Assembly (NCBI GenBank): GCA_947471505.1
Contig: CANIWM010000039.1
Coordinates: 1 to 52,605 of the forward strand
Source of the DNA: Chthoniobacteraceae bacterium
Lineage (GTDB): Bacteria; Verrucomicrobiota; Verrucomicrobiia; Chthoniobacterales; Chthoniobacteraceae
Direction of reading: 5' to 3'
DNA length: 52,605 nt
This document shows positions 1-52,605 of this stretch, piece after piece (position 1 is the stretch's first letter; the number at the start of each line of letters is the position of its first letter). The position numbers and the translations under genes were made by a program. The notes below the pieces were generated by a model. It saw only the letters and a program-made list of their open reading frames with translations, was not told where the DNA came from and made no database searches.

Positions 1-143
1 CCCTCCCCACCCAAACAAAACGCGCTGATTTTCTAAAACAGCGACCGCGCAACCACCGCGCGCAGCATCATCGACCTGCCGCCACCGTGAAATCCAACCC
101 GCGCCGCTCCCCCTCGCCCTCAACCCTCAACTGCCGTTTTTAG
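1..143. other. Left window end, no gene seen
   Basis: I see no coding sequence here. The distal part (128-145) is an 18-bp terminal-repeat sequence, TCAACTGCCGTTTTTAGG, that is found again near the right end of the window as an inverted pair. The rest is C-rich and unremarkable. Confidence 0.5.
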
Positions 144-145
144 GA
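128..145. repeat. Terminal-repeat copy, left end of window
   Basis: TCAACTGCCGTTTTTAGG. Its reverse complement is at 52464-52481, and 16 of the 18 bases recur in this orientation at 52590-52605, the very end of the window. It directly abuts the truncated prenyltransferase-like reading frame, and the TAG inside it (141-143) is the in-frame stop just upstream of that fragment. This is consistent with the end of a small inverted-repeat element that inserted into a gene. Confidence 0.6.
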
Positions 146-416
146 TCAGCACGAAAAGGCCGACCTTTACGCATGGTACTACCACACGCAGGCGATGCTC
201 ATGTTTGGCAATTCCAGTTGGAAAAAATGGGAGGGGCTTTTCTCCCGCGAAGTCGTGAAATCCCAGTCGTCCGATGGAAGCTGGCCAGTGATGGCGAACC
301 CCGCGCATGGCAATCTGCAAAAGGAAAGCAGCACCACCGGCGCGACCTACCGGACGGCCCTCTGCGTGCTCATGCTGGAGTCTTACTACCGCTATCTACC
401 TGCCAACCGCGAGTGA
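144..416 (+). pseudogene. 3' fragment of prenyltransferase/squalene-cyclase-repeat gene
   Basis: The frame is open from 144 to the TGA at 414-416 and encodes about 90 residues. The fragment begins DQHEKADLYAWYYHTQAM and continues with a W-KKW motif, a DGSW motif and a closing TYRTALCVLMLESYYRYLP stretch. That pattern is typical of the last alpha/alpha-barrel repeats of the prenyltransferase/squalene-oxidase-repeat proteins common in Planctomycetes and Verrucomicrobia. No start or upstream domain exists: an in-frame TAG at 141-143 lies in the terminal-repeat sequence that abuts it. I infer that the gene was cut by a repeat-element insertion. An intact relative of the same broad fold is at 45171-46193 (-). 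The function of these proteins is unknown; the fold alone does not show terpene cyclisation. Confidence 0.6.
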
Positions 417-418
417 CC

Positions 419-577
419 TCACCGGCGCGAGCCATTGTAGGCCTTCGAGACCGCAGCGGCCCCATTGATATCCTCGTTCGCCTGCCAGACCATGTGGCGG
501 TAAAACTGCATGAGCCCTGCTGCACAGCCTGCAAAGAAGAGGATGAGTATTATTTTTTGGCTTAAAGAGTCGCGCAT
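419..577 (-). CDS. Small single-pass membrane protein (52 aa)
   Basis: An ATG at 577 opens a 52-codon frame ending in TGA at 419-421. The protein has a short charged N-terminus (MRDSLSQK), one hydrophobic segment (about residues 9-23, IILILFFAGCAAGLM) and a polar tail ending in RR. It starts 32 bp after the stop of the CAAX-protease homologue on the same strand, so the two are probably co-transcribed. I do not recognise a family. A short membrane partner of the protease is possible but is only inference. Codon use and the clean membrane-protein layout argue for a real gene despite its size. Confidence 0.5.
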   Translation of the reverse strand: MRDSLSQKIILILFFAGCAAGLMQFYRHMVWQANEDINGAAAVSKAYNGSRR

Positions 578-609
578 TGCTTACGGTAAAAGCAGATTGT
601 CCGCCACGC

Positions 610-1296
610 TCACCAGAAACCGAACTGCCCCGTCCGCAGAATGTAGATGCCAAGGCCGAGATTCGTTACTGCGTGTGCGACCACACAGGCCGCGAGGCTC
701 CGGGTGCGATAGGCGACGACATTGTAGAGGACGCTGGTGACGAGAGCGCCGCCCCAGTCTGCCATCTGGTGCTCAAAGCAAAACGCCACGGATACGATTC
801 CGAAAGACTTCCACGAGAAGGCCCCAAACGGAACGGACTGGAACTCATCCTTAATAAAAAACCGTAGCAAGAAACCTCTCCAGAACAGCTCTTCGACGAG
901 CGGCACCACGATTACCATTCGGAGCATCCGGGCGAGTACGTTCATCCAATAAGGCGCGCCATTTTCGCCGAAAAATGCGGGGTCGAAGCCGCTCAGCCGA
1001 GGCTCTGCGCCGAGCCAGACTTGCGGCGCGATCCAGAATACCAAGGCTAGAGCGCCAGCCAGTATCGCAATCGCCATCCCTCGCCATGGGCCGAGCGTAA
1101 CGAGCCCACGCCCGCGCCAGACGGCCACAACACACACGGCGCTCTGCACGGGGAAAACCCAGTATTTGGACCCGGTGAACGCCCAGTGACCAGAAAACGC
1201 CCCCAGTTTTCCGACGAGTTCCGTGAATAGCAGGAAGGCAAGAAACAGGAAAAACGGCCCAATATAAGCTCTTTCGTGAGGCGTGGTGCCGATCAT
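610..1296 (-). CDS. CAAX prenyl protease-related (CPBP) intramembrane protease
   Basis: This 228-residue polytopic membrane protein is predicted to be a glutamate-type intramembrane protease of the CPBP/ABI family. It has the three family motifs: EELFWR (E135, E136, R140), a histidine in FEHQMADW (H176), and HAVTN (H208, N212). The arrangement, ending in a LGIYILRTGQFGFW-like tail, matches the subgroup known as PEP-CTERM-associated CAAX protease-related proteins, which occurs in genomes with an exosortase sorting system. No exosortase or PEP-CTERM protein is visible in this window. The start at 1296 is 18 bp from the divergent start at 1315, so the promoters of the two operons must overlap the coding regions. 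The substrate is unknown. Confidence 0.8.
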   Translation of the reverse strand: MIGTTPHERAYIGPFFLFLAFLLFTELVGKLGAFSGHWAFTGSKYWVFPVQSAVCVVAVWRGRGLVTLGPWRGMAIAILAGALALVFWIAPQVWLGAEPRLSGFDPAFFGENGAPYWMNVLARMLRMVIVVPLVEELFWRGFLLRFFIKDEFQSVPFGAFSWKSFGIVSVAFCFEHQMADWGGALVTSVLYNVVAYRTRSLAACVVAHAVTNLGLGIYILRTGQFGFW

Positions 1297-1314
1297 TTCC
1301 GAGAATCAAAAATC

Positions 1315-1566
1315 ATGAGTGCGAACGAAACCAAGACATCCGAGCCAACGCCAGAGCAACTTTTAAAAATGCTCGATCTTCAGATGAGCAAGATGAGGAG
1401 CAAACGTGCGAACACCGAAAGCAAAGTGACCATACGCGTCGCGAGCATCCTACTCGTGCTCACGGTAGCCGCTGGTGCGTTGTTTTTTCTCATGACGATG
1501 CTGGAGGACCTGCGCTCGCAACGAGCTTCGGGAGTCCGAAATACCGTTATCAACGCGGAACGGTAA
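1315..1566 (+). CDS. Small single-TM protein leading the pilus operon
   Basis: An 83-residue protein with a polar, Lys/Arg-rich N-terminal half and one transmembrane segment at about residues 43-61 (ASILLVLTVAAGALFFLMT), followed by a short polar tail. It lies on the same strand as the PilM-like gene, 55 bp upstream, so it is probably the first gene of the pilus operon. I do not recognise a family. The start at 1315 (MSANETK) was preferred because a longer in-frame start at 1276 would overlap the divergent protease gene. Confidence 0.55.
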   Translation: MSANETKTSEPTPEQLLKMLDLQMSKMRSKRANTESKVTIRVASILLVLTVAAGALFFLMTMLEDLRSQRASGVRNTVINAER

Positions 1567-1621
1567 GTTTTCTCCAGAGCCACTACAATTCGGCACGCGC
1601 GCTGCTACTCTCAACCGTCAA

Positions 1622-2659
1622 ATGGCCAAAACCCTAACAACTGTAATCGGACTCGACATCGGACGCTATGCGCTGAAGTCGGTAGTCATGCAAAAGAAGA
1701 GTGCCGACCGATTTATGGTCACCAATTTTGCATCGCATGTCATTGACGACACTGTGGAACAAACGCCTGGAGAGCTTGGGCGGAACATCAAAGCCCTTCT
1801 CAAGCAAATGGGCGGTCGCGCTAAGGCTTGCGTCGCCGCAGTGTCTCACCCAGACGCGTTGCTCCGGCTCATCGACCAGCCCGAAACTCCGACGGATGTG
1901 CTCCGCAACGCGTTGAAGCTGAATGGGATGATGCTGCTCAATCAGGATACCAAAAGCTATGTGCTCGACTGTGATCTCATCCACACCAACGCGCCGGTAG
2001 AATCCAGCCAAGGGCCGCAAAAACGTTACCTTGTCGCTGGTCTCCCGCGGACCCATATCCATGAAATCGGCACGGCATTCCACGAAGGAGGGGCACCGCC
2101 GGTCGCCTCGCTGCAACTCGCACCAGTCGCCATCTTTAATGCGTTCGAATTTGCCCAAGAGGAAGTTTTCAATGAGCACCCGTTCTTCCTTTTAGATATC
2201 GGCCACAACAGCTCGACGATGATGGTCGGGGCCAAGCGAGAACTGGTCCTCATCCGCAATGTGGAATTTGGAGGGAAAGCACTCATAGAGACACTTTGCG
2301 GGCTAAGCGGGGAGGGTCGTCAGACCGTCATCCAAGCACTAGCCCAAGAAGACGAGGTGATGGTGGAAAATGCCCGCATGGCGCTCGTGGCGCTCACACG
2401 CGAAATCGGGAGCTCAATCGGGTTTTTCGAGGGCCGCCGAGAAGAGACCATCCGGCAAGTGTGGGTCTCCGGCGGGCTCGCCAAGAGCAAGACCATCCTT
2501 CGCGTTCTCGGCGAAGAACTGCACATGCCATGTGTCGCATGGAATGCGACTGAACGTTGCGAAATTAACGTCCCTGTCGCGAAACGAACCCTGTTCACCG
2601 AAGAGATGCTTGATCTGAGCGTCGCCTGCGGAGCCGCCACCGAAGCATTCAAAGGCTAG
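1622..2659 (+). CDS. pilM: PilM-like actin-fold pilus assembly protein
   Basis: 345 residues with the actin/FtsA-like ATPase layout of PilM: a phosphate-1-like motif near the N-terminus (GLDIGRYALKSV, about residues 9-20), a second acidic motif (LLDIGHNSSTMMV, about 197-209) and a late adenosine-type motif (VWVSGGLAKSK). PilM is a cytoplasmic protein that binds the N-terminus of PilN and couples the inner-membrane platform to the pilus or secretion motor. The order PilM-PilN-PilO-PilP-like in a compact run supports the assignment better than sequence identity alone. The system could be a type IV pilus or a related type II-like secretion apparatus. No PilQ, PilB, PilC or pilin is in the window. 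Confidence 0.8.
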   Translation: MAKTLTTVIGLDIGRYALKSVVMQKKSADRFMVTNFASHVIDDTVEQTPGELGRNIKALLKQMGGRAKACVAAVSHPDALLRLIDQPETPTDVLRNALKLNGMMLLNQDTKSYVLDCDLIHTNAPVESSQGPQKRYLVAGLPRTHIHEIGTAFHEGGAPPVASLQLAPVAIFNAFEFAQEEVFNEHPFFLLDIGHNSSTMMVGAKRELVLIRNVEFGGKALIETLCGLSGEGRQTVIQALAQEDEVMVENARMALVALTREIGSSIGFFEGRREETIRQVWVSGGLAKSKTILRVLGEELHMPCVAWNATERCEINVPVAKRTLFTEEMLDLSVACGAATEAFKG

Positions 2660-2672
2660 AATCCCGACCATT

Positions 2673-3323
2673 ATGGCATTACGAATCAATCTTTATCACG
2701 AAATCCAACTGGCTCGTAAACAACAGCGATACGACCCGCTCAAAATCTCCATGATCTGCCTGGGATTCGCAATCCTCTGCCTCGCTGGTTGGTATATTGT
2801 GAGGTATTGCGAAACGAACAAAGTCCGCGAACAGTACGCCGCAAATCAGGCGGAACTCGCGAAAATCACCCCTCAATCCGCGAAGGCGAAGCTCGACGAA
2901 GCGGAGCTGACGAAAACCATTCAATTGTCGAACGCCTTGACCAAGCGGATCGAAGGCAGGTTCTACTGGGCTCCGGTGATGGAAATCATCGGCCGAGTCA
3001 TCCCAAGGAATGTGCAGGTCGCCAGACTCAGCGGTGATCTGACTACTACCGAAACGTCCCGTCGTATAGGGATGTCTATTGATGGAGTCGCCGCCGGAGA
3101 ACATCCCCGGAAGGTCGCGGAAGACATCCGACTCGCGCTCATTGATGCATTCGGGCAAAAATTCACGGGCGTCACGGCCTCGTTCCGCTCTTTAGACGAC
3201 GGAACCGACCGGGTAAAACTTGATGGAGTCGATGTCGGAACAGTCCTTTATTCGATCAGCCTAAGTTTCGCCATCACCGGCGCAGATGATGCTACAACTC
3301 CACCCAATACTGCGAAACACTAA
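2673..3323 (+). CDS. pilN: PilN-like inner-membrane pilus platform protein
   Basis: 216 residues, starting 13 bp after pilM. A short cytoplasmic N-terminus contains the INLYHE segment, which resembles the PilM-binding INLLP-type motif of PilN. One TM segment (about residues 26-46) is followed by a periplasmic coiled-coil-like stretch (about 50-95) and a ferredoxin-like C-terminal domain. This is the bitopic layout of PilN/GspL-C proteins. It is inferred to heterodimerise with the PilO-like product of the next gene. Confidence 0.75.
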   Translation: MALRINLYHEIQLARKQQRYDPLKISMICLGFAILCLAGWYIVRYCETNKVREQYAANQAELAKITPQSAKAKLDEAELTKTIQLSNALTKRIEGRFYWAPVMEIIGRVIPRNVQVARLSGDLTTTETSRRIGMSIDGVAAGEHPRKVAEDIRLALIDAFGQKFTGVTASFRSLDDGTDRVKLDGVDVGTVLYSISLSFAITGADDATTPPNTAKH

Positions 3324-3329
3324 TTTCCC

Positions 3330-3881
3330 ATGACACTCAACAAGGACCAACAACAGAAGATCATGCTAGGGACGATGCTTATGTTCGGAATCATCTATGC
3401 GACGAATGAGTTTCTCCTGTCTCCGCTCGCTAATGACCGTGCGTCGCTCAAAGATGAGATGATGAAATCTGAGCCCCTGTTCCGTGAAATTCGGGGCCAA
3501 ATCGCCCGCACGCGTGGCCTCGAAATCGACGGCCCGGTTGCCAGCGCGACGATCGCGCAGGTCAATGCTTTGATCCCCGAAGGGGCCGCCATTGCATGGG
3601 GGCCTCCTAAAATCGCGGAATTCTTTAAGAGCAACGGCGTCGAGAAGGCGACCGCTCGGATGACGAACGAAATCCCAGAAAAGGAACTCGTCGGCTATCG
3701 TCGCCTCGTGTGGGTCATCGAAATCCCCAATGTCGATTTCGTCCCATTTGCGAACGCGCTCGCGAAATTCGAAAATACAGAACCCTTGTTTGAATGCACT
3801 GGATTCGAGGTCCAGGCATCCCGTGATCAAACAGGAACCCAGCGCGTCATCCTCAACGTTCAGAATCTCATCAAACTATGA
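3330..3881 (+). CDS. pilO: PilO-like inner-membrane pilus platform protein
   Basis: 183 residues, 6 bp downstream of pilN. A short N-terminus is followed by one hydrophobic segment (about residues 11-31), then a periplasmic region with a predicted helical part and an alpha/beta C-terminal domain (about 100-183). The size and position between PilN- and PilP-like genes fit PilO. The sequence is divergent, so the name rests largely on context. Its last codons overlap the next gene by 4 bp (ATGA), implying translational coupling. Confidence 0.65.
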   Translation: MTLNKDQQQKIMLGTMLMFGIIYATNEFLLSPLANDRASLKDEMMKSEPLFREIRGQIARTRGLEIDGPVASATIAQVNALIPEGAAIAWGPPKIAEFFKSNGVEKATARMTNEIPEKELVGYRRLVWVIEIPNVDFVPFANALAKFENTEPLFECTGFEVQASRDQTGTQRVILNVQNLIKL

Positions 3882-4381
3882 AACTTGCCAATATCGTGAC
3901 ACTCGCAGTCGTTCTAACAGGCATCATTTCTCAAGCGGGGGAGACGCCCAAGCAAGCGCCCTACGAACTAAAGACCCGCTCTTCGTTTTCTCTGGCCGCG
4001 GAAACGCGCTCGCCATTCTGGCCGGTTGGCTGGAAGCCCGCCGGGGCGGTGGAACCGTTGGGAACCGACACAGCTCCCGTCGTCGATACCGCACCCAAGT
4101 TTCAGCTTTCCAGCGAAAGCTTCACCGTCAGCAGCGTCCTCCTCGCAAACCCGGCGCTCGCCACCATAAATGGGCGCTCATTCGGTGAAGGCGAATACCT
4201 TCCCGTGATCTCAAATGATCAACGCCTGAAGGTTCAAGTTTACGCAATCCGCGAGCAGGGGGTCTGGCTTCGTCTCGATAATCAGCAGCCAATTCTTGTC
4301 CCTATGAGGCGAGGCGAGATTCGGCCAAAGTCGGCACCGCAGGTCAACCAAGAGTGGACCATCAAACTCACCAACAAATAA
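3878..4381 (+). CDS. Secreted PilP-position protein
   Basis: 167 residues with an N-terminal signal peptide (MKLANIVTLAVVLTGIISQA). A proline-rich linker follows, then a small beta domain (about residues 85-165) with a GEYLPV motif, a VRLDNQQPILVP-like hairpin and a WTIKL strand. This resembles the HR domain of PilP/GspC-type periplasmic proteins that connect the inner-membrane platform to the secretin. It is the last gene of the operon and ends 70 bp before a strong terminator. The PilP assignment is inferred from position and domain shape. It lacks an obvious lipobox. Confidence 0.5.
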   Translation: MKLANIVTLAVVLTGIISQAGETPKQAPYELKTRSSFSLAAETRSPFWPVGWKPAGAVEPLGTDTAPVVDTAPKFQLSSESFTVSSVLLANPALATINGRSFGEGEYLPVISNDQRLKVQVYAIREQGVWLRLDNQQPILVPMRRGEIRPKSAPQVNQEWTIKLTNK

Positions 4382-4450
4382 CCCTTTTCACCGCATAGGT
4401 GGGCGTCATTAATCGTTTCCAGAGAGGAACGAATGTCGCTGAAGCGTAAA

Positions 4451-4484
4451 AGCCGTGTCCTAGGGAAGGGACACGGTTTTTTTC
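4451..4484 (+). terminator. Rho-independent terminator after pilus operon
   Basis: A perfect 8-bp stem (CCGTGTCC at 4453-4460 with GGACACGG at 4469-4476) is followed by seven T residues. It lies between the convergent pilus operon and diacylglycerol kinase gene and ends immediately before the latter's stop codon, so it may act in both directions. Confidence 0.85.
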
Positions 4485-4486
4485 GT

Positions 4487-4882
4487 TTAAGCCCCGAGTA
4501 ATCGTGGCCCGAACACAATTCCGCCCACCACTGCCGCCGCCATCGCAGCGATCAGCACGGCTCCGGCAGCGACATCTTTAGCCCGACGGATGAGCGGGTC
4601 ATTTTCCTGGGTAATGCAATCTGCGAGTGCTTCGATGGCCGTATTCAACCCTTCCGCGATCCATACCGCCGCCATGGAAAGGACTAGGGCTGCCCACTCT
4701 CCGGCGGTCACTTTGAAAAAGAAGCCCGCCGTGATGACAGCGACCGTCGCAGCGAGGTGGATGAGCGCATTTCCCTGCGTGAGCACGAGCACCAAGATGC
4801 CGCGCCCCGCATACCCGAAGCTCCGAATCCGCGCCCAGAGAAAGCCGGGGCGTTTGTCGGAGTCGTCGCTCATCTCAGGCAC
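4487..4882 (-). CDS. dgkA: Prokaryotic diacylglycerol/undecaprenol kinase
   Basis: 131 residues (or 128 from the ATG at 4873). Three TM segments and the family signature WIAEGLNTAIEALADCI followed by AKDVAAGAVL identify the small DgkA-type integral membrane kinases. The family phosphorylates diacylglycerol or undecaprenol at the inner membrane and feeds phospholipid or cell-wall lipid carrier recycling. The two conserved Glu residues of the signature and the Asp of AKD are present. It is convergent with the pilus operon and shares the intervening terminator. Confidence 0.88.
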   Translation of the reverse strand: MPEMSDDSDKRPGFLWARIRSFGYAGRGILVLVLTQGNALIHLAATVAVITAGFFFKVTAGEWAALVLSMAAVWIAEGLNTAIEALADCITQENDPLIRRAKDVAAGAVLIAAMAAAVVGGIVFGPRLLGA

Positions 4883-4888
4883 TAAACG

Positions 4889-5071
4889 CTAGTGCTTTAC
4901 CGGCTCTGGGGCGTGTCCTGGGGCCGGGTGCGCATCGCCCGCCGGGTGCTCGGCGCTGGCGTGTAGCTTGTGCTGATAATGCTCCGGCAACTGGGTAGTC
5001 GGGAACTTCTCGCAGGCGCTGCTGACGAGCGCGGCGATGGTGGCGATGGAAAAAAGAGCGATCCGTTTCAT
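4889..5071 (-). CDS. Small putative lipoprotein (60 aa)
   Basis: 60 residues with a signal-peptide-like start (MKRIALFSIATIAALVSSAC) ending in a Cys that fits a weak lipobox (SSAC). It is followed by a polar, His/Pro/Ala-rich tail with seven histidines. The tail is low-complexity with no recognisable domain. The gene ends 6 bp upstream of the diacylglycerol kinase start on the same strand, so the two may be co-transcribed. The histidines might bind metal, but there is no evidence beyond composition. Confidence 0.55.
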   Translation of the reverse strand: MKRIALFSIATIAALVSSACEKFPTTQLPEHYQHKLHASAEHPAGDAHPAPGHAPEPVKH

Positions 5072-5113
5072 GTCGGCGAACGTAGCGACCGCGCGGGATT
5101 TGCCAAGCCCATA

Positions 5114-5168
5114 TACCCCGAAGGGGTTTCATCCGTGGCGCGCGTTTGGATGGAACCCCTCCGGGGTA
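5114..5168. repeat. Inverted repeat with ACCCC/GGGGT arms
   Basis: Imperfect arms at 5114-5134 and 5148-5168 read TACCCCGAAGGGGTTTCATC and, reverse complemented, TACCCCGGAGGGGTTCCATC. Each arm contains its own small palindrome around CCCC-RR-GGGG. Confidence 0.6.
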
Positions 5169-5188
5169 AATCATGTTTGGGCGCGGTT

Positions 5189-5224
5189 CCCAAGGTAGTC
5201 CCGATGAATCGGGACAACCTTGGG
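5189..5224. repeat. Hairpin CCCAAGGT...ACCTTGGG
   Basis: Arms CCCAAGGTAGTCCCGAT and ATCGGGACAACCTTGGG pair with a 2-nt loop and a single mismatch. There is no T-tract, so it is more likely a repeat element than a terminator. Confidence 0.6.
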
Positions 5225-5308
5225 CTGAGTGATGCAACGCCATCGGCGTAATGCGGCAGCGCGCACGCCTATGGGTCGGTGATTGCGCATTCGGGCGCGC
5301 AAGCGGGT

Positions 5309-5418
5309 CGTTGCTGCGGCGCCCCGCCGCAGGTGGTGCCAGCGGCGCCTCGCCGCCTAGGCGGCCATTGCGACGGGGCGTCGCAGGCACCACCTGCGAC
5401 GAGGGCGTCGCAGCAACG
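5309..5418. repeat. Long GC-rich inverted repeat
   Basis: Left arm blocks at 5309-5320 (CGTTGCTGCGGC) and 5329-5340 (GCAGGTGGTGCC) pair with 5386-5397 and 5407-5418 around a roughly 45-bp centre that is itself GC-rich and partly palindromic. The repeat is framed by two copies of a 23-bp sequence at 5269-5291 and 5457-5480. Confidence 0.6.
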
Positions 5419-5456
5419 GCGCTGCACCTTCGGTGCTCCCGCACACTCGCGCATGG

Positions 5457-6050
5457 CTATGGGTCGGTGATTTGCGCATTTGGAAGCGCGGCCTTCAGCG
5501 ATGCGACGCTTTCCTTCGTCAGCCCCGTGCAGCCTTTGAGATAGACGTCTCGCAGCGCGGGAAGGTTCTTGAGCGCGTCCACATTCGCAAGCCCGATGCC
5601 ACCATTGAGACTGCCCCGTTCCAAATCCGAGAAGTTCCTAAGGGCATCCACATTTGTCAGCCTCGTGCAGCCAACGAGACCGATCCCTTGCAATCTGATG
5701 AGGGGTCTTAGGGCGGAGAGGTCGCGCAATGTGGCTGCGTTAATGATACTCAGGGTTTTCGGATTCAGCCGATGTACGATGGCGACGTGCTGCTCGAACT
5801 CTTCGCTCGTCGGGATCATCAATATTACAACCCCATCCAGCCACGTCTCTTTCTTAAAAGCCGCCTTCCAGTTCCACCGAATCTCTTCGCTTGGGTCGGT
5901 GTATCGCACCGTCCACCCCAGCGCCGCTGCCTCCTTGAGCGCAGCGCGGAAGGCGTATTGGGTCCACCCGGCGTATGCGAGGAACCCGGCGGCGAGGACG
6001 AGCCAGCGTTGGAGGTGCCAGTTGCGGCGCGGCGGTGTGGCGGTGGTCAT
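5457..6050 (-). CDS. Membrane-anchored leucine-rich-repeat protein, paralogue 1
   Basis: 197 residues starting at the ATG at 6050 (MTTATPPRRNWHLQRW). That start matches the start of the paralogue at 38227-38979. A single N-terminal TM segment (about residues 17-32) precedes a domain containing KAAFKKETWLDGV and HVAIVHRLNPKTL. About three irregular 23-residue LRR units of the form LTNVDALRNFSDLERGSLNG follow. The unit consensus (L-x-N-V-D-A-L-x-x-L-x-x-L-x-x-x-x-L-x-x-C-x-G) is close to cysteine-containing or bacterial LRR types used for protein binding. The function is unknown. The sequence of its stop region is duplicated 188 bp downstream. It diverges from the CotH-family gene. Confidence 0.75.
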   Translation of the reverse strand: MTTATPPRRNWHLQRWLVLAAGFLAYAGWTQYAFRAALKEAAALGWTVRYTDPSEEIRWNWKAAFKKETWLDGVVILMIPTSEEFEQHVAIVHRLNPKTLSIINAATLRDLSALRPLIRLQGIGLVGCTRLTNVDALRNFSDLERGSLNGGIGLANVDALKNLPALRDVYLKGCTGLTKESVASLKAALPNAQITDP

Positions 6051-6177
6051 GGGGGAGGCGTAGGGGTTTTTGGGCTGGAGCGCAATGTTTGGCGTGGGGC
6101 TGGCGGGAGCAGCCCGGCAACGTCGCGCTTCACAATTCTCTAATTCGCGCCGAAGGTCCGGCGATTTCATCGAGCAC

Positions 6178-9100
6178 ATGTTCCGTTGTCTTTTTCTTTC
6201 CGTCTTCATCGCCATCTTCGCTACGCCGCCGGCTGTGCACGGGGAGCCTCTCATCACGGAGCTGATGGCGGCGGGGCAGTCGGTCATCAAAGATGAGGAC
6301 CATGCGAGCCCGGATTGGCTGGAACTCTACAACCCGGATGCGACGCCGGTGGCGCTCGGCGGCTGGCATCTTTCCGATAGCGCGGGGAAGCCGAAGCGCT
6401 GGACGTTCCCCGCCGTCACGCTGCCGCCGGGCGGCACTATCGTGGTGTTTGCCTCGGGCAAAAATCGCAAGCCCACGACGGGGAATCTGCACACGAACTT
6501 CGGCCTCGATGGCTCGGGCGGGGCGGTGCTGCTGACGCGGCCCGATGGCTCGGTGGCGCAGACGTTTTCGTATGCGGCGCAGTTGCCGGATGTGTCGTGG
6601 GACGGCACGCATTTTCTCTCGCACCCGACGCCGGGCGGCGTGAATGACCCGGCGGAGGAGCCCATCACGCAAGCCCCCGAGTTCAGCCAGCAACGTGGGT
6701 TTCAGGCGGGGCCGTTTGTGCTGACGATGACGAGCGGGACGCCGGGGGCGGCGATTTTCTACACGCTGGATGGGAGCGTGCCGGACTCGACTGCGACGCG
6801 CTATACGACGCCGCTGCAGATTGCGAAAACGACGGTGGTCCGCGCGGTGGCGATTGCTCCGAGCAAGGACGAGTCGCCCCTCGCCGCGAGGACGTTTCTT
6901 TTCCCCGCAGACATCGTGAAACAGTCGGCAAACGGACGTGCGCCGAAGGGCTGGCCGACAACGTGGGGCGACAACAAAGTGGACTACGGGATGGACCGGG
7001 ACATCACGGCCAAAGCGCCGTATGCCGCGACGATTAAGGAGGACTTGCGCGCGGTGCCGTCGTTCTCGGTGGTGATGCCGCTGGACGATCTGTTCGATGC
7101 GGACTCGGGCTTTTACTCGCACCCGAATAACAAGGGCGCGGAGTGGGAGCGGGCGATGTCGCTGGAGTATATCGAGCCGACGGGCGGCGGCGGGTTTCAG
7201 ATTCCCGGCGGCATCCGCATTCGCGGCGGAGCGAGTCGAGATCCGGGGAACCCGAAGCATTCGTTGCAGTTCCGCTTTCGCACGGAATACGGCGCGGCGA
7301 ATCTCGACTATCCGCTGTTTGGCGAGGACGGGCCGGCGCGGTCGGACGGCTTCGATCTGCGGTGGGATCATCTCGTCTCGTGGCACTACTCGAACACGCC
7401 GGACGCGAACCAACTGGAAGACATCTTCGCCCGCGATTCGCAGTTCGCAGCCAACGGCGTGGCGAAGCGCGGGAACCTCTGCAACCTCTACATCAACGGG
7501 CAGTAATGGGGGCTCTTCTTCATTGATGAGCGAGTGAACGGCGACTTCGGCGCGAACCACTTTGGCGGCTCTTCCGAGGACTACGATGTGATGCGCTACG
7601 ACGCGGAGCAGGGCTCGACGGGGCTGAATGGTGGGACGCGCCGAGCATGGCGTGAGGCGTTCGATTTGGGCCACGAGGGCTTCGCGGATAATGCGCGCTA
7701 TTTCCGCGCGCTGGGGCGCAATCCCGACGGCTCGCGCAACCCCGGCTACGAGCGGCTCATCGATGAGGAGAACCTCATTGATTACATGCTGGTGGGCATC
7801 TGGTGCGGCGCGACGGATAACCCGGTGGTCGGCGGGACGGACAATAACTGGACCTCGATCCGCGCTCGCAACGGGGACTTCGGCTACCGCTTTTTCGTGC
7901 ATGACTTCGAGCTGTCGATGTTCGAGTTGGACGGCAATTTCATCGGCGAAAACCCGCAGACCAATGAGCTGGCCGAGCGCAATGCGGAGTCCATCAACCC
8001 GTGGCACTTCTGGATGGCGATGCGGATGAACGCGGAGTTCCGCATGAAGGTCGCCGACCGTGTGCAAAAGCATTTCTTCAACGGCGGCACGCTGACGGCG
8101 GAAGCGTGCGTGGCGCGCTGGAACGCGCGGATGCAGGAGATGGACCGCGCTATCGTCGCCGAGTCTGCGCGCTGGGGGGATTCGGAGGCAGGAGGCGGAT
8201 GGGGCGGGCCGATATTTGATCTCAAGATTCGCCCGCCAGACGGCGGCGGACCCAAGCCCGGCGGTGAAGGGAAACGCCGCGCCTACACCCGCGCCGACTG
8301 GCTCGATGGCGCGACGGCAAAACGCGACGACTACATCGCCCAGCGCAGCGAGAAGATGCTCCAGCACTTGCGCGACGGCGCGCTTTACCCCTCCACACCC
8401 GCGCCGACGATGTCGCCCTTTGGCGGCACTCTGCCAGCGGGCGGGACGGTGGAACTCTTGAATGCGAACGGGACGGGAACGATCTACTACACGCTCGACG
8501 GCCCCGACCCGCGACTCGTGGGCGGCGCGGTTTCCCCGGAAGCGCAGGCGTTCGCGACGCCCTTTGCGCTGGCGCGGAAAACGACGGTGCGCGCTCGTGT
8601 GTTCGACAGTGGAAGCTGGAGCGCGCTGGTGGAGGCGGAGTTCCTGCCGGGCGTGGATTTTGGCGCGCTGCGGCTGACAGAGATTCACTACAACCCCGCA
8701 GTGGAAGGCGCGGAGACTGCGGACGATGGGGAGTTTATCGAACTAAAGAATACCGGCGTGACGACGCTGGATTTGAGCGGCTGTACGTTCAGCGAGGGCA
8801 TCGAGTTCACCTTCCCAGCAGGCACATCGCTGGCACCGGGAGCGTTCTTCGTCTTAGTGCGAAACGCGACCGTCTTCGCGCAGAAGCATCCCGGCGTGGT
8901 ACCCGATGGGGTCTTCAACGGAAAGCTCGGCGACGACGGCGAATCGCTCGTCATCACCACGAGCACCGGCGCGCGGATTTTCGCGCTGGCTTACGACGAT
9001 GAAGCGCCGTGGCCGCTCGCGGCAGACGGCTACGGCCCGTCGCTTGTATATGATGGCAAGGGCAACCCAGACGATGGGAAGAACTGGCGTGCGAGTTCCG

Positions 9101-12100
9101 CAAACGGCGGCTCGCCCGGCGCAGACGACCCGGCCCCAGCGCACTTGCCCCGTGTCGTAGTGAACGAGGTCGCGGCGACGTTCATCGAGCTTCACAATCC
9201 CGGCCCCGCCGCTGCGGACATCTCGGGCTGGAAGGTCGGCGCTGACCGTGCGCTTCCGGCGACACTCCCAGGTTCCACGGTGATTCCGCCGGGCGGATTC
9301 TATCTGCTGCCGGTGGCCGAACTGCCCGCTGGCGGAGCTGCGTTTCTTTACTCCGTCCCGCCGAGCTACGCGCATGAACTACGCTTCGGCCCGCTGGAGT
9401 CCGGCATCTCGTTTGGTCGTCATATCAACGGCGACGGCGAAGAGCGATTCGTAGCGATGGACCCGACGCTCGGCGCTGCAAACGGTGCGCCGCTTTCGCG
9501 CAGTCCGCTGCGCATCTCGGAGATTTTCTACGCGGCTGGGCTGGACTTCGTGGAGCTGGAAAACTCCGGCGACGAGCCCATTTCCCTCGCGGGGATGCGG
9601 CTCGCGGGAATGAATTACCTCATCCCCGCTGGCACGAGTCTCGGAGCGGGCGAGCGGCTCATTATTTCTAAAGCGAGCGAGGCAGAGTTCCGCGCGGTTT
9701 TCCCCGCTGCGGGGACGACAGTGCTCGGACCGACACCGGGCGATTTACAAGACAACGGCGAGCGGGTGGCGCTCGAAGAACCGCTTAATGACGGATGGCG
9801 TGTGCTCGACGAAGTCCGCTACAACGACCGCTTCCCGTGGCCCGTCGGCGCAGCGGGAGCGGGGGATTCGCTCCACCGCCTGCCGCTCGCCTACGCGGAT
9901 GAATCGGCAGCGTGGACCGTGGGCTCCCCGACGCCCGGGGCGAAGGGCGTGGACGGACGCCCTCGTGTGACGCTCACCTCGCCCGGCTATCTGCTGGAGA
10001 CGACTTCCGGGGCAGCGCTGACGCTCACCGCTGTCGCCTCCGATGTGGATGGCTCGGTGGCGAAAGTGGAGTTCTTCGTGGACGGTCGCAGCATCGGCGA
10101 AGACTCCGCCGAGCCCTACGAACTCGCATGGCGAGCAGAGCCCGGCACGCACGATTTGAGCGCGCGCGCTTTCGACCTACTCGGCAACTTCGGCGACTCG
10201 GAGCCTGTGACAATTTTCGCCAGCGGCGATGAGACGCGCGACGGCGGCGCTGGACTGAAAGCGGAGTATTTCGCGAATACCACGCTCAGCGGCACCGCCG
10301 TGGAGACGACGGTGGATACGGTGAACTTCGACTGGTCTGAACTGCCGCCAGCGGAAGGCATCCCGCAGCTCGGATTCTCCGCGCGATTCTCCGGCAAGCT
10401 GCTCCCACGCGAGAGCGGTCCGCACACGCTCTACTTCCGTCACGCGGGCGGACTGCGCGTGACCATCGGCGGCAAGTTGCTCATTGATGCGTGGAGCGAG
10501 CCGGGGATTCCCGAGGGAGAAACATCCGCGTATTCGGAGGTGGGTATTGATCTGATCGGCGGTGATCCGGTGGACCTCGTCGTGGAGTATTTCGACTCCG
10601 ACGCGTATGGATTGCTCTCACTTTCGTGGTACGAACCCACGAAGTTCGCCGATGGGCCGATCCCGCAAACGCAGCTCTTTTTGCCGGACCAAGACGTGAA
10701 TGCGTTCGGCATCTCCACGCCCTCGCGCATCCCGCAGCGCAAGCTCGGACAGCGCGTGCGCATCGCGCTGGAGACGACGCGCGGCGTATCGCCAAACGTG
10801 TGGCAACTCATCGGCGGCGAGCTGCCCGCAGGCATCGAGCTGAACCCCGCAGGCTCCCTCGGCGGCACGGCATCGGCGGGCGGCGACTTTGACTTCCGGG
10901 TGGAGGCGATGGATGCGACGGGCGCGTTGGCGGAGCGCACGTTTTCGCTGCACATCGTCTCCACGGAGCAAGGCGACAGCAGGCCCAAAGTGAGGCTCAT
11001 CACGCCGAGCGAGGAGGTGACTTCGGCACCCATCGCCGTGACGGGAACCGCGTCGAGCAAAGCCCCGCTCGTCTCGATGGAATACTCGCTCAATCGCGGC
11101 GTGCGGCATCCATTTTCGCCCTCGGAAAACTGGCACTTCGCGCTCGACCGCCTACGTGGAATCATCGCTGGCGAAAACACGATCCAAGTCTTCGCCACGG
11201 ACTCCCAAGGCAGGGAGGGCGCATCGCCAGAGCGGAAGTTCCGCTACCGCTACCGCAGCCCGCTGAACGTCTCCATCAGCGGCGGCGGCAGTGTGACGCC
11301 GGGCTTCATCGGCACGAGTCTGCGCTACGTCGGCGATGACCTCACCATCACCGCGCAACCCGCGCCCGGCTGGATATTCTCCCGCTGGGAGCCGAACTTC
11401 GAGCAGTCAGCGCGGCTGACATTTTCGATGCGCGACAACACAGACCTCACGGCGGTGTTCATCAAAAATCCGTTTATCCCCTTCGCCGGAAAATATGTCG
11501 GACTCATCGGCGCAGGTCGCAGTCAAGGGCGCTACGACATCGCTATGTCGAAGACGGGCAACTTCACGATGAGCCTGCAAATCGGGGGCTCCCGCATGGC
11601 CATCAGCGGAGCCATGTCGGCGGAGGGGAGATTCGACTCCTACCAAGAGCCAAGGGAGAATCTGCCAAACTACGTGAGCGTGGTGACAGACTTCGACACG
11701 GGCGAACTCGTGGTATCCATGGAGTTCTTTCGCTTCGATTTAGCGGAGTTTTTCGAAAGCACCGCCAAGCCTGCGAACTGGGCCGCAGACTGCCCCGCCG
11801 CTGGCTCGTGGACACTTACCTTTCCGTCCCCCGCGCCGGAAATCCCCGGCCACGGCTATACGGTGATGAACATAACCCGCAACGGCCTCGTGACGCTCCG
11901 CGGAAGGTCGGGCGACGGCGCACTCATTCGAGCTGGTCTGTGCGTCGCAAACGACGAGACGATGCCTTTCTCCACCCCGCTCTCGGAGAGCGGCAGCATC
12001 GCAGGAATGCTCAATTACCAGACGCAGACGGGTCGCCAAATTGACGGAGAACTGAGCTGGGTCAGCGACAGTTTTACCGGCCCCGTGAATGCCGAAGGTG

Positions 12101-12429
12101 CGCCCTACAAAGCCCCCGCCATCGGCACCAGCGCCATCGTGCTGCCGCTGGGAATGGCGAGATTTACCGACGCGAACCCGAGCGATACGCTCACGATGTC
12201 CGTACGCCTAAACTCGCAGAACGCTTTCGTATTTCCGGCCCCCAGCAACGCACTGCCAGTCTTGAGCGTGGACGCGCTGACTGGCTTCTTCCACGGCAGC
12301 TACATCCACCCCGCGACAAACAAAACTACCATCATCCGAGGCGTAGTGAACCAGCGCACAAATTCCGCAGCCGGCGTCATCTCTGGCAAAACGTCCGGCG
12401 GAATCACGATCGTTCAAATGGTGCGCTGA
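6178..12429 (+). pseudogene. Giant secreted CotH/lamin-tail protein split by in-frame TAA
   Basis: One 2083-codon frame from the ATG at 6178 is interrupted only by TAA at 7504-7506. The signal peptide is MFRCLFLSVFIAIFATPPAVHG. Domains in order: lamin-tail (about nt 6241-6630); chitobiase C-terminal-like (6676-6900); CotH kinase-like (about 7060-8150, with DNNW and FFVHDFELSMF); a second chitobiase-like domain (8400-8660); three more lamin-tail domains (8660-9000, 9150-9400, 9500-9770); Ig-like (9950-10220); PA14 (10250-10650); putative Ig (10740-10970); Ig-like (10985-11250); an InlB-type bacterial repeat (11262-11465); and a C-terminal module shared with the CAP protein at 29694. The stop replaces the conserved Tyr of the CotH motif YWGL-(F/Y)-x-x-x-ER (here Q-stop-WGLFFIDER), so a single TAC/TAT to TAA change explains it. 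Either a truncated secreted protein is made, or this is a recent nonsense mutation or sequencing error; the long intact downstream frame argues for recency. Confidence 0.8.
7504..7506 (+). other. In-frame TAA in CotH-family gene
   Basis: TAA lies between CAG (Gln) and TGG (Trp) in the motif NGQ-stop-WGLFFIDERVNGDF. The frame continues without another stop for 1640 codons. A GTG at 7534 could restart translation, but the product would lack a signal peptide. Confidence 0.85.
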
Positions 12430-12444
12430 GCAGCGGCAACGTGC

Positions 12445-12882
12445 TTACGCGCACTTCGGGCAGACGCCGAAGATTTCCAGCGTGTGCGTGACCTTTTGGT
12501 AGCCCTTTTGCCGGGCCATGCGCTCTAGGCCGTCGGCCACGCAGACGTCGAGCGTCTCCACGCTGCGGCAGACGCGGCAGATGATGTGGTGGTGGTGGTG
12601 CTCGCCGTCGTTGAACTCGTAGCGGTAGGTGCCATCGCCAAAGTCGCACCGCCGGACGACGCCGATTTCTTCCATCGCTTGCAGCGACCGGTACACCGTC
12701 ACCACGTCGCAGCCAGTACCGCCGATTTTCTTGTGCAGCTCTTCGGCGGAAAATGGGCCGTGCTCTTTCCCAAGGATCGCCAGCATCGCGCGCCTCGGCT
12801 CGGTGACACGACCGCCGTTGGCGCGGATTTTTTCTAGGGCTCCGGCGATAGCGCCGTCCGATGCACAGCAATGATCCGACAT
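12445..12882 (-). CDS. Fur-family metalloregulator
   Basis: 145 residues from the ATG at 12882. It contains a winged-helix DNA-binding domain (about residues 11-85, including RVTEPRRAMLAIL and CDVVTVYRSLQAMEEIG) and a dimerisation domain. The domain carries the histidine cluster H95-H99 and a four-Cys structural zinc site (C102, C105, C141, C144). The family represses metal-uptake or stress genes when loaded with metal. The sequence does not decide between Fur, Zur and PerR. The strong CxxC pairs and extra histidines would fit a Zur-like sensor, but that is inference. It is divergent from the esterase gene, which starts 88 bp away. I could not find a convincing Fur/Zur box in that gap. Confidence 0.88.
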   Translation of the reverse strand: MSDHCCASDGAIAGALEKIRANGGRVTEPRRAMLAILGKEHGPFSAEELHKKIGGTGCDVVTVYRSLQAMEEIGVVRRCDFGDGTYRYEFNDGEHHHHHIICRVCRSVETLDVCVADGLERMARQKGYQKVTHTLEIFGVCPKCA

Positions 12883-12969
12883 GCGCGCAGAGAAGCGCAT
12901 TCCTGCTCACAGTGCAAAGGGGGAAAATGTCGCCTTTCATTCCGCAGCGGCGCTGGTTAGCCAGCAGCT

Positions 12970-13836
12970 ATGCGCATCATCACCACGCTTCTACTCGCCG
13001 CCACCGCCTGCCTCGCCGCAGATGCCGACTACACGCTCGGCCCTGATTCCCAGCCGCAGGCCGGCGTGCCGAAGGGCGAGGTGCGCAATTTTACCCTCGC
13101 CGACAGCAAGGCATTCCCCGGCACGACGCGCGAGTGGTCCATCTACATCCCGAAGCAATACGACGCCGCGAAGCCCGCCTGCGCGATGGTGTTCTTCGAC
13201 GGCCCCGGCTACGCGAAAGCGGACGGTGGGTTCCGTGTGCCCGTGGTGTTTGACAATCTCATCGCGAAAAAAGAGATGCCCGTGACGGTCGCCATCTTCA
13301 TCGCACCCGGCACTGTGCCCGCCGCCGAACCGGGCGCGAAGGCGCGCAGTAATCGCAGCTACGAATACGATTCCCTAGGCGATTTGAACGCGCGTTTTCT
13401 CATGGAGGAAATCATCCCGCTCGCCCGCCAGCAGGTGAAGCTCACAGACGACGCAGCGGGCTGGGGCCTTGCGGGAATCAGCAGCAGCGGCATCGCGGCG
13501 TTCACGGTCGCGTGGGAGCGGCCCGCGTCGTTTAGTAAAGTGATCAGCTTCATCGGCAGCTTCACGAATATCCGGGGCGGATACGTCTATCCCGCGCTCA
13601 TCCGCCAGACGAAGGCTGCGCCAAAGCCCATCCGCGTCTTCCTGCAAGACGGGGCGAACGACCTCGACAACCTCCACGGTAACTGGCCGCTCTCGAATCA
13701 GCAGATGGCCGCCGCGCTGAAGTTCGCGGGATACGACTACAAGTTCGAGTTCGGCACGGGCACGCACAGCGGCAAGCACGGTGGCGCGATCCTACCCGAT
13801 GCGCTCCGCTGGATGTGGCGCGACTTCCCGAAATAG
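12970..13836 (+). CDS. Secreted esterase of the putative-esterase (PF00756-like) family
   Basis: 288 residues with a signal peptide ([18 protein letters not shown]). An N-terminal segment with [10 protein letters not shown] is followed by an alpha/beta-hydrolase core. The nucleophile motif is GISSSG (around residue 173), a candidate acid is in DGANDLDN, and a candidate catalytic His is in THSGKHGG near the end. This is the layout of enterochelin-esterase-like and related carbohydrate esterases. The substrate is unknown; in this group of bacteria such proteins often act on plant-polysaccharide esters (family knowledge, not visible here). It ends 49 bp before the next gene. Confidence 0.75.
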
Positions 13837-13885
13837 TTCGCCCTTTTTCGTGCAAGAATAGGGAAGTTCGTTTACAGGGTCCGCC

Positions 13886-16800
13886 ATGCGTACTCATTTC
13901 TCTCTACGTCGTGTCATCCTACCTCTTGCCTGCTGCATCAGCACCGTCGTCTTTGCCGACGATGCGGAACTCGTGCAAAAAGAAGGCACTGTCGAAAAGA
14001 AAGCCAAAGCGGGCGGTGGCTGGTCTGTCGCTGAGGATAAGACGCCGTTCGCCTCGCTGGATAAAGTGCGGACGGGTGAGCTGAGCCGCGCCGTCCTGCG
14101 GCTGAGCGACAAGAGCGAGTTGCGGATTGACGAGCTGACGGAGGCGGAAGTCGAGCCGGGCAAGAGCGTGGAAGTGAAGAGCGGCGGCGGATATTTCTTC
14201 AGCCGCGAAAAAGCCGAGGCGCTGCAAATCCGCACGCCAGCGGTGAACGGAGCGTTGCGCGGGACGCAGATTGTCGTCCGCGTGGCGAAGGGCGGGCGCA
14301 CGACGATGACGCTTCTGGAGGGCGAACTCGCGCTCACCAACAAATCGGGCTCGTTGACGATCAAAGGCGGCGAGCAGGCGGAGATCGTTCCCGGCAGTGC
14401 ACCGCGCAAGACGGCGGTGATCGAGGCGAAGGATGTGGCGAATCTCGTTCAGTGGGCGCTGTATTATCCGGCGGTGATTCCGGCGAATGAGTTCGGCTTT
14501 TCGGCAGCGCAGGAGCGTGCGCTTGGGGCTTCACTGGAGGCCTATAAGACGGGCGATTTGCTGGCTGCTTTGAAGACTCTGCCGCAGAGCGCACCGCCGC
14601 TGTATCGTGCGGCAGTGCTGCTTTCCGTCGGGCGCGTGGACAAGGCGCGAGTCGCGCTGGGCGGCGTGTCGTCGGCCAATCCCGGACGGCGTGCGCTGGA
14701 AAAAGTCATCGCCACCGTGAAGCGCGAAGCCGGAGTGAAACCGATCGGTGAGCGCGCATCGGCGGCGGAGTGGATCGCGGAGTCTTATTACCAACAGTCG
14801 CAGTCGAATCTTGAAGGCGCACTCGCGGCGGCGCGAAATGCCGGCGGTGAACACAAGCTCTCCAAACAACTATCTGGTTCTGGCTTCGCCCTAGCTCGCA
14901 TCGCCGAGATGGAGTTCAGCTTTGGCCGGACAGCTTTGGCGAAAGACGCCGTCGAAAAAGCGCTCGCACTCACGCCCCGCAACGCACAAGCCCACGCACT
15001 GCGCGGCTTCCTCCTCAGCGCGGAGAACCACATTGATGAAGCACGCGCTTCGTTTGAAAAGGCCATCTCCATAGACGGCGCGCTGGGCAATGCCTGGCTC
15101 GGGCGCGGGCTCACTTCGCTGCGCAAGGGCGACCGCGAGGCGGGGCGGCGCGACCTGCACACCGCTGCCGTGATGGAGCCCACGCGCTCCATGTTTCACA
15201 GCTACCTCGGCAAGGCGTTCAGCAACGAGGCGACGAGCTGGAAGCACTTCTTCTCCGGCACGGACGAACTCACGACTTTGGCAAATAAAGACCTCGCCCG
15301 AGCGATGGAACTCGACCCCGATGACCCGACGCCGCCGCTTTACTCCGCCATCCAGCGCAAGCAGGAGAACCGCTACAACGAATCCGTCGCCGAACTCGAA
15401 CGCTCGCTGGAGCTGAACGACAACCGCCGCATCTACCGTTCGAAGTTCCTCCTCGATCAGGACAAAGGCGTGCGCAGCTCGAACTTGGCTTCCATTTACC
15501 AAAACAACGGCATGACCGAAGTCGCCGTGCGCGAAGCTGTCCGCGCCGTGAACGCCGACTACGGCAGCGCCGCCGCCCATCTCTTCCTCTCCAACTCCTA
15601 CGACAATCTCCGCGACCCACGCCGCGTTTTGCTCCGCTACGAGACGCCGTGGTTCAACGAACAACTCCTCGCGAACTTGCTCTCGCCCGTCGGCGGTGGG
15701 CCGCTCTCGCAGTTCGTCTCCGCGCAGGAATACTCGAAGATGTTCGAGGCCGATGGGCTCGGGCTCAACTTCGTCTCCGAGTATCGCTCCGACGGATCGC
15801 TCCGCACCATCGCCTCGCAATACGGCACCTTCGGCAACCTTTCTTACGCCCTCGACGCCGACTACCAATACGACAGCGGCAAGAAGCAAAACAGCGACCT
15901 CTCCCGCTTTGAAGGCTACGCCACTTTCAAACTCCAGCTCGCCCCGAGCGACTCGGTCTTCCTCCAGACAAAATACCAGGATTTGCGCACCGGCGACACC
16001 GGCCTTCGCTACGACAACGATGCACCGCGTGACACGCAGGCGAACACCTCGCGCTTCCGCGAACTCCAAGACCCCGCCTTCCTCCTCGCGGGCTGGCACC
16101 ACGAGTGGAGCCCCGGCAACCACACCCTCTTCCTCGGCTCGTGGCTGCGCAACAGCCAGACATTCACCGCCGACCAGACCTCGCAACTCCAAGTCCTCCG
16201 CGACATCAACGGACTGCTTCCCGTCAACGCCGACCCCGGCCCGTTCCCGAACGACGCCGACCTCTTGAGCCGTGGACTCGCCGCACGTGGCAATGTCCCC
16301 GGCGCTATCGCACCGCTCGTCGGGCGTGGCCGGACAGGCCCGCAAGACATCTTCGGCACGCCTGTTTCCGCTGTCACCAGCGACCGCTTCGACTTCCGCC
16401 GTTCGGCCGAGTTTGAGATTTTCTCCGCCGACCTCCAGCAGATCGTTACGCTCGATAAACTCACCCTCATCCTCGGCGCACGCCTCCAGTCCGGCGAATT
16501 CGAAACTACCCAGCGCCTCTCACTTAGCGACCCCGCCACGGCCACCAGCGGGCTCTTTAACATCCCCGCCGCCGACCAGCACAGCGTGGTGGATTTCGAC
16601 CGCCTCACCCTTTACGCATACGAGCACTGGCGGCTCGCGAGCTGGCTCACCATCCACGGCGGCGTCACCTACGACGACATGCAATACCCCGAGAACTTCC
16701 GCTCGCCGCCCATCAGCGACCGGCAGAAATCGCTCGACCGCGTCTCGCCAAAAATCGGCTTCACCATCGCGCCGAGCCCCTTGTTCACAACGCGCGGCGT

Positions 16801-17581
16801 CTATACCGAGTTCGTCAGCGGCGTCAGCTTCGACGAATCCATCCGCCTCGAACCCACGCAAATGGCCGGCTTCGCCCAAGCCTTCCGCTCCACCATCTCG
16901 GAAGACGTGCTCGGCTCTGTGGAAGGTGCTCATTACAAAGTCAAAGGCATCAGCGTCGAGAGCAAGCTCCCCACCCGCACCTACCTCGGCGCGGACCTCA
17001 CACAAGTCGAGCAACGGCTCAACCGCAGCATCGGCGTCTTCGACATTCTCAACGACCCCGCCAACCCAGCATTCATCGGCATCCTCCCATCGCAGACCGA
17101 AGAGCGCATCGCATATAAAGAGAACGCCCTCACGCTTACGGTGAACCAACTCATCGGCGACTACTGGTCCATCGGCGCGCGCTACCGCTACGTCCGCTCC
17201 GAGTTGGATTCCCACCTCGCCGACGTATCCGCGCTCGACTATCCTGGCGGCGTCCGCGCCCTCGAAGCCACGCTGCGCGAAGCCACCATCTTCGCGAACT
17301 TCAACCACCGCAGCGGCATATTCGCCCGCGCCGAGGCCACTCACTACGACCAGGAAAACAAAGGCTACGCCCCCGGCAGCCTCGGCACCGATGGCAGCAC
17401 GGGCGACAAGTTCTGGATGGTCAACGCCTTCGCCGGATACCGCTTCATGCAGAACCGCGCCGAAATCAGCACCGGAGTCCTCAACATCACCGACACCGAC
17501 TACCAGCTCAATTCGCTCAACCCCCTCACCGACCTCCCCCGCGAGCGCACGCTCGTCGTGCGGTGCAGGTTTAGTTTTTAG
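13886..17581 (+). CDS. FecR-TPR-outer-membrane beta-barrel fusion protein
   Basis: 1231 residues. Signal peptide (about residues 1-24), then a FecR-type domain (about 30-165: RTGELSRAVLRLSDKSELRI, TPAVNGALRGTQ and TLLEGELALTN are visible). A helical tetratricopeptide region (about 215-600) holds TPR units such as AKDAVEKALALTPRNAQAHALRG. A C-terminal domain rich in alternating strands (about 620-1231) ends in RCRFSF; a terminal Phe after alternating residues is the outer-membrane barrel signature recognised by the Bam machinery. The barrel resembles the barrel part of TonB-dependent receptors, but I see no plug domain or TonB box; the FecR/TPR part occupies that position. The likely site is the outer membrane with the N-terminal part in the periplasm. 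No sigma factor is adjacent, so classical FecIR signalling is not supported. Confidence 0.75.
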   Translation: MRTHFSLRRVILPLACCISTVVFADDAELVQKEGTVEKKAKAGGGWSVAEDKTPFASLDKVRTGELSRAVLRLSDKSELRIDELTEAEVEPGKSVEVKSGGGYFFSREKAEALQIRTPAVNGALRGTQIVVRVAKGGRTTMTLLEGELALTNKSGSLTIKGGEQAEIVPGSAPRKTAVIEAKDVANLVQWALYYPAVIPANEFGFSAAQERALGASLEAYKTGDLLAALKTLPQSAPPLYRAAVLLSVGRVDKARVALGGVSSANPGRRALEKVIATVKREAGVKPIGERASAAEWIAESYYQQSQSNLEGALAAARNAGGEHKLSKQLSGSGFALARIAEMEFSFGRTALAKDAVEKALALTPRNAQAHALRGFLLSAENHIDEARASFEKAISIDGALGNAWLGRGLTSLRKGDREAGRRDLHTAAVMEPTRSMFHSYLGKAFSNEATSWKHFFSGTDELTTLANKDLARAMELDPDDPTPPLYSAIQRKQENRYNESVAELERSLELNDNRRIYRSKFLLDQDKGVRSSNLASIYQNNGMTEVAVREAVRAVNADYGSAAAHLFLSNSYDNLRDPRRVLLRYETPWFNEQLLANLLSPVGGGPLSQFVSAQEYSKMFEADGLGLNFVSEYRSDGSLRTIASQYGTFGNLSYALDADYQYDSGKKQNSDLSRFEGYATFKLQLAPSDSVFLQTKYQDLRTGDTGLRYDNDAPRDTQANTSRFRELQDPAFLLAGWHHEWSPGNHTLFLGSWLRNSQTFTADQTSQLQVLRDINGLLPVNADPGPFPNDADLLSRGLAARGNVPGAIAPLVGRGRTGPQDIFGTPVSAVTSDRFDFRRSAEFEIFSADLQQIVTLDKLTLILGARLQSGEFETTQRLSLSDPATATSGLFNIPAADQHSVVDFDRLTLYAYEHWRLASWLTIHGGVTYDDMQYPENFRSPPISDRQKSLDRVSPKIGFTIAPSPLFTTRGVYTEFVSGVSFDESIRLEPTQMAGFAQAFRSTISEDVLGSVEGAHYKVKGISVESKLPTRTYLGADLTQVEQRLNRSIGVFDILNDPANPAFIGILPSQTEERIAYKENALTLTVNQLIGDYWSIGARYRYVRSELDSHLADVSALDYPGGVRALEATLREATIFANFNHRSGIFARAEATHYDQENKGYAPGSLGTDGSTGDKFWMVNAFAGYRFMQNRAEISTGVLNITDTDYQLNSLNPLTDLPRERTLVVRCRFSF

Positions 17582-17589
17582 CTCACCGC

Positions 17590-17844
17590 ATGGGGCTCGA
17601 AATTGTTGAGCTTCTGATGGCTGTGGAAACAGAGTTCGGAGTTGAGATCCCCGAGGCTGAAGCGGAAAAGCTGGCGCGCGTGGGGGCTCTGCACGACTTC
17701 ATCGTGAAGTCGCTCCGCCAAAGCAGCGACCAGACGCCCGTCGTGGAGGCGGAAGTATGGAGTCAGCTCGTGCGTTTGATCGTGGCCCATCTCGGGACAG
17801 TGCCCGCGCGCATCCATCGCGATGCGTATTTCACGGCGATATAG
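17590..17844 (+). CDS. Acyl-carrier-like protein lacking the phosphopantetheine serine
   Basis: 84 residues. The first third (MGLEIVELLMAVETEFGVEIPEAEAEKL) aligns with helix II and III of acyl carrier proteins (consensus [28 protein letters not shown]). Here the DSL motif is replaced by MGL at the very start, so helix I and the serine that carries phosphopantetheine are missing. The second half (W-SQLVRLIVAHLG) is not ACP-like. It is convergent with the acyl-ACP synthetase/acyltransferase gene 21 bp away. I infer an ACP-fold protein with a non-carrier role, or one needing a different start. No upstream start in frame gives a better N-terminus. Confidence 0.55.
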   Translation: MGLEIVELLMAVETEFGVEIPEAEAEKLARVGALHDFIVKSLRQSSDQTPVVEAEVWSQLVRLIVAHLGTVPARIHRDAYFTAI

Positions 17845-17864
17845 CGGAAACTCTACGACTCGGG

Positions 17865-20066
17865 TTAGCTTTTGTCCGCAAGCTGCTTGCAGGCTTGAAG
17901 GTCGAGCTTGCCGCTGGCGAGGATGGGGATTTTTTCCACCTGCTGGATACGCTTGGGTATCCAGAGGTTTGGGAGGCCTGCGGCGGTAAGTTGGTCGCGG
18001 ATGGTTTTGGCATCGAGGGGACGGGTGGTGAGGATCACGAGGGCTTCGCCTTTCGCTTCGTCGGGGGTGGAGGTGAGCATGATGACGCGTTCGCCTTCGC
18101 TGGTGAGGCCGAGGAGTTCGACGAGTTTGTTTTCGATGGTTTCGTGGGGGACCATTTCGCCGCCGATTTTGGAGAATCGGGTGAGGCGGCCTTCGATGAA
18201 GAGGAAGCCGTCCTCGTCGAACCGGGCGAGGTCGCCGGTGCGGAACCAGCCGTCTTTTATTACGTCGGCGGTGCGGGCGGGGTCGTCGAGGTAGCCGTCG
18301 AATACGTTGGGGCCTTTGAGCCAGAGCATCCCGGTGGTGTGGAGGGAAAGAGGCGCGTTGGTTTCCGGGTCGCGGATCTCTGCTGCGAGACCGGCGACGA
18401 GTTTGCCGGAGGAGCCCAGACGGGATGTGGGCTGGTCTTCGACTTCGGGGTTGTTGGGGAGGTTGAATGATGCGGCGGGCGATGTCTCAGTGAGGCCGTA
18501 GCCTTGCATGACGGGGACGCCGAATCGTTTCTCAAATGCGAGGGCGAGTTCGTCGGGGAGCTTCTCCGCGCCGGTGACTGCGAACTTTGCGGAGCGGAGC
18601 TGATGGGGCTCGGCGCGCTTCATGTAGCCGCGCAGAAATGTGGGCGTGGCGAGCATGATTGTGGCCTTGTGGGCTTCGATGAGGTCGGCGCATTTGCCCG
18701 TCTCCAGCGGGTTCGGGTAGGTGACGACTTTGACGCCGGAGGTCATGGGGAAGATGAGGCAGACGGTGGCTCCGAAGCTGTGGAAAAATGGGAGCGCGCC
18801 CATGATGACGTCGGTGGGACCGAGGTCGAGCATCTCGCCAAATTGGTTCGCATTGGCGAGGAGGTTGCGGTGGGTAAGGACGACGCCCTTTGGCTCGCCG
18901 CTGCTGCCGCTGGTGAAGAGAAGGAAGGCTTCGTCGCGGTCGCCTTTTTCGGAAATGCCGACGATGCGACGGAGGAGCCAGTAGGGCAAAAGTTTGGCGG
19001 CGATGCCCCAGCGGATGGCGCTCTTTTTTAAAGTGGGGATGATGTTTTCGAGGAGGACTTCGCGCTCGGGCCATGGGAAATCTTTGAGCTTTGCGCGCAC
19101 GACTCCGGCGGTGATGGCGCAGCGGATGCCGGCTTTGCGGATGCACGCTTCGATGGATGCACGGCCTGCGGTGAAGTTCAAATTTACGGGCACTTTTCCC
19201 GCGAGCATGACGGCGAGATTGGCCACCATCGCGCCTTTTGAGGAAGGGAGGACGATGGCGATGCGGCGCTCTGGAACTTGCGCGCGGAGGAGACGGCTGA
19301 GGGCGATGGAGGCGGCGAGGAGCTGTGTGCGGGAGAGCCTGGAGCCGTCCATGCCATCCACGACGACGGTGCGGGAGCCGTCGCTGGAGAGGCAGCGGAG
19401 GGCGGCGGCGGCGAGGCTGCCGCGCAGGAATGCGCGCTCTTGGTAGCACTGCTCGCCGAGGGCGAGGAAGTGCTGGCGGACGATATCAATCCCCGCATCA
19501 CGCGGGGCGAGCGATGCGCCGAATGCGACGGTGATCGGGTAGCGCCATTCGCGCGGCCATTTCCAAAAGAAACGCCCGCCGCGATAGCTGAAGATGCTGC
19601 CCCAGAGCTGGTCCATCCACGCGGCGACGACGGGCGTCTTCGCCTGCCGAGCGATGATTTCGTAGCCGCGCTGGAGACGTAAAAGTGTGCCGCTGCGGGA
19701 GAGCGAGCCTTCGGGAAAAATGCAGACGATTTCGCCGCGCTTGAGGGCTTCGACGGAGAGCTTCATCGTGTCTTTCGCGCGTGTGTTCGAGATGGGGAGG
19801 ACGCCGAAGAACCGCATGATGGGGGCGAGCCGCCGCTCGTTGTAGTAGTGGTCCCAAACGATGAAGCGGATGGGGCGCGGGCAGGCGGCCTGGAGGACGA
19901 TGGCGTCTATCCAAGTGAGGTGGTTGGGCAGGAGGAGGAAGCCGCCCTCGGGCAGCGTCGCTACGCCGCGCGCGGTCACTTTATAGACGAGGCGGAAGAA
20001 AAAGAGGATGACGGTGCGAGCGAGCCAGACGACGAGCGGCGGCGTTTCATTTTGCGAAGTGGACAC
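17865..20066 (-). CDS. aas: Bifunctional 1-acyltransferase / acyl-ACP synthetase (Aas-like)
   Basis: 733 residues. The N-terminal PlsC-type acyltransferase (about 1-215) has the HX4D motif NHLTWID (H49, D54) and a FPEGSLSRSG block. The C-terminal ANL-superfamily adenylating domain (about 220-733) has the P-loop-like LLFTSGSSGEPKG (about 379-391) and the GYGLTETSP, WFRTGDLARFDEDG and FSKIGGEMV motifs. This is the domain order of Aas, which re-acylates lysophospholipids at the inner membrane using fatty acids activated on ACP. All motifs look intact. It is convergent with the ACP-like gene. Confidence 0.85.
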   Translation of the reverse strand: MSTSQNETPPLVVWLARTVILFFFRLVYKVTARGVATLPEGGFLLLPNHLTWIDAIVLQAACPRPIRFIVWDHYYNERRLAPIMRFFGVLPISNTRAKDTMKLSVEALKRGEIVCIFPEGSLSRSGTLLRLQRGYEIIARQAKTPVVAAWMDQLWGSIFSYRGGRFFWKWPREWRYPITVAFGASLAPRDAGIDIVRQHFLALGEQCYQERAFLRGSLAAAALRCLSSDGSRTVVVDGMDGSRLSRTQLLAASIALSRLLRAQVPERRIAIVLPSSKGAMVANLAVMLAGKVPVNLNFTAGRASIEACIRKAGIRCAITAGVVRAKLKDFPWPEREVLLENIIPTLKKSAIRWGIAAKLLPYWLLRRIVGISEKGDRDEAFLLFTSGSSGEPKGVVLTHRNLLANANQFGEMLDLGPTDVIMGALPFFHSFGATVCLIFPMTSGVKVVTYPNPLETGKCADLIEAHKATIMLATPTFLRGYMKRAEPHQLRSAKFAVTGAEKLPDELALAFEKRFGVPVMQGYGLTETSPAASFNLPNNPEVEDQPTSRLGSSGKLVAGLAAEIRDPETNAPLSLHTTGMLWLKGPNVFDGYLDDPARTADVIKDGWFRTGDLARFDEDGFLFIEGRLTRFSKIGGEMVPHETIENKLVELLGLTSEGERVIMLTSTPDEAKGEALVILTTRPLDAKTIRDQLTAAGLPNLWIPKRIQQVEKIPILASGKLDLQACKQLADKS

Positions 20067-20102
20067 GCAGCGGAGATAGCCGCGCAGAGCGGCGTTGCCA
20101 AA

Positions 20103-20822
20103 CTAAAGCACGCGGCGCTCGCCGGTGCGACTGGCGCGGATCGCGTCAAGCGTGGAGCGGACTTGGGATTGGAGCTTCTCTTTCGTGTAAGGCTTGGGCA
20201 GAAAGCCCTTCAGCCCACGAGCAAGCATGGCTCGCACTTTATCCTGCTCGGCAAAGCCGCTGCTGAGCATGATAGAAGCGTCTCGGTCGAGTTTCTTGAG
20301 CTCATCAAACACTTCCGCACCGTCCATGATGGGCATGGTGAAGTCGAGAATCACAAGGTCGATTTGCCCCTTCAGCTCTCCGTAAATCGTGAGTGCTTTG
20401 AAAACATCTGTCACGGCGATCACTCGGTATCCTTCTTCGATGAGGACAGCGGTTGCGAGTTCGAGGACGATCTTTTCATCGTCGATGACCATGACGAGTT
20501 CGCCTGAGCCGTGCGGGTTGAGAATCGAGCTATCGGACTGCTTGATGGTGCTCACACGTTCCTCCACTGCCGACGCGGCAACAGGAGGCGAAGGAGGCCC
20601 GAGAAAGGGATCTGCAAGCCCGCCGGCTCTTGCCGCCATCTGCGCTGTGACTTGTTGCGCGCGTTCCAGTCCTTGCGAAAGGAATGAATAGTAACGCAGC
20701 GCCTCGGTGTCGGTCGCACAGAGTGGCCGAAGCGCCTTGCTGGACTCGGTGATGACCTGAATCAGGTTGTTCAAATCGTTGGCCGTCGCCCTCAACCACC
20801 GAATGTCTTCCGAGTCACCCAT
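20103..20822 (-). CDS. Receiver-domain protein with degenerate kinase-like N-terminus
   Basis: 239 residues. Residues about 108-225 form a response-regulator receiver domain: acidic pair D114/D115, phospho-acceptor D160 (VILDFTMP), S188 and K210 (PKPY). The N-terminal stretch (about 8-65) resembles the helical dimerisation region of sensor kinases of the AHDLNNLLQVI type, but has Asn15 in place of His (TANDLNNLIQVI), and no ATPase domain follows. So it looks like the rump of a hybrid histidine kinase: phosphorylation must come from another kinase. There is no output DNA-binding domain. It ends 36 bp upstream of the Aas-like gene. Confidence 0.75.
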   Translation of the reverse strand: MGDSEDIRWLRATANDLNNLIQVITESSKALRPLCATDTEALRYYSFLSQGLERAQQVTAQMAARAGGLADPFLGPPSPPVAASAVEERVSTIKQSDSSILNPHGSGELVMVIDDEKIVLELATAVLIEEGYRVIAVTDVFKALTIYGELKGQIDLVILDFTMPIMDGAEVFDELKKLDRDASIMLSSGFAEQDKVRAMLARGLKGFLPKPYTKEKLQSQVRSTLDAIRASRTGERRVL

Positions 20823-20836
20823 GCTGTTCCTCCCTA

Positions 20837-20923
20837 CTAGACACCATTCTCCTCACGGACCGCCCACCAAAGGCTTGCGATGATTGCGATAACGACAAAT
20901 AGAAACGTACTGATGCTGAACAT
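20837..20923 (-). CDS. Possible 28-aa hydrophobic peptide
   Basis: An ATG at 20923 opens a 28-codon frame, MFSISTFLFVVIAIIASLWW followed by AVREENGV, ending in TAG 14 bp before the receiver gene. It is almost entirely one membrane helix with a polar tail. The frame stays open upstream for 13 codons but has no other start codon. This may be a real micro-protein or chance; I have no family match. Confidence 0.3.
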   Translation of the reverse strand: MFSISTFLFVVIAIIASLWWAVREENGV

Positions 20924-20987
20924 GAAGCGCCGACTTCTTTCGTATTCATATCGGATTGGTCAAACACGTTCTGTGCGAGCGTGCTGG

Positions 20988-21461
20988 TTATTTCAGACGA
21001 TCAGGGAGTTTGCCCGACTCCGCTGGGGTCGGCGTGACTTCCAAAGGCTTGCCCGCTTTTTTCCAGCCGCTGAGCCCTTCGATGAGGTGGTAAACGGTGG
21101 GGAAGCTCGATTTTGAGAGCACATTCTCGACAGCGACCTTACTCCGGCGACCGCTCTGGCAATGGACGAGTATGGGCTTGTTATGGTCGAGAGCGCCCAG
21201 GTTCTTCTCAAAGTCCTCATCAAGCGCATTCAAATTTTTTGCGCCCTTGATGTGGTCATGTTCAAACTCATCCTCCGTGCGCAAATCGATGACGGTGACA
21301 CCCGCAGCGATATGCTTCTCCGCCTCATCGACCGTGACATTGACGATTTTTGCCTGAGCCTTGGCGGGCACCGTCGGTGCGGCGGTCGCCGGCTTTTCCT
21401 GAGCGTAAAGCGGCGCGGATACTGCGAAGACTGTCGTGGCGAGTAGGATAGAAACTTTCAT
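20988..21461 (-). CDS. Periplasmic rhodanese-domain protein
   Basis: 157 residues with a signal peptide (MKVSILLATTVFAVSAPLYA) and one rhodanese domain (about 40-140). The active-site loop is CQSGRRS (C101), preceded by the typical VIDLRTEDEFEHDHIKGAKN segment. Rhodaneses transfer sulfane sulfur or act as redox/thiol proteins; the periplasmic location follows from the signal peptide. The mature N-terminus is Ala/Pro-rich. It has no clear operon partner: the adenylate cyclase lies 87 bp downstream on the same strand. Confidence 0.85.
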   Translation of the reverse strand: MKVSILLATTVFAVSAPLYAQEKPATAAPTVPAKAQAKIVNVTVDEAEKHIAAGVTVIDLRTEDEFEHDHIKGAKNLNALDEDFEKNLGALDHNKPILVHCQSGRRSKVAVENVLSKSSFPTVYHLIEGLSGWKKAGKPLEVTPTPAESGKLPDRLK

Positions 21462-21547
21462 GGCACTAGAATGCCCTGCTCCATCAAACGTGCAACGGCG
21501 AAAATGGGGTCTTAAGATCGCCTGTGACGGTCGCCGGGAATGGAGGG

Positions 21548-23683
21548 TTATTTCTCGTGCAACTCGACTTCCGGGTCCCAGACAGGAGCGGCTTCTTTGA
21601 CGCGGCGTTCGAGTTCGTCGAGGAAGAAGTTGGATGGGCCATCGGTGCCGCCGCGCATCTCCTTCACTTTCTCAAACGTCTCGCCTGCAAGAGCGGTGTC
21701 GCCTTTTTCAAACGCTGCGACTGCGGCGAGGAAAACGGGTAGCCAGTCTGGCACGGCATCGACGCCTTCTTCGCCGAGGAGTTCGTGGATGACGAGGGCG
21801 GATGCTTTGCCCTTCATGATGAATGCGCCGAGTCGCCGCGTGGTGAAGCCGGGGCCCATTTTCTGGAAGGCGTCGTCGGAGATGAGCACGCTGGTGCCGA
21901 GGTGCTTGTTCAGCGATTCGAGGCGGGCGGCGAGGTTCACGGGGTCGCCGATGACGGTCCAGTCGAAGCGTTGCTCGGAGCCGAGGTTGCCCGCCAGCAC
22001 TTGGCCGGTGTGGACGCCGATGCGGGTGCGGACTTTTTTGCCACGGACGAGGAGCGGTTTGCCATCAATCATGATGTCCGAGTCTTTGTGCAGCCGCCAT
22101 GCGGAGAGGACGGCGTTGCGGACGTGGTCTTCGTCCGGCAGCGGAGCCCCCCATACGGCGAGTACGGCGTCGCCGATGAACTTCGCGATGGTGCCCTTTA
22201 ATTCGAGGACGTGCCCGGTACACTGGGTGAAGTAAGTGGCGAGGATGTGCGACAGTCGCGCCGGGTCATCCAACTCCTCGGAGAGCGAGGTGAAGCCTTC
22301 GAGGTCGGTGAACATGATGGTGCCGGTGATGATTTTTCCACCGGGCTTCAAGTCCACATCCTGCGTGCTGATCTGCTTCGCCATTTCCGGCGACAGGTAC
22401 TTTCCGAATGCACCGATGATGGCATTTCGGCGGCGTCCCTCGAAGAGGTAGTTGGAGAAGGCGACGATGCTGGGGATGACGACAGCGGGGACCAGCCAGT
22501 TCCCCCATACGTGCTTGGATTGGATGCCTTCTACAGCAAGCAGCGCGACGACGATGCCTGCCGCGACACAGCTCGAAATGACGATCCACGGAGCCCGAGG
22601 CATGAGCAGGGCGGTGAGGATAAAGCCGAACCAAAAGACGAGCCGCTTCTCCGTCTCCAGCGGCAGTCGCGTGAGCGCTTCGCCGCGAAGAAGGTTGAGC
22701 GCAGCGGTGGCGTGAATCTCGACTCCGGGGACAAACTGGCCGCCGGGGCGCATCGTGTAGGGAGTGCGAAAGGCGTCCTTGCTGTTTTTCGCGTCCGAAG
22801 CGAGCGACACCCGCCCACCGACGAATACGATCTTATCTTTGAAGGTTCCCTCCGGCACGCCGTTCGGAATCATGGCTTCGTAATAAGAGTAGTTCTTAAT
22901 CGTCCCCGTCGGCCCGTAGTAATTGATCCAGCGGAGTTTCATGCGCTCGCTCGATTCCTTGGGAAGATTTGCGCCGAGTTTTTCCGCCATCCGCCATGTC
23001 AGCGCGGGGACCATATCGGTGCCGGGATACATGGCGCGGATGCCTTGGTCGGAGTCAATCGGCTTAAAGACGAGGAGCCCCCACTGCGCGCCGGCTTTGC
23101 GAAATAGCGGCTTCGGGGGGATGATTTTGACGTTATTGCTCTTGTCCCGGATGGATTCCTCGGTCCCTCCACCGATGAAGGTGCTGCCAAATTCCTTGAG
23201 AGCTGCCGCCAGCTCCAAGTCCGACGGGCTGGGCTCGGACGCATCTCCGCCGAACACAATATCGAAGAACACGGCGCGTGCTCCAGCCGCCTTCAGCTTG
23301 CGAATCAGCTCTGCATGGACCTTTCTGTCGTAGGCATCGCCCTGCCCCAGCTTCGCCGCAGAGTCTTCGTCCATATAAAGAATGCACGCCTCCGCCGGGT
23401 AGCGATCCCGCCGAGAGTCGCGGCACATTTGCGGCAAGTCGAAGCTGTAACGCGCCAACGTCTCAGCGACAGTGGTGCCTGCGAGATGAAAGTAGCGGGC
23501 GGCCTGTGACTCCTCCGCAATCTCGCGGCCATCCGCATTGCCCAGCCAGTGCGAACAGTCAATTAGCCAAGAGCCGAACTCGCCGATCGCGGTCGCCGTC
23601 AGCGTAATAATGACTCCCCGGATGAGGCGCTTCTTCCACGGGCCACGCACATTTTCCCAGAGCTTGCGGAGTAGGGTCTTCAT
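21548..23683 (-). CDS. CHASE2-domain adenylate/guanylate cyclase
   Basis: 711 residues. One N-terminal TM segment (about 20-40), an extracytoplasmic CHASE2 sensor domain (about 60-340, with KAAGARAVFFDIVF and GKDKIVFVGG-like blocks), three TM helices (about 347-415) and a class III cyclase domain (about 440-640). Metal-binding Asp residues are present in TIMFTDLEGFTSLSE and KFIGDAVLAVWG, and WTVIGDPVNLAARLE is the usual dimer/substrate segment. A ~70-residue tail follows. This is a common membrane sensor that makes cAMP (less often cGMP) in response to an unknown signal. Confidence 0.88.
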   Translation of the reverse strand: MKTLLRKLWENVRGPWKKRLIRGVIITLTATAIGEFGSWLIDCSHWLGNADGREIAEESQAARYFHLAGTTVAETLARYSFDLPQMCRDSRRDRYPAEACILYMDEDSAAKLGQGDAYDRKVHAELIRKLKAAGARAVFFDIVFGGDASEPSPSDLELAAALKEFGSTFIGGGTEESIRDKSNNVKIIPPKPLFRKAGAQWGLLVFKPIDSDQGIRAMYPGTDMVPALTWRMAEKLGANLPKESSERMKLRWINYYGPTGTIKNYSYYEAMIPNGVPEGTFKDKIVFVGGRVSLASDAKNSKDAFRTPYTMRPGGQFVPGVEIHATAALNLLRGEALTRLPLETEKRLVFWFGFILTALLMPRAPWIVISSCVAAGIVVALLAVEGIQSKHVWGNWLVPAVVIPSIVAFSNYLFEGRRRNAIIGAFGKYLSPEMAKQISTQDVDLKPGGKIITGTIMFTDLEGFTSLSEELDDPARLSHILATYFTQCTGHVLELKGTIAKFIGDAVLAVWGAPLPDEDHVRNAVLSAWRLHKDSDIMIDGKPLLVRGKKVRTRIGVHTGQVLAGNLGSEQRFDWTVIGDPVNLAARLESLNKHLGTSVLISDDAFQKMGPGFTTRRLGAFIMKGKASALVIHELLGEEGVDAVPDWLPVFLAAVAAFEKGDTALAGETFEKVKEMRGGTDGPSNFFLDELERRVKEAAPVWDPEVELHEK

Positions 23684-23816
23684 AGGGTGAACGCGGTTGT
23701 TTTTTGGCGAGACATGGGCGGACGTTGTGCAATCTGCCCGCCGGATGCAAGCGAGTGTGTGAGCCCGCGAGCTAGAACGCTTGCACGATGGGGGATGCTC
23801 GGGCTTTTATCCGGTG

Positions 23817-24389
23817 ATGCTTCTCTGGCGTGAAAAGATACCTGATTTCTGGCTGCCGAAAATCCGCTCCGACCTCCCATCGGTGCTCGTCGATCACGCT
23901 CATCTCGAACGCAAGGCCGCAACCTCCGCGCTGAACCTCTCGAAGTATAACGAGCTGTTCGACCAAGTCAGCGAGCTGAACGCCATCGCCATCGAGGAGC
24001 TCCAGCACTTTGAACTCGTGCTCCGGCTGCTGCGCGAGCGCGGGATAAAATTCGACGTGCCCAAGCGCAATCCGTGGATTGCCGGGATGATGAAAGAAGT
24101 GCGCAAGGGCAGGCGCGAGCAAGTCATCGATCACCTCGTCGTCTGCGCCCTCATCGAGGGGCGCTCGTGCGAGAAGTTCCAAATCCTCGCCACCGCCATC
24201 CGCGATCTCGATGCCGGGCTCGCCGACTTTTACGCCAGCCTCGTAGAGAGCGAAGGCAACCACTACGCCACCTACCTCATCATGGCCCGCCACATAGACC
24301 TCGCCGAGACGGAGCGGCGGCTGGATTTCTTCCTAGACCTCGACGCCGCGCTCATCGGCATCCCGAATCCCCACGCGATGCTCCACTAG
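23817..24389 (+). CDS. miaE: tRNA-(ms2io6A)-hydroxylase MiaE
   Basis: 190 residues from the ATG at 23817. A TTG at 23781 would add 12 residues with no family resemblance. The ferritin-like diiron fold is indicated by paired E and EXXH ligands: E31 (HLERKA), E61-x2-H64 (EELQH), E114 (IEGRSCEKF) and E146-x2-H149 (EGNH). MiaE hydroxylates the isopentenyl group at A37 of tRNAs reading U-starting codons. It sits 3 bp upstream of folB on the same strand. Confidence 0.85.
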   Translation: MLLWREKIPDFWLPKIRSDLPSVLVDHAHLERKAATSALNLSKYNELFDQVSELNAIAIEELQHFELVLRLLRERGIKFDVPKRNPWIAGMMKEVRKGRREQVIDHLVVCALIEGRSCEKFQILATAIRDLDAGLADFYASLVESEGNHYATYLIMARHIDLAETERRLDFFLDLDAALIGIPNPHAMLH

Positions 24390-24392
24390 CCC

Positions 24393-24743
24393 ATGGACCA
24401 AATCATCATCAGCCAACTCGGCATCTCCACCTACATCGGCGCGACCGCAGACGAGCGGCGCAAGCCCCAGCGACTCCGCGTCTCCATCACCATGGACCTC
24501 GCCGCGCGCGTGCTCGACGACAAGCTGGAGAACACTGTGGACTACGCCGCCGTCTCCGGCGTCGTCAAAGCACTGGCGGCCACCGGCGAGCGATTGCTCA
24601 TCGAGACCCTCGCGGAAGAAATCGCCGCCACCTTGCTGTCCAGCTACCCGATTCGCGCCGTGGAAATCGAGCTGCGCAAATACATCCTGCCCGACACCGA
24701 GTTCGTCGCGGTGCGAATCCGGCGGTGCTTTCCCAAAGGATGA
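24393..24743 (+). CDS. folB: Dihydroneopterin aldolase
   Basis: 116 residues of the FolB/T-fold family. The N-terminal block LGISTYIGATADERRKPQRL, the VDYAAVSG segment, the LIETLAEEIA helix and EIELRKY are all in register. The enzyme converts dihydroneopterin to 6-hydroxymethyl-dihydropterin in folate synthesis. It directly follows miaE and precedes the substrate-binding/OmpA gene by 52 bp. No other folate gene is nearby. Confidence 0.85.
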   Translation: MDQIIISQLGISTYIGATADERRKPQRLRVSITMDLAARVLDDKLENTVDYAAVSGVVKALAATGERLLIETLAEEIAATLLSSYPIRAVEIELRKYILPDTEFVAVRIRRCFPKG

Positions 24744-24795
24744 GTCTCCCGCATCGGGATTGCCGAACCGCACAAGGGCGCTAAAACCCTGCGCC

Positions 24796-26436
24796 ATGAC
24801 TACTCGCGGAAAACTCGTCTTCACCATTATCTTCCTCGCCATCGTCGGCCTCGGCGTCGCCAAATGGTGGCCCAAGCTCAAGCCCGGAGCCGCCGCCACG
24901 GCTCGCGAGGAAAAAGCCAGCGCAGCCTCAGAACTCATCGTCGCCACACAGACGGAAGTGCCGCGCCTCGGCTCGGCGGGCGTTTATCAGAGCAAGGACA
25001 ACGTCGTGGACCTAGAGCTGAGCATCTACGCAGGCTACGCGGGCATCGTCGCCGCGAATGGCGGACTGGAGCCGAACGACAACTCCATTTTCGCCAAAAA
25101 ATACGGCTTCAAAGTGCGCATCAAGCTCAGCGAGGAAGAAAGCTGGAACGCGCTGAATGCCGGCAAAATGGCCGCCAGCGCCACGACGGTGGACGTGCTC
25201 GCCGTCTATGGGCGGCAGTTTAACGCAGTCGTGCCCGTGCAACTCGGCTTCTCGCGCGGAGCCGATGGCGTGGTGGTGAAAACGGGCATCAAACGCATCA
25301 ACGACCTCAAAGGGAAAGTCCTCGCCAGCGCGCAGTTCACCGAGGCGGATTTCTTCATCCGCTACCTCGCGCAAGAGGCGGGCATGACCGTCAAAATGCT
25401 CTCCTCGCTCGACGCCGAGGCCGACCCGAACGCCGTCAATCTCGTCTATTCCGAAGACGCGATGAAAGCCTGCGACGCATTCACTTTAGACGAAACCGGC
25501 AAGCTCGTCGGCTGCGTGACGTGGGCTCCGAAGACCACCGACACCGTGAAGGCCAGCGCGGGAAAAGCCCACCTGCTCACGACCAATCGCAACCTCCTCC
25601 TCATCGCCGACATCCTCGTGGTGAACAAAGGCTTCGCAGCCGCCGAGCCCGAGAAAGTCAAAGGGCTCGTCGCCGGAATCCTCGAAGGCAACCAGATGGT
25701 CCGCAACAACGCCGACGCGAGTCTGGACGTGATCGCCAAAGCCTTTTCCACCAAAGACGAGCCGTGGGACAAAGCCCGCGCGAAGATGGAACTCCAGAAA
25801 ATCCACTTCTCCAACGGCCCCGAGAATCTCTCCTTTTTCAGCGGCGCGATGGATGCCGCCGGCAGCTTCTCCGGCATCTACCAGAGCGCGATCTACTCCT
25901 ACGGCAGCGAGCTGGTAAAAGACCCCGTGGACAGCGAGCGCTTCCTCGACCTCAAGCACCTCAAAGCCCTCGAAACCGCAGGCGCATTCGCCGGGCAAGC
26001 CGTCAGCATCGCACCCATCAAAACGCAAGGTGCAGGCCCGGTGGAAAGCGACCCGCTGCTCAGCAAAAACATCCGCTTCCTCTTCCAGCCCAACAGCGCC
26101 GTGCTGGACATCACGAACGCCGACAATTTGAAAAGCCTCGGCGCGCTCAAGCAGATGCTCCAGATCAGCCCCGGCTCCACCATCCTCCTGCGCGGCCATG
26201 TGGATAATTCCAAAGTCGAAGACTTCAAAAAGCAGGGGGACAGCTTCCTCCGCACCATGGCGATCAAAGCGACCGACTTCAGCAAGCAGCGCGCAGCCGA
26301 GATCAAGAAGCAGCTCGTCGAGCGCGACAAAATGGACCCCGCCCGCATTGAAGTCATGGGCCGTGGGTGGGAAGAGCCGCTCGGTTCCACCGACGAAAGC
26401 CGTCGCGTCGAGGCGCAGTGGTTCACGCTGGAGTAG
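24796..26436 (+). CDS. Substrate-binding protein fused to OmpA-like domain
   Basis: 546 residues from the ATG at 24796 (MTTRGKLVF). A single N-terminal TM/signal anchor (about 6-24), a long periplasmic type-2 substrate-binding domain (about 60-400, resembling nitrate/sulfonate/thiamine-type binders: YAGYAGIVAANGG, INDLKGKVLA) and a C-terminal OmpA-like peptidoglycan-binding domain (about 425-546: RFLFQPNSAVLDI, LLRGHVDNS, KQRAAEIKKQL, GRGWEEPLGS, ESRRVEAQWF). The conserved Asp of HVDN and Arg of RAAEI are kept. A binding protein thus appears tethered both to the membrane and to the wall. No ABC permease or ATPase lies beside it, so it may be a sensor or structural protein rather than a transporter part. 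Confidence 0.8.
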   Translation: MTTRGKLVFTIIFLAIVGLGVAKWWPKLKPGAAATAREEKASAASELIVATQTEVPRLGSAGVYQSKDNVVDLELSIYAGYAGIVAANGGLEPNDNSIFAKKYGFKVRIKLSEEESWNALNAGKMAASATTVDVLAVYGRQFNAVVPVQLGFSRGADGVVVKTGIKRINDLKGKVLASAQFTEADFFIRYLAQEAGMTVKMLSSLDAEADPNAVNLVYSEDAMKACDAFTLDETGKLVGCVTWAPKTTDTVKASAGKAHLLTTNRNLLLIADILVVNKGFAAAEPEKVKGLVAGILEGNQMVRNNADASLDVIAKAFSTKDEPWDKARAKMELQKIHFSNGPENLSFFSGAMDAAGSFSGIYQSAIYSYGSELVKDPVDSERFLDLKHLKALETAGAFAGQAVSIAPIKTQGAGPVESDPLLSKNIRFLFQPNSAVLDITNADNLKSLGALKQMLQISPGSTILLRGHVDNSKVEDFKKQGDSFLRTMAIKATDFSKQRAAEIKKQLVERDKMDPARIEVMGRGWEEPLGSTDESRRVEAQWFTLE

Positions 26437-26711
26437 GAGGGGCTCGGTTTGGCATCCGTGTCAGACACGAGCGCAGATATGCGCGGAACATTTTTTACCG
26501 TTGCGGCGACAAACCATTTGAACTCGGCACCCCGTCGAGCGTAGCGTGTGGGCATGGTTGAGATTCAACGTGCGGAGCAAACGCCCGGACTTAAAGTGGA
26601 GTTTTTCATGATGCGAACGCCGCGAACACGACTCGCTCTGGGCACGGTAAACTGCGGATCAGATTCCGCTGGCGCAAATCGCGCCGTTGCTTAAGACTCT
26701 TCTTCAAATCC

Positions 26712-27338
26712 ATGAACTCGTTCGGTAGGCCCACCTTTTTATTCCTGCTCGCGGCCCTTGCGGCGGCCCCGCTGGAATCTACTGCGCAGGACAAGAAGAA
26801 GGATGCAAAGAAGCCCGCGCCCGTGGCTCCGAAGCCTGCGAAGGTGGAGGAGAAAAAGAAAGGCATCGCCGGGCTCGGCGAACTGCCGATTCCGAAAGGC
26901 TCGCCGCAGAAGGAAATCCGGTTTCCCGTTTACAGTGCGGATGGAAAAAAGACGACGTACTACCGTATCGGCGTGGCGACTTGGACGGACGATGAGAATA
27001 TCGAGATGAGGGAGATGGAGCTCCAGACTTTCAACGCGGCCGGTAAGGAGGAATACGTCGTGAAACTGCCGGATGCCGTGCTGAATGTGCCGACGAATGT
27101 GATCACAGCGAAAGCGCATGTAACCATTCGGGACGAGCGGTTCGAGATTGAGGCAAATTCGCTGAGCTACAATATGGACGCGAAGACGGAGACGGGCGAG
27201 CCGGACCGCATCGCGACACTCGGTGGCGGAGTAAAGATGACAATTTTCAACAGCGCGGCTTTGTCCGGCGGCAAGAAGAAAGACGACGGCCCAGACATCA
27301 AAATCGAACCCATCAAAGAAGAACCAACCAAGAAATGA
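26712..27338 (+). CDS. lptC: LptC-like lipopolysaccharide export protein
   Basis: 208 residues. It has a signal-like N-terminus (MNSFGRPTFLFLLAALAAAP), a Lys/Pro/Ala-rich linker (about 27-60) and a beta-rich domain (about 70-185). The domain carries two successive elements, VLNVPTNVITAKAHVTIRDERFEIEANSLSYN and a following GGGVKMTIFN, typical of the LptC/OstA beta-jellyroll. It is the first of three tightly coupled genes ending in lptB, which fixes the role by context. The last 4 bp overlap the next start (ATGA). It has a removable-looking signal rather than the usual long TM anchor, so it may be periplasmic. Confidence 0.7.
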   Translation: MNSFGRPTFLFLLAALAAAPLESTAQDKKKDAKKPAPVAPKPAKVEEKKKGIAGLGELPIPKGSPQKEIRFPVYSADGKKTTYYRIGVATWTDDENIEMREMELQTFNAAGKEEYVVKLPDAVLNVPTNVITAKAHVTIRDERFEIEANSLSYNMDAKTETGEPDRIATLGGGVKMTIFNSAALSGGKKKDDGPDIKIEPIKEEPTKK

Positions 27339-27997
27339 AACGCCTACTTTTTCTCGCCACATTGACCGCTGCCGCCGTCGCACAGGACCCAGAAGTCGTC
27401 AAACCGGGCCAAGGCGCAAAGCTGGCCGTGCCTGCCGTCCGCGGCGCGAATCCCGTCGCCGCAAAGCCGAAAAAGGAGACTGGGCCGACGGTCATCGTCA
27501 GCGACAAAGGCTCCTTCAAGAGTAGTTCGCAGGTCGCGGAGTTTTCGGGCACGGTGAATGTCAAAGGACCGGGCTACGGCATCTCGTGCGACCGACTTAG
27601 TATCAAACTCAAAAAGAAACCCGAACCGGGGACGACACCTGCGCCCGCCCCAGCGGCAAAGCCCGGTGAGGAAAGCGCTCTCGGCGACGATATTGAAGAG
27701 GCAATCGCTGAGGGGAATGTCGTCATTACCCAAGATAAACCCGGCAAAGGTGGTGGAGCGGCAACGCACTACCTCGCCACGGGGCAACGCGCGGTATTTA
27801 ACAGCGCGACGAACGCATTGGTCATCACCGGATGGCCGAAAATCCTCGAAACCAAAGGAGGAAAACCGGTGAAACAAACAAATGCACTTGAAGCCGGAGC
27901 AAGAGTGACTCTCTTCCAGTCCAACGATATGAGTTTTGATGGTGGCCGCTCGGAAGTAATCCTCTTCGGCGACGAAAAGAACAAAGACAAGGAATGA
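27335..27997 (+). CDS. lptA: LptA/OstA-like periplasmic lipopolysaccharide bridge protein
   Basis: 220 residues with a signal peptide (MKRLLFLATLTAAAVA) and an OstA-type beta-jellyroll (about 55-205). VIVSDKGSFKSSSQVAEFSGTVNV followed by ISCDRLSIKL is the classic LptA/LptD-N pattern. A Pro/Ala-rich insert (about 102-122) interrupts the fold and is unusual compared with enterobacterial LptA. The gene overlaps both neighbours by 4 bp (ATGA) and lies directly before lptB. LptA proteins carry lipopolysaccharide across the periplasm. Confidence 0.78.
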   Translation: MKRLLFLATLTAAAVAQDPEVVKPGQGAKLAVPAVRGANPVAAKPKKETGPTVIVSDKGSFKSSSQVAEFSGTVNVKGPGYGISCDRLSIKLKKKPEPGTTPAPAPAAKPGEESALGDDIEEAIAEGNVVITQDKPGKGGGAATHYLATGQRAVFNSATNALVITGWPKILETKGGKPVKQTNALEAGARVTLFQSNDMSFDGGRSEVILFGDEKNKDKE

Positions 27998-28740
27998 CCT
28001 CAACCGCTGCAACGCCAACAGCCATCCTCCAAACACACGGCCTCGTGAAAACCTACGGCGGACGTAATGTGGTGAACGGCGTGGACATTAACTGCCATCG
28101 CGGTGAAATCGTCGGCCTCCTTGGCCCGAATGGCGCTGGAAAGACGACTAGCTTTTACATGATGGTAGGACTCGTCCGCCCCAACGCTGGAACAGTGCTT
28201 TTCGATGGTCACGATGTGACCGATCTTGCGATGTACAAGCGGGCGCGGATGGGCATGGGCTATCTCCCGCAGGAAGAGAGCATTTTCCGAAAGTTGACCG
28301 TGGAGCAGAATATTATGGCGATTCTGGAAACGACGGATCTTAACAAAGCCCAACGCAAGGCGCGGTGCGAGGAGTTGCTGGAGCAATTTGGCATCGCGCA
28401 CGTTCGTAAACAAATGGCTCTCACGCTCTCTGGTGGTGAGAAACGCCGCCTCACTATCGCTCGCTCGCTAGTGACCAATCCCAGCTTGCTCATGCTGGAC
28501 GAGCCTTTCAGCGGCGTGGACCCCATCGCTGTGCAAGACGTGCAGGCCATCGTGAGCGACCTACGAAAGCTCGGCCTCGGCATCCTCATCACCGACCACA
28601 ACGTCCGAGAGACCCTCAGCATCGTGGACCGCGCCTACTTGATCTTTGAGGGCCGCGTCCTGATGCAAGGAACGAAGGAGTTTCTCATCGCAAACCCCGA
28701 AGCCAGAAGACTTTACCTTGGAGAAAACTTCTCCATGTAG
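27994..28740 (+). CDS. lptB: LPS export ABC transporter ATP-binding protein
   Basis: 248 residues with all ABC motifs: Walker A GPNGAGKTT, Q-loop PQEESIFRKL, signature LSGGEKRR, Walker B SLLMLDEPFSGVDP and switch His in ITDHNVRE. The motif LSGGEKRRLTIARSL followed by VDPIAVQDVQ is specific to the LptB subfamily, which powers lipopolysaccharide extraction from the inner membrane. The permeases LptF/G are not in the window. Confidence 0.93.
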   Translation: MTSTAATPTAILQTHGLVKTYGGRNVVNGVDINCHRGEIVGLLGPNGAGKTTSFYMMVGLVRPNAGTVLFDGHDVTDLAMYKRARMGMGYLPQEESIFRKLTVEQNIMAILETTDLNKAQRKARCEELLEQFGIAHVRKQMALTLSGGEKRRLTIARSLVTNPSLLMLDEPFSGVDPIAVQDVQAIVSDLRKLGLGILITDHNVRETLSIVDRAYLIFEGRVLMQGTKEFLIANPEARRLYLGENFSM

Positions 28741-28789
28741 ATTTCCCTCAGAACAAAAAAAACAAACAGGAGAAACACAAAATAACATC

Positions 28790-29383
28790 ATGCAAACTGC
28801 AAACGTAAACGTGCCAATCCGCATTACAGGACGACACATGAGCATCACGGACGCAATCCGCGACTACGCTCAAAACAAAGTCGAGCATATCCACCTCGAC
28901 TACCCACGCATCATTGAGGTCCATGTGATCCTCGATGTAGAAAAGCACCGGCATCTCGCCGAAATCGTGCTCCACTGCGCAAACCACATCACCATCGAAG
29001 CCGACCACGAGTGCGACGATATGTATGCCGCAATTGACGGCGTCATCGCGAAAATCACCCGTCAGATGCGAAAGTACAAAACAAAGATGCTGCGGAACCA
29101 TCGACCGCGCCGCACAGAGCCACAACACTTCGACGAGCATGTCCTCCATGTTGACGAGACATTTGAGGAGCACGCCGAATCCGAACCGAAGCACGTCCAC
29201 ACCGAGCAAACGGTTGTGAAACAGCTCTTCGTGGATGAAGCGGTGCTTCAGTTGGAAATGGCTGCCAATCGCCAATTTGTGGTCTTTTTGAACGCAAAAA
29301 CCGAAAAGCTGAACATCGTTCAGCGGCGCCGAGATGGCACCTACGGACTTATCGAGCTCACCGTCCCGGATCTGAAGAAATAA
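28790..29383 (+). CDS. hpf: Ribosome hibernation promoting factor, long form
   Basis: 197 residues from the ATG at 28790, with an AGGAG at 28768-28772 upstream. An earlier in-frame start at 28718 would overlap lptB. The N-terminal HPF/YfiA domain (about 1-100: PIRITGRHMSITDAIRDYAQNKV) is followed by a linker and a C-terminal dimerisation domain (about 140-197: VVKQLFVDEAVLQLEMAANRQFVVF and a closing YGLIELTVPD). The long form dimerises 70S ribosomes into 100S particles in stationary phase. In many Gram-negatives hpf follows lptAB-rpoN; here rpoN is absent but the order lptB-hpf is kept. Confidence 0.9.
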   Translation: MQTANVNVPIRITGRHMSITDAIRDYAQNKVEHIHLDYPRIIEVHVILDVEKHRHLAEIVLHCANHITIEADHECDDMYAAIDGVIAKITRQMRKYKTKMLRNHRPRRTEPQHFDEHVLHVDETFEEHAESEPKHVHTEQTVVKQLFVDEAVLQLEMAANRQFVVFLNAKTEKLNIVQRRRDGTYGLIELTVPDLKK

Positions 29384-29693
29384 TTAGTTAATCACCTATT
29401 CACAAAACGCCGTGAAGTGACGCAGAAATTCGTCCTTCACGGCGTTTCTCTCTGTACCCGAACGAGATAAAGCGACGTGCCAAAACGGAACTAATTCCAA
29501 CATATTTCCGTCGCCATAATGTTCTCCATAATTTCAAGAAATGTCTTGCCAGGTTCGTTCTTTTTGGCAGAATCGGTTTCCTCAACTACACGTACACATT
29601 CAAGAGCCCTAAACTACAGCACGGCACGCCGCTCGCTTTAGCACAAACGCCGATGAAAAACTCAAAAAAACCTTTCCAGCCCTATAAAGCCGC
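29384..29693. other. Intergenic region between hpf and CAP gene
   Basis: 310 bp holding the hpf terminator-like hairpin (29405-29447) and, at the end, a 14-codon micro-ORF (29653-29697). The middle 200 bp show nothing I recognise; they are more A/T-rich than the surroundings and probably include the promoter of the CAP-protein gene. Confidence 0.5.
29405..29447 (+). terminator. Hairpin after hpf
   Basis: Perfect 13-bp arms AAACGCCGTGAAG (29405-29417) and CTTCACGGCGTTT (29435-29447) with a 17-nt loop, followed by TCTCTCTGT rather than a pure T-run. It is probably a terminator of the lpt-hpf unit. Confidence 0.65.
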
Positions 29694-29697
29694 ATGA
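29653..29697 (+). CDS. Possible 14-aa leader peptide, overlaps CAP gene start
   Basis: ATG at 29653 encodes MKNSKKPFQPYKAA and stops at a TGA that overlaps the CAP gene's ATG by 4 bp (ATGA). It is very basic. Translational coupling to the CAP gene is plausible from the overlap, but the frame is short enough to be chance. Confidence 0.25.
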   Translation: MKNSKKPFQPYKAA

Positions 29698-31775
29698 CAA
29701 GCAGAAAGTTCGCATTGTCACTGATGGTATTTTGTTTATCAATGGGACTCTTCCGTCCATTGAGTGTCGATGCTGGAATCTTTACGCCTCAGGAACAAGG
29801 GATTGCGAACGCCTTGCTGAATGACCCCGGCCAGAAGCGCAACAAGAGCACCATGCAGGCGGATGCTACACTGACGGCCGTCGCACGAGCCAGGGCCAAG
29901 GATATGGCGACGCGGCGCTTTTTTGACCATGTCAATCCGAGTGGAATCGGCCCGAACTACGCGGTCCGCAGTGCGGGGTATCCGCTTCCACTTTGGTGGG
30001 GAAATTCCCGCACCGACAACAATGTAGAATCAATCAGTGCTGGCTATCCGACTGCGGCAGCCGCTTGGGCCGCATTGCTCGCCTCTCCAGCGCACCGCAA
30101 TCATCTGTTGGCGGTGGATTCCTTCTACCAAGACCAAACAAGTTACGGAGTCGGCTACTACTACGACGAATCATCACCCTACTGGTCCTACTTCGTCGTA
30201 ATCACCGCTCCGCCAAAGGCGAAAACGACTCTGAAAATTTCAAGCCCAGTATCTGGCTCGAAAATCGGCGCCGCTGCTGTGACTGTGGCAGGGACCGTTG
30301 GCGAGAGCGGCCTTGTTGGATGGCTGGATATTCGGTTAGAGAATACGTCTGGGACATCCGGATGGACGCGCGTGAGCCTCCCAGCAGGAACCGGAGTTGG
30401 TGCTTGGAGCACTGTAATAAGTGGGTTCGTCCCTGGCGCAAACACGGTTCGACTTCGCAGTTATACGGGCGTTGGTAACCTTTTGATGGAAGCCACAAGT
30501 TCGGTGCAATGGGTCGTTTTGAAACCCCTAACAGTGGCAGTCGATGGCGATGGAGAAGTGACTGATGGATTTCTGGGAACGAAAAACCGCGAACTCGGTG
30601 TCAATTATACCATCGCCGCCAAGCCGCACGACAATCGTACCATTTTCAGCCACTGGACGGGACTACCTCAGAGCGCAAACGCAGCATCAGCGCGGCAGAC
30701 GTTCACGATGACTGACGGCCTGTCGCTAGTCGCGCATTTCGTCCCGAATCCTTACGAAACTCTGTCCGGCGTTTACCAGGGAGTTTTGCAAGGGCTCCAG
30801 GCGACCACAACAGGCCAACTGAGAGTTTCGGTGACACCGCTAGGAAAATTCTCCGGCAAGCTCTATTACGGGGCGGGAAGCCATGCGATTAGCGGGACGA
30901 TGAACGCTAGTGGCCAAGCGGGCCTCCAAATTAAACGGACCGGCCAGCCGGAGATCGGACTTTCCTTCAATCTTGATATCACCGGAGCAACGCAGGAAAT
31001 CACTGGAACAGTGAACGAATACGGCGTGATTACCCCGCTCCGAGCAGAACGCAGGGCCGAGTCGTCGGAGGTTCTAGACGAAGGACGACTCGTTGATCAT
31101 TCGGGCCAATTCACAGCCCGTATCACCCCCGATACGGCAGTAGTGAACGCTCCACATGGCAGCGGCTACGCGATCATCCGCGTAGCCAAGTCGAACAACG
31201 TCACAGTCACCGGCACCCTTGCGGATGGACGCGCAATTTCTGCGAGCTCCATACTCTCAACGAATGACGCCATTCCCATTTACGCGCGTCTTTTCAGCGG
31301 AGCAGGGGCGGTGACGGGAACGACCACCCTCGTGAACACCTCGACTGCCGACATCAGCGGCAGCGTCCGCTGGTTCAAACCCGAGCGCCTCCCCGACCAA
31401 TACTACCCGCAAGCATTCACGACACAAAATGCGGTCATCGGTTCCCGCTATGTCCGTCCGGTAAAAGGCACCGCATTTATCGATTTTCAAACTACCCAAA
31501 ACCGTGCGCGGCTCCTCCTCTCCAGCGGGAATATTCAGACTCAGATTACCCAAGCCCTAGAGGTCGATTCCAACAACACCGTGGAACTTCAAACACCCAC
31601 TAACACGGGCATGAAAATCACCGTGAATGCCAGCACCGGGCTGCTCTCTGGCTCCTTTCTCCATCCCACGGCGGGAGTCCGAAAGTTCTCCGGCGTCGTC
31701 AGTCAGAAGCAGCACGTCGGATGGGGCTTCTTCCTCGGCGTGGACCAAGGCGGCTCGATGCTTCTCCAGCCGTAG
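29694..31775 (+). CDS. Secreted CAP/SCP-domain protein with C-terminal beta module
   Basis: 693 residues with a signal peptide (about 1-27). The CAP domain (about residues 30-165) carries ARARAKDMATRRFFDHVNPSG, SRTDNNVESISAGY, SPAHRNHLL and YGVGYYYDE, the usual CAP signature blocks. Next are an Ig-like part (about 185-275), an InlB-type bacterial repeat (about 279-345, GxVTDGFLGTKNRELG) and a long C-terminal module (about 350-693) that matches the last ~320 residues of the CotH-family protein at 6178. Matching blocks include GKFSGKLYY-x-GSHAISGTM, SGYAIIRVAKS, NTSTADISGSVRWF and a closing GLLSGSFLHP. Secretion is expected. CAP proteins bind or cleave diverse targets; the role here is unknown. 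Confidence 0.75.
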   Translation: MTSRKFALSLMVFCLSMGLFRPLSVDAGIFTPQEQGIANALLNDPGQKRNKSTMQADATLTAVARARAKDMATRRFFDHVNPSGIGPNYAVRSAGYPLPLWWGNSRTDNNVESISAGYPTAAAAWAALLASPAHRNHLLAVDSFYQDQTSYGVGYYYDESSPYWSYFVVITAPPKAKTTLKISSPVSGSKIGAAAVTVAGTVGESGLVGWLDIRLENTSGTSGWTRVSLPAGTGVGAWSTVISGFVPGANTVRLRSYTGVGNLLMEATSSVQWVVLKPLTVAVDGDGEVTDGFLGTKNRELGVNYTIAAKPHDNRTIFSHWTGLPQSANAASARQTFTMTDGLSLVAHFVPNPYETLSGVYQGVLQGLQATTTGQLRVSVTPLGKFSGKLYYGAGSHAISGTMNASGQAGLQIKRTGQPEIGLSFNLDITGATQEITGTVNEYGVITPLRAERRAESSEVLDEGRLVDHSGQFTARITPDTAVVNAPHGSGYAIIRVAKSNNVTVTGTLADGRAISASSILSTNDAIPIYARLFSGAGAVTGTTTLVNTSTADISGSVRWFKPERLPDQYYPQAFTTQNAVIGSRYVRPVKGTAFIDFQTTQNRARLLLSSGNIQTQITQALEVDSNNTVELQTPTNTGMKITVNASTGLLSGSFLHPTAGVRKFSGVVSQKQHVGWGFFLGVDQGGSMLLQP

Positions 31776-31777
31776 AG

Positions 31778-32854
31778 CTACGGCCCGGATAAACCGACGA
31801 TTGCTCCGGCGTATCCCGTGAGTTCTAGGTAGCCGTGGCCGTTTACCGCTCGCCCGTCGCGGGTCCCAGCGATGTCGATGAGCCCTTCCCAATAAACGAC
31901 CGGCTTCAGCACAAGCTCCTGATTTTCCACCGGCGTGCTCACCGCGATGTCGAGGCGGAGCGATGGCACGCGCACTTGCCAGCCGATAGGGTAATCGCCG
32001 CCTGTCTTTGCGCTCTTCCATCGGCGTGTGGGCTTTAACTCGATCTCCTCACGGCGGAGATGCGTCACCGTGCCATCGGGTGAAATCCACGAGCCGCTCG
32101 ATGCGCCGTCCACGGTGCCGTCTTTGCGGCGGAGCTGGTAGAGCATCAGCTCCGAGCCGTCGTCGAGCTGCACGCTGAACCAATCCCAGCCCACCTGCCC
32201 GCTCGGCAGCGGGCTCGACGCCCACTCGTGGTCGAACCAACTCTCGCCTTCCACCGCCAGCTCCTTGCCGCCGATGCGCAACGTCCCCTTCGAGCGAAGC
32301 CGCGTGCCGGAGTAGTAGTGCGACGCGTGCCCGGCCTCCACGGCCTTGTTGCTTATGCCGCCTTCGCCGTGGACCGCCCAAGGCTTCGCACGCTCCAGCC
32401 GCAGGGAAAGCGCGCGTTCCCCGTCCGTCGCACGCGCCACGAACGCGCCATCCTCTGCCAGCTCCAGCGCCCAATCGCCCAGCCACGCCACGCGGTTCCC
32501 CTCCGCGAAACCCGCTTCCCCGAAGGCTCCGCGCTTCATCGTCTGCGTAAAGTGAAACTCCCCCGCCGTGACATCCGTGATCGTGAAATGCCCGAACTTC
32601 AGCGCGTCGCCGACGAACCTCGACGCCACCGCAGGCGCACCCGGCGGGCGCAATCCCTGCCGGAAAAACGTGAGCTGATACCCAAAGCGCCGCCCATCCG
32701 TCGCACGGAGATTGCCCGTGAGATACCACCACTCCGTCTTAAACTCGCGATGCAGCGCATGGTCACGCGGCCACTCGTAGGCGAGGCCGGGCAGCGCCAA
32801 CTGCCAATCGCCGGCCAGCGCGGGCAGCGCAAGTATTGTGAGCCACTTTATCAT
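31778..32854 (-). CDS. Secreted AttH/CrtC-like lipocalin-fold hydratase-family protein
   Basis: 358 residues with a signal peptide (MIKWLTILALPALAGDW). The start at 32854 overlaps the permease stop by 4 bp (ATGA). A pair of lipocalin-like domains of the AttH/carotenoid 1,2-hydratase family is supported by EFKTEWWYLTGNL near the N-terminus, GISNKAVEAGHASHYYSGTRL, WFDHEWASSPLPSGQVGWDWF and GHGYLELTGYAG near the end. These proteins are often encoded next to FtsX-type lipoprotein transporters, as here. No carotenoid gene is present, so the substrate is unlikely to be a carotenoid. Confidence 0.78.
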   Translation of the reverse strand: MIKWLTILALPALAGDWQLALPGLAYEWPRDHALHREFKTEWWYLTGNLRATDGRRFGYQLTFFRQGLRPPGAPAVASRFVGDALKFGHFTITDVTAGEFHFTQTMKRGAFGEAGFAEGNRVAWLGDWALELAEDGAFVARATDGERALSLRLERAKPWAVHGEGGISNKAVEAGHASHYYSGTRLRSKGTLRIGGKELAVEGESWFDHEWASSPLPSGQVGWDWFSVQLDDGSELMLYQLRRKDGTVDGASSGSWISPDGTVTHLRREEIELKPTRRWKSAKTGGDYPIGWQVRVPSLRLDIAVSTPVENQELVLKPVVYWEGLIDIAGTRDGRAVNGHGYLELTGYAGAIVGLSGP

Positions 32855-35289
32855 TCTCCCCGCAAAGCCTCCGCGATCTCCACACTCCGCGCAACCCTCG
32901 CCGGCCACCACGCGGCCAGCACGGCCACCGTTGTCAGCCAAAACGGAATCGCCACGAGCGTCGCCATGGGGATGGAGAACGCAATCGTCCACCCGAAGAA
33001 CGCTGGGTTCACCACCCACGTCAGAACCATGGCCAACGGGAGCCCAGACGCGATTCCCAGCATCGCCGCCGAGAGCCCGAGCAGCGCAGCTTCGCAAAGC
33101 ACGACTTGCCCCACGAACTGCGCCGTCCCGCCCAGCGCCCGCAGCAGCGCAAGCTCGCGGCGACGCTCCACGACGAGCGCCGTCATCGTTAAAAAGACGC
33201 CGACAATCGCAACGATGACGGCCACCGAGCGGAGCACCTCCGTCACCGCAAACGTCTGGTCGAACACCAGCAAAATCTTCTCCCGCAGCGAGCGACTCGT
33301 ATTCACCGAAAACTGCCCTGCGTCCGCAAACGCTGCGCGGAACTCCCGCTCCAGCGCTGTGCCGTCCGCGCCGGGATGCAGATACACCGCAGCCGAAAGC
33401 GCCCCGTGTTTTCCCCACAGCCGTGCGTAAGCCCGCGCGCCCATCAACACCATCCCACGGTCACGCGAATAGTCCGCATACACGCCCGCCACGGGGAACT
33501 CCACGCGCCCAGCAGGCGTCTCCAGCGCCACCGCGCCGAGGCCGTAGCGTCGCGCGTACGGCTCCGTCACCGCCACGGCTTCCCCGGCGAAAACACGCGC
33601 CATCGCCGCGTGTCCATCGGTCCCTCGAAACGACAGATTATCCCGATAGCGCCCATCCACGACGGCCAACGTGAAGTCCCCATCCACCGACTGCTCGAAG
33701 AACGTATCCACGCCCTCCGCTTCGGGCCGAGCGCGGAGCCACGCCACGGCTTCATCGGGCAAAAAAGAGTTCAGCCCGAACGACTCATTCGCAGCAGGCG
33801 CGATGAAAAAATCCGCCACGATGCCGCGCCCGATCCACGCGTCCAGACTGCTTCGAAAAGAGAACACCATCACGATCAGCGCCACGAGCATCGCCACCGC
33901 CGCCGCGAGTGCGGAGACCGTCACCGCATTCCTCCGCATCGAGCGCCGGAGCCGCTCTGCCGCTAGGCGCAGCGGCAACCACGGCACAGTGCGCGCGACA
34001 AACCGCACCACCGGAATCAACACCGGCGACAGCAGCGAAAACCCCGCCAGCACCAAGAACGCCGCCGCAAACGCCAGCCACGCCGGGCCCTTCCCCAGCG
34101 CACCGCCCGCAGCCGCAGCCGCAGCCAGCAGACACAGCGCGCCGCCGAGCCACCAGCGCCGCACATGCAGCTCCTCGCGCACCGCGCCCGCCACTCCGCG
34201 CAGCGCCGCCACAGGCTCCACGCGCGACGCCTCCGCCGCTGGCCCCCACGCGCCGACGAGCGCCGCCGCCACGCCGTAAACCGCCGCCAGCGCAAACTGC
34301 GACGGGTTCAGCCACAGCCGCTCCACATTCACCAGCGCGTAAAGTGCCGTCACCGTCTGCTCCACCGCGCCCGTCAGAAATCGCGCCAGTCCCACGCCGA
34401 GCACGCCGCCGAGCAGCACGCCGGGCACCGCATACAGCAGGGCTTCGCCCAAATAGATCAGCCTCACGCCCAGCCGCGTCACGCCGAGCGCGCGGATGAT
34501 TCCGATCTCCGTCCGTCGTCGCGCCACGGAGGTCGAGACGGTGTTGAAAACCAAGAACACCGCGACGAGCAGCGACACCATACTCAGCGCCGTGAGATTG
34601 AGCTGAAACGCTGCCAGCATCTTCCCGAGCTGCTCGCTGCGCTGGCGCGGCGGCCCGACGCTCATGCCTTTTGCCAGCGGCGCAATCGCCGCCACTGCCT
34701 CTCCCACTTTCAGCGGATCGCGCAGACGGATTTGCAGCGAGCTCACCTTCCCCGCCCGGCGGAAAACCTCCTGCGCCCAGCCGATGTCCATCAGCGCCAG
34801 CCGCGAATCACTCACCGGCAGTTCCCCATCTTCCACAATCGCCAGCACCACCAGCCGCACCGCGCGCCCATCCACCACGACGGGAAACTCCGCGCCCACC
34901 GCCAGCCCATTGCGTGCGGAAAACTCCCGCGTCACCGCCACACCGCCCGGCGTCGCCAGCCACCGCTCGCCCATCGTCGCCGCATCGCCGGACAGCTCGA
35001 ACGTCCGAAACTCCGCGCCGCTGATCACATCGATCCCGATGAGCCGCAGATACTCCCCCGGCTTCCCCGGCAGCGTCGCCAAGCCCTCCACAATTCCCGT
35101 CACGCCCGCCACGCCCGGCAGCCGCTCAATCAACGGCCAGAGCTGCTCATCCACATTCCCGCGCACTTCCACATGCGCCTTCCCCGCCACCATATCCACG
35201 CCCGCGGCGAAGGACTTCGTTGCGCTCTCATTCGCGATTTGGATGGCCAAATACACCGCGATTCCCAGCGCGATACTCAGCACATTCAA
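32851..35289 (-). CDS. FtsX-type ABC transporter permease (start uncertain)
   Basis: About 812 residues: a MacB-like/FtsX permease with an N-terminal TM helix, a large extracytoplasmic domain and two sets of FtsX TM helices (about 230-380 and 680-812), as in LolC/E-type or AttF-like exporters. The frame is open upstream of 35289 to about 35350 and reads RLSIIHIFWWHVARYVRRHR before the assigned first residues. This looks like a genuine cytoplasmic N-terminus, but it has no ATG, GTG or TTG before a TAG. TTG at 35289 is the only usable start in the visible frame, so the gene may be 5'-truncated by the repeat element that begins about 60 bp upstream. No matching ATPase is adjacent; that would be expected from a partner elsewhere. 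Confidence 0.75.
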   Translation of the reverse strand: MNVLSIALGIAVYLAIQIANESATKSFAAGVDMVAGKAHVEVRGNVDEQLWPLIERLPGVAGVTGIVEGLATLPGKPGEYLRLIGIDVISGAEFRTFELSGDAATMGERWLATPGGVAVTREFSARNGLAVGAEFPVVVDGRAVRLVVLAIVEDGELPVSDSRLALMDIGWAQEVFRRAGKVSSLQIRLRDPLKVGEAVAAIAPLAKGMSVGPPRQRSEQLGKMLAAFQLNLTALSMVSLLVAVFLVFNTVSTSVARRRTEIGIIRALGVTRLGVRLIYLGEALLYAVPGVLLGGVLGVGLARFLTGAVEQTVTALYALVNVERLWLNPSQFALAAVYGVAAALVGAWGPAAEASRVEPVAALRGVAGAVREELHVRRWWLGGALCLLAAAAAAGGALGKGPAWLAFAAAFLVLAGFSLLSPVLIPVVRFVARTVPWLPLRLAAERLRRSMRRNAVTVSALAAAVAMLVALIVMVFSFRSSLDAWIGRGIVADFFIAPAANESFGLNSFLPDEAVAWLRARPEAEGVDTFFEQSVDGDFTLAVVDGRYRDNLSFRGTDGHAAMARVFAGEAVAVTEPYARRYGLGAVALETPAGRVEFPVAGVYADYSRDRGMVLMGARAYARLWGKHGALSAAVYLHPGADGTALEREFRAAFADAGQFSVNTSRSLREKILLVFDQTFAVTEVLRSVAVIVAIVGVFLTMTALVVERRRELALLRALGGTAQFVGQVVLCEAALLGLSAAMLGIASGLPLAMVLTWVVNPAFFGWTIAFSIPMATLVAIPFWLTTVAVLAAWWPARVARSVEIAEALRGE

Positions 35290-35566
35290 GAGCGCCAGCA
35301 GCCGATGCCGCCGGACGTACCGCGCGACGTGCCACCAAAAGATATGGATGATTGAAAGTCTGATGCCGCAGGAGATAGCGGAACTCTCCGCCTTCCGCCA
35401 CTACCGGCGTGTAAAGTAGCTCGCGAGTCCCTTCGCGGCTGAAAATCAAACGGCGAAGCCGCACTTCTGTTTCGTGCGGCTTCGCCGTTTGGCTTTTGCC
35501 GCGAAGGGACTCGCGGGCTACTTTACGCTCACGCGAGTCGTGTGGTGCCGCGAAGGGACTCGCGGG
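35290..35566. other. Intergenic region with REP-like element
   Basis: No gene is seen apart from the likely N-terminal extension of the permease (35290 to about 35350). The rest is a REP-like palindromic element (35411-35526) plus a further half copy (35547-35577) that extends into the end of the next gene. Confidence 0.6.
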
Positions 35567-35577
35567 CTACTTTGCGC
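35411..35577. repeat. REP-like nested palindrome, copy 1
   Basis: Outer arms 35411-35439 and 35498-35526 (29 nt each, ending CGCGAGTCCCTTCGCGGC on the left) pair almost perfectly. Inside is a second perfect hairpin: AAACGGCGAAGCCGCAC (35448-35464) with its complement at 35474-35490. A third outer-arm copy follows at 35547-35577 and contains the stop codon of the GHMP kinase gene. The same outer arm recurs at 39835-39943 with a different inner hairpin. Confidence 0.8.
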
Positions 35578-36613
35578 TGTGCGCTCGCGGGAGTATCTGC
35601 GGTTTGCACACGACCACGCCGAGGGGCTGCATTTTCTCCACGAGGGCTTGATACATCGCCTCGTCGTCGTAGGTGCCGACGATGGCACCGCCGCTGCCGG
35701 TGAACTTCGCCGAGCAGCCGAGGCTGCGCGCGGTCTCGACCATCTGGAGATTTCCGAGGCCCATCTTGTCGCCGTAGATCGCTTTGCGGAGGTCGAAGTT
35801 CGCGTTGAGCAGCGGCGCGATCTCGGAGCCCCGCGCTTGCACGAGGAGGTCGCGTGTTTGCTGCGCGAGGCTGGCCCATGTTTGCATGGCGTCGTGGACT
35901 TCTTTGTCGTCGGCGTTCCAGCGTTTGCGGATGTCGTTGTGCGGGACTTCGGTGCCTTCGCCGAGCTTGGTCTTAAAGGCGACGTAGAGCGGCGGGAGCA
36001 GTCTCGGGTCGATCTCTTCGTAGAGCCCGTGGCCTTCGCGCTCCATGTGCGGTTTGTTGAAGTCCATGAAGACGGCCCCTTCGTACACTTGGATGACGCG
36101 GTCTTGCAGCCCGGCGGGGATGCCGAGTTCCTCGTTCTCCACGCTGAGGATGATGCTCGGTTGAAGGTGCTTCGGGATGTCTTGGTCCGTCACGCCGTAG
36201 AACTTCATCAGCGCGCGAAATGCGGCGGTGATGATGGCGCTCGACCCGGCCATGCCGACGCGGGAGGGGATGGTGCTGTGGTATTTCAGCCGGAAGCAGC
36301 GGTCGTGCAGCGCGACGCGGCGCTCGGTGCATTCGCGGTAAAAGCGCTTCACCGTCGCCTTGAGCAGCCGCACCCCGCCGTAGTAGCCGTAAAGCGCGAC
36401 GTCGGCGACGAGTTGGTCGATGCTGTCGAACCGCGAATGGTCGCGCTCGTTCGGGACGATCTCGATTTTCTCCGCCTCGGTCAGTTCCACCCGCGCGGAG
36501 TAGTTGCGGACGATAAAGGAGATGGTCTTGCCGAAGTAACCGTCCGACGGATTGCCGATGAGCCCAGCGCGGGCGAAAGCTTCAGTGCGAATGGTGAGTG
36601 GTCTGCCTGCCAT
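35567..36613 (-). CDS. GHMP-family sugar kinase (glucuronokinase-like)
   Basis: 348 residues. The GHMP motif I region RAGLIGNPSDGYFGKTIS (about 16-33), motif II PSRVGMAGSSAIITAAF (about 115-131, the phosphate-binding loop) and the C-terminal GSGGAIVG (motif III) are intact. The NPSDGYFG-KTIS block is most like plant glucuronokinases within the family, so a uronic acid or related sugar may be the substrate (inference). The TAG stop lies inside the outer arm of the REP-like repeat, so the last residues (RAHSAK) may be derived from or adjacent to repeat insertion. Confidence 0.8.
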   Translation of the reverse strand: MAGRPLTIRTEAFARAGLIGNPSDGYFGKTISFIVRNYSARVELTEAEKIEIVPNERDHSRFDSIDQLVADVALYGYYGGVRLLKATVKRFYRECTERRVALHDRCFRLKYHSTIPSRVGMAGSSAIITAAFRALMKFYGVTDQDIPKHLQPSIILSVENEELGIPAGLQDRVIQVYEGAVFMDFNKPHMEREGHGLYEEIDPRLLPPLYVAFKTKLGEGTEVPHNDIRKRWNADDKEVHDAMQTWASLAQQTRDLLVQARGSEIAPLLNANFDLRKAIYGDKMGLGNLQMVETARSLGCSAKFTGSGGAIVGTYDDEAMYQALVEKMQPLGVVVCKPQILPRAHSAK

Positions 36614-36862
36614 GAAAAATGTGGGTTCCTTTAGCGAAAATCGGGCCGCAGGATTCGGAGAATTGCCCGGTGCGTCAACCGCGAAGCCGAGGGACGAGGT
36701 GACTCGGGGTGTTTAAAGCGGAACGAGCGAGCGCCCCGTATCTGTAGCGCGAAAGTAGCGGGGGCGTCCCGCCCCCGAGCGCCGAAGGTGCTTGCGGCGC
36801 TGCGACACTGCGTGTCGCGCAGGGGCCGAGACGGCCCCTCTACTATCGCGGGGCACAATGCC

Positions 36863-37097
36863 TTTGTCCCGGAGGGACAGCCCGATGGTAGCCGGTGGTG
36901 AAGCGACGAAGGAGCGAGAGCCAACGGATCCGTGGGTGGAGCGGAATGCGCCCCGGAGGGTGCGCGAGAACGGCCCGCTTGCCGCCCGGTTCTCTCGCCC
37001 CTGCCGGGGCGGGTTCGCATGGGGTCGAGCGATCCGGTGGCTGCGCTCGTTCCTCGCTGACCACCGGCTAATTTCTCGCAGTCCCTCTGGGACAAAA
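36863..37097. repeat. MITE-like imperfect inverted repeat
   Basis: The left half contains TTTGTCCCGGAGGGAC, then GTAGCCGGTGGTGAAGCGAC and GAGCGAGAGCCAACGGATCC. The right half carries the approximate reverse complement in the mirror order (GGATCCG near 37030 inferred pairing with GGATCC, CCACCGGCTA near 37070, GTCCCTCTGGGACAAA at the end). The centre (36940-37010) is GC-rich and unique. No transposase is nearby. Confidence 0.5.
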
Positions 37098-37189
37098 CCC
37101 ATGTCCCACCTCTGTTCACTGCCCCTCCCGACCACCCGTCCAGCCCGCATGTTCACCGTGCGGGTGTGCACACCCGACGGGCGCGGGGT

Positions 37190-37420
37190 AGGACCCCGAC
37201 GGCGTCGGGGGGGCCATGTTCAAGGCGCGGGGTCCCTAGTGGACGGGCGCGGGATAGACCCCGGACGAGCGCGGGGTCCCTAGTGGACGGGCGCGGGATA
37301 GACCCCCGACGGGCGCGGGGTCCCTAGTGGACGGGCGCGGGATAGACCCCCGACGGCGTCGGGGTCCCTAGTGGATGGGCGCGGGATAGACCCCCGACGG
37401 GCGCGGGGTCCCTCCCCGCG
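37190..37420. repeat. 44-bp tandem repeat array
   Basis: The motif CCCTAGTGGACGGGCGCGGG occurs at 37234, 37278 and 37322 and, with one change (GGATGG), at 37366, giving an exact 44-bp period. Units include ATAGACCCCCGACGGGCGCG. Partial units extend on both sides. Each unit is itself partly palindromic (CCCCGACGGGCGCGGGG). Confidence 0.85.
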
Positions 37421-37482
37421 CTCATGCTCCTGCCCCGTGGCACGCTTGCGGGTGCCTACCGGGGCGGGCGCTCCCAGGTTCG

Positions 37483-38175
37483 TTACCCGATGGGGAAGGC
37501 GTAAGTGCCGGTGCGCAGGCCGCCGTTGATGTCGATGGTGATTTCCACCTCAAGGCTCCCCGTCAGCCCCGTCGGCACCGTGCAGACGACGGTCGTGCCT
37601 TTCGCGTAGGGGTAGTTAGTCGCATCCACATAAGTGCCATCGCTTTTACGGAAACGCACCTTGCAACCCGCCGCCGGGTCAAACTTCATGCGGCGGTTCC
37701 CCATAATGAGAGTAAGGCCCTTGCCTGCGACGTAGTGATTGGGGGACTTGGTATCGCTATCATACACTTCGAGGAAAACGGGGGCGACCCGGTTTTGCTC
37801 GCCTACTTTCTCGGCGGAAAATGCGGCCTCTGCACGCTGGCGGCCTTCTTCTCCGTAGTGGGAGCGCAGGTTGATATCCATGGACTCAAAGTCCCACGAC
37901 TCCGGCCCGCCAATGGGCGCACTGCCGCCGCTCCCACACTGGAATCCGATGAGCCCGAAGAAGGCTTCGTGTTTCCAACCAGAGGTGGTGTTGTCGATCA
38001 CCTTTCTGAAGGTTGAGAGGAGGATAGCCTCCACATCGGCGGCAGATTTACCGGTTTCCGCAGCGACGTCGGCGATGGTTTGCGCCGTGGTCTTTTCGCC
38101 GCGATATTTGGGTTGCGTGGTGATTCCCAATCCCTATGGGATTGGCCGTGTGATGTAAGGAAATGTTTCGCTCAT
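37483..38175 (-). pseudogene. HU-like/DUF4469 DNA-binding protein with N-terminal TAG
   Basis: The frame from the ATG at 38175 reads MSETFPYITRPIP, then TAG (38134-38136), then GLGITTQPKYRGEKTT and on to the stop at 37483. The 216 residues after the TAG form a HU/IHF-like N-terminal DNA-binding domain (about 10-95: IADVAAETGKSAADVEAIL, WKHEAFFGLIGFQ) and a C-terminal Ig-like DUF4469 domain (about 150-216: GKGLTLIMGNRRM, TVVCTVPTGLTG). Members normally start with a short segment of the ITRPxPLG type upstream of TTQPKYRGEK, so the TAG sits in the coding region. A TTG at 38130, immediately after it, may allow a shortened product. The interrupted site is in a perfect palindrome (CCAATCCC-TAT-GGGATTGG). 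Confidence 0.65.
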
Positions 38176-38226
38176 ACGGGGGTTTTGGCTACCACTCGGG
38201 CGGGTGGGTGGCAAGCGGGGATTTCG

Positions 38227-38979
38227 CTATGGGGCGGAGATTTCCGTATTCGGGAGGGCGGCCTGCAGCGATGCGACGCTCTCCTCCGTCAGCCCCGTGC
38301 AGCCGGTGAGATCGACTCGTTGCAGAGCGGAGAGGTTCTTGAGCGCGTCCACATTCGTCAGCCCTGTGCAGCGGTTGAGACTGACCTCTTGCAGAGCGGA
38401 GAGGTTCTTGAGTGCGTCCACATTCATCAGCACCTTGCAGTCGATGAGTCTGACCTGTTGCAGTGCGGAGAGGTCCTTGAGCGCGTCCACATTCGTCAGC
38501 ACCTTGCAGTCGATGAGCCAGACGTATCGCAGAGCGGAGAGGTTCTTGAGCCCGTCCACGTTCGTCAGCCCCGTGCAGCCGAAGAGAACGAGACCTTCCA
38601 GTCGGGTGGGGGCTTTGAGCGCGGAGAGGTCGCGCAGCGTGGGGGCGTTTTCGATTATCAGCGCCTTTGGATTCAGCCGATGAACGATGGCGAGGTGCTG
38701 CTCAAACGCTTCGCTCGTCGGGATGCCCACGCCTGTCACGCCATCCAGCCAGGTCGCTTTCCTGAATGCTGCCTTCCAGTCCGCCCGAATCACTTCGTCA
38801 GGGTCGGCGTATCCCACACTCCACCCCAGCGCCTTTGCCTCCGCGAGCGCAGAGCGGAAGGCGTATTGGGTCCACCCGCCGTATGCGAGGAACCCGGCGG
38901 CGAGGAACCCGGCGGCGAGGAGGAGGAGCCAGCGTTGGAGGTGCCACTTTCGGCGCGGTGGTGGTGGGTCGGTGGTCAT
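38227..38979 (-). CDS. Membrane-anchored LRR protein, paralogue 2 (4 near-identical repeats)
   Basis: 250 residues. It begins MTTDPPPPRRKWHLQRW, matching the paralogue at 5457-6050, with a TM anchor (about 18-36, AAGFLAAGFLAYGG). A shared domain (KAAFRKATWLDGVTGVG, HLAIVHRLNPKAL) leads to four 23-residue LRR units of the type LTNVDALKNLSALQEVSLNR. The units correspond to an exact 69-bp DNA period (AGAGGTTCTT at 38331, 38400, 38469 and 38538), so they arose by recent tandem duplication. The expected role is protein interaction at the membrane. It is the largest of the two paralogues by about one to two repeats. Confidence 0.75.
   Translation of the reverse strand: MTTDPPPPRRKWHLQRWLLLLAAGFLAAGFLAYGGWTQYAFRSALAEAKALGWSVGYADPDEVIRADWKAAFRKATWLDGVTGVGIPTSEAFEQHLAIVHRLNPKALIIENAPTLRDLSALKAPTRLEGLVLFGCTGLTNVDGLKNLSALRYVWLIDCKVLTNVDALKDLSALQQVRLIDCKVLMNVDALKNLSALQEVSLNRCTGLTNVDALKNLSALQRVDLTGCTGLTEESVASLQAALPNTEISAP
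38331..38607 (-). repeat. 69-bp LRR-coding tandem repeats
   Basis: Four units at 38331, 38400, 38469 and 38538, each starting AGAGGTTCTTGAGCGCGTCC (or a one-to-two base variant) on the + strand. They encode the four LRR units of the gene. The near-identity at DNA level suggests slippage or unequal recombination. Confidence 0.85.
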
Positions 38980-39000
38980 GGGTGTGTGGTGGTTGCGGGC

Positions 39001-39825
39001 TTAGGGCTGGATGCCGTAGAAGCGGGCGCAGGTTCCGCCGAAGAGGGCGGCTTTGTCGAGTTCGGGGAGGGGGTAGGTTTCGAGGAGGCGGTGGGTTTGC
39101 TCGTAGTCGGCGGCGAGTTGGCAGACGGGCCAGTCGCTGCCCCACATGAGGCGGGTGGGGCCGAATGCTTCAAAGACGAGGTCGAGGTAGGGGCGGAAGT
39201 CGGCGGGCTGCCATGCGCGGTGGTCGGCTTCGGTGTGGAGGCCGCTGAGTTTGCAGTGGACGTTGGGGGCGGCGGCGAGGCGGCGGATTTGTTCGCGCCA
39301 GGGGGTGAGGGTGCGGGCTTTGATGGGGGGCTTGGCGATGTGGTCGAGGACGAAGGGCTGCTGGGGGAAGCGGGCGACGAGCTCGATGGCGGCGGGGAGT
39401 TGGTGGGGGAAGATGAGGAGGTCGTAGGTGAGGCCGAGGGGGGAGAGTTGGGCGATGCCGCGCAGGAAGTCGGGGCGGAGCATGAAGCGATCGTCGGGTT
39501 CGTCTTGGACGACGTGGCGGACGCCGACGAACTTCGGGTGGCGGGCGAGGCGCTGGAGGTCGTCGGCGACATCGGGGGCGCGCAAGTCCACCCAGCCGAC
39601 GACGGCTTTGATGCGGGGGTCTGCGTCGGCGAGGCCGAGGAGCCAGTCACTTTCTGCAAGGGATTGGCGGGCCTGGACGGCGACGGAGCCAGCGATGCCG
39701 AGGGGCTGCTGGAGGCGGGCGAGGTCGGCGGGGAGCCAGTCGCGGTGGAGCGGGGAGCCGCTGGGGATCCACGGGTATTGGGCGGCGTCGTAGCGCCAGA
39801 AGTGCTGGTGTGCGTCGAGTTTCAT
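39001..39825 (-). CDS. Amidohydrolase (metal-dependent, fuconolactonase-like)
   Basis: 274 residues of the amidohydrolase-2 TIM-barrel family. The N-terminal metal motif DAHQHFW, a mid-barrel VLDHIAKP and the C-terminal MWGSDWPVC are visible. Relatives act as lactonases or dehydratases of sugar acids, for example L-fuconolactonase. The specific substrate is not shown by sequence. It is preceded, on the + side, by the second REP-like element. Confidence 0.8.
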   Translation of the reverse strand: MKLDAHQHFWRYDAAQYPWIPSGSPLHRDWLPADLARLQQPLGIAGSVAVQARQSLAESDWLLGLADADPRIKAVVGWVDLRAPDVADDLQRLARHPKFVGVRHVVQDEPDDRFMLRPDFLRGIAQLSPLGLTYDLLIFPHQLPAAIELVARFPQQPFVLDHIAKPPIKARTLTPWREQIRRLAAAPNVHCKLSGLHTEADHRAWQPADFRPYLDLVFEAFGPTRLMWGSDWPVCQLAADYEQTHRLLETYPLPELDKAALFGGTCARFYGIQP

Positions 39826-39834
39826 GATGCGTGA

Positions 39835-39943
39835 AAAGTAGCTCGCGAGTCCCTTCGCGGCTGAACACTCCTCGCGAAGCGACCAATCTGTGAAGTGTCG
39901 CTTCGCGAGTGGCGAAATGCCGCGAAGGGACTCGCGGGCTACT
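39835..39943. repeat. REP-like nested palindrome, copy 2
   Basis: Left outer arm 39835-39861 and right outer arm 39919-39943 are nearly the same as in copy 1 (GCTCGCGAGTCCCTTCGCGG left). The inner hairpin CTCGCGAAGCGAC (39871-39883) / GTCGCTTCGCGAG (39897-39909) is perfect but unrelated in sequence to that of copy 1. Confidence 0.8.
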
Positions 39944-40010
39944 GTGCGCTATCGCGACTTCGAGCGATTCCACTCTTAATGACACCCGTCGGGGTGAGGC
40001 AAGTTCCCTT

Positions 40011-40175
40011 TCACTCGACAGGGCGGGGGGGAATCGGAGCGGGGCTTTCCTAAGCCCCGTTTGGCGCGTAGCGGCAACTCGCGCTTGCCACTGACGTGGC
40101 AACGGGGCTTAGGAAAGCCCCGCTCCCATTCGCGCCTCCGGTAAGATGGTATCACTCGACAGGGCGGGGGAATCC
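40011..40175. repeat. Inverted repeat flanked by direct repeats
   Basis: Direct repeats at 40011-40034 and 40152-40175 share the block TCACTCGACAGGGCGGGGG followed by GAATC/AATCC. Between them a 26-bp perfect-looking inverted repeat (40036-40061: GGAGCGGGGCTTTCCTAAGC...; 40101-40126 reverse complement) surrounds a 39-bp centre. This looks like a small insertion with a duplicated flank. Confidence 0.7.
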
Positions 40176-40196
40176 ACGGAGGGTGCGGGGACTGGT

Positions 40197-40922
40197 ATGA
40201 TTGCTGTCGATGGACTGACTAAACTATATGGCGACTTCGCCGCTGTCACGGAGCTGAGCTTCACGGTGAATCCCGGCGAGGTGCTGGGCCTCGTGGGGCC
40301 GAATGGCGCGGGGAAGACGACGACGCTGCGGTGTCTGGCGGGCATCATCCCGGCGACGCGGGGGAAGATTACCATCGCCGAGCACGACATCGCGGAGGAC
40401 CCGCTGGCGGCGAAGCAGGCGCTGTCGTTCTTCTCGGATGAGCCGCGCCTCTTTGACTACCTCACGGTGCAGCAGCATCTCGATTTCACCGCCCGCCTTT
40501 ACCAAGTGGCGGATGCGAAGGAGCGCGGGATGGCGCTGCTGGAGGAGCTGGATATGGCGGATAAGCGCGACTTGCTGGCGACGGAGCTTTCGCGCGGGAT
40601 GAAGCAGAAGGTGGCGCTGGCGTGCGGGTTCTTGCACGAGCCGCGCGTGATGTTCTTCGACGAGCCGCTGACGGGGCTGGACCCGCTGGCGATCCGGCGG
40701 ACGAAGGAACTGATCGTCCGCCAAGCGCGGGACCGTGGGGTGGCGATTATCATCAGCTCGCACTTGCTGCATTTGCTGGAGGAGGTGTGCTCGCATTTCC
40801 TGATCGTGAAGCGCGGGCGCAAGGTGGAGCACGGCACGCTGGCAGACATCCGGGCGGCGCATGAAGGGGCGGACTTGGAGGAAATCTTCGTGCGCATCGC
40901 CGGGGAGGATGCGGGGAAGTGA
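40197..40922 (+). CDS. ABC transporter ATP-binding protein
   Basis: 241 residues from the ATG at 40197 (MIAVDGLTKLYGDFAAVTEL); an earlier start at 40146 lies in the repeat. Motifs: Walker A GPNGAGKTTT, signature LSRGMKQK, Walker B PRVMFFDEPLTGLDP and switch His SSHLLHLLEE. This is the CcmA/NatA-type export ATPase subfamily. It overlaps the permease gene by 4 bp (GTGA), so both are a single exporter. The substrate is unknown. Confidence 0.9.
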   Translation: MIAVDGLTKLYGDFAAVTELSFTVNPGEVLGLVGPNGAGKTTTLRCLAGIIPATRGKITIAEHDIAEDPLAAKQALSFFSDEPRLFDYLTVQQHLDFTARLYQVADAKERGMALLEELDMADKRDLLATELSRGMKQKVALACGFLHEPRVMFFDEPLTGLDPLAIRRTKELIVRQARDRGVAIIISSHLLHLLEEVCSHFLIVKRGRKVEHGTLADIRAAHEGADLEEIFVRIAGEDAGK

Positions 40923-42667
40923 GCGCCCTCGGCTACCTCATCACGCGCTCGCTGGCCAATTCCGTCGTCCACCGCATCAAGCGGCTGCGGCAGCCGAAGT
41001 ATCTGCTCGGGGCGGCGCTGGCGGTGGCCTACATCTACTTTTACTTTTACAAGTTCCTCTACCTCGCCGCTGGCGCTTCGCCGGGGATGAAGGGCGTGGC
41101 GGGCGGCGGCTCCATCTATGTCGGCGCGACGATCCTGTTCGTGGGGACGCTGGCGCTTGCTTGGGTTTTGCCGGCTTCGCGTGCGGCGATTACGTTCACG
41201 GAGGCGGAGATCGCGTTCCTTTTCCCCGCACCGCTGAAGCGGCGGACGCTGATCATTTTCAAAATCCTCCGCTCGCAGATCGGGCTGCTGTTTATCTCGG
41301 TGTTCTTCACGCTCATCACCGGGCGCTGGCGGATGGGCGGCGACGCGTGGACGCGGACGGCGAGCTGGTGGCTGATGCTGAATACCTTCGCGCTGCATCG
41401 GCTCGGCGCGTCGTTCGCGCTCTCGCGGCTCTACGCGCAGGGGCTGGCAGACTGGAAGCGCCGCCTGTTCTTCGTGGCAGTCGTCGCGGGCTTTGCGCTG
41501 CTCGTGTGGCAGGCGTGGACTTCGCTGCCGCTGGCTCCCGCAGGGCCGGTGGGGGCATTTAGCAAAGTGACGCAGCTCGCAGAGTCCCGCACGCTCCAGT
41601 GGGTGCTCGTGCCGTTCAAGCTGGTGGTCGCGCCTTACTACGCGCACGGCTGGCGGGAGTTTGCGGCGGCGGTCTTGCCCGCGCTGGGCATCCTGCTGGC
41701 GCACTTCCTATGGGTCGTGCGGGCGGATGCTTCGTTCGAGGATGCCGCGATAGAAAACGCCCGACGCCGCGCGAAGTTCATCGCGTCTGCACAGAAGGGT
41801 GAGACGCGCTTTTCCACGAAGAGCGGCAAGGCGCGCGTGCCGCTGTTCCGGCTGCGGGCGACGGGATTTCAGGCGACGGCGTTTTTGTGGAAGTCGCTCA
41901 TCCGCATCGGGGGAAAGCGGACACTCTCGCGCTGGGCGGCCTTTTTCCTCGCGCTCGCAGCGACCGCAGTTTGGCTCAACCATCGCGGGCTGCGCGATCC
42001 GTCCCCTGGCCTCATCGCGCTCGTCGTCGCAATCGGCGGCGCGTGCTACATCGCGCTGATCATCAGCTTCGTGATGGTCGGGCAGCAGGCAGCCGGGCAG
42101 CTCCGGCAAGGGATCGCAGGGATGGACTTGCTGAAGACGTATCCCCTCCCCGGCTGGCAGTTCGCGCTGGGTGAGCTGCTCGGGCCTGTCGTGGTGGGCA
42201 CGCTCATCCAATGGGCCGCGCTGGGAGTCGGCACGACGCTGGCGTTGGCGTTCATCGATAGCGAAGGGCACGGGATTGGCCGTGCATGGATCCCCATCGC
42301 AGGCGTCGCGGTCTTTTTACCGCTGTTCAATCTCGGCACCTCCATCCTCCCCGCCGCCGCCGCGCTGGCGCTGCCCGGCTGGTTCAAGCCCGCCGACGTG
42401 GCAAACGGAACACCCGGCGGGCTGGAAGTCGTGGGCCTGCGACTGCTGATGGGCATCATGCAAATCCTGCTCATCTTGCTCGCATTTGTCCCGGTCGCAT
42501 TCTTCGGGGCCGCCGCGTGGGTGGCAGCGGGGATGTTCGGCTGCGACTTCGCCTGGAAAGTCACCGCCACCGCCAGCAGCGCCATGTTCGTCCTCGCGCT
42601 GGAAGCCGCCAGCGGCATCGCGTGGCTCGGCTGGCTGTTCGACCGCTTCGACCTGAGCGGGGAGTAG
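40919..42667 (+). CDS. ABC-2-type exporter permease
   Basis: 582 residues, GTG start at 40919 overlapping the ATPase stop. A cytoplasmic N-terminal segment (about residues 1-25) is followed by about ten TM helices and a large loop (about 245-305, RRRAKFIASAQKGETRF). The sequence shows the putative-ABC-exporter pattern EAEIAFLFPAPLKRRTLI near residues 99-116. Paired with the upstream ATPase. No binding protein is adjacent. Confidence 0.8.
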   Translation: MSALGYLITRSLANSVVHRIKRLRQPKYLLGAALAVAYIYFYFYKFLYLAAGASPGMKGVAGGGSIYVGATILFVGTLALAWVLPASRAAITFTEAEIAFLFPAPLKRRTLIIFKILRSQIGLLFISVFFTLITGRWRMGGDAWTRTASWWLMLNTFALHRLGASFALSRLYAQGLADWKRRLFFVAVVAGFALLVWQAWTSLPLAPAGPVGAFSKVTQLAESRTLQWVLVPFKLVVAPYYAHGWREFAAAVLPALGILLAHFLWVVRADASFEDAAIENARRRAKFIASAQKGETRFSTKSGKARVPLFRLRATGFQATAFLWKSLIRIGGKRTLSRWAAFFLALAATAVWLNHRGLRDPSPGLIALVVAIGGACYIALIISFVMVGQQAAGQLRQGIAGMDLLKTYPLPGWQFALGELLGPVVVGTLIQWAALGVGTTLALAFIDSEGHGIGRAWIPIAGVAVFLPLFNLGTSILPAAAALALPGWFKPADVANGTPGGLEVVGLRLLMGIMQILLILLAFVPVAFFGAAAWVAAGMFGCDFAWKVTATASSAMFVLALEAASGIAWLGWLFDRFDLSGE

Positions 42668-42675
42668 CCAGTAAG

Positions 42676-42696
42676 CAGTGGGCAGACTGCCCACTG
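42676..42696. terminator. Perfect hairpin between convergent genes
   Basis: CAGTGGGCA (42676-42684), loop GAC, TGCCCACTG (42688-42696). It is in the 41-bp gap between the exporter permease and the following minus-strand gene. It has no T-run on either side, so bidirectional termination is only plausible. Confidence 0.45.
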
Positions 42697-42708
42697 ACTA
42701 CTTGCCCC

Positions 42709-43083
42709 CTACCTCCGCCGCAGCAGCGCGATAGCCACGAGGAACACCGCAATCGCCCCCAGCCCGATCCCGTTCTCGCGCAGCGAAGGCGGGAAGATCA
42801 GCACGTAGCCCGCGTCCTTCACCAGCGCCGCGAAGGACGACACGCAGAACGGCATCAGGAACAAACGGAACATCTGCCAGCGGTCCAGCCGCGTCGTCCC
42901 CGTCGCTGTGCTCAGCCACAGCGCCACGCCGATAATCCCGCTCAGCCCCAGCGAGGTCAGCCACAAACGCGGGCGCGCATCGAAGCACAGCGACACATTC
43001 ACCACGTACCAAATCGCATAGCACCACAGCACCACGCGCCCATTCGTCAGCGTGGAAAAATAGCGGACCAACCGTAAGAACAT
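42709..43083 (-). CDS. Small polytopic membrane protein
   Basis: 124 residues from the ATG at 43083 (MFLRLVRYFSTLTNG). Four hydrophobic segments (about 19-33, 42-58, 73-95, 106-121) and an ...LVAIALLRRR end. I do not recognise the family. It is alone between a convergent exporter and a divergent kinase gene; 95 bp separate it from the kinase start. Confidence 0.6.
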   Translation of the reverse strand: MFLRLVRYFSTLTNGRVVLWCYAIWYVVNVSLCFDARPRLWLTSLGLSGIIGVALWLSTATGTTRLDRWQMFRLFLMPFCVSSFAALVKDAGYVLIFPPSLRENGIGLGAIAVFLVAIALLRRR

Positions 43084-43178
43084 ACGCCCACGATGTGGGA
43101 GGTGCGTGCGCTGCGTCAACCACTCCCACGCTTGCCATCCCGCCGCGTCGCCGCTACCTCGTCCGCCCTCACAAACTT

Positions 43179-44099
43179 ATGTCCGTACTTATCGCTGGCT
43201 CCATCGCACTCGACACCGTCAAAACACCTTTTGAAGAACACACCGATCTCCTCGGCGGCTCGACGAGCTACTGCGCGGTCGCGGCTTCCTTTTTCTCTCC
43301 CGTGAACCTCGTCGGCGTCGTCGGCAAAGACTTCCCGCAGCAGCACATCGATTTCTTTAAACAACGCGGCATTGACCTCGCCGGCCTCCAGATCGCTGAT
43401 GGCCTCACCTTCCGCTGGTCCGGCGAATACATGGTGGATATGAACGTCCGCGAGACACGCAGCATCGCCCTCAACGTCTTCGAGCACTTCAACCCCGTCC
43501 TCGCCCCCGGCTACGCGGAGACCCCGTTCGTCCTCCTCGGCAACATCGGCCCCGACCTGCAAAACCACGTCCTCGACCAAGTCAAAAACCCCAAGTTCAT
43601 CATCGCCGACACCATGGACCTGTGGATCAACATCGCGCGAGACGAACTCAGCCGCCTCCTCAAGCGCGTGGACATGCTCATCCTCAACGACGGCGAAGCC
43701 CGCCTCCTCACCCAGCAAGCCTCGCTCATCAAAGCGGGCGCGCTCATCCAAGCGATGGGCCCGCGCTTCGTCGCCATCAAGAAAGGCGAACACGGCTGCC
43801 TCCTCTTCGGCGAAAATGGCGACTTCTTCTCGTGCAGCGCATACCCCCTCGAAGAAGTCCTCGACCCCACCGGCGCTGGCGACACTTTTGCCGGGGGCCT
43901 CGCCGGATACCTCGCCAGCACCGTGAAGGACAAAGTCACCTTTGCCGACCTGCGCAAAGCCGTCGTCCACGGCTCCGTCCTCGCCTCTTACAACGTCGAG
44001 CAATTCAGCCTAGAGCGGATGCGCACCCTCACGCAGAAAGACGTTGATGCGCGCTACGCCAGCTTCCAGAAGTACAGCCACTTCGAGGTCATCGAGTAG
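43179..44099 (+). CDS. PfkB-family carbohydrate kinase
   Basis: 306 residues from the ATG at 43179 (MSVLIAGSIALDTVKTP). The N-terminal GG-STSYCAVAASFF substrate region and the C-terminal anion-hole motif DPTGAGDTFAGGLAGYL are intact; the catalytic Asp is in that motif. Ribokinase-type kinases phosphorylate sugars or nucleosides; the substrate is not determined. Its TAG overlaps the GTG start of the next gene by one base. Confidence 0.85.
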   Translation: MSVLIAGSIALDTVKTPFEEHTDLLGGSTSYCAVAASFFSPVNLVGVVGKDFPQQHIDFFKQRGIDLAGLQIADGLTFRWSGEYMVDMNVRETRSIALNVFEHFNPVLAPGYAETPFVLLGNIGPDLQNHVLDQVKNPKFIIADTMDLWINIARDELSRLLKRVDMLILNDGEARLLTQQASLIKAGALIQAMGPRFVAIKKGEHGCLLFGENGDFFSCSAYPLEEVLDPTGAGDTFAGGLAGYLASTVKDKVTFADLRKAVVHGSVLASYNVEQFSLERMRTLTQKDVDARYASFQKYSHFEVIE

Positions 44100-44740
44100 T
44101 GCTCGCTCGCTGTGTCGCAGCCGCCGCCCCGCATGAGCTAAGTGCCGACGCCTCCCTCCCGCACTGGGCCGCCTGTGCGCCCGTCGAGTTTCGCGAAGCC
44201 GTCAGCGGCGATGCGCCGAAGCAAAAGACCACCGTCCGCACGCTCTGGACGCCGACCGAGTGGCGCATCCTCTTTGAATGTGAGGACGCCCTGCCTTGGG
44301 CCACGCTCACTCAGCGCGATGGGCTGCTCTATACCGAGGAGACGGTGGAAGTGTTCTTCGACCCCGTGGGCGATCTGGAGAGCTACTACGAAGTCGAGGT
44401 GAACCCACTCGGCACCGAGCTAGACATCGTCTTCCGCCGCAGTCGGAGCGGCTACAAGGGCGATTGGGCGTGGGACTGCGCCGGGCTGCGCACGCTCGCC
44501 CGCATTGTCCCCGGCGGCTGGAATGCCGAACTTGCGATCCCTTTCGCCAGCGTCGCCGAAGTGCCCGTGAACGGCACGCGCTGGAGGGTCAATTTCTGCC
44601 GCATCGACCGCCCCTCCCGCGACAACTCGCTGCCGCGTGAGCTGAGCGCATGGTCGCCCCCGCTCCGCGAGAGCTTCCACACGCAAGAGCGGTTCGGCGT
44701 GCTGGAGTTTCAGGGCGACGGGAGGGGCGGTATCCTCTAA
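44099..44740 (+). CDS. CBM9-like/DOMON-related carbohydrate-binding protein
   Basis: 213 residues with a GTG start directly at the end of the kinase gene. The segment TEWRILFECEDALPW, ETVEVFFDPVGDLESYYEVEVNPLG and the closing WRVNFCRIDR fit a family-9-like carbohydrate-binding beta-sandwich (a domain of cytochromes and xylanases). The N-terminus has no classical signal peptide, so it could be cytoplasmic. The link to the PfkB kinase by one-base overlap suggests sugar metabolism. Its last 16 bp lie in the arm of an inverted repeat. Confidence 0.7.
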   Translation: MLARCVAAAAPHELSADASLPHWAACAPVEFREAVSGDAPKQKTTVRTLWTPTEWRILFECEDALPWATLTQRDGLLYTEETVEVFFDPVGDLESYYEVEVNPLGTELDIVFRRSRSGYKGDWAWDCAGLRTLARIVPGGWNAELAIPFASVAEVPVNGTRWRVNFCRIDRPSRDNSLPRELSAWSPPLRESFHTQERFGVLEFQGDGRGGIL

Positions 44741-45143
44741 GCATTACCCACAAGTCAGAGAGGCGCAACCGCGCCACGATATTGCGTCGTGACGCCGGAG
44801 CCGGTGCAAAAAACCGGGAAACGACCTTGTAGTGCGGTGGCAAGCGAGGAACGAGCGCGACACCGCCTTGGAAGCGCCGCTCTGTACGACGGGCGCGTGT
44901 GGTTTTCTCGGTGGTCGCGGGCGCTCGGTAGTTCGCACCACCCTTCGGCTGGCGAAGGCGGCGTGGCGCTCGTTCCTCGCTTCCCGCCGCACTACAAGGT
45001 CGCCTCTCTGACTTGTGGGTAGCATTTAGGGTATGATACCGCCCTGCGGCCCGAAGGGTCGCCCAGAGACTTACGCTTTCAGAGATGGGGCCGCTTCGTG
45101 GGAACCACTTCGTGGTTCAGGGCGGTAGGATACCGCCCCTCCT
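44722..45143. repeat. Long nested inverted repeat (MITE-like)
   Basis: 21-bp perfect inner arms, starting TACCCACAAGTCAGAGAG (44745-44765), with its complement at 45001-45021. Continued imperfect pairing goes inwards (CGACCTTGTAGTGCGGTGGC near 44821 with the complement near 44983). An outer pair (GGAGGGGCGGTATCC near 44722 and its complement near 45129-45143) surrounds the inner one and covers the last codons of the CBM9-like gene. Confidence 0.7.
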
Positions 45144-45170
45144 TTCGCGTCTCCCGTGAATCCGTTAGCT
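44741..45170. other. Intergenic region filled by a long inverted repeat
   Basis: 430 bp without a gene. It consists mainly of an imperfect palindrome (44745-45021), nested in outer repeats of a short CGGTATCC motif. Confidence 0.65.
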
Positions 45171-46193
45171 TCACCGCTGATACAGCGGGACGTAGTGCCA
45201 CGGCATCGCGAGGATGCTGGTGTAGCACGCCGTGGCATAGACGGAGCCGACCTCGCGGTCTTGCCAGTAGCACTGGTCGTCGGTGCGCACGACTTCTGGG
45301 GTGAGTTTTTGCTTCATGAAATCATACCATTTCACCCAGGTCTCGCCGCCGATCATGTATTGCGCGGGGCCGGCGTAGTTGGAGCCGTAGGTCCAGTGGC
45401 GGCGGTCGCCCTTTTGGCCGAAGAGGAACTCGCTGCCTTTGGGGACCATCGGATCGTCGTAGAGCCCGCAAACTTGCAGGGAGTAGATCGCCGCCGCCGT
45501 CCGCGCATAGCCGGGGCCGAAGCCGCCTGCTTGATACGCGAAGCCGCCTGTCGAGCCCACGGAGCAGCGTTTCACGTAGGCGACGGCGTCATCAATCGTC
45601 TGCTGGGGCACGTCGAGTCCGCCGTTTTTCGCGGCGCGGAGGGCGACGACTTGGAGGACGGTCACGGAGATGTCGGAGTCGCCGGGCTTGGGCTGGTAGC
45701 GCCAGCCGCCGCTGTGCGAGCCTTGGGTGCTCTGGGAGGTGACGATGAGCTGGATGGCACGGTTCAATTTCTCCCGCATGGCCGGGTGCCGCGTCTCGCC
45801 GTACAGCTCGGCGAGGGCGATGGAGGCGATGCCGTGGTTATACATGTACTTCCCGCCATCCACGCCGCGGAACTGCCCGTCGGTGCCGATGCTCTCGAGC
45901 AGGAAGTCCATGCCGCCGCGCACATTTCGCGCAAACTCGCCCTGCTCCGGGAGGTTCCCCGCCGCCATAAAAGACATGAGCACGTAGCCCGTCATCGCCA
46001 CGGCATGTTCCCCGCGCCGCCCCTCGGAAGTGCTCCACGATCCGTTCGGCTGCTGCTTCCCCGCCAGCCAGCGCAGCCCGCCCGTGATGAGCTGTTCCGT
46101 CACCGCATCCACGACGACGGCGTCCTTCCCCACCGCCTGCGAAAAGGCGAGCGCCGGGAGGGCGAGCAAAGCGAAGAGTGTAGTCCGAACCAT
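45171..46193 (-). CDS. Secreted prenyltransferase/squalene-oxidase-repeat protein
   Basis: 340 residues from the ATG at 46193 (MVRTTLFALLALPALAFSQA is a signal peptide). The alpha/alpha-barrel repeats appear as blocks such as LAGKQQPNGSWSTSEG, SGGWRYQPKPGDSD, VAYVKRCSVGSTGGFAYQAGG, HWTYGSNYAG and the last YATACYTSILAMPWHYVPLY. Catalytic DXDD/DCTAE motifs of true cyclases are absent. The fold is common in secreted proteins of Planctomycetes/Verrucomicrobia, with no known function. It is divergent from glgE with a 90-bp gap. Confidence 0.8.
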   Translation of the reverse strand: MVRTTLFALLALPALAFSQAVGKDAVVVDAVTEQLITGGLRWLAGKQQPNGSWSTSEGRRGEHAVAMTGYVLMSFMAAGNLPEQGEFARNVRGGMDFLLESIGTDGQFRGVDGGKYMYNHGIASIALAELYGETRHPAMREKLNRAIQLIVTSQSTQGSHSGGWRYQPKPGDSDISVTVLQVVALRAAKNGGLDVPQQTIDDAVAYVKRCSVGSTGGFAYQAGGFGPGYARTAAAIYSLQVCGLYDDPMVPKGSEFLFGQKGDRRHWTYGSNYAGPAQYMIGGETWVKWYDFMKQKLTPEVVRTDDQCYWQDREVGSVYATACYTSILAMPWHYVPLYQR

Positions 46194-46283
46194 GCCCGAG
46201 CGTATGCACAACGGCGGGGCTGGCGAGCGATTTGAAACGAAATACTTCCCGCCGCCGCGCGGGAATGGCAGAAGGCGGGGCGT

Positions 46284-48371
46284 ATGAATATCCGTCCTTT
46301 TTCCGCAGTCATCGAAAACGTCCGTCCGCTCGTGGATGGCGGGCGCTATCCCGTGAAGCGACTCGTGGGGGAGCGGCTCGTCGTGGAGGCCGATGTTTTC
46401 AAGGACGGGCACGATGTTCTTTCCGCCGTGCTGAAGTGGCGGAAGCTCGGCGGCGCGACGTGGCAGGAGGTGCCGATGGTGTTGCTGTGGGACGACCGCT
46501 GGCGCGCAGAGTGCGCGTTCGATGCGCCGGGCGCGCACGAGTTCACCATCGAGGCGTGGGGGAATGTGTGGAAGTCGTGGCAGCACGAGTTCGAGGCGAA
46601 ATACGCGGCGGGCGAACGTCCGCTGACGAGCGAGACGCTGGAAGGCGCGGCCTTTGTCGCGCAAGCGGCGGCGCTGGCGCTGGCTCGCGGGGCAAAGGCG
46701 GATAGCGATTGGCTGCTGTGGGTCTCCCGCGAGATCAAGGCGGCGGATGCCCCGCTGGTAAATGACTACGCGCACAGCGAACAGCTCGCCGAGCAGATGT
46801 GGAAATACGCGGACCGCTCGCTGGCGACGGAGCTGGTCTGCACGCTGGAGGATTCGGCGGATCTTTTCCCCGCCGGGCACATCGCGGCGGCGCGCTACCC
46901 GGTGGTGTGGGTGGATCGCGCGGCGGCGGGCTGCGCGGCGTGGTATGAGTTTTTCCCGCGCAGCGCGGAGGGGCGTCAGGATAAAGGCTCGACGTTCCGC
47001 GACTGTCTGCCGCGCGTGGAGTATGCGCGCGACATGGGGTTTGACGTGATCTATTTCCCGCCCATCCACCCCATCGGCACAACCGCGCGCAAGGGCCGGA
47101 ACAACGCGGTGAGCTGCCAGCCGGGCGAACCGGGCGTGCCTTACGCCATCGGCAATCGGCACCAGAATTGTCCCAACGGCGGCGGGCATCGCGATGTCGC
47201 GCCAGAGCTGGGGACGCTCGAAGACTTCCGCTGGCTCGTCGGCGAGATCAAAGCGCGCGGCATGGAGGTCGCGCTGGATTTTGCCGTGAACTGCTCGCCG
47301 GACCACCCGTATGTCCACGACCATCCCGAGTGGTTTTACCATCGCCCGGACGGCTCCATCAAATACGCCGAGAACCCGCCGAAGAAATACCAAGACGTCT
47401 TCCCGATGAATTACCACTGCGCGACGTGGCGCGAGATGTGGAGCGAGCTGACGGGCGTGATCGAGTTCTGGTGCGAGCAAGGCGTGCGCGTCTTCCGCGT
47501 GGATAATCCGCACACGAAGCCCGTCCACTTTTGGGAGTATCTCATCGGGCGCGTGCAGTCGCGTTTCCCGGATGCGGTGTTCCTCAGCGAAGCATTCACG
47601 AAGGGGAAAATGATGCGGGCGCTGGCGAAAGTCGGCTACACGCAGAGCTACACCTACTTCACCTGGCGCAACACCGCGCAGGGCTTGCGCGATTACTTTA
47701 ACGAACTCGCGCACGGCGAAGGCGCGGAATACATGCGCCCGAATCTATGGCCGAACACGCCCGACATCCTGCCGAGCTACTTGCAGTTTGGCGGGAAGGC
47801 GGCGTTTGAAGTGCGGGCGATATTGGCGGCGACGTTGGCCCCCGTGTACGGCATCTACAGCGGCTTCGAGCTGTGTGAAAATGCGGGACTAGAGCGCAAG
47901 CCGTGGGACGCAGCGGGCGACGTGCGCGGCTTCCTCGCGCTGTGCGATGGCGACTACAAGCAACTCGCCCGCGAGGAGTATCTCGACTCCGAGAAGTATC
48001 AGCTCAAAGCCCGCGACTGGTCCGCAGAAGGCATCCGCCCGCTCCTCCGCACGCTGAACAAAGCGCGCCGCGAAAACCCCGCGCTCCAGCAATTCCGCAA
48101 CCTGCAATTCGTCCACAGCGACAACGACCTCATCCTCGCCTACGCGAAAATCGCCGACGGCAACCGCCTGCTCATCATCGTGAATCTCGACGCGTGGTAC
48201 GCGGAGGAAACAATGATCTCAGTGCCGCTCGAAGCCTTCGGCCTCAGCGAGACGCAGCCCTATCAAGTCGAAGACCTCCTCACCGGCGAGAAGTGGCAGT
48301 GGCAAGGTCGCCGCAACTACGTCCGCCTCGCCCCCGGCGAACGCGCGGGGCATGTGCTGAGGGTCGTCTAA
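46284..48371 (+). CDS. glgE: Alpha-1,4-glucan:maltose-1-phosphate maltosyltransferase
   Basis: 695 residues, the usual size of GlgE. An N-terminal domain (about 1-200) is followed by the GH13_3 barrel: [30 protein letters not shown], the nucleophile in [13 protein letters not shown] (D407), the acid/base in [12 protein letters not shown] (E436), and [11 protein letters not shown], plus a C-terminal beta domain. GlgE extends linear alpha-glucan with maltose-1-phosphate, usually fed by Pep2 and TreS from trehalose; neither is in the window. The stop overlaps the convergent arsC stop by 4 bp. Confidence 0.93.
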
Positions 48372-48814
48372 ACCGGGACGGTGCTTTTTACCCCATCGCG
48401 CCGACCAGCCGCGTAGGCCTCGAAGACTCGGCGGATTTCATCGCGGACGCGGCGGAAGACGGCGAACTGTTCGTCCTCGGTGCCGGTCGCGTGGGCGGGG
48501 TCGTCGAAGCCCCAGTGGTAGCGGTTCATTTGGCCGGGGAACATGGGGCAGACTTGGTCGGCGTTGCCGCAGACGGTGATGACGGTTTCCACGTCGCGCT
48601 GGAGAAATTCGCTGAGGTGTTTGGAGTGGTGCGCGCTGGCGTCGAGGCCGATTTCTGCAAGTGCGCGGAGGGCGAGCGGGTGGACGTAGCCAGCGGGTTT
48701 GCTGCCCGCGCTGGCGACTTCGAGAATGTCCCCGGCGGCCGCGCGGAGGATGGCTTCGGCGAGGTGCGAGCGGCAGGAGTTGCCGGTGCAGAGGATGAGG
48801 ATGAGCGGTTTCAT
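48368..48814 (-). CDS. arsC: Arsenate reductase, LMW-phosphatase/thioredoxin type
   Basis: 148 residues. The N-terminal P-loop CTGNSCRS (C9-S16) belongs to the low-molecular-weight phosphatase family; the resolving pair corresponds to CGNADQVCP (about C82 and C89), typical of thioredoxin-coupled ArsC. The reduction product is arsenite. The start is 2 bp after the aquaporin stop, so they form one operon. Confidence 0.85.
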
Positions 48815-48816
48815 AT

Positions 48817-49485
48817 TTAAGCAGCGGATTTCGCGCAGCAGCAGCCGGGCTCGCGGACGCCGCAGCAGAGCGGCACGGCGATGAGCGCGCCGAGCACAGG
48901 GGCGGTGAGATAGACCCAGAGATGCTGCAAATTTCCGCCGACAACGGCGGGCGCGAGGGAGCGGGCGGGATTCATGGATGCGCCGCAGATGGGCCCGGCA
49001 AACATGGCTTCCAGCGCGATGACGGCACCGACGGCGATGCCCGCCGTAATGCCTTTCTCTTTAGCCCCGGTGCTGACGCCGAGGACGACGAACATGAGCA
49101 TGGCCGTGAGGATGACTTCGAGCACGAAGCTCTGCATGGCCGGGCCCGCAGGGAGCGTCGCGCCGAGGTTTGCATCCGCAGGAAAGAGGACGCGCAACAC
49201 ACCACTCGCAGCGAAAGCTCCAGCGGTCTGTGCAGCTACGTAGCGGGGCACTTCGCTCCACGAAAAGCGCCGCGCCGCAGCGAAGGCGATAGTCACAGCC
49301 GGGTTCAGGTGCGCGCCGCTGACGTCGCCGAGCGTGTAAATCATCGCCAGCACGATGAGGCCAAAAGTGAGCGCGACGCCTGCATGGGTGATGGCTCCGC
49401 CGCTGGCATTATCGATGATGATCGCGCCAGTTCCGGCAAAGATGAGGGCGAACGTGCCGAGGAATTCTCCGAGAAGTTTCTTCAT
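48817..49485 (-). CDS. Aquaporin (arsenite-channel AqpS-like context)
   Basis: 222 residues, six TM helices and two NPA half-helices (LNPAVT and MNPARS). The neighbour arsC, 2 bp downstream, suggests arsenite efflux by the channel, as in the aqpS-arsC type (inference from context). The C-terminal tail is unusually cysteine-rich: [11 protein letters not shown]. No ArsR, ArsB or Acr3 is near. Confidence 0.85.
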
Positions 49486-49494
49486 GCGGTGGCT

Positions 49495-49596
49495 TTAGCG
49501 GATGCTGGCATTGCATACAAGCGTGGGGAGGAACTGACACCGCGATTTTACAAGTCGGTGTAATATGGGGCCTGTGTCGGCGATGACGATTTTCAC
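49495..49596 (-). pseudogene. Truncated PIN-domain toxin remnant
   Basis: A GTG at 49596 overlaps the antitoxin's TGA (GTGA) and encodes MKIVIADTGPILHRLV (initiator GTG read as Met) before a short tail, ending at TAA 49495-49497. The first ~14 residues are the beta1 strand of PIN toxins with the first metal-binding Asp (IADTGP). Only 33 residues remain of a usual ~130-150, so the nuclease cannot be active. The remnant was presumably deleted when the aquaporin region joined. Confidence 0.6.
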
Positions 49597-49796
49597 CGTG
49601 CGGTCCGCTTGGCTTCAAGAGCCCACTCGATGTCCTCAAGTTGCTGACGCTCTTGCAGCGCATAGCGACGGTCCGTAAGGAGTTCGCGGAGCGCGGCATG
49701 GATCGCTTCTTTTTCGTCGGTGAACCAGCCCGACTTCACGATACGCTGAAGTCCGTTCGCAAGTTCATCCGGTAATTCCAAAGTTAGCGTGCTCAT
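49593..49796 (-). CDS. Ribbon-helix-helix-like antitoxin
   Basis: 67 residues from the ATG at 49796 (MSTLTLELPDELANGLQRIVK). The N-terminal strand TLTLELPDELANGL and the following helix SGWFTDEKEAIHAALREL are typical for RHH antitoxins partnered with PIN toxins. The tail carries the toxin-binding helix. The downstream toxin is truncated, so this is an orphan antitoxin. Confidence 0.7.
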   Translation of the reverse strand: MSTLTLELPDELANGLQRIVKSGWFTDEKEAIHAALRELLTDRRYALQERQQLEDIEWALEAKRTAR

Positions 49797-49900
49797 GGGC
49801 ACACCTTGCACGCAGGCAGGTAGATCGTCAACGCGCCCTGTGGCGGGATTTCCCTCACGCAGATATTGCAAAGCGAATCGCCGTGGCTACTTTCTCGCTC

Positions 49901-50077
49901 ATGCCAGATCGGATGCAAAAACCAACCGGCCCCGCGCCGTGGGAACCCAAACAGGGAGACGGCGATGGACCCAAGTCGCCAGACGCCAAGAAGCCCGACA
50001 CCAAGAGCATCCTAGAGCGGATGCGCAAGGTGGACCCGGACCAAGCCCGTCGCTATAAACAACGCACGGGAGAATAG
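49901..50077 (+). CDS. ubact: UBact prokaryotic ubiquitin-like modifier
   Basis: 58 residues from the ATG at 49901 (a GTG at 49883 would add six residues; another ATG at 49913 is also possible). The protein is polar and Gly/Pro/Asp/Lys-rich in the first half (PAPWEPKQGDGDGPKSPDAK), without predicted folded core, with a helical C-terminal segment (ILERMRKVDPDQARRYKQ) and the end RTGE. This is the UBact family signature: a Pup-like disordered modifier with a C-terminal Gly-Glu/Gln tail, found in PVC, Nitrospira and others outside Actinobacteria. Ending in Glu, it needs no deamidation before ligation by a PafA-type ligase. The proteasome beta subunit begins 6 bp downstream. Ligase (PafA/Dop-like) and ATPase are not in the window. 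Confidence 0.85.
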   Translation: MPDRMQKPTGPAPWEPKQGDGDGPKSPDAKKPDTKSILERMRKVDPDQARRYKQRTGE

Positions 50078-50083
50078 TCGGCG

Positions 50084-50890
50084 ATGCACTTTCCCGGCAC
50101 ACCAGTCTCGCTCACGGACGCAAGCGCGCCGGATTTTTCCACGCTGCTCCAGCGGCAGGGGCTCTACCCGAAGCCCGCCGAAGTCCACGCGAACACCTCG
50201 CTCGTGCCGACGCACGCGACGACGATCTTGGCGTTCAAATACGCGGACGGCGTGCTCGTCGCGGGCGACCGGCGGGCGACGGCGGGCAATGCCATCATGT
50301 ATGACCGCGCGGATAAGGTGCTGGAGATTGACCGCTTCTCGCTCATGGCCATCGCGGGTGTCCCGGCGACGGCTTGGGAGATGGCGCGCGTGCTGGAGCA
50401 CAGCTTCCATTTTTACCGCCGCAGCCAGCTCGCGGAGATGAGCATCGAGGGAAAAGTGCGGGCGCTCTCCAAGCTGCTGCGCGATAACCTCGGCTTCGTC
50501 CTGCAAGGCGTCGGCGTCGTCGTGCCCATCTTCGCGACTTATGATGCGGCGGCCAATGCGCCCCGCGTTTATTTCTACGACGCGATGGGCGCGGGCTTTG
50601 AAGCGGCGGAATACACGGCCACGGGAAGCGGCAGCCCGGCGGTGAAAGCGGTGCTGCATTTCGAGAACACCTACGGTCGCCGTCCGCTGAAAAAGCTGAA
50701 GCCCAGCGAGGCCACGCTGCTCGCACTGCGGGCGCTGGACACAGCGGCGGAATCCGACTCGGCGACGGGCGGGGTGGACCGGCGCGCGAAGATTTTCCCC
50801 ATCGTGAAACTGATCACGGAGCGCGGCATCGAGACGCTTTCCGATGCGCGGCTTGCGCGGCTGTATCGCGGGAACCTTGCCTCCGCGTAA
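50084..50890 (+). CDS. prcB: Proteasome beta subunit
   Basis: 268 residues. A ~45-residue propeptide (MHFPGTPVSL...VPTHA) precedes the mature N-terminus TTILAFKYADGVLVAGDRRA. Thr46 is the catalytic Thr1; Asp62 and Lys78 sit exactly at mature positions 17 and 33 as in 20S proteasomes. The GDRRAT and DKVLEI motifs confirm the Ntn-hydrolase fold. It is translated directly after UBact and is followed without any gap (TAAATG) by the permease gene. No prcA follows, which is unusual because alpha and beta genes are normally adjacent. Confidence 0.92.
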   Translation: MHFPGTPVSLTDASAPDFSTLLQRQGLYPKPAEVHANTSLVPTHATTILAFKYADGVLVAGDRRATAGNAIMYDRADKVLEIDRFSLMAIAGVPATAWEMARVLEHSFHFYRRSQLAEMSIEGKVRALSKLLRDNLGFVLQGVGVVVPIFATYDAAANAPRVYFYDAMGAGFEAAEYTATGSGSPAVKAVLHFENTYGRRPLKKLKPSEATLLALRALDTAAESDSATGGVDRRAKIFPIVKLITERGIETLSDARLARLYRGNLASA

Positions 50891-51655
50891 ATGCCGACGC
50901 TGTCTGCTTGGGAGTGGTTTTTCGCCGTGCTCGCGGCGCTGGGTATCGGCATCTCGAAGAGCGGCTTTGCCGGCGTCAGCCTCGTGCATGTGCTGGTGAT
51001 GGCGCACATCTTCGGCGACCGTCTTTCCACTGGTGTCGTGCTGCCGATGCTCGTCGTCGGCGACATCTGCGCGGTGGTGGCGTTTAAGCGGCACGCGATT
51101 TGGAAGCACGTCGCGCGCACCCTGCCCATCGCCTGCATCGGCGTCTGCGTGGGGACTTGGCTGATGACCATCATCCCGCCGACCGCCTACAAGCCCGTCA
51201 TCGGCTGGACCGTGCTCGTCCTCGTCGTGCTGCAACTTTGGCGGATGTGGAAGCCTGCGATGTTTGAGACCGTGCCGCACTCGTGGCCCTTCGCCGCCGC
51301 GATGGGAATGCTGGCAGGCATCACCACAATGATGGCCAACGCCGCTGGCCCCGTAATGGGCCTCTACTTCCTCGCCGTCGGACTGCCGAAGTACCAGCTC
51401 ACCGGCACGAGCGCGTGGTTTTTCCTGCTCATCAACTTGTTCAAAATCCCGTTCAGCGCGGGCCTCGGGCTCATCCACACCAATACGCTGCTCTTCAACG
51501 CCGTGCTCGTGCCCGGAATTGTCGCCGGGCTCTTCTTTGGTCGCTGGCTGCTCGCGCACGTCCCCCAGCGACTCTTCGACGGGCTCATCCTCGGCTTCGC
51601 CGCCATCGCGGCGCTGATACGGCTGGGCTTTTTTGAGTGGGTGCGGGGGCTGTGA
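50891..51655 (+). CDS. TauE/SafE-family membrane permease
   Basis: 254 residues with about eight TM segments and the two-half TauE/SafE layout (GIGISKSGFAGVSLVHVLVM; AGITTMMANAAGPVMGLYFL). The family exports sulfite, sulfonates or organic acids. The start codon immediately follows the prcB stop, so co-transcription is expected, but there is no known functional link to the proteasome. Confidence 0.82.
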   Translation: MPTLSAWEWFFAVLAALGIGISKSGFAGVSLVHVLVMAHIFGDRLSTGVVLPMLVVGDICAVVAFKRHAIWKHVARTLPIACIGVCVGTWLMTIIPPTAYKPVIGWTVLVLVVLQLWRMWKPAMFETVPHSWPFAAAMGMLAGITTMMANAAGPVMGLYFLAVGLPKYQLTGTSAWFFLLINLFKIPFSAGLGLIHTNTLLFNAVLVPGIVAGLFFGRWLLAHVPQRLFDGLILGFAAIAALIRLGFFEWVRGL

Positions 51656-51659
51656 TGAA

Positions 51660-51713
51660 ATGACGAATGACGAATGACGAAGTTTGCGAGTTTCGTCATT
51701 CGTCATTCGTCAT
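51660..51713. terminator. Hairpin of TGACGAA-type heptamers
   Basis: Perfect 22-bp arms (51660-51681 and 51692-51713) built from three copies of the 7-mer ATGACGA and complements, with a 10-nt loop. It lies in the 86-bp gap between convergent genes. It could be a bidirectional terminator or a simple repeat-derived element. Confidence 0.6.
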
Positions 51714-51741
51714 TCGAACAAGCCCCTCCGCAGTCTGCCGC

Positions 51742-52308
51742 CTAGTTTAACCCCGTCTCTTCCGGCGCTTCCGCCACGAGCTGAAACCACGGGCCGAAGG
51801 TGCTCGTCATCTCCCGCCAGATGCGCGGGGCGCGTTCGACTTCTAGCACTTCTTCGTGGTCGGCCTTGCGCACGAGCCACGAGCGCTGCGCGAGTTCGTT
51901 TTCGATTTGCCCGCTGGACCATCCGCTATAGCCGACGAACGCTCGCACGGTGTGATGCTGGGCTGCGGCGAGCTGCGCGGCTTCTTCTAGGGAAATGTGA
52001 TGCTTGCACTCAAAGAGCCGCTTTTCCGAGTGCCACCGAAACGCCGCCAGCAGCATCTTATCCGGCTCCACCGGCCCGCCTTGCAGGACGGGGACACGCG
52101 CTAAATGTGGACCGATTTCTTGGTCCGAGAGAAGTTCGCCGACGAGCTTCCCCGTCGGGCGATTGAGCACGAGGCCGAAGCTGCCTTTCTTCCCATCGTG
52201 GTCTGCGAGCATGATCACGGTCCGCCGGAACGTGGGCTCCACGAGGCTCGGGTGAGCGATCAAAAGACTGCCTGAAAGACTAAGTGAAGTGGATACCGGG
52301 TCACGCAC
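51742..52308 (-). CDS. YqgE/AlgH-family protein (UPF0301)
   Basis: 188 residues. The family pattern SGSLLIAHPSLVEPTFRRTVIMLADH, GSFGLVLNRPTGK, VLQGGPV and VRAFVGYSGWSSGQIENEL is complete. These small proteins are conserved in Gram-negative bacteria; their function is poorly known (named for alginate regulation). Convergent with the TauE/SafE gene. Confidence 0.85.
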   Translation of the reverse strand: MRDPVSTSLSLSGSLLIAHPSLVEPTFRRTVIMLADHDGKKGSFGLVLNRPTGKLVGELLSDQEIGPHLARVPVLQGGPVEPDKMLLAAFRWHSEKRLFECKHHISLEEAAQLAAAQHHTVRAFVGYSGWSSGQIENELAQRSWLVRKADHEEVLEVERAPRIWREMTSTFGPWFQLVAEAPEETGLN

Positions 52309-52382
52309 GCGGCGACTGTAGCACGAGGAAACCGCCCGTCCATCCGCGATACGCCTCGGCTTACGTCCGGGGTGTGATTAAA

Positions 52383-52443
52383 AGTGGCTTGGGCGTCCCG
52401 CCCATGAGTATCGCTCCTTCATGGGCGAGACGCCCAAGCCACT
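52383..52443. repeat. Palindrome AGTGGCTTGGGCGT...
   Basis: Arms 52383-52407 and 52419-52443 (AGTGGCTTGGGCGT-CC-CGCCCATGA and complement) pair except for a 2-nt internal mismatch, with an 11-nt loop. There is no T-tract. Confidence 0.75.
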
Positions 52444-52465
52444 CGCACTCTTCCACTTTTAACCT

Positions 52466-52605
52466 AAAAACGGCAGTTGACCCCGTTTTTGAGGCCGAAA
52501 AATAGGGTATTTTACTCTGGAAATTGCCAACTGCGGAGCAGTTGAAAATCACTCACCCGTCCAAGGCTCATTTTTCTCTGAAAATCCGTTCAACTGCCGT
52601 TTTTA
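52466..52605. repeat. Short element with 16-bp terminal inverted repeats
   Basis: TAAAAACGGCAGTTGA (52466-52481) and its perfect complement TCAACTGCCGTTTTTA (52590-52605, the window end) bound a 140-bp AT-richer segment. It contains an internal palindrome CAACTGC-GGA-GCAGTTG at 52528-52545 (approximate). The same terminal sequence is at 128-145. No transposase gene is inside, as for a MITE-type element. Confidence 0.7.

Follow-up and report, generated by a model that had tools for sequence, protein, structure and literature searches.

A gene for the ubiquitin-like modifier UBact and the adjoining proteasome beta-subunit gene prcB, found in a 52,605-bp window from a Chthoniobacteraceae bacterium, are interpreted here as part of a complete UBact-proteasome gene set, with six genes in five places of the genome and most likely acting by the mechanism outlined below (probability roughly 0.9). 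The window is the whole of contig C39 of a draft genome (G000; 6.07 Mb in 153 contigs, rated 96.7% complete). Our verdict is that its system is a real, complete, and dispersed member of the UBact-proteasome class.

The UBact-prcB locus

The 58-aa product of the UBact gene ends in QRTGE and passes the cut-offs of two curated UBact models, namely Pfam PF20513 (E = 8.3e-22; 77.1 bits versus a cut-off of 27.8) and NCBIfam NF033388, ubiq_like_UBact (E = 6e-23; 80.8 bits versus 35). These matches bear out the initial annotation, in which this protein was read as UBact; 6 bp lie between its stop codon (ending at 50077) and the ATG of prcB (50084). A short protein ending in Gly-Glu or Gly-Gln is a feature of the UBact family, and the window protein has this feature. 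The genome survey comprised 57 draft assemblies, namely G000 and 56 relatives. All 30 UBact sequences found, that of the window included, end in TG[EQ] (21 with Gln and nine with Glu), with the pattern used to collect these C-termini itself requiring G[EQ]. Among 79 named loci of relatives, 65 UBact sequences end in Gln and 14 in Glu. Glu-ended forms are found in G000 and G006, and Gln-ended forms in G009, G001, G002, G003, and G008. The UBact sequence is identical between G000 and G006 and differs from that of G009 at three of the 58 residues (aligned by eye). According to excerpts of an earlier survey, deamidation is required for Pup with a Gln end but not for Pup with a Glu end (Iyer et al., 2008; PMC2588565). 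By analogy with Pup, the UBact of the window, which already ends in Glu, would need no deamidation before ligation. That a Dop-like gene is kept in G000 despite the Glu end fits a role in removal of the modifier. No solved UBact structure was found among PDB sequences at E values up to 1. One relative (G039) has a second UBact gene (C227:16653-16781; E = 3.0e-19) away from its UBact-prcB locus.

Table 1. Features of the window discussed in the text.
Feature	Position	Strand	Evidence or remark
Aquaporin-type MIP channel, upstream neighbor of UBact in the lineage of the window	48817..49485	-	Family match; also in G006 and G009
UBact, 58-aa ubiquitin-like modifier ending in RTGE	49901..50077	+	Pfam PF20513 and NCBIfam NF033388 matches; C-termini compared in 30 genomes
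prcB, 20S proteasome beta subunit with N-terminal propeptide, 268 aa	50084..50890	+	PF00227, NCBIfam, alignment to solved chains
Predicted PrcB propeptide, 45 aa, removal of which would expose Thr46 as Thr1	50084..50218	+	Alignment to Rhodococcus chain 1q5q_H
TauE/SafE family permease, zero spacing after prcB	50891..51655	+	PF01925, E = 1.4e-24
YqgE/AlgH-like (DUF179) neighbor, no known link	51742..52308	-	PF02622, E = 9.2e-32
137-bp element with inverted ends AAAACGGCAGTTGA	52467-52603		Single end repeat at 127-140

PrcB matches PF00227 above the Pfam cut-off (E = 2.5e-27) and scores 175.6 bits against the NCBIfam equivalog TIGR03690, below the cut-off of 191.9. In a phmmer alignment, its residue 46 corresponds to residue 1 of 1q5q_H; therefore, Thr1, Asp17, and Lys33 are T46, D62, and K78, and the triad is in register as initially proposed. 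All three residues are invariant among 25 aligned PrcB sequences, that of the window included. The AlphaFold model of PrcB has a mean pLDDT of 72.0. HslV was considered as the identity of the subunit and rejected, given that the bacterial beta model scores far above the HslV models of NCBIfam. No HslV-like match was found in the 96.7% complete genome, where PF00227 matches only prcB and prcA. In one relative (G055), a second prcB-like gene (C519:876-1448; E = 4.0e-28) is located on its own contig, besides the UBact-adjacent prcB.

The pairing of UBact with prcB is not a matter of chance, because the two genes are no more than 1 kb apart in all 30 UBact-positive genomes among the 57 searched (G000 included). 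The gene positions and the PF01925 and PF02622 matches confirm that a TauE/SafE gene follows prcB directly and that YqgE comes next. Likewise, no prcA, ligase, or ATPase gene is present beside the UBact-prcB pair within the window, as had been noted. In most UBact-bearing relatives, the place occupied here by the TauE/SafE gene is that of prcA. The order prcB-TauE-YqgE recurs in G006 and G009.

The remaining genes and their dispersal

A Pfam profile search of the genome found two PF00227 genes, one of which is prcA on contig C3. Its product (L002) scores 27.1 bits against PF00227 (cut-off 22.4) and 62.7 bits against TIGR03691 (E = 3.3e-17), below the equivalog cut-off of 139.05, and its PDB matches are actinobacterial PrcA chains. 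For the PrcA of a relative (L128; 74% identical to that of G000), the top fold match of the predicted structure is Mycobacterium tuberculosis (Mtb) PrcA (Z = 20.8; rmsd 3.2; 216 aligned residues), with residues 51–120 of the model at low confidence (ten-residue means of 45–68). Two genes of the PF03136 Pup-ligase family score over the cut-off and form a PafA/Dop paralog pair. The best NCBIfam model is Dop for the gene on C10 (E = 2.5e-136) and PafA for the gene on C55 (E = 9.9e-100). Dop keeps the motif NGARFYNDHAHPEY and PafA keeps the motif NGGRFYLDMGHLEY, each with an Asp that we take to be the catalytic residue. The single PF17758 gene, near the end of contig C27, has the proteasome ATPase ARC as its best NCBIfam model (E = 9.6e-136) and contains a Walker A motif. 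PrcB, PrcA, Dop, PafA, and ARC are all under their NCBIfam equivalog cut-offs, yet pass those of Pfam; the low equivalog scores are taken to reflect divergence from the actinobacterial models rather than absence. All six genes of G000 have open frames, and wherever catalytic or nucleotide-binding motifs were looked for, they are present. The searches proposed with the initial annotation, for prcA, PafA/Dop-like and Mpa/ARC genes in the genome and for a UBact profile match, all returned hits; none of the components whose absence was to speak against it is missing. Judged from these matches, G000 has the complete gene set, which refutes a beta-only particle.

Among the 57 genomes, UBact is present in 30, a PF00227 gene in 32, a PF03136 gene in 30, and ARC in 27; PF03136 and ARC are found in 29 and 27 of the 30 UBact genomes, respectively. 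UBact has no match in the other 27 genomes, including G007 of the same genus (96% complete). The distance between prcB and prcA is 1 kb or less in 23 of the 30 UBact genomes. In G031 and G033, the HMM matches of the two genes are separated by 1.7–2.4 kb. The inserts were read in the named loci L185 and L132, which were matched to G031 and G033 on the basis of insert size and PrcB identity, and those in L132 include DUF5615 and PIN-domain genes. The two genes are on different contigs in G000, G006, and G001, and a PF00227 search found no prcA in G009 (86% complete). In one genome (G002), the pair is interrupted by a contig end. This genome was considered as a further split and rejected, as locus L209 has a cut prcA adjoining prcB; the second copy may be contamination.

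Among the best 80 of 114 named loci of relatives, 79 have UBact and 76 have prcA, with prcA at most 500 bases from prcB in 74. One of the four loci without prcA ends at prcB, and the others (L124–L126) are the three that match the window best. The best-matching named loci are from Verrucomicrobiota, many of them labeled Chthoniobacterales or Spartobacteria, including Chthoniobacter flavus Ellin428; two close metagenome bins carry the label Prosthecobacter debontii (bin label only). As lower bounds set by draft contigs, no more than 3.5 kb separates ARC from Dop in at least 15 of the 27 genomes having both, and PafA lies at most 10 kb from UBact in at least three of the 30 UBact genomes. One 96% complete genome (G011; L031/L215) has clustered UBact-prcB-prcA, with no PafA/Dop (PF03136) and no ARC match, and is possibly a case of an orphan core particle; its UBact is 93 aa long when read from the first ATG.

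ARC was found at E = 1e-80 or better in 12 of 383 genomes of the phylum, and eight of the 12 belong to one other family (f16) of the same class. In all six f16 loci read from those eight genomes, ARC-Dop-UBact-prcB-prcA-PafA form a single six-gene cluster. The actinobacterial gene order is the same as that of the f16 cluster. In G000, the six genes are held by five contigs rather than by one neighborhood as in Actinobacteria. Excerpts of Iyer et al. (2008; PMC2588565) state that Pup and PafA homologs are genomic neighbors in all lineages then known, a rule from which G000 departs.

Comparison of flanking genes indicates how the cluster came apart. In C. flavus and several others, UBact-prcB-prcA is flanked by a GYF-LysM gene pair on one side and an amidase gene on the other. 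The cluster of G001 is split between prcB and prcA, with UBact-prcB retained on the GYF-LysM side and prcA with the amidase gene. In G000 (C83) and G006, the GYF and LysM genes are together with neither prcB nor prcA beside them, and a different contig (C82 in G000) carries the best amidase match. UBact-prcB in these two genomes has the aquaporin gene on one side and TauE-YqgE on the other, and prcA is preceded by a ketoacyl-synthase gene. G006 is a different assembly, with a PrcB 98.9% identical to that of the window. A chimeric contig is unlikely, because UBact-prcB-TauE-YqgE is also found in G006 and G009, as is the prcA neighborhood of G000 in G006. Taken together, these patterns indicate that UBact-prcB and prcA both left the ancestral site in the lineage of the window, with the six genes now in five places. 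In a tree of PrcB, Dop, and ARC, G000 and G006 group with G009 at a support of 100, and the genus is likewise supported at 100; the supports around G001 are 55 and 56, compatible with either one or two splits of prcB from prcA (in G001 and in the G000/G006 lineage). As far as seen, the scattered arrangement is new; the family itself is ordinary.

The 137-bp element in the window belongs to a high-copy, MITE/REP-like family at which the assembly breaks, and the genome contains at least 40 copies identical in sequence (103 candidates). Among the 40 copies listed, 24 start no more than nine bases from the beginning of a contig, and two form the ends of contigs C39 and C27. On C27, a copy follows ARC at a distance of about 0.46 kb. 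Adjacency of the window to C27, suggested by their common contig-end sequence, was rejected, since this sequence is the same element in the same orientation, with at least 40 copies.

Sequence comparison establishes the six genes, the catalytic residues of PrcB, the Asp motifs of PafA and Dop, the family of ARC with its Walker A motif, and the scattering specific to this lineage. In the most likely mechanism, the PafA-like ligase would link the side-chain carboxylate of the C-terminal Glu of UBact to lysines of target proteins. The Dop-like enzyme would mainly take UBact off, and would not be needed for deamidation because UBact ends in Glu rather than Gln. An ARC hexamer would bind the tag, unfold the target, and feed it into a barrel that we infer to be built of PrcA and PrcB rings, their stoichiometry included, in which Thr46 (Thr1 once processed) would cut the target. 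The scattered genes would still function together.

Other explanations may be considered for these patterns. The initial annotation had left a choice between a system dispersed in the genome and a beta-only particle, i.e., PrcB working with no alpha subunit and UBact as a relic or in some other role. The dispersed alternative is what was found (prcA on C3, Dop-like on C10, PafA-like on C55, and ARC on C27). The beta-only alternative may be suggested by the lack of prcA beside prcB in the window and by G009, where none was found. However, both G000 and G006 have prcA, with alpha-type matches, and G000 also has ARC and both PafA-family enzymes, such that this alternative is refuted unless the prcA contig is foreign, and we give it almost no weight. 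Scattering may also be an artifact of assembly or binning, with UBact-prcB-prcA together in the real genome; a draft of 153 contigs and a 137-bp repeat at many contig ends are compatible with such an artifact. Nevertheless, prcB and prcA are each internal to their contigs with genes on both sides, the separately assembled G006 has the same arrangement, and the GYF-LysM pair stands without prcB in both genomes, where only one UBact match each was found. An artifact is thus highly improbable.

Alternatively, the broken cluster may reflect decay, with some parts no longer jointly used and the UBact pathway being lost in the lineage. The set is incomplete in some relatives, and the 27 genomes without a UBact match (G007 among them), G009 without detectable prcA, and G011 without ligase and ATPase matches all point in this direction. 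This explanation is nonetheless unlikely for G000, in which the six genes are all open with their motifs and UBact has been conserved to the extent described above. A complete set with dispersed genes is the reading that we prefer.

ARC tails and the PrcA pocket

The part of this system most worth specialist attention is a possible docking variant. The ARC of G000 ends in PAVI rather than in the GQYL of actinobacterial tails. ARC frames were read from 35 genomes, of which one is cut (L103) and 34 are intact (26 from G000 and relatives and eight from f16). All 34 intact proteins end in two V/I residues (VV in 16, VI in 13, IV in three, and II in two), and none has a Tyr in the last 15 residues. 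Two actinobacterial controls, from Nonomuraea and Tsukamurella, end in TGQYL; these are two of three ARC matches in a plasmid collection, the third of which, from Streptomyces, aligns to 59% of the query and is not used here. Mpa of M. tuberculosis likewise ends in GQYL, as stated in excerpts of PMC9599533 and PMC8142254. For the complex, the excerpted text of PMC9599533 describes contacts of Mpa Tyr608 with PrcA Arg26 or Glu119, pairing of the Mpa terminal carboxylate with PrcA Lys52 in one of two binding modes, and contacts of PrcA Asp144 and Ser146 with the backbone of the Mpa motif. According to the same source, changing PrcA Arg26 or Lys52 to alanine abolishes PafE-driven degradation.

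When aligned to Mtb PrcA (E = 3.4e-19), a profile built from verrucomicrobial PrcA has Leu in place of Glu119 and Arg in place of Glu121, and retains Lys52 and Asp144. The Arg26 column contains P, S, G, T, and A (and one each of V, Q, and H). The equivalents of Arg26, Glu119, Glu121, Lys52, and Asp144 in the PrcA of G000 are T25, L118, R120, K49, and D141. Among 84 distinct PrcA sequences (from 88 mutually related rows: 82 full-length rows from 90 loci and six from f16), those Lys, Leu, Arg, and Asp residues are invariant, the Arg26 position is never Arg or Lys, and Ser146 is retained in only 23. The PrcA proteins of Rhodococcus and Nonomuraea retain Arg26, Lys52, and Glu119 (alignments by eye). 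This comparison covers one phylum, at 26–28% identity to Mtb PrcA, and its contrast is provided by three actinobacterial PrcA proteins and three ARC tails. The claim concerning the pocket rests on sequence alignments because the PrcA model is weak at residues 51–120, which include one pocket position.

The loss of the Tyr and of both its contacts, with two other contacts kept, is what tyrosine-free docking would leave. These patterns suggest that verrucomicrobial UBact proteasomes may well dock without a Tyr, through a V/I-ended ARC tail and an alpha-ring pocket rebuilt to match. If this is true, and if ARC is a homohexamer as in Actinobacteria, the result would be a proteasomal ATPase ring with no HbYX/GQYL-type tyrosine in any subunit. 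The motif is also absent from some eukaryotic Rpt subunits. No paper on verrucomicrobial ARC tails was found by title or abstract, although a prior description is possible.

Comparison with known proteasome systems

A UBact-proteasome system of Gram-negative bacteria was reportedly described by Lehmann and colleagues in 2017. Apart from that work, searches by title and abstract found no paper on UBact and no experimental study, and a prior description is possible; the available excerpts of PMC7203096 and PMC12288473 contain no UBact passage. Because no experimental study of UBact was found, the basic parts list of one genome is useful. The arrangement in G000 indicates that a tag-ligase-ATPase-protease set can lose its clustering, even the usual contiguity of prcB and prcA, with all genes still open. 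This lineage is thus a natural test of how important co-location is for assembling a two-subunit barrel.

The identities of UBact and PrcB support the initial reading of a ubiquitin-like (Pup-like) proteasome system outside Actinobacteria. Its unusualness for the taxon was overstated, given that UBact adjoining prcB is common in Chthoniobacterales and that excerpts of Iyer et al. (2008; PMC2588565) already include Pup-type conjugation in verrucomicrobia. Both proteasomes and Pup-like conjugation had been reported earlier for Verrucomicrobiota. In addition, the alpha and beta subunits of armatimonadetes, nitrospirae, and verrucomicrobia form a subcluster apart from the actinobacterial ones according to excerpts of Fuchs et al. 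(2017; PMC5666114), in which no mention of ATPase tails, docking, or gene scattering was found.

The system of G000 resembles the UBact-proteasome system in having a UBact above both cut-offs, an adjoining PrcB, and PrcA, PafA-like, Dop-like, and ARC proteins encoded in the genome, and apparently differs from it in having these genes in five places. Compared with the actinobacterial Pup-proteasome system, the same component families are present. However, the modifier is of the UBact family with a TG[EQ] end, verrucomicrobial ARC ends in two V/I residues instead of GQYL, Arg26 and Glu119 of PrcA are replaced, and the genes of G000 are scattered.
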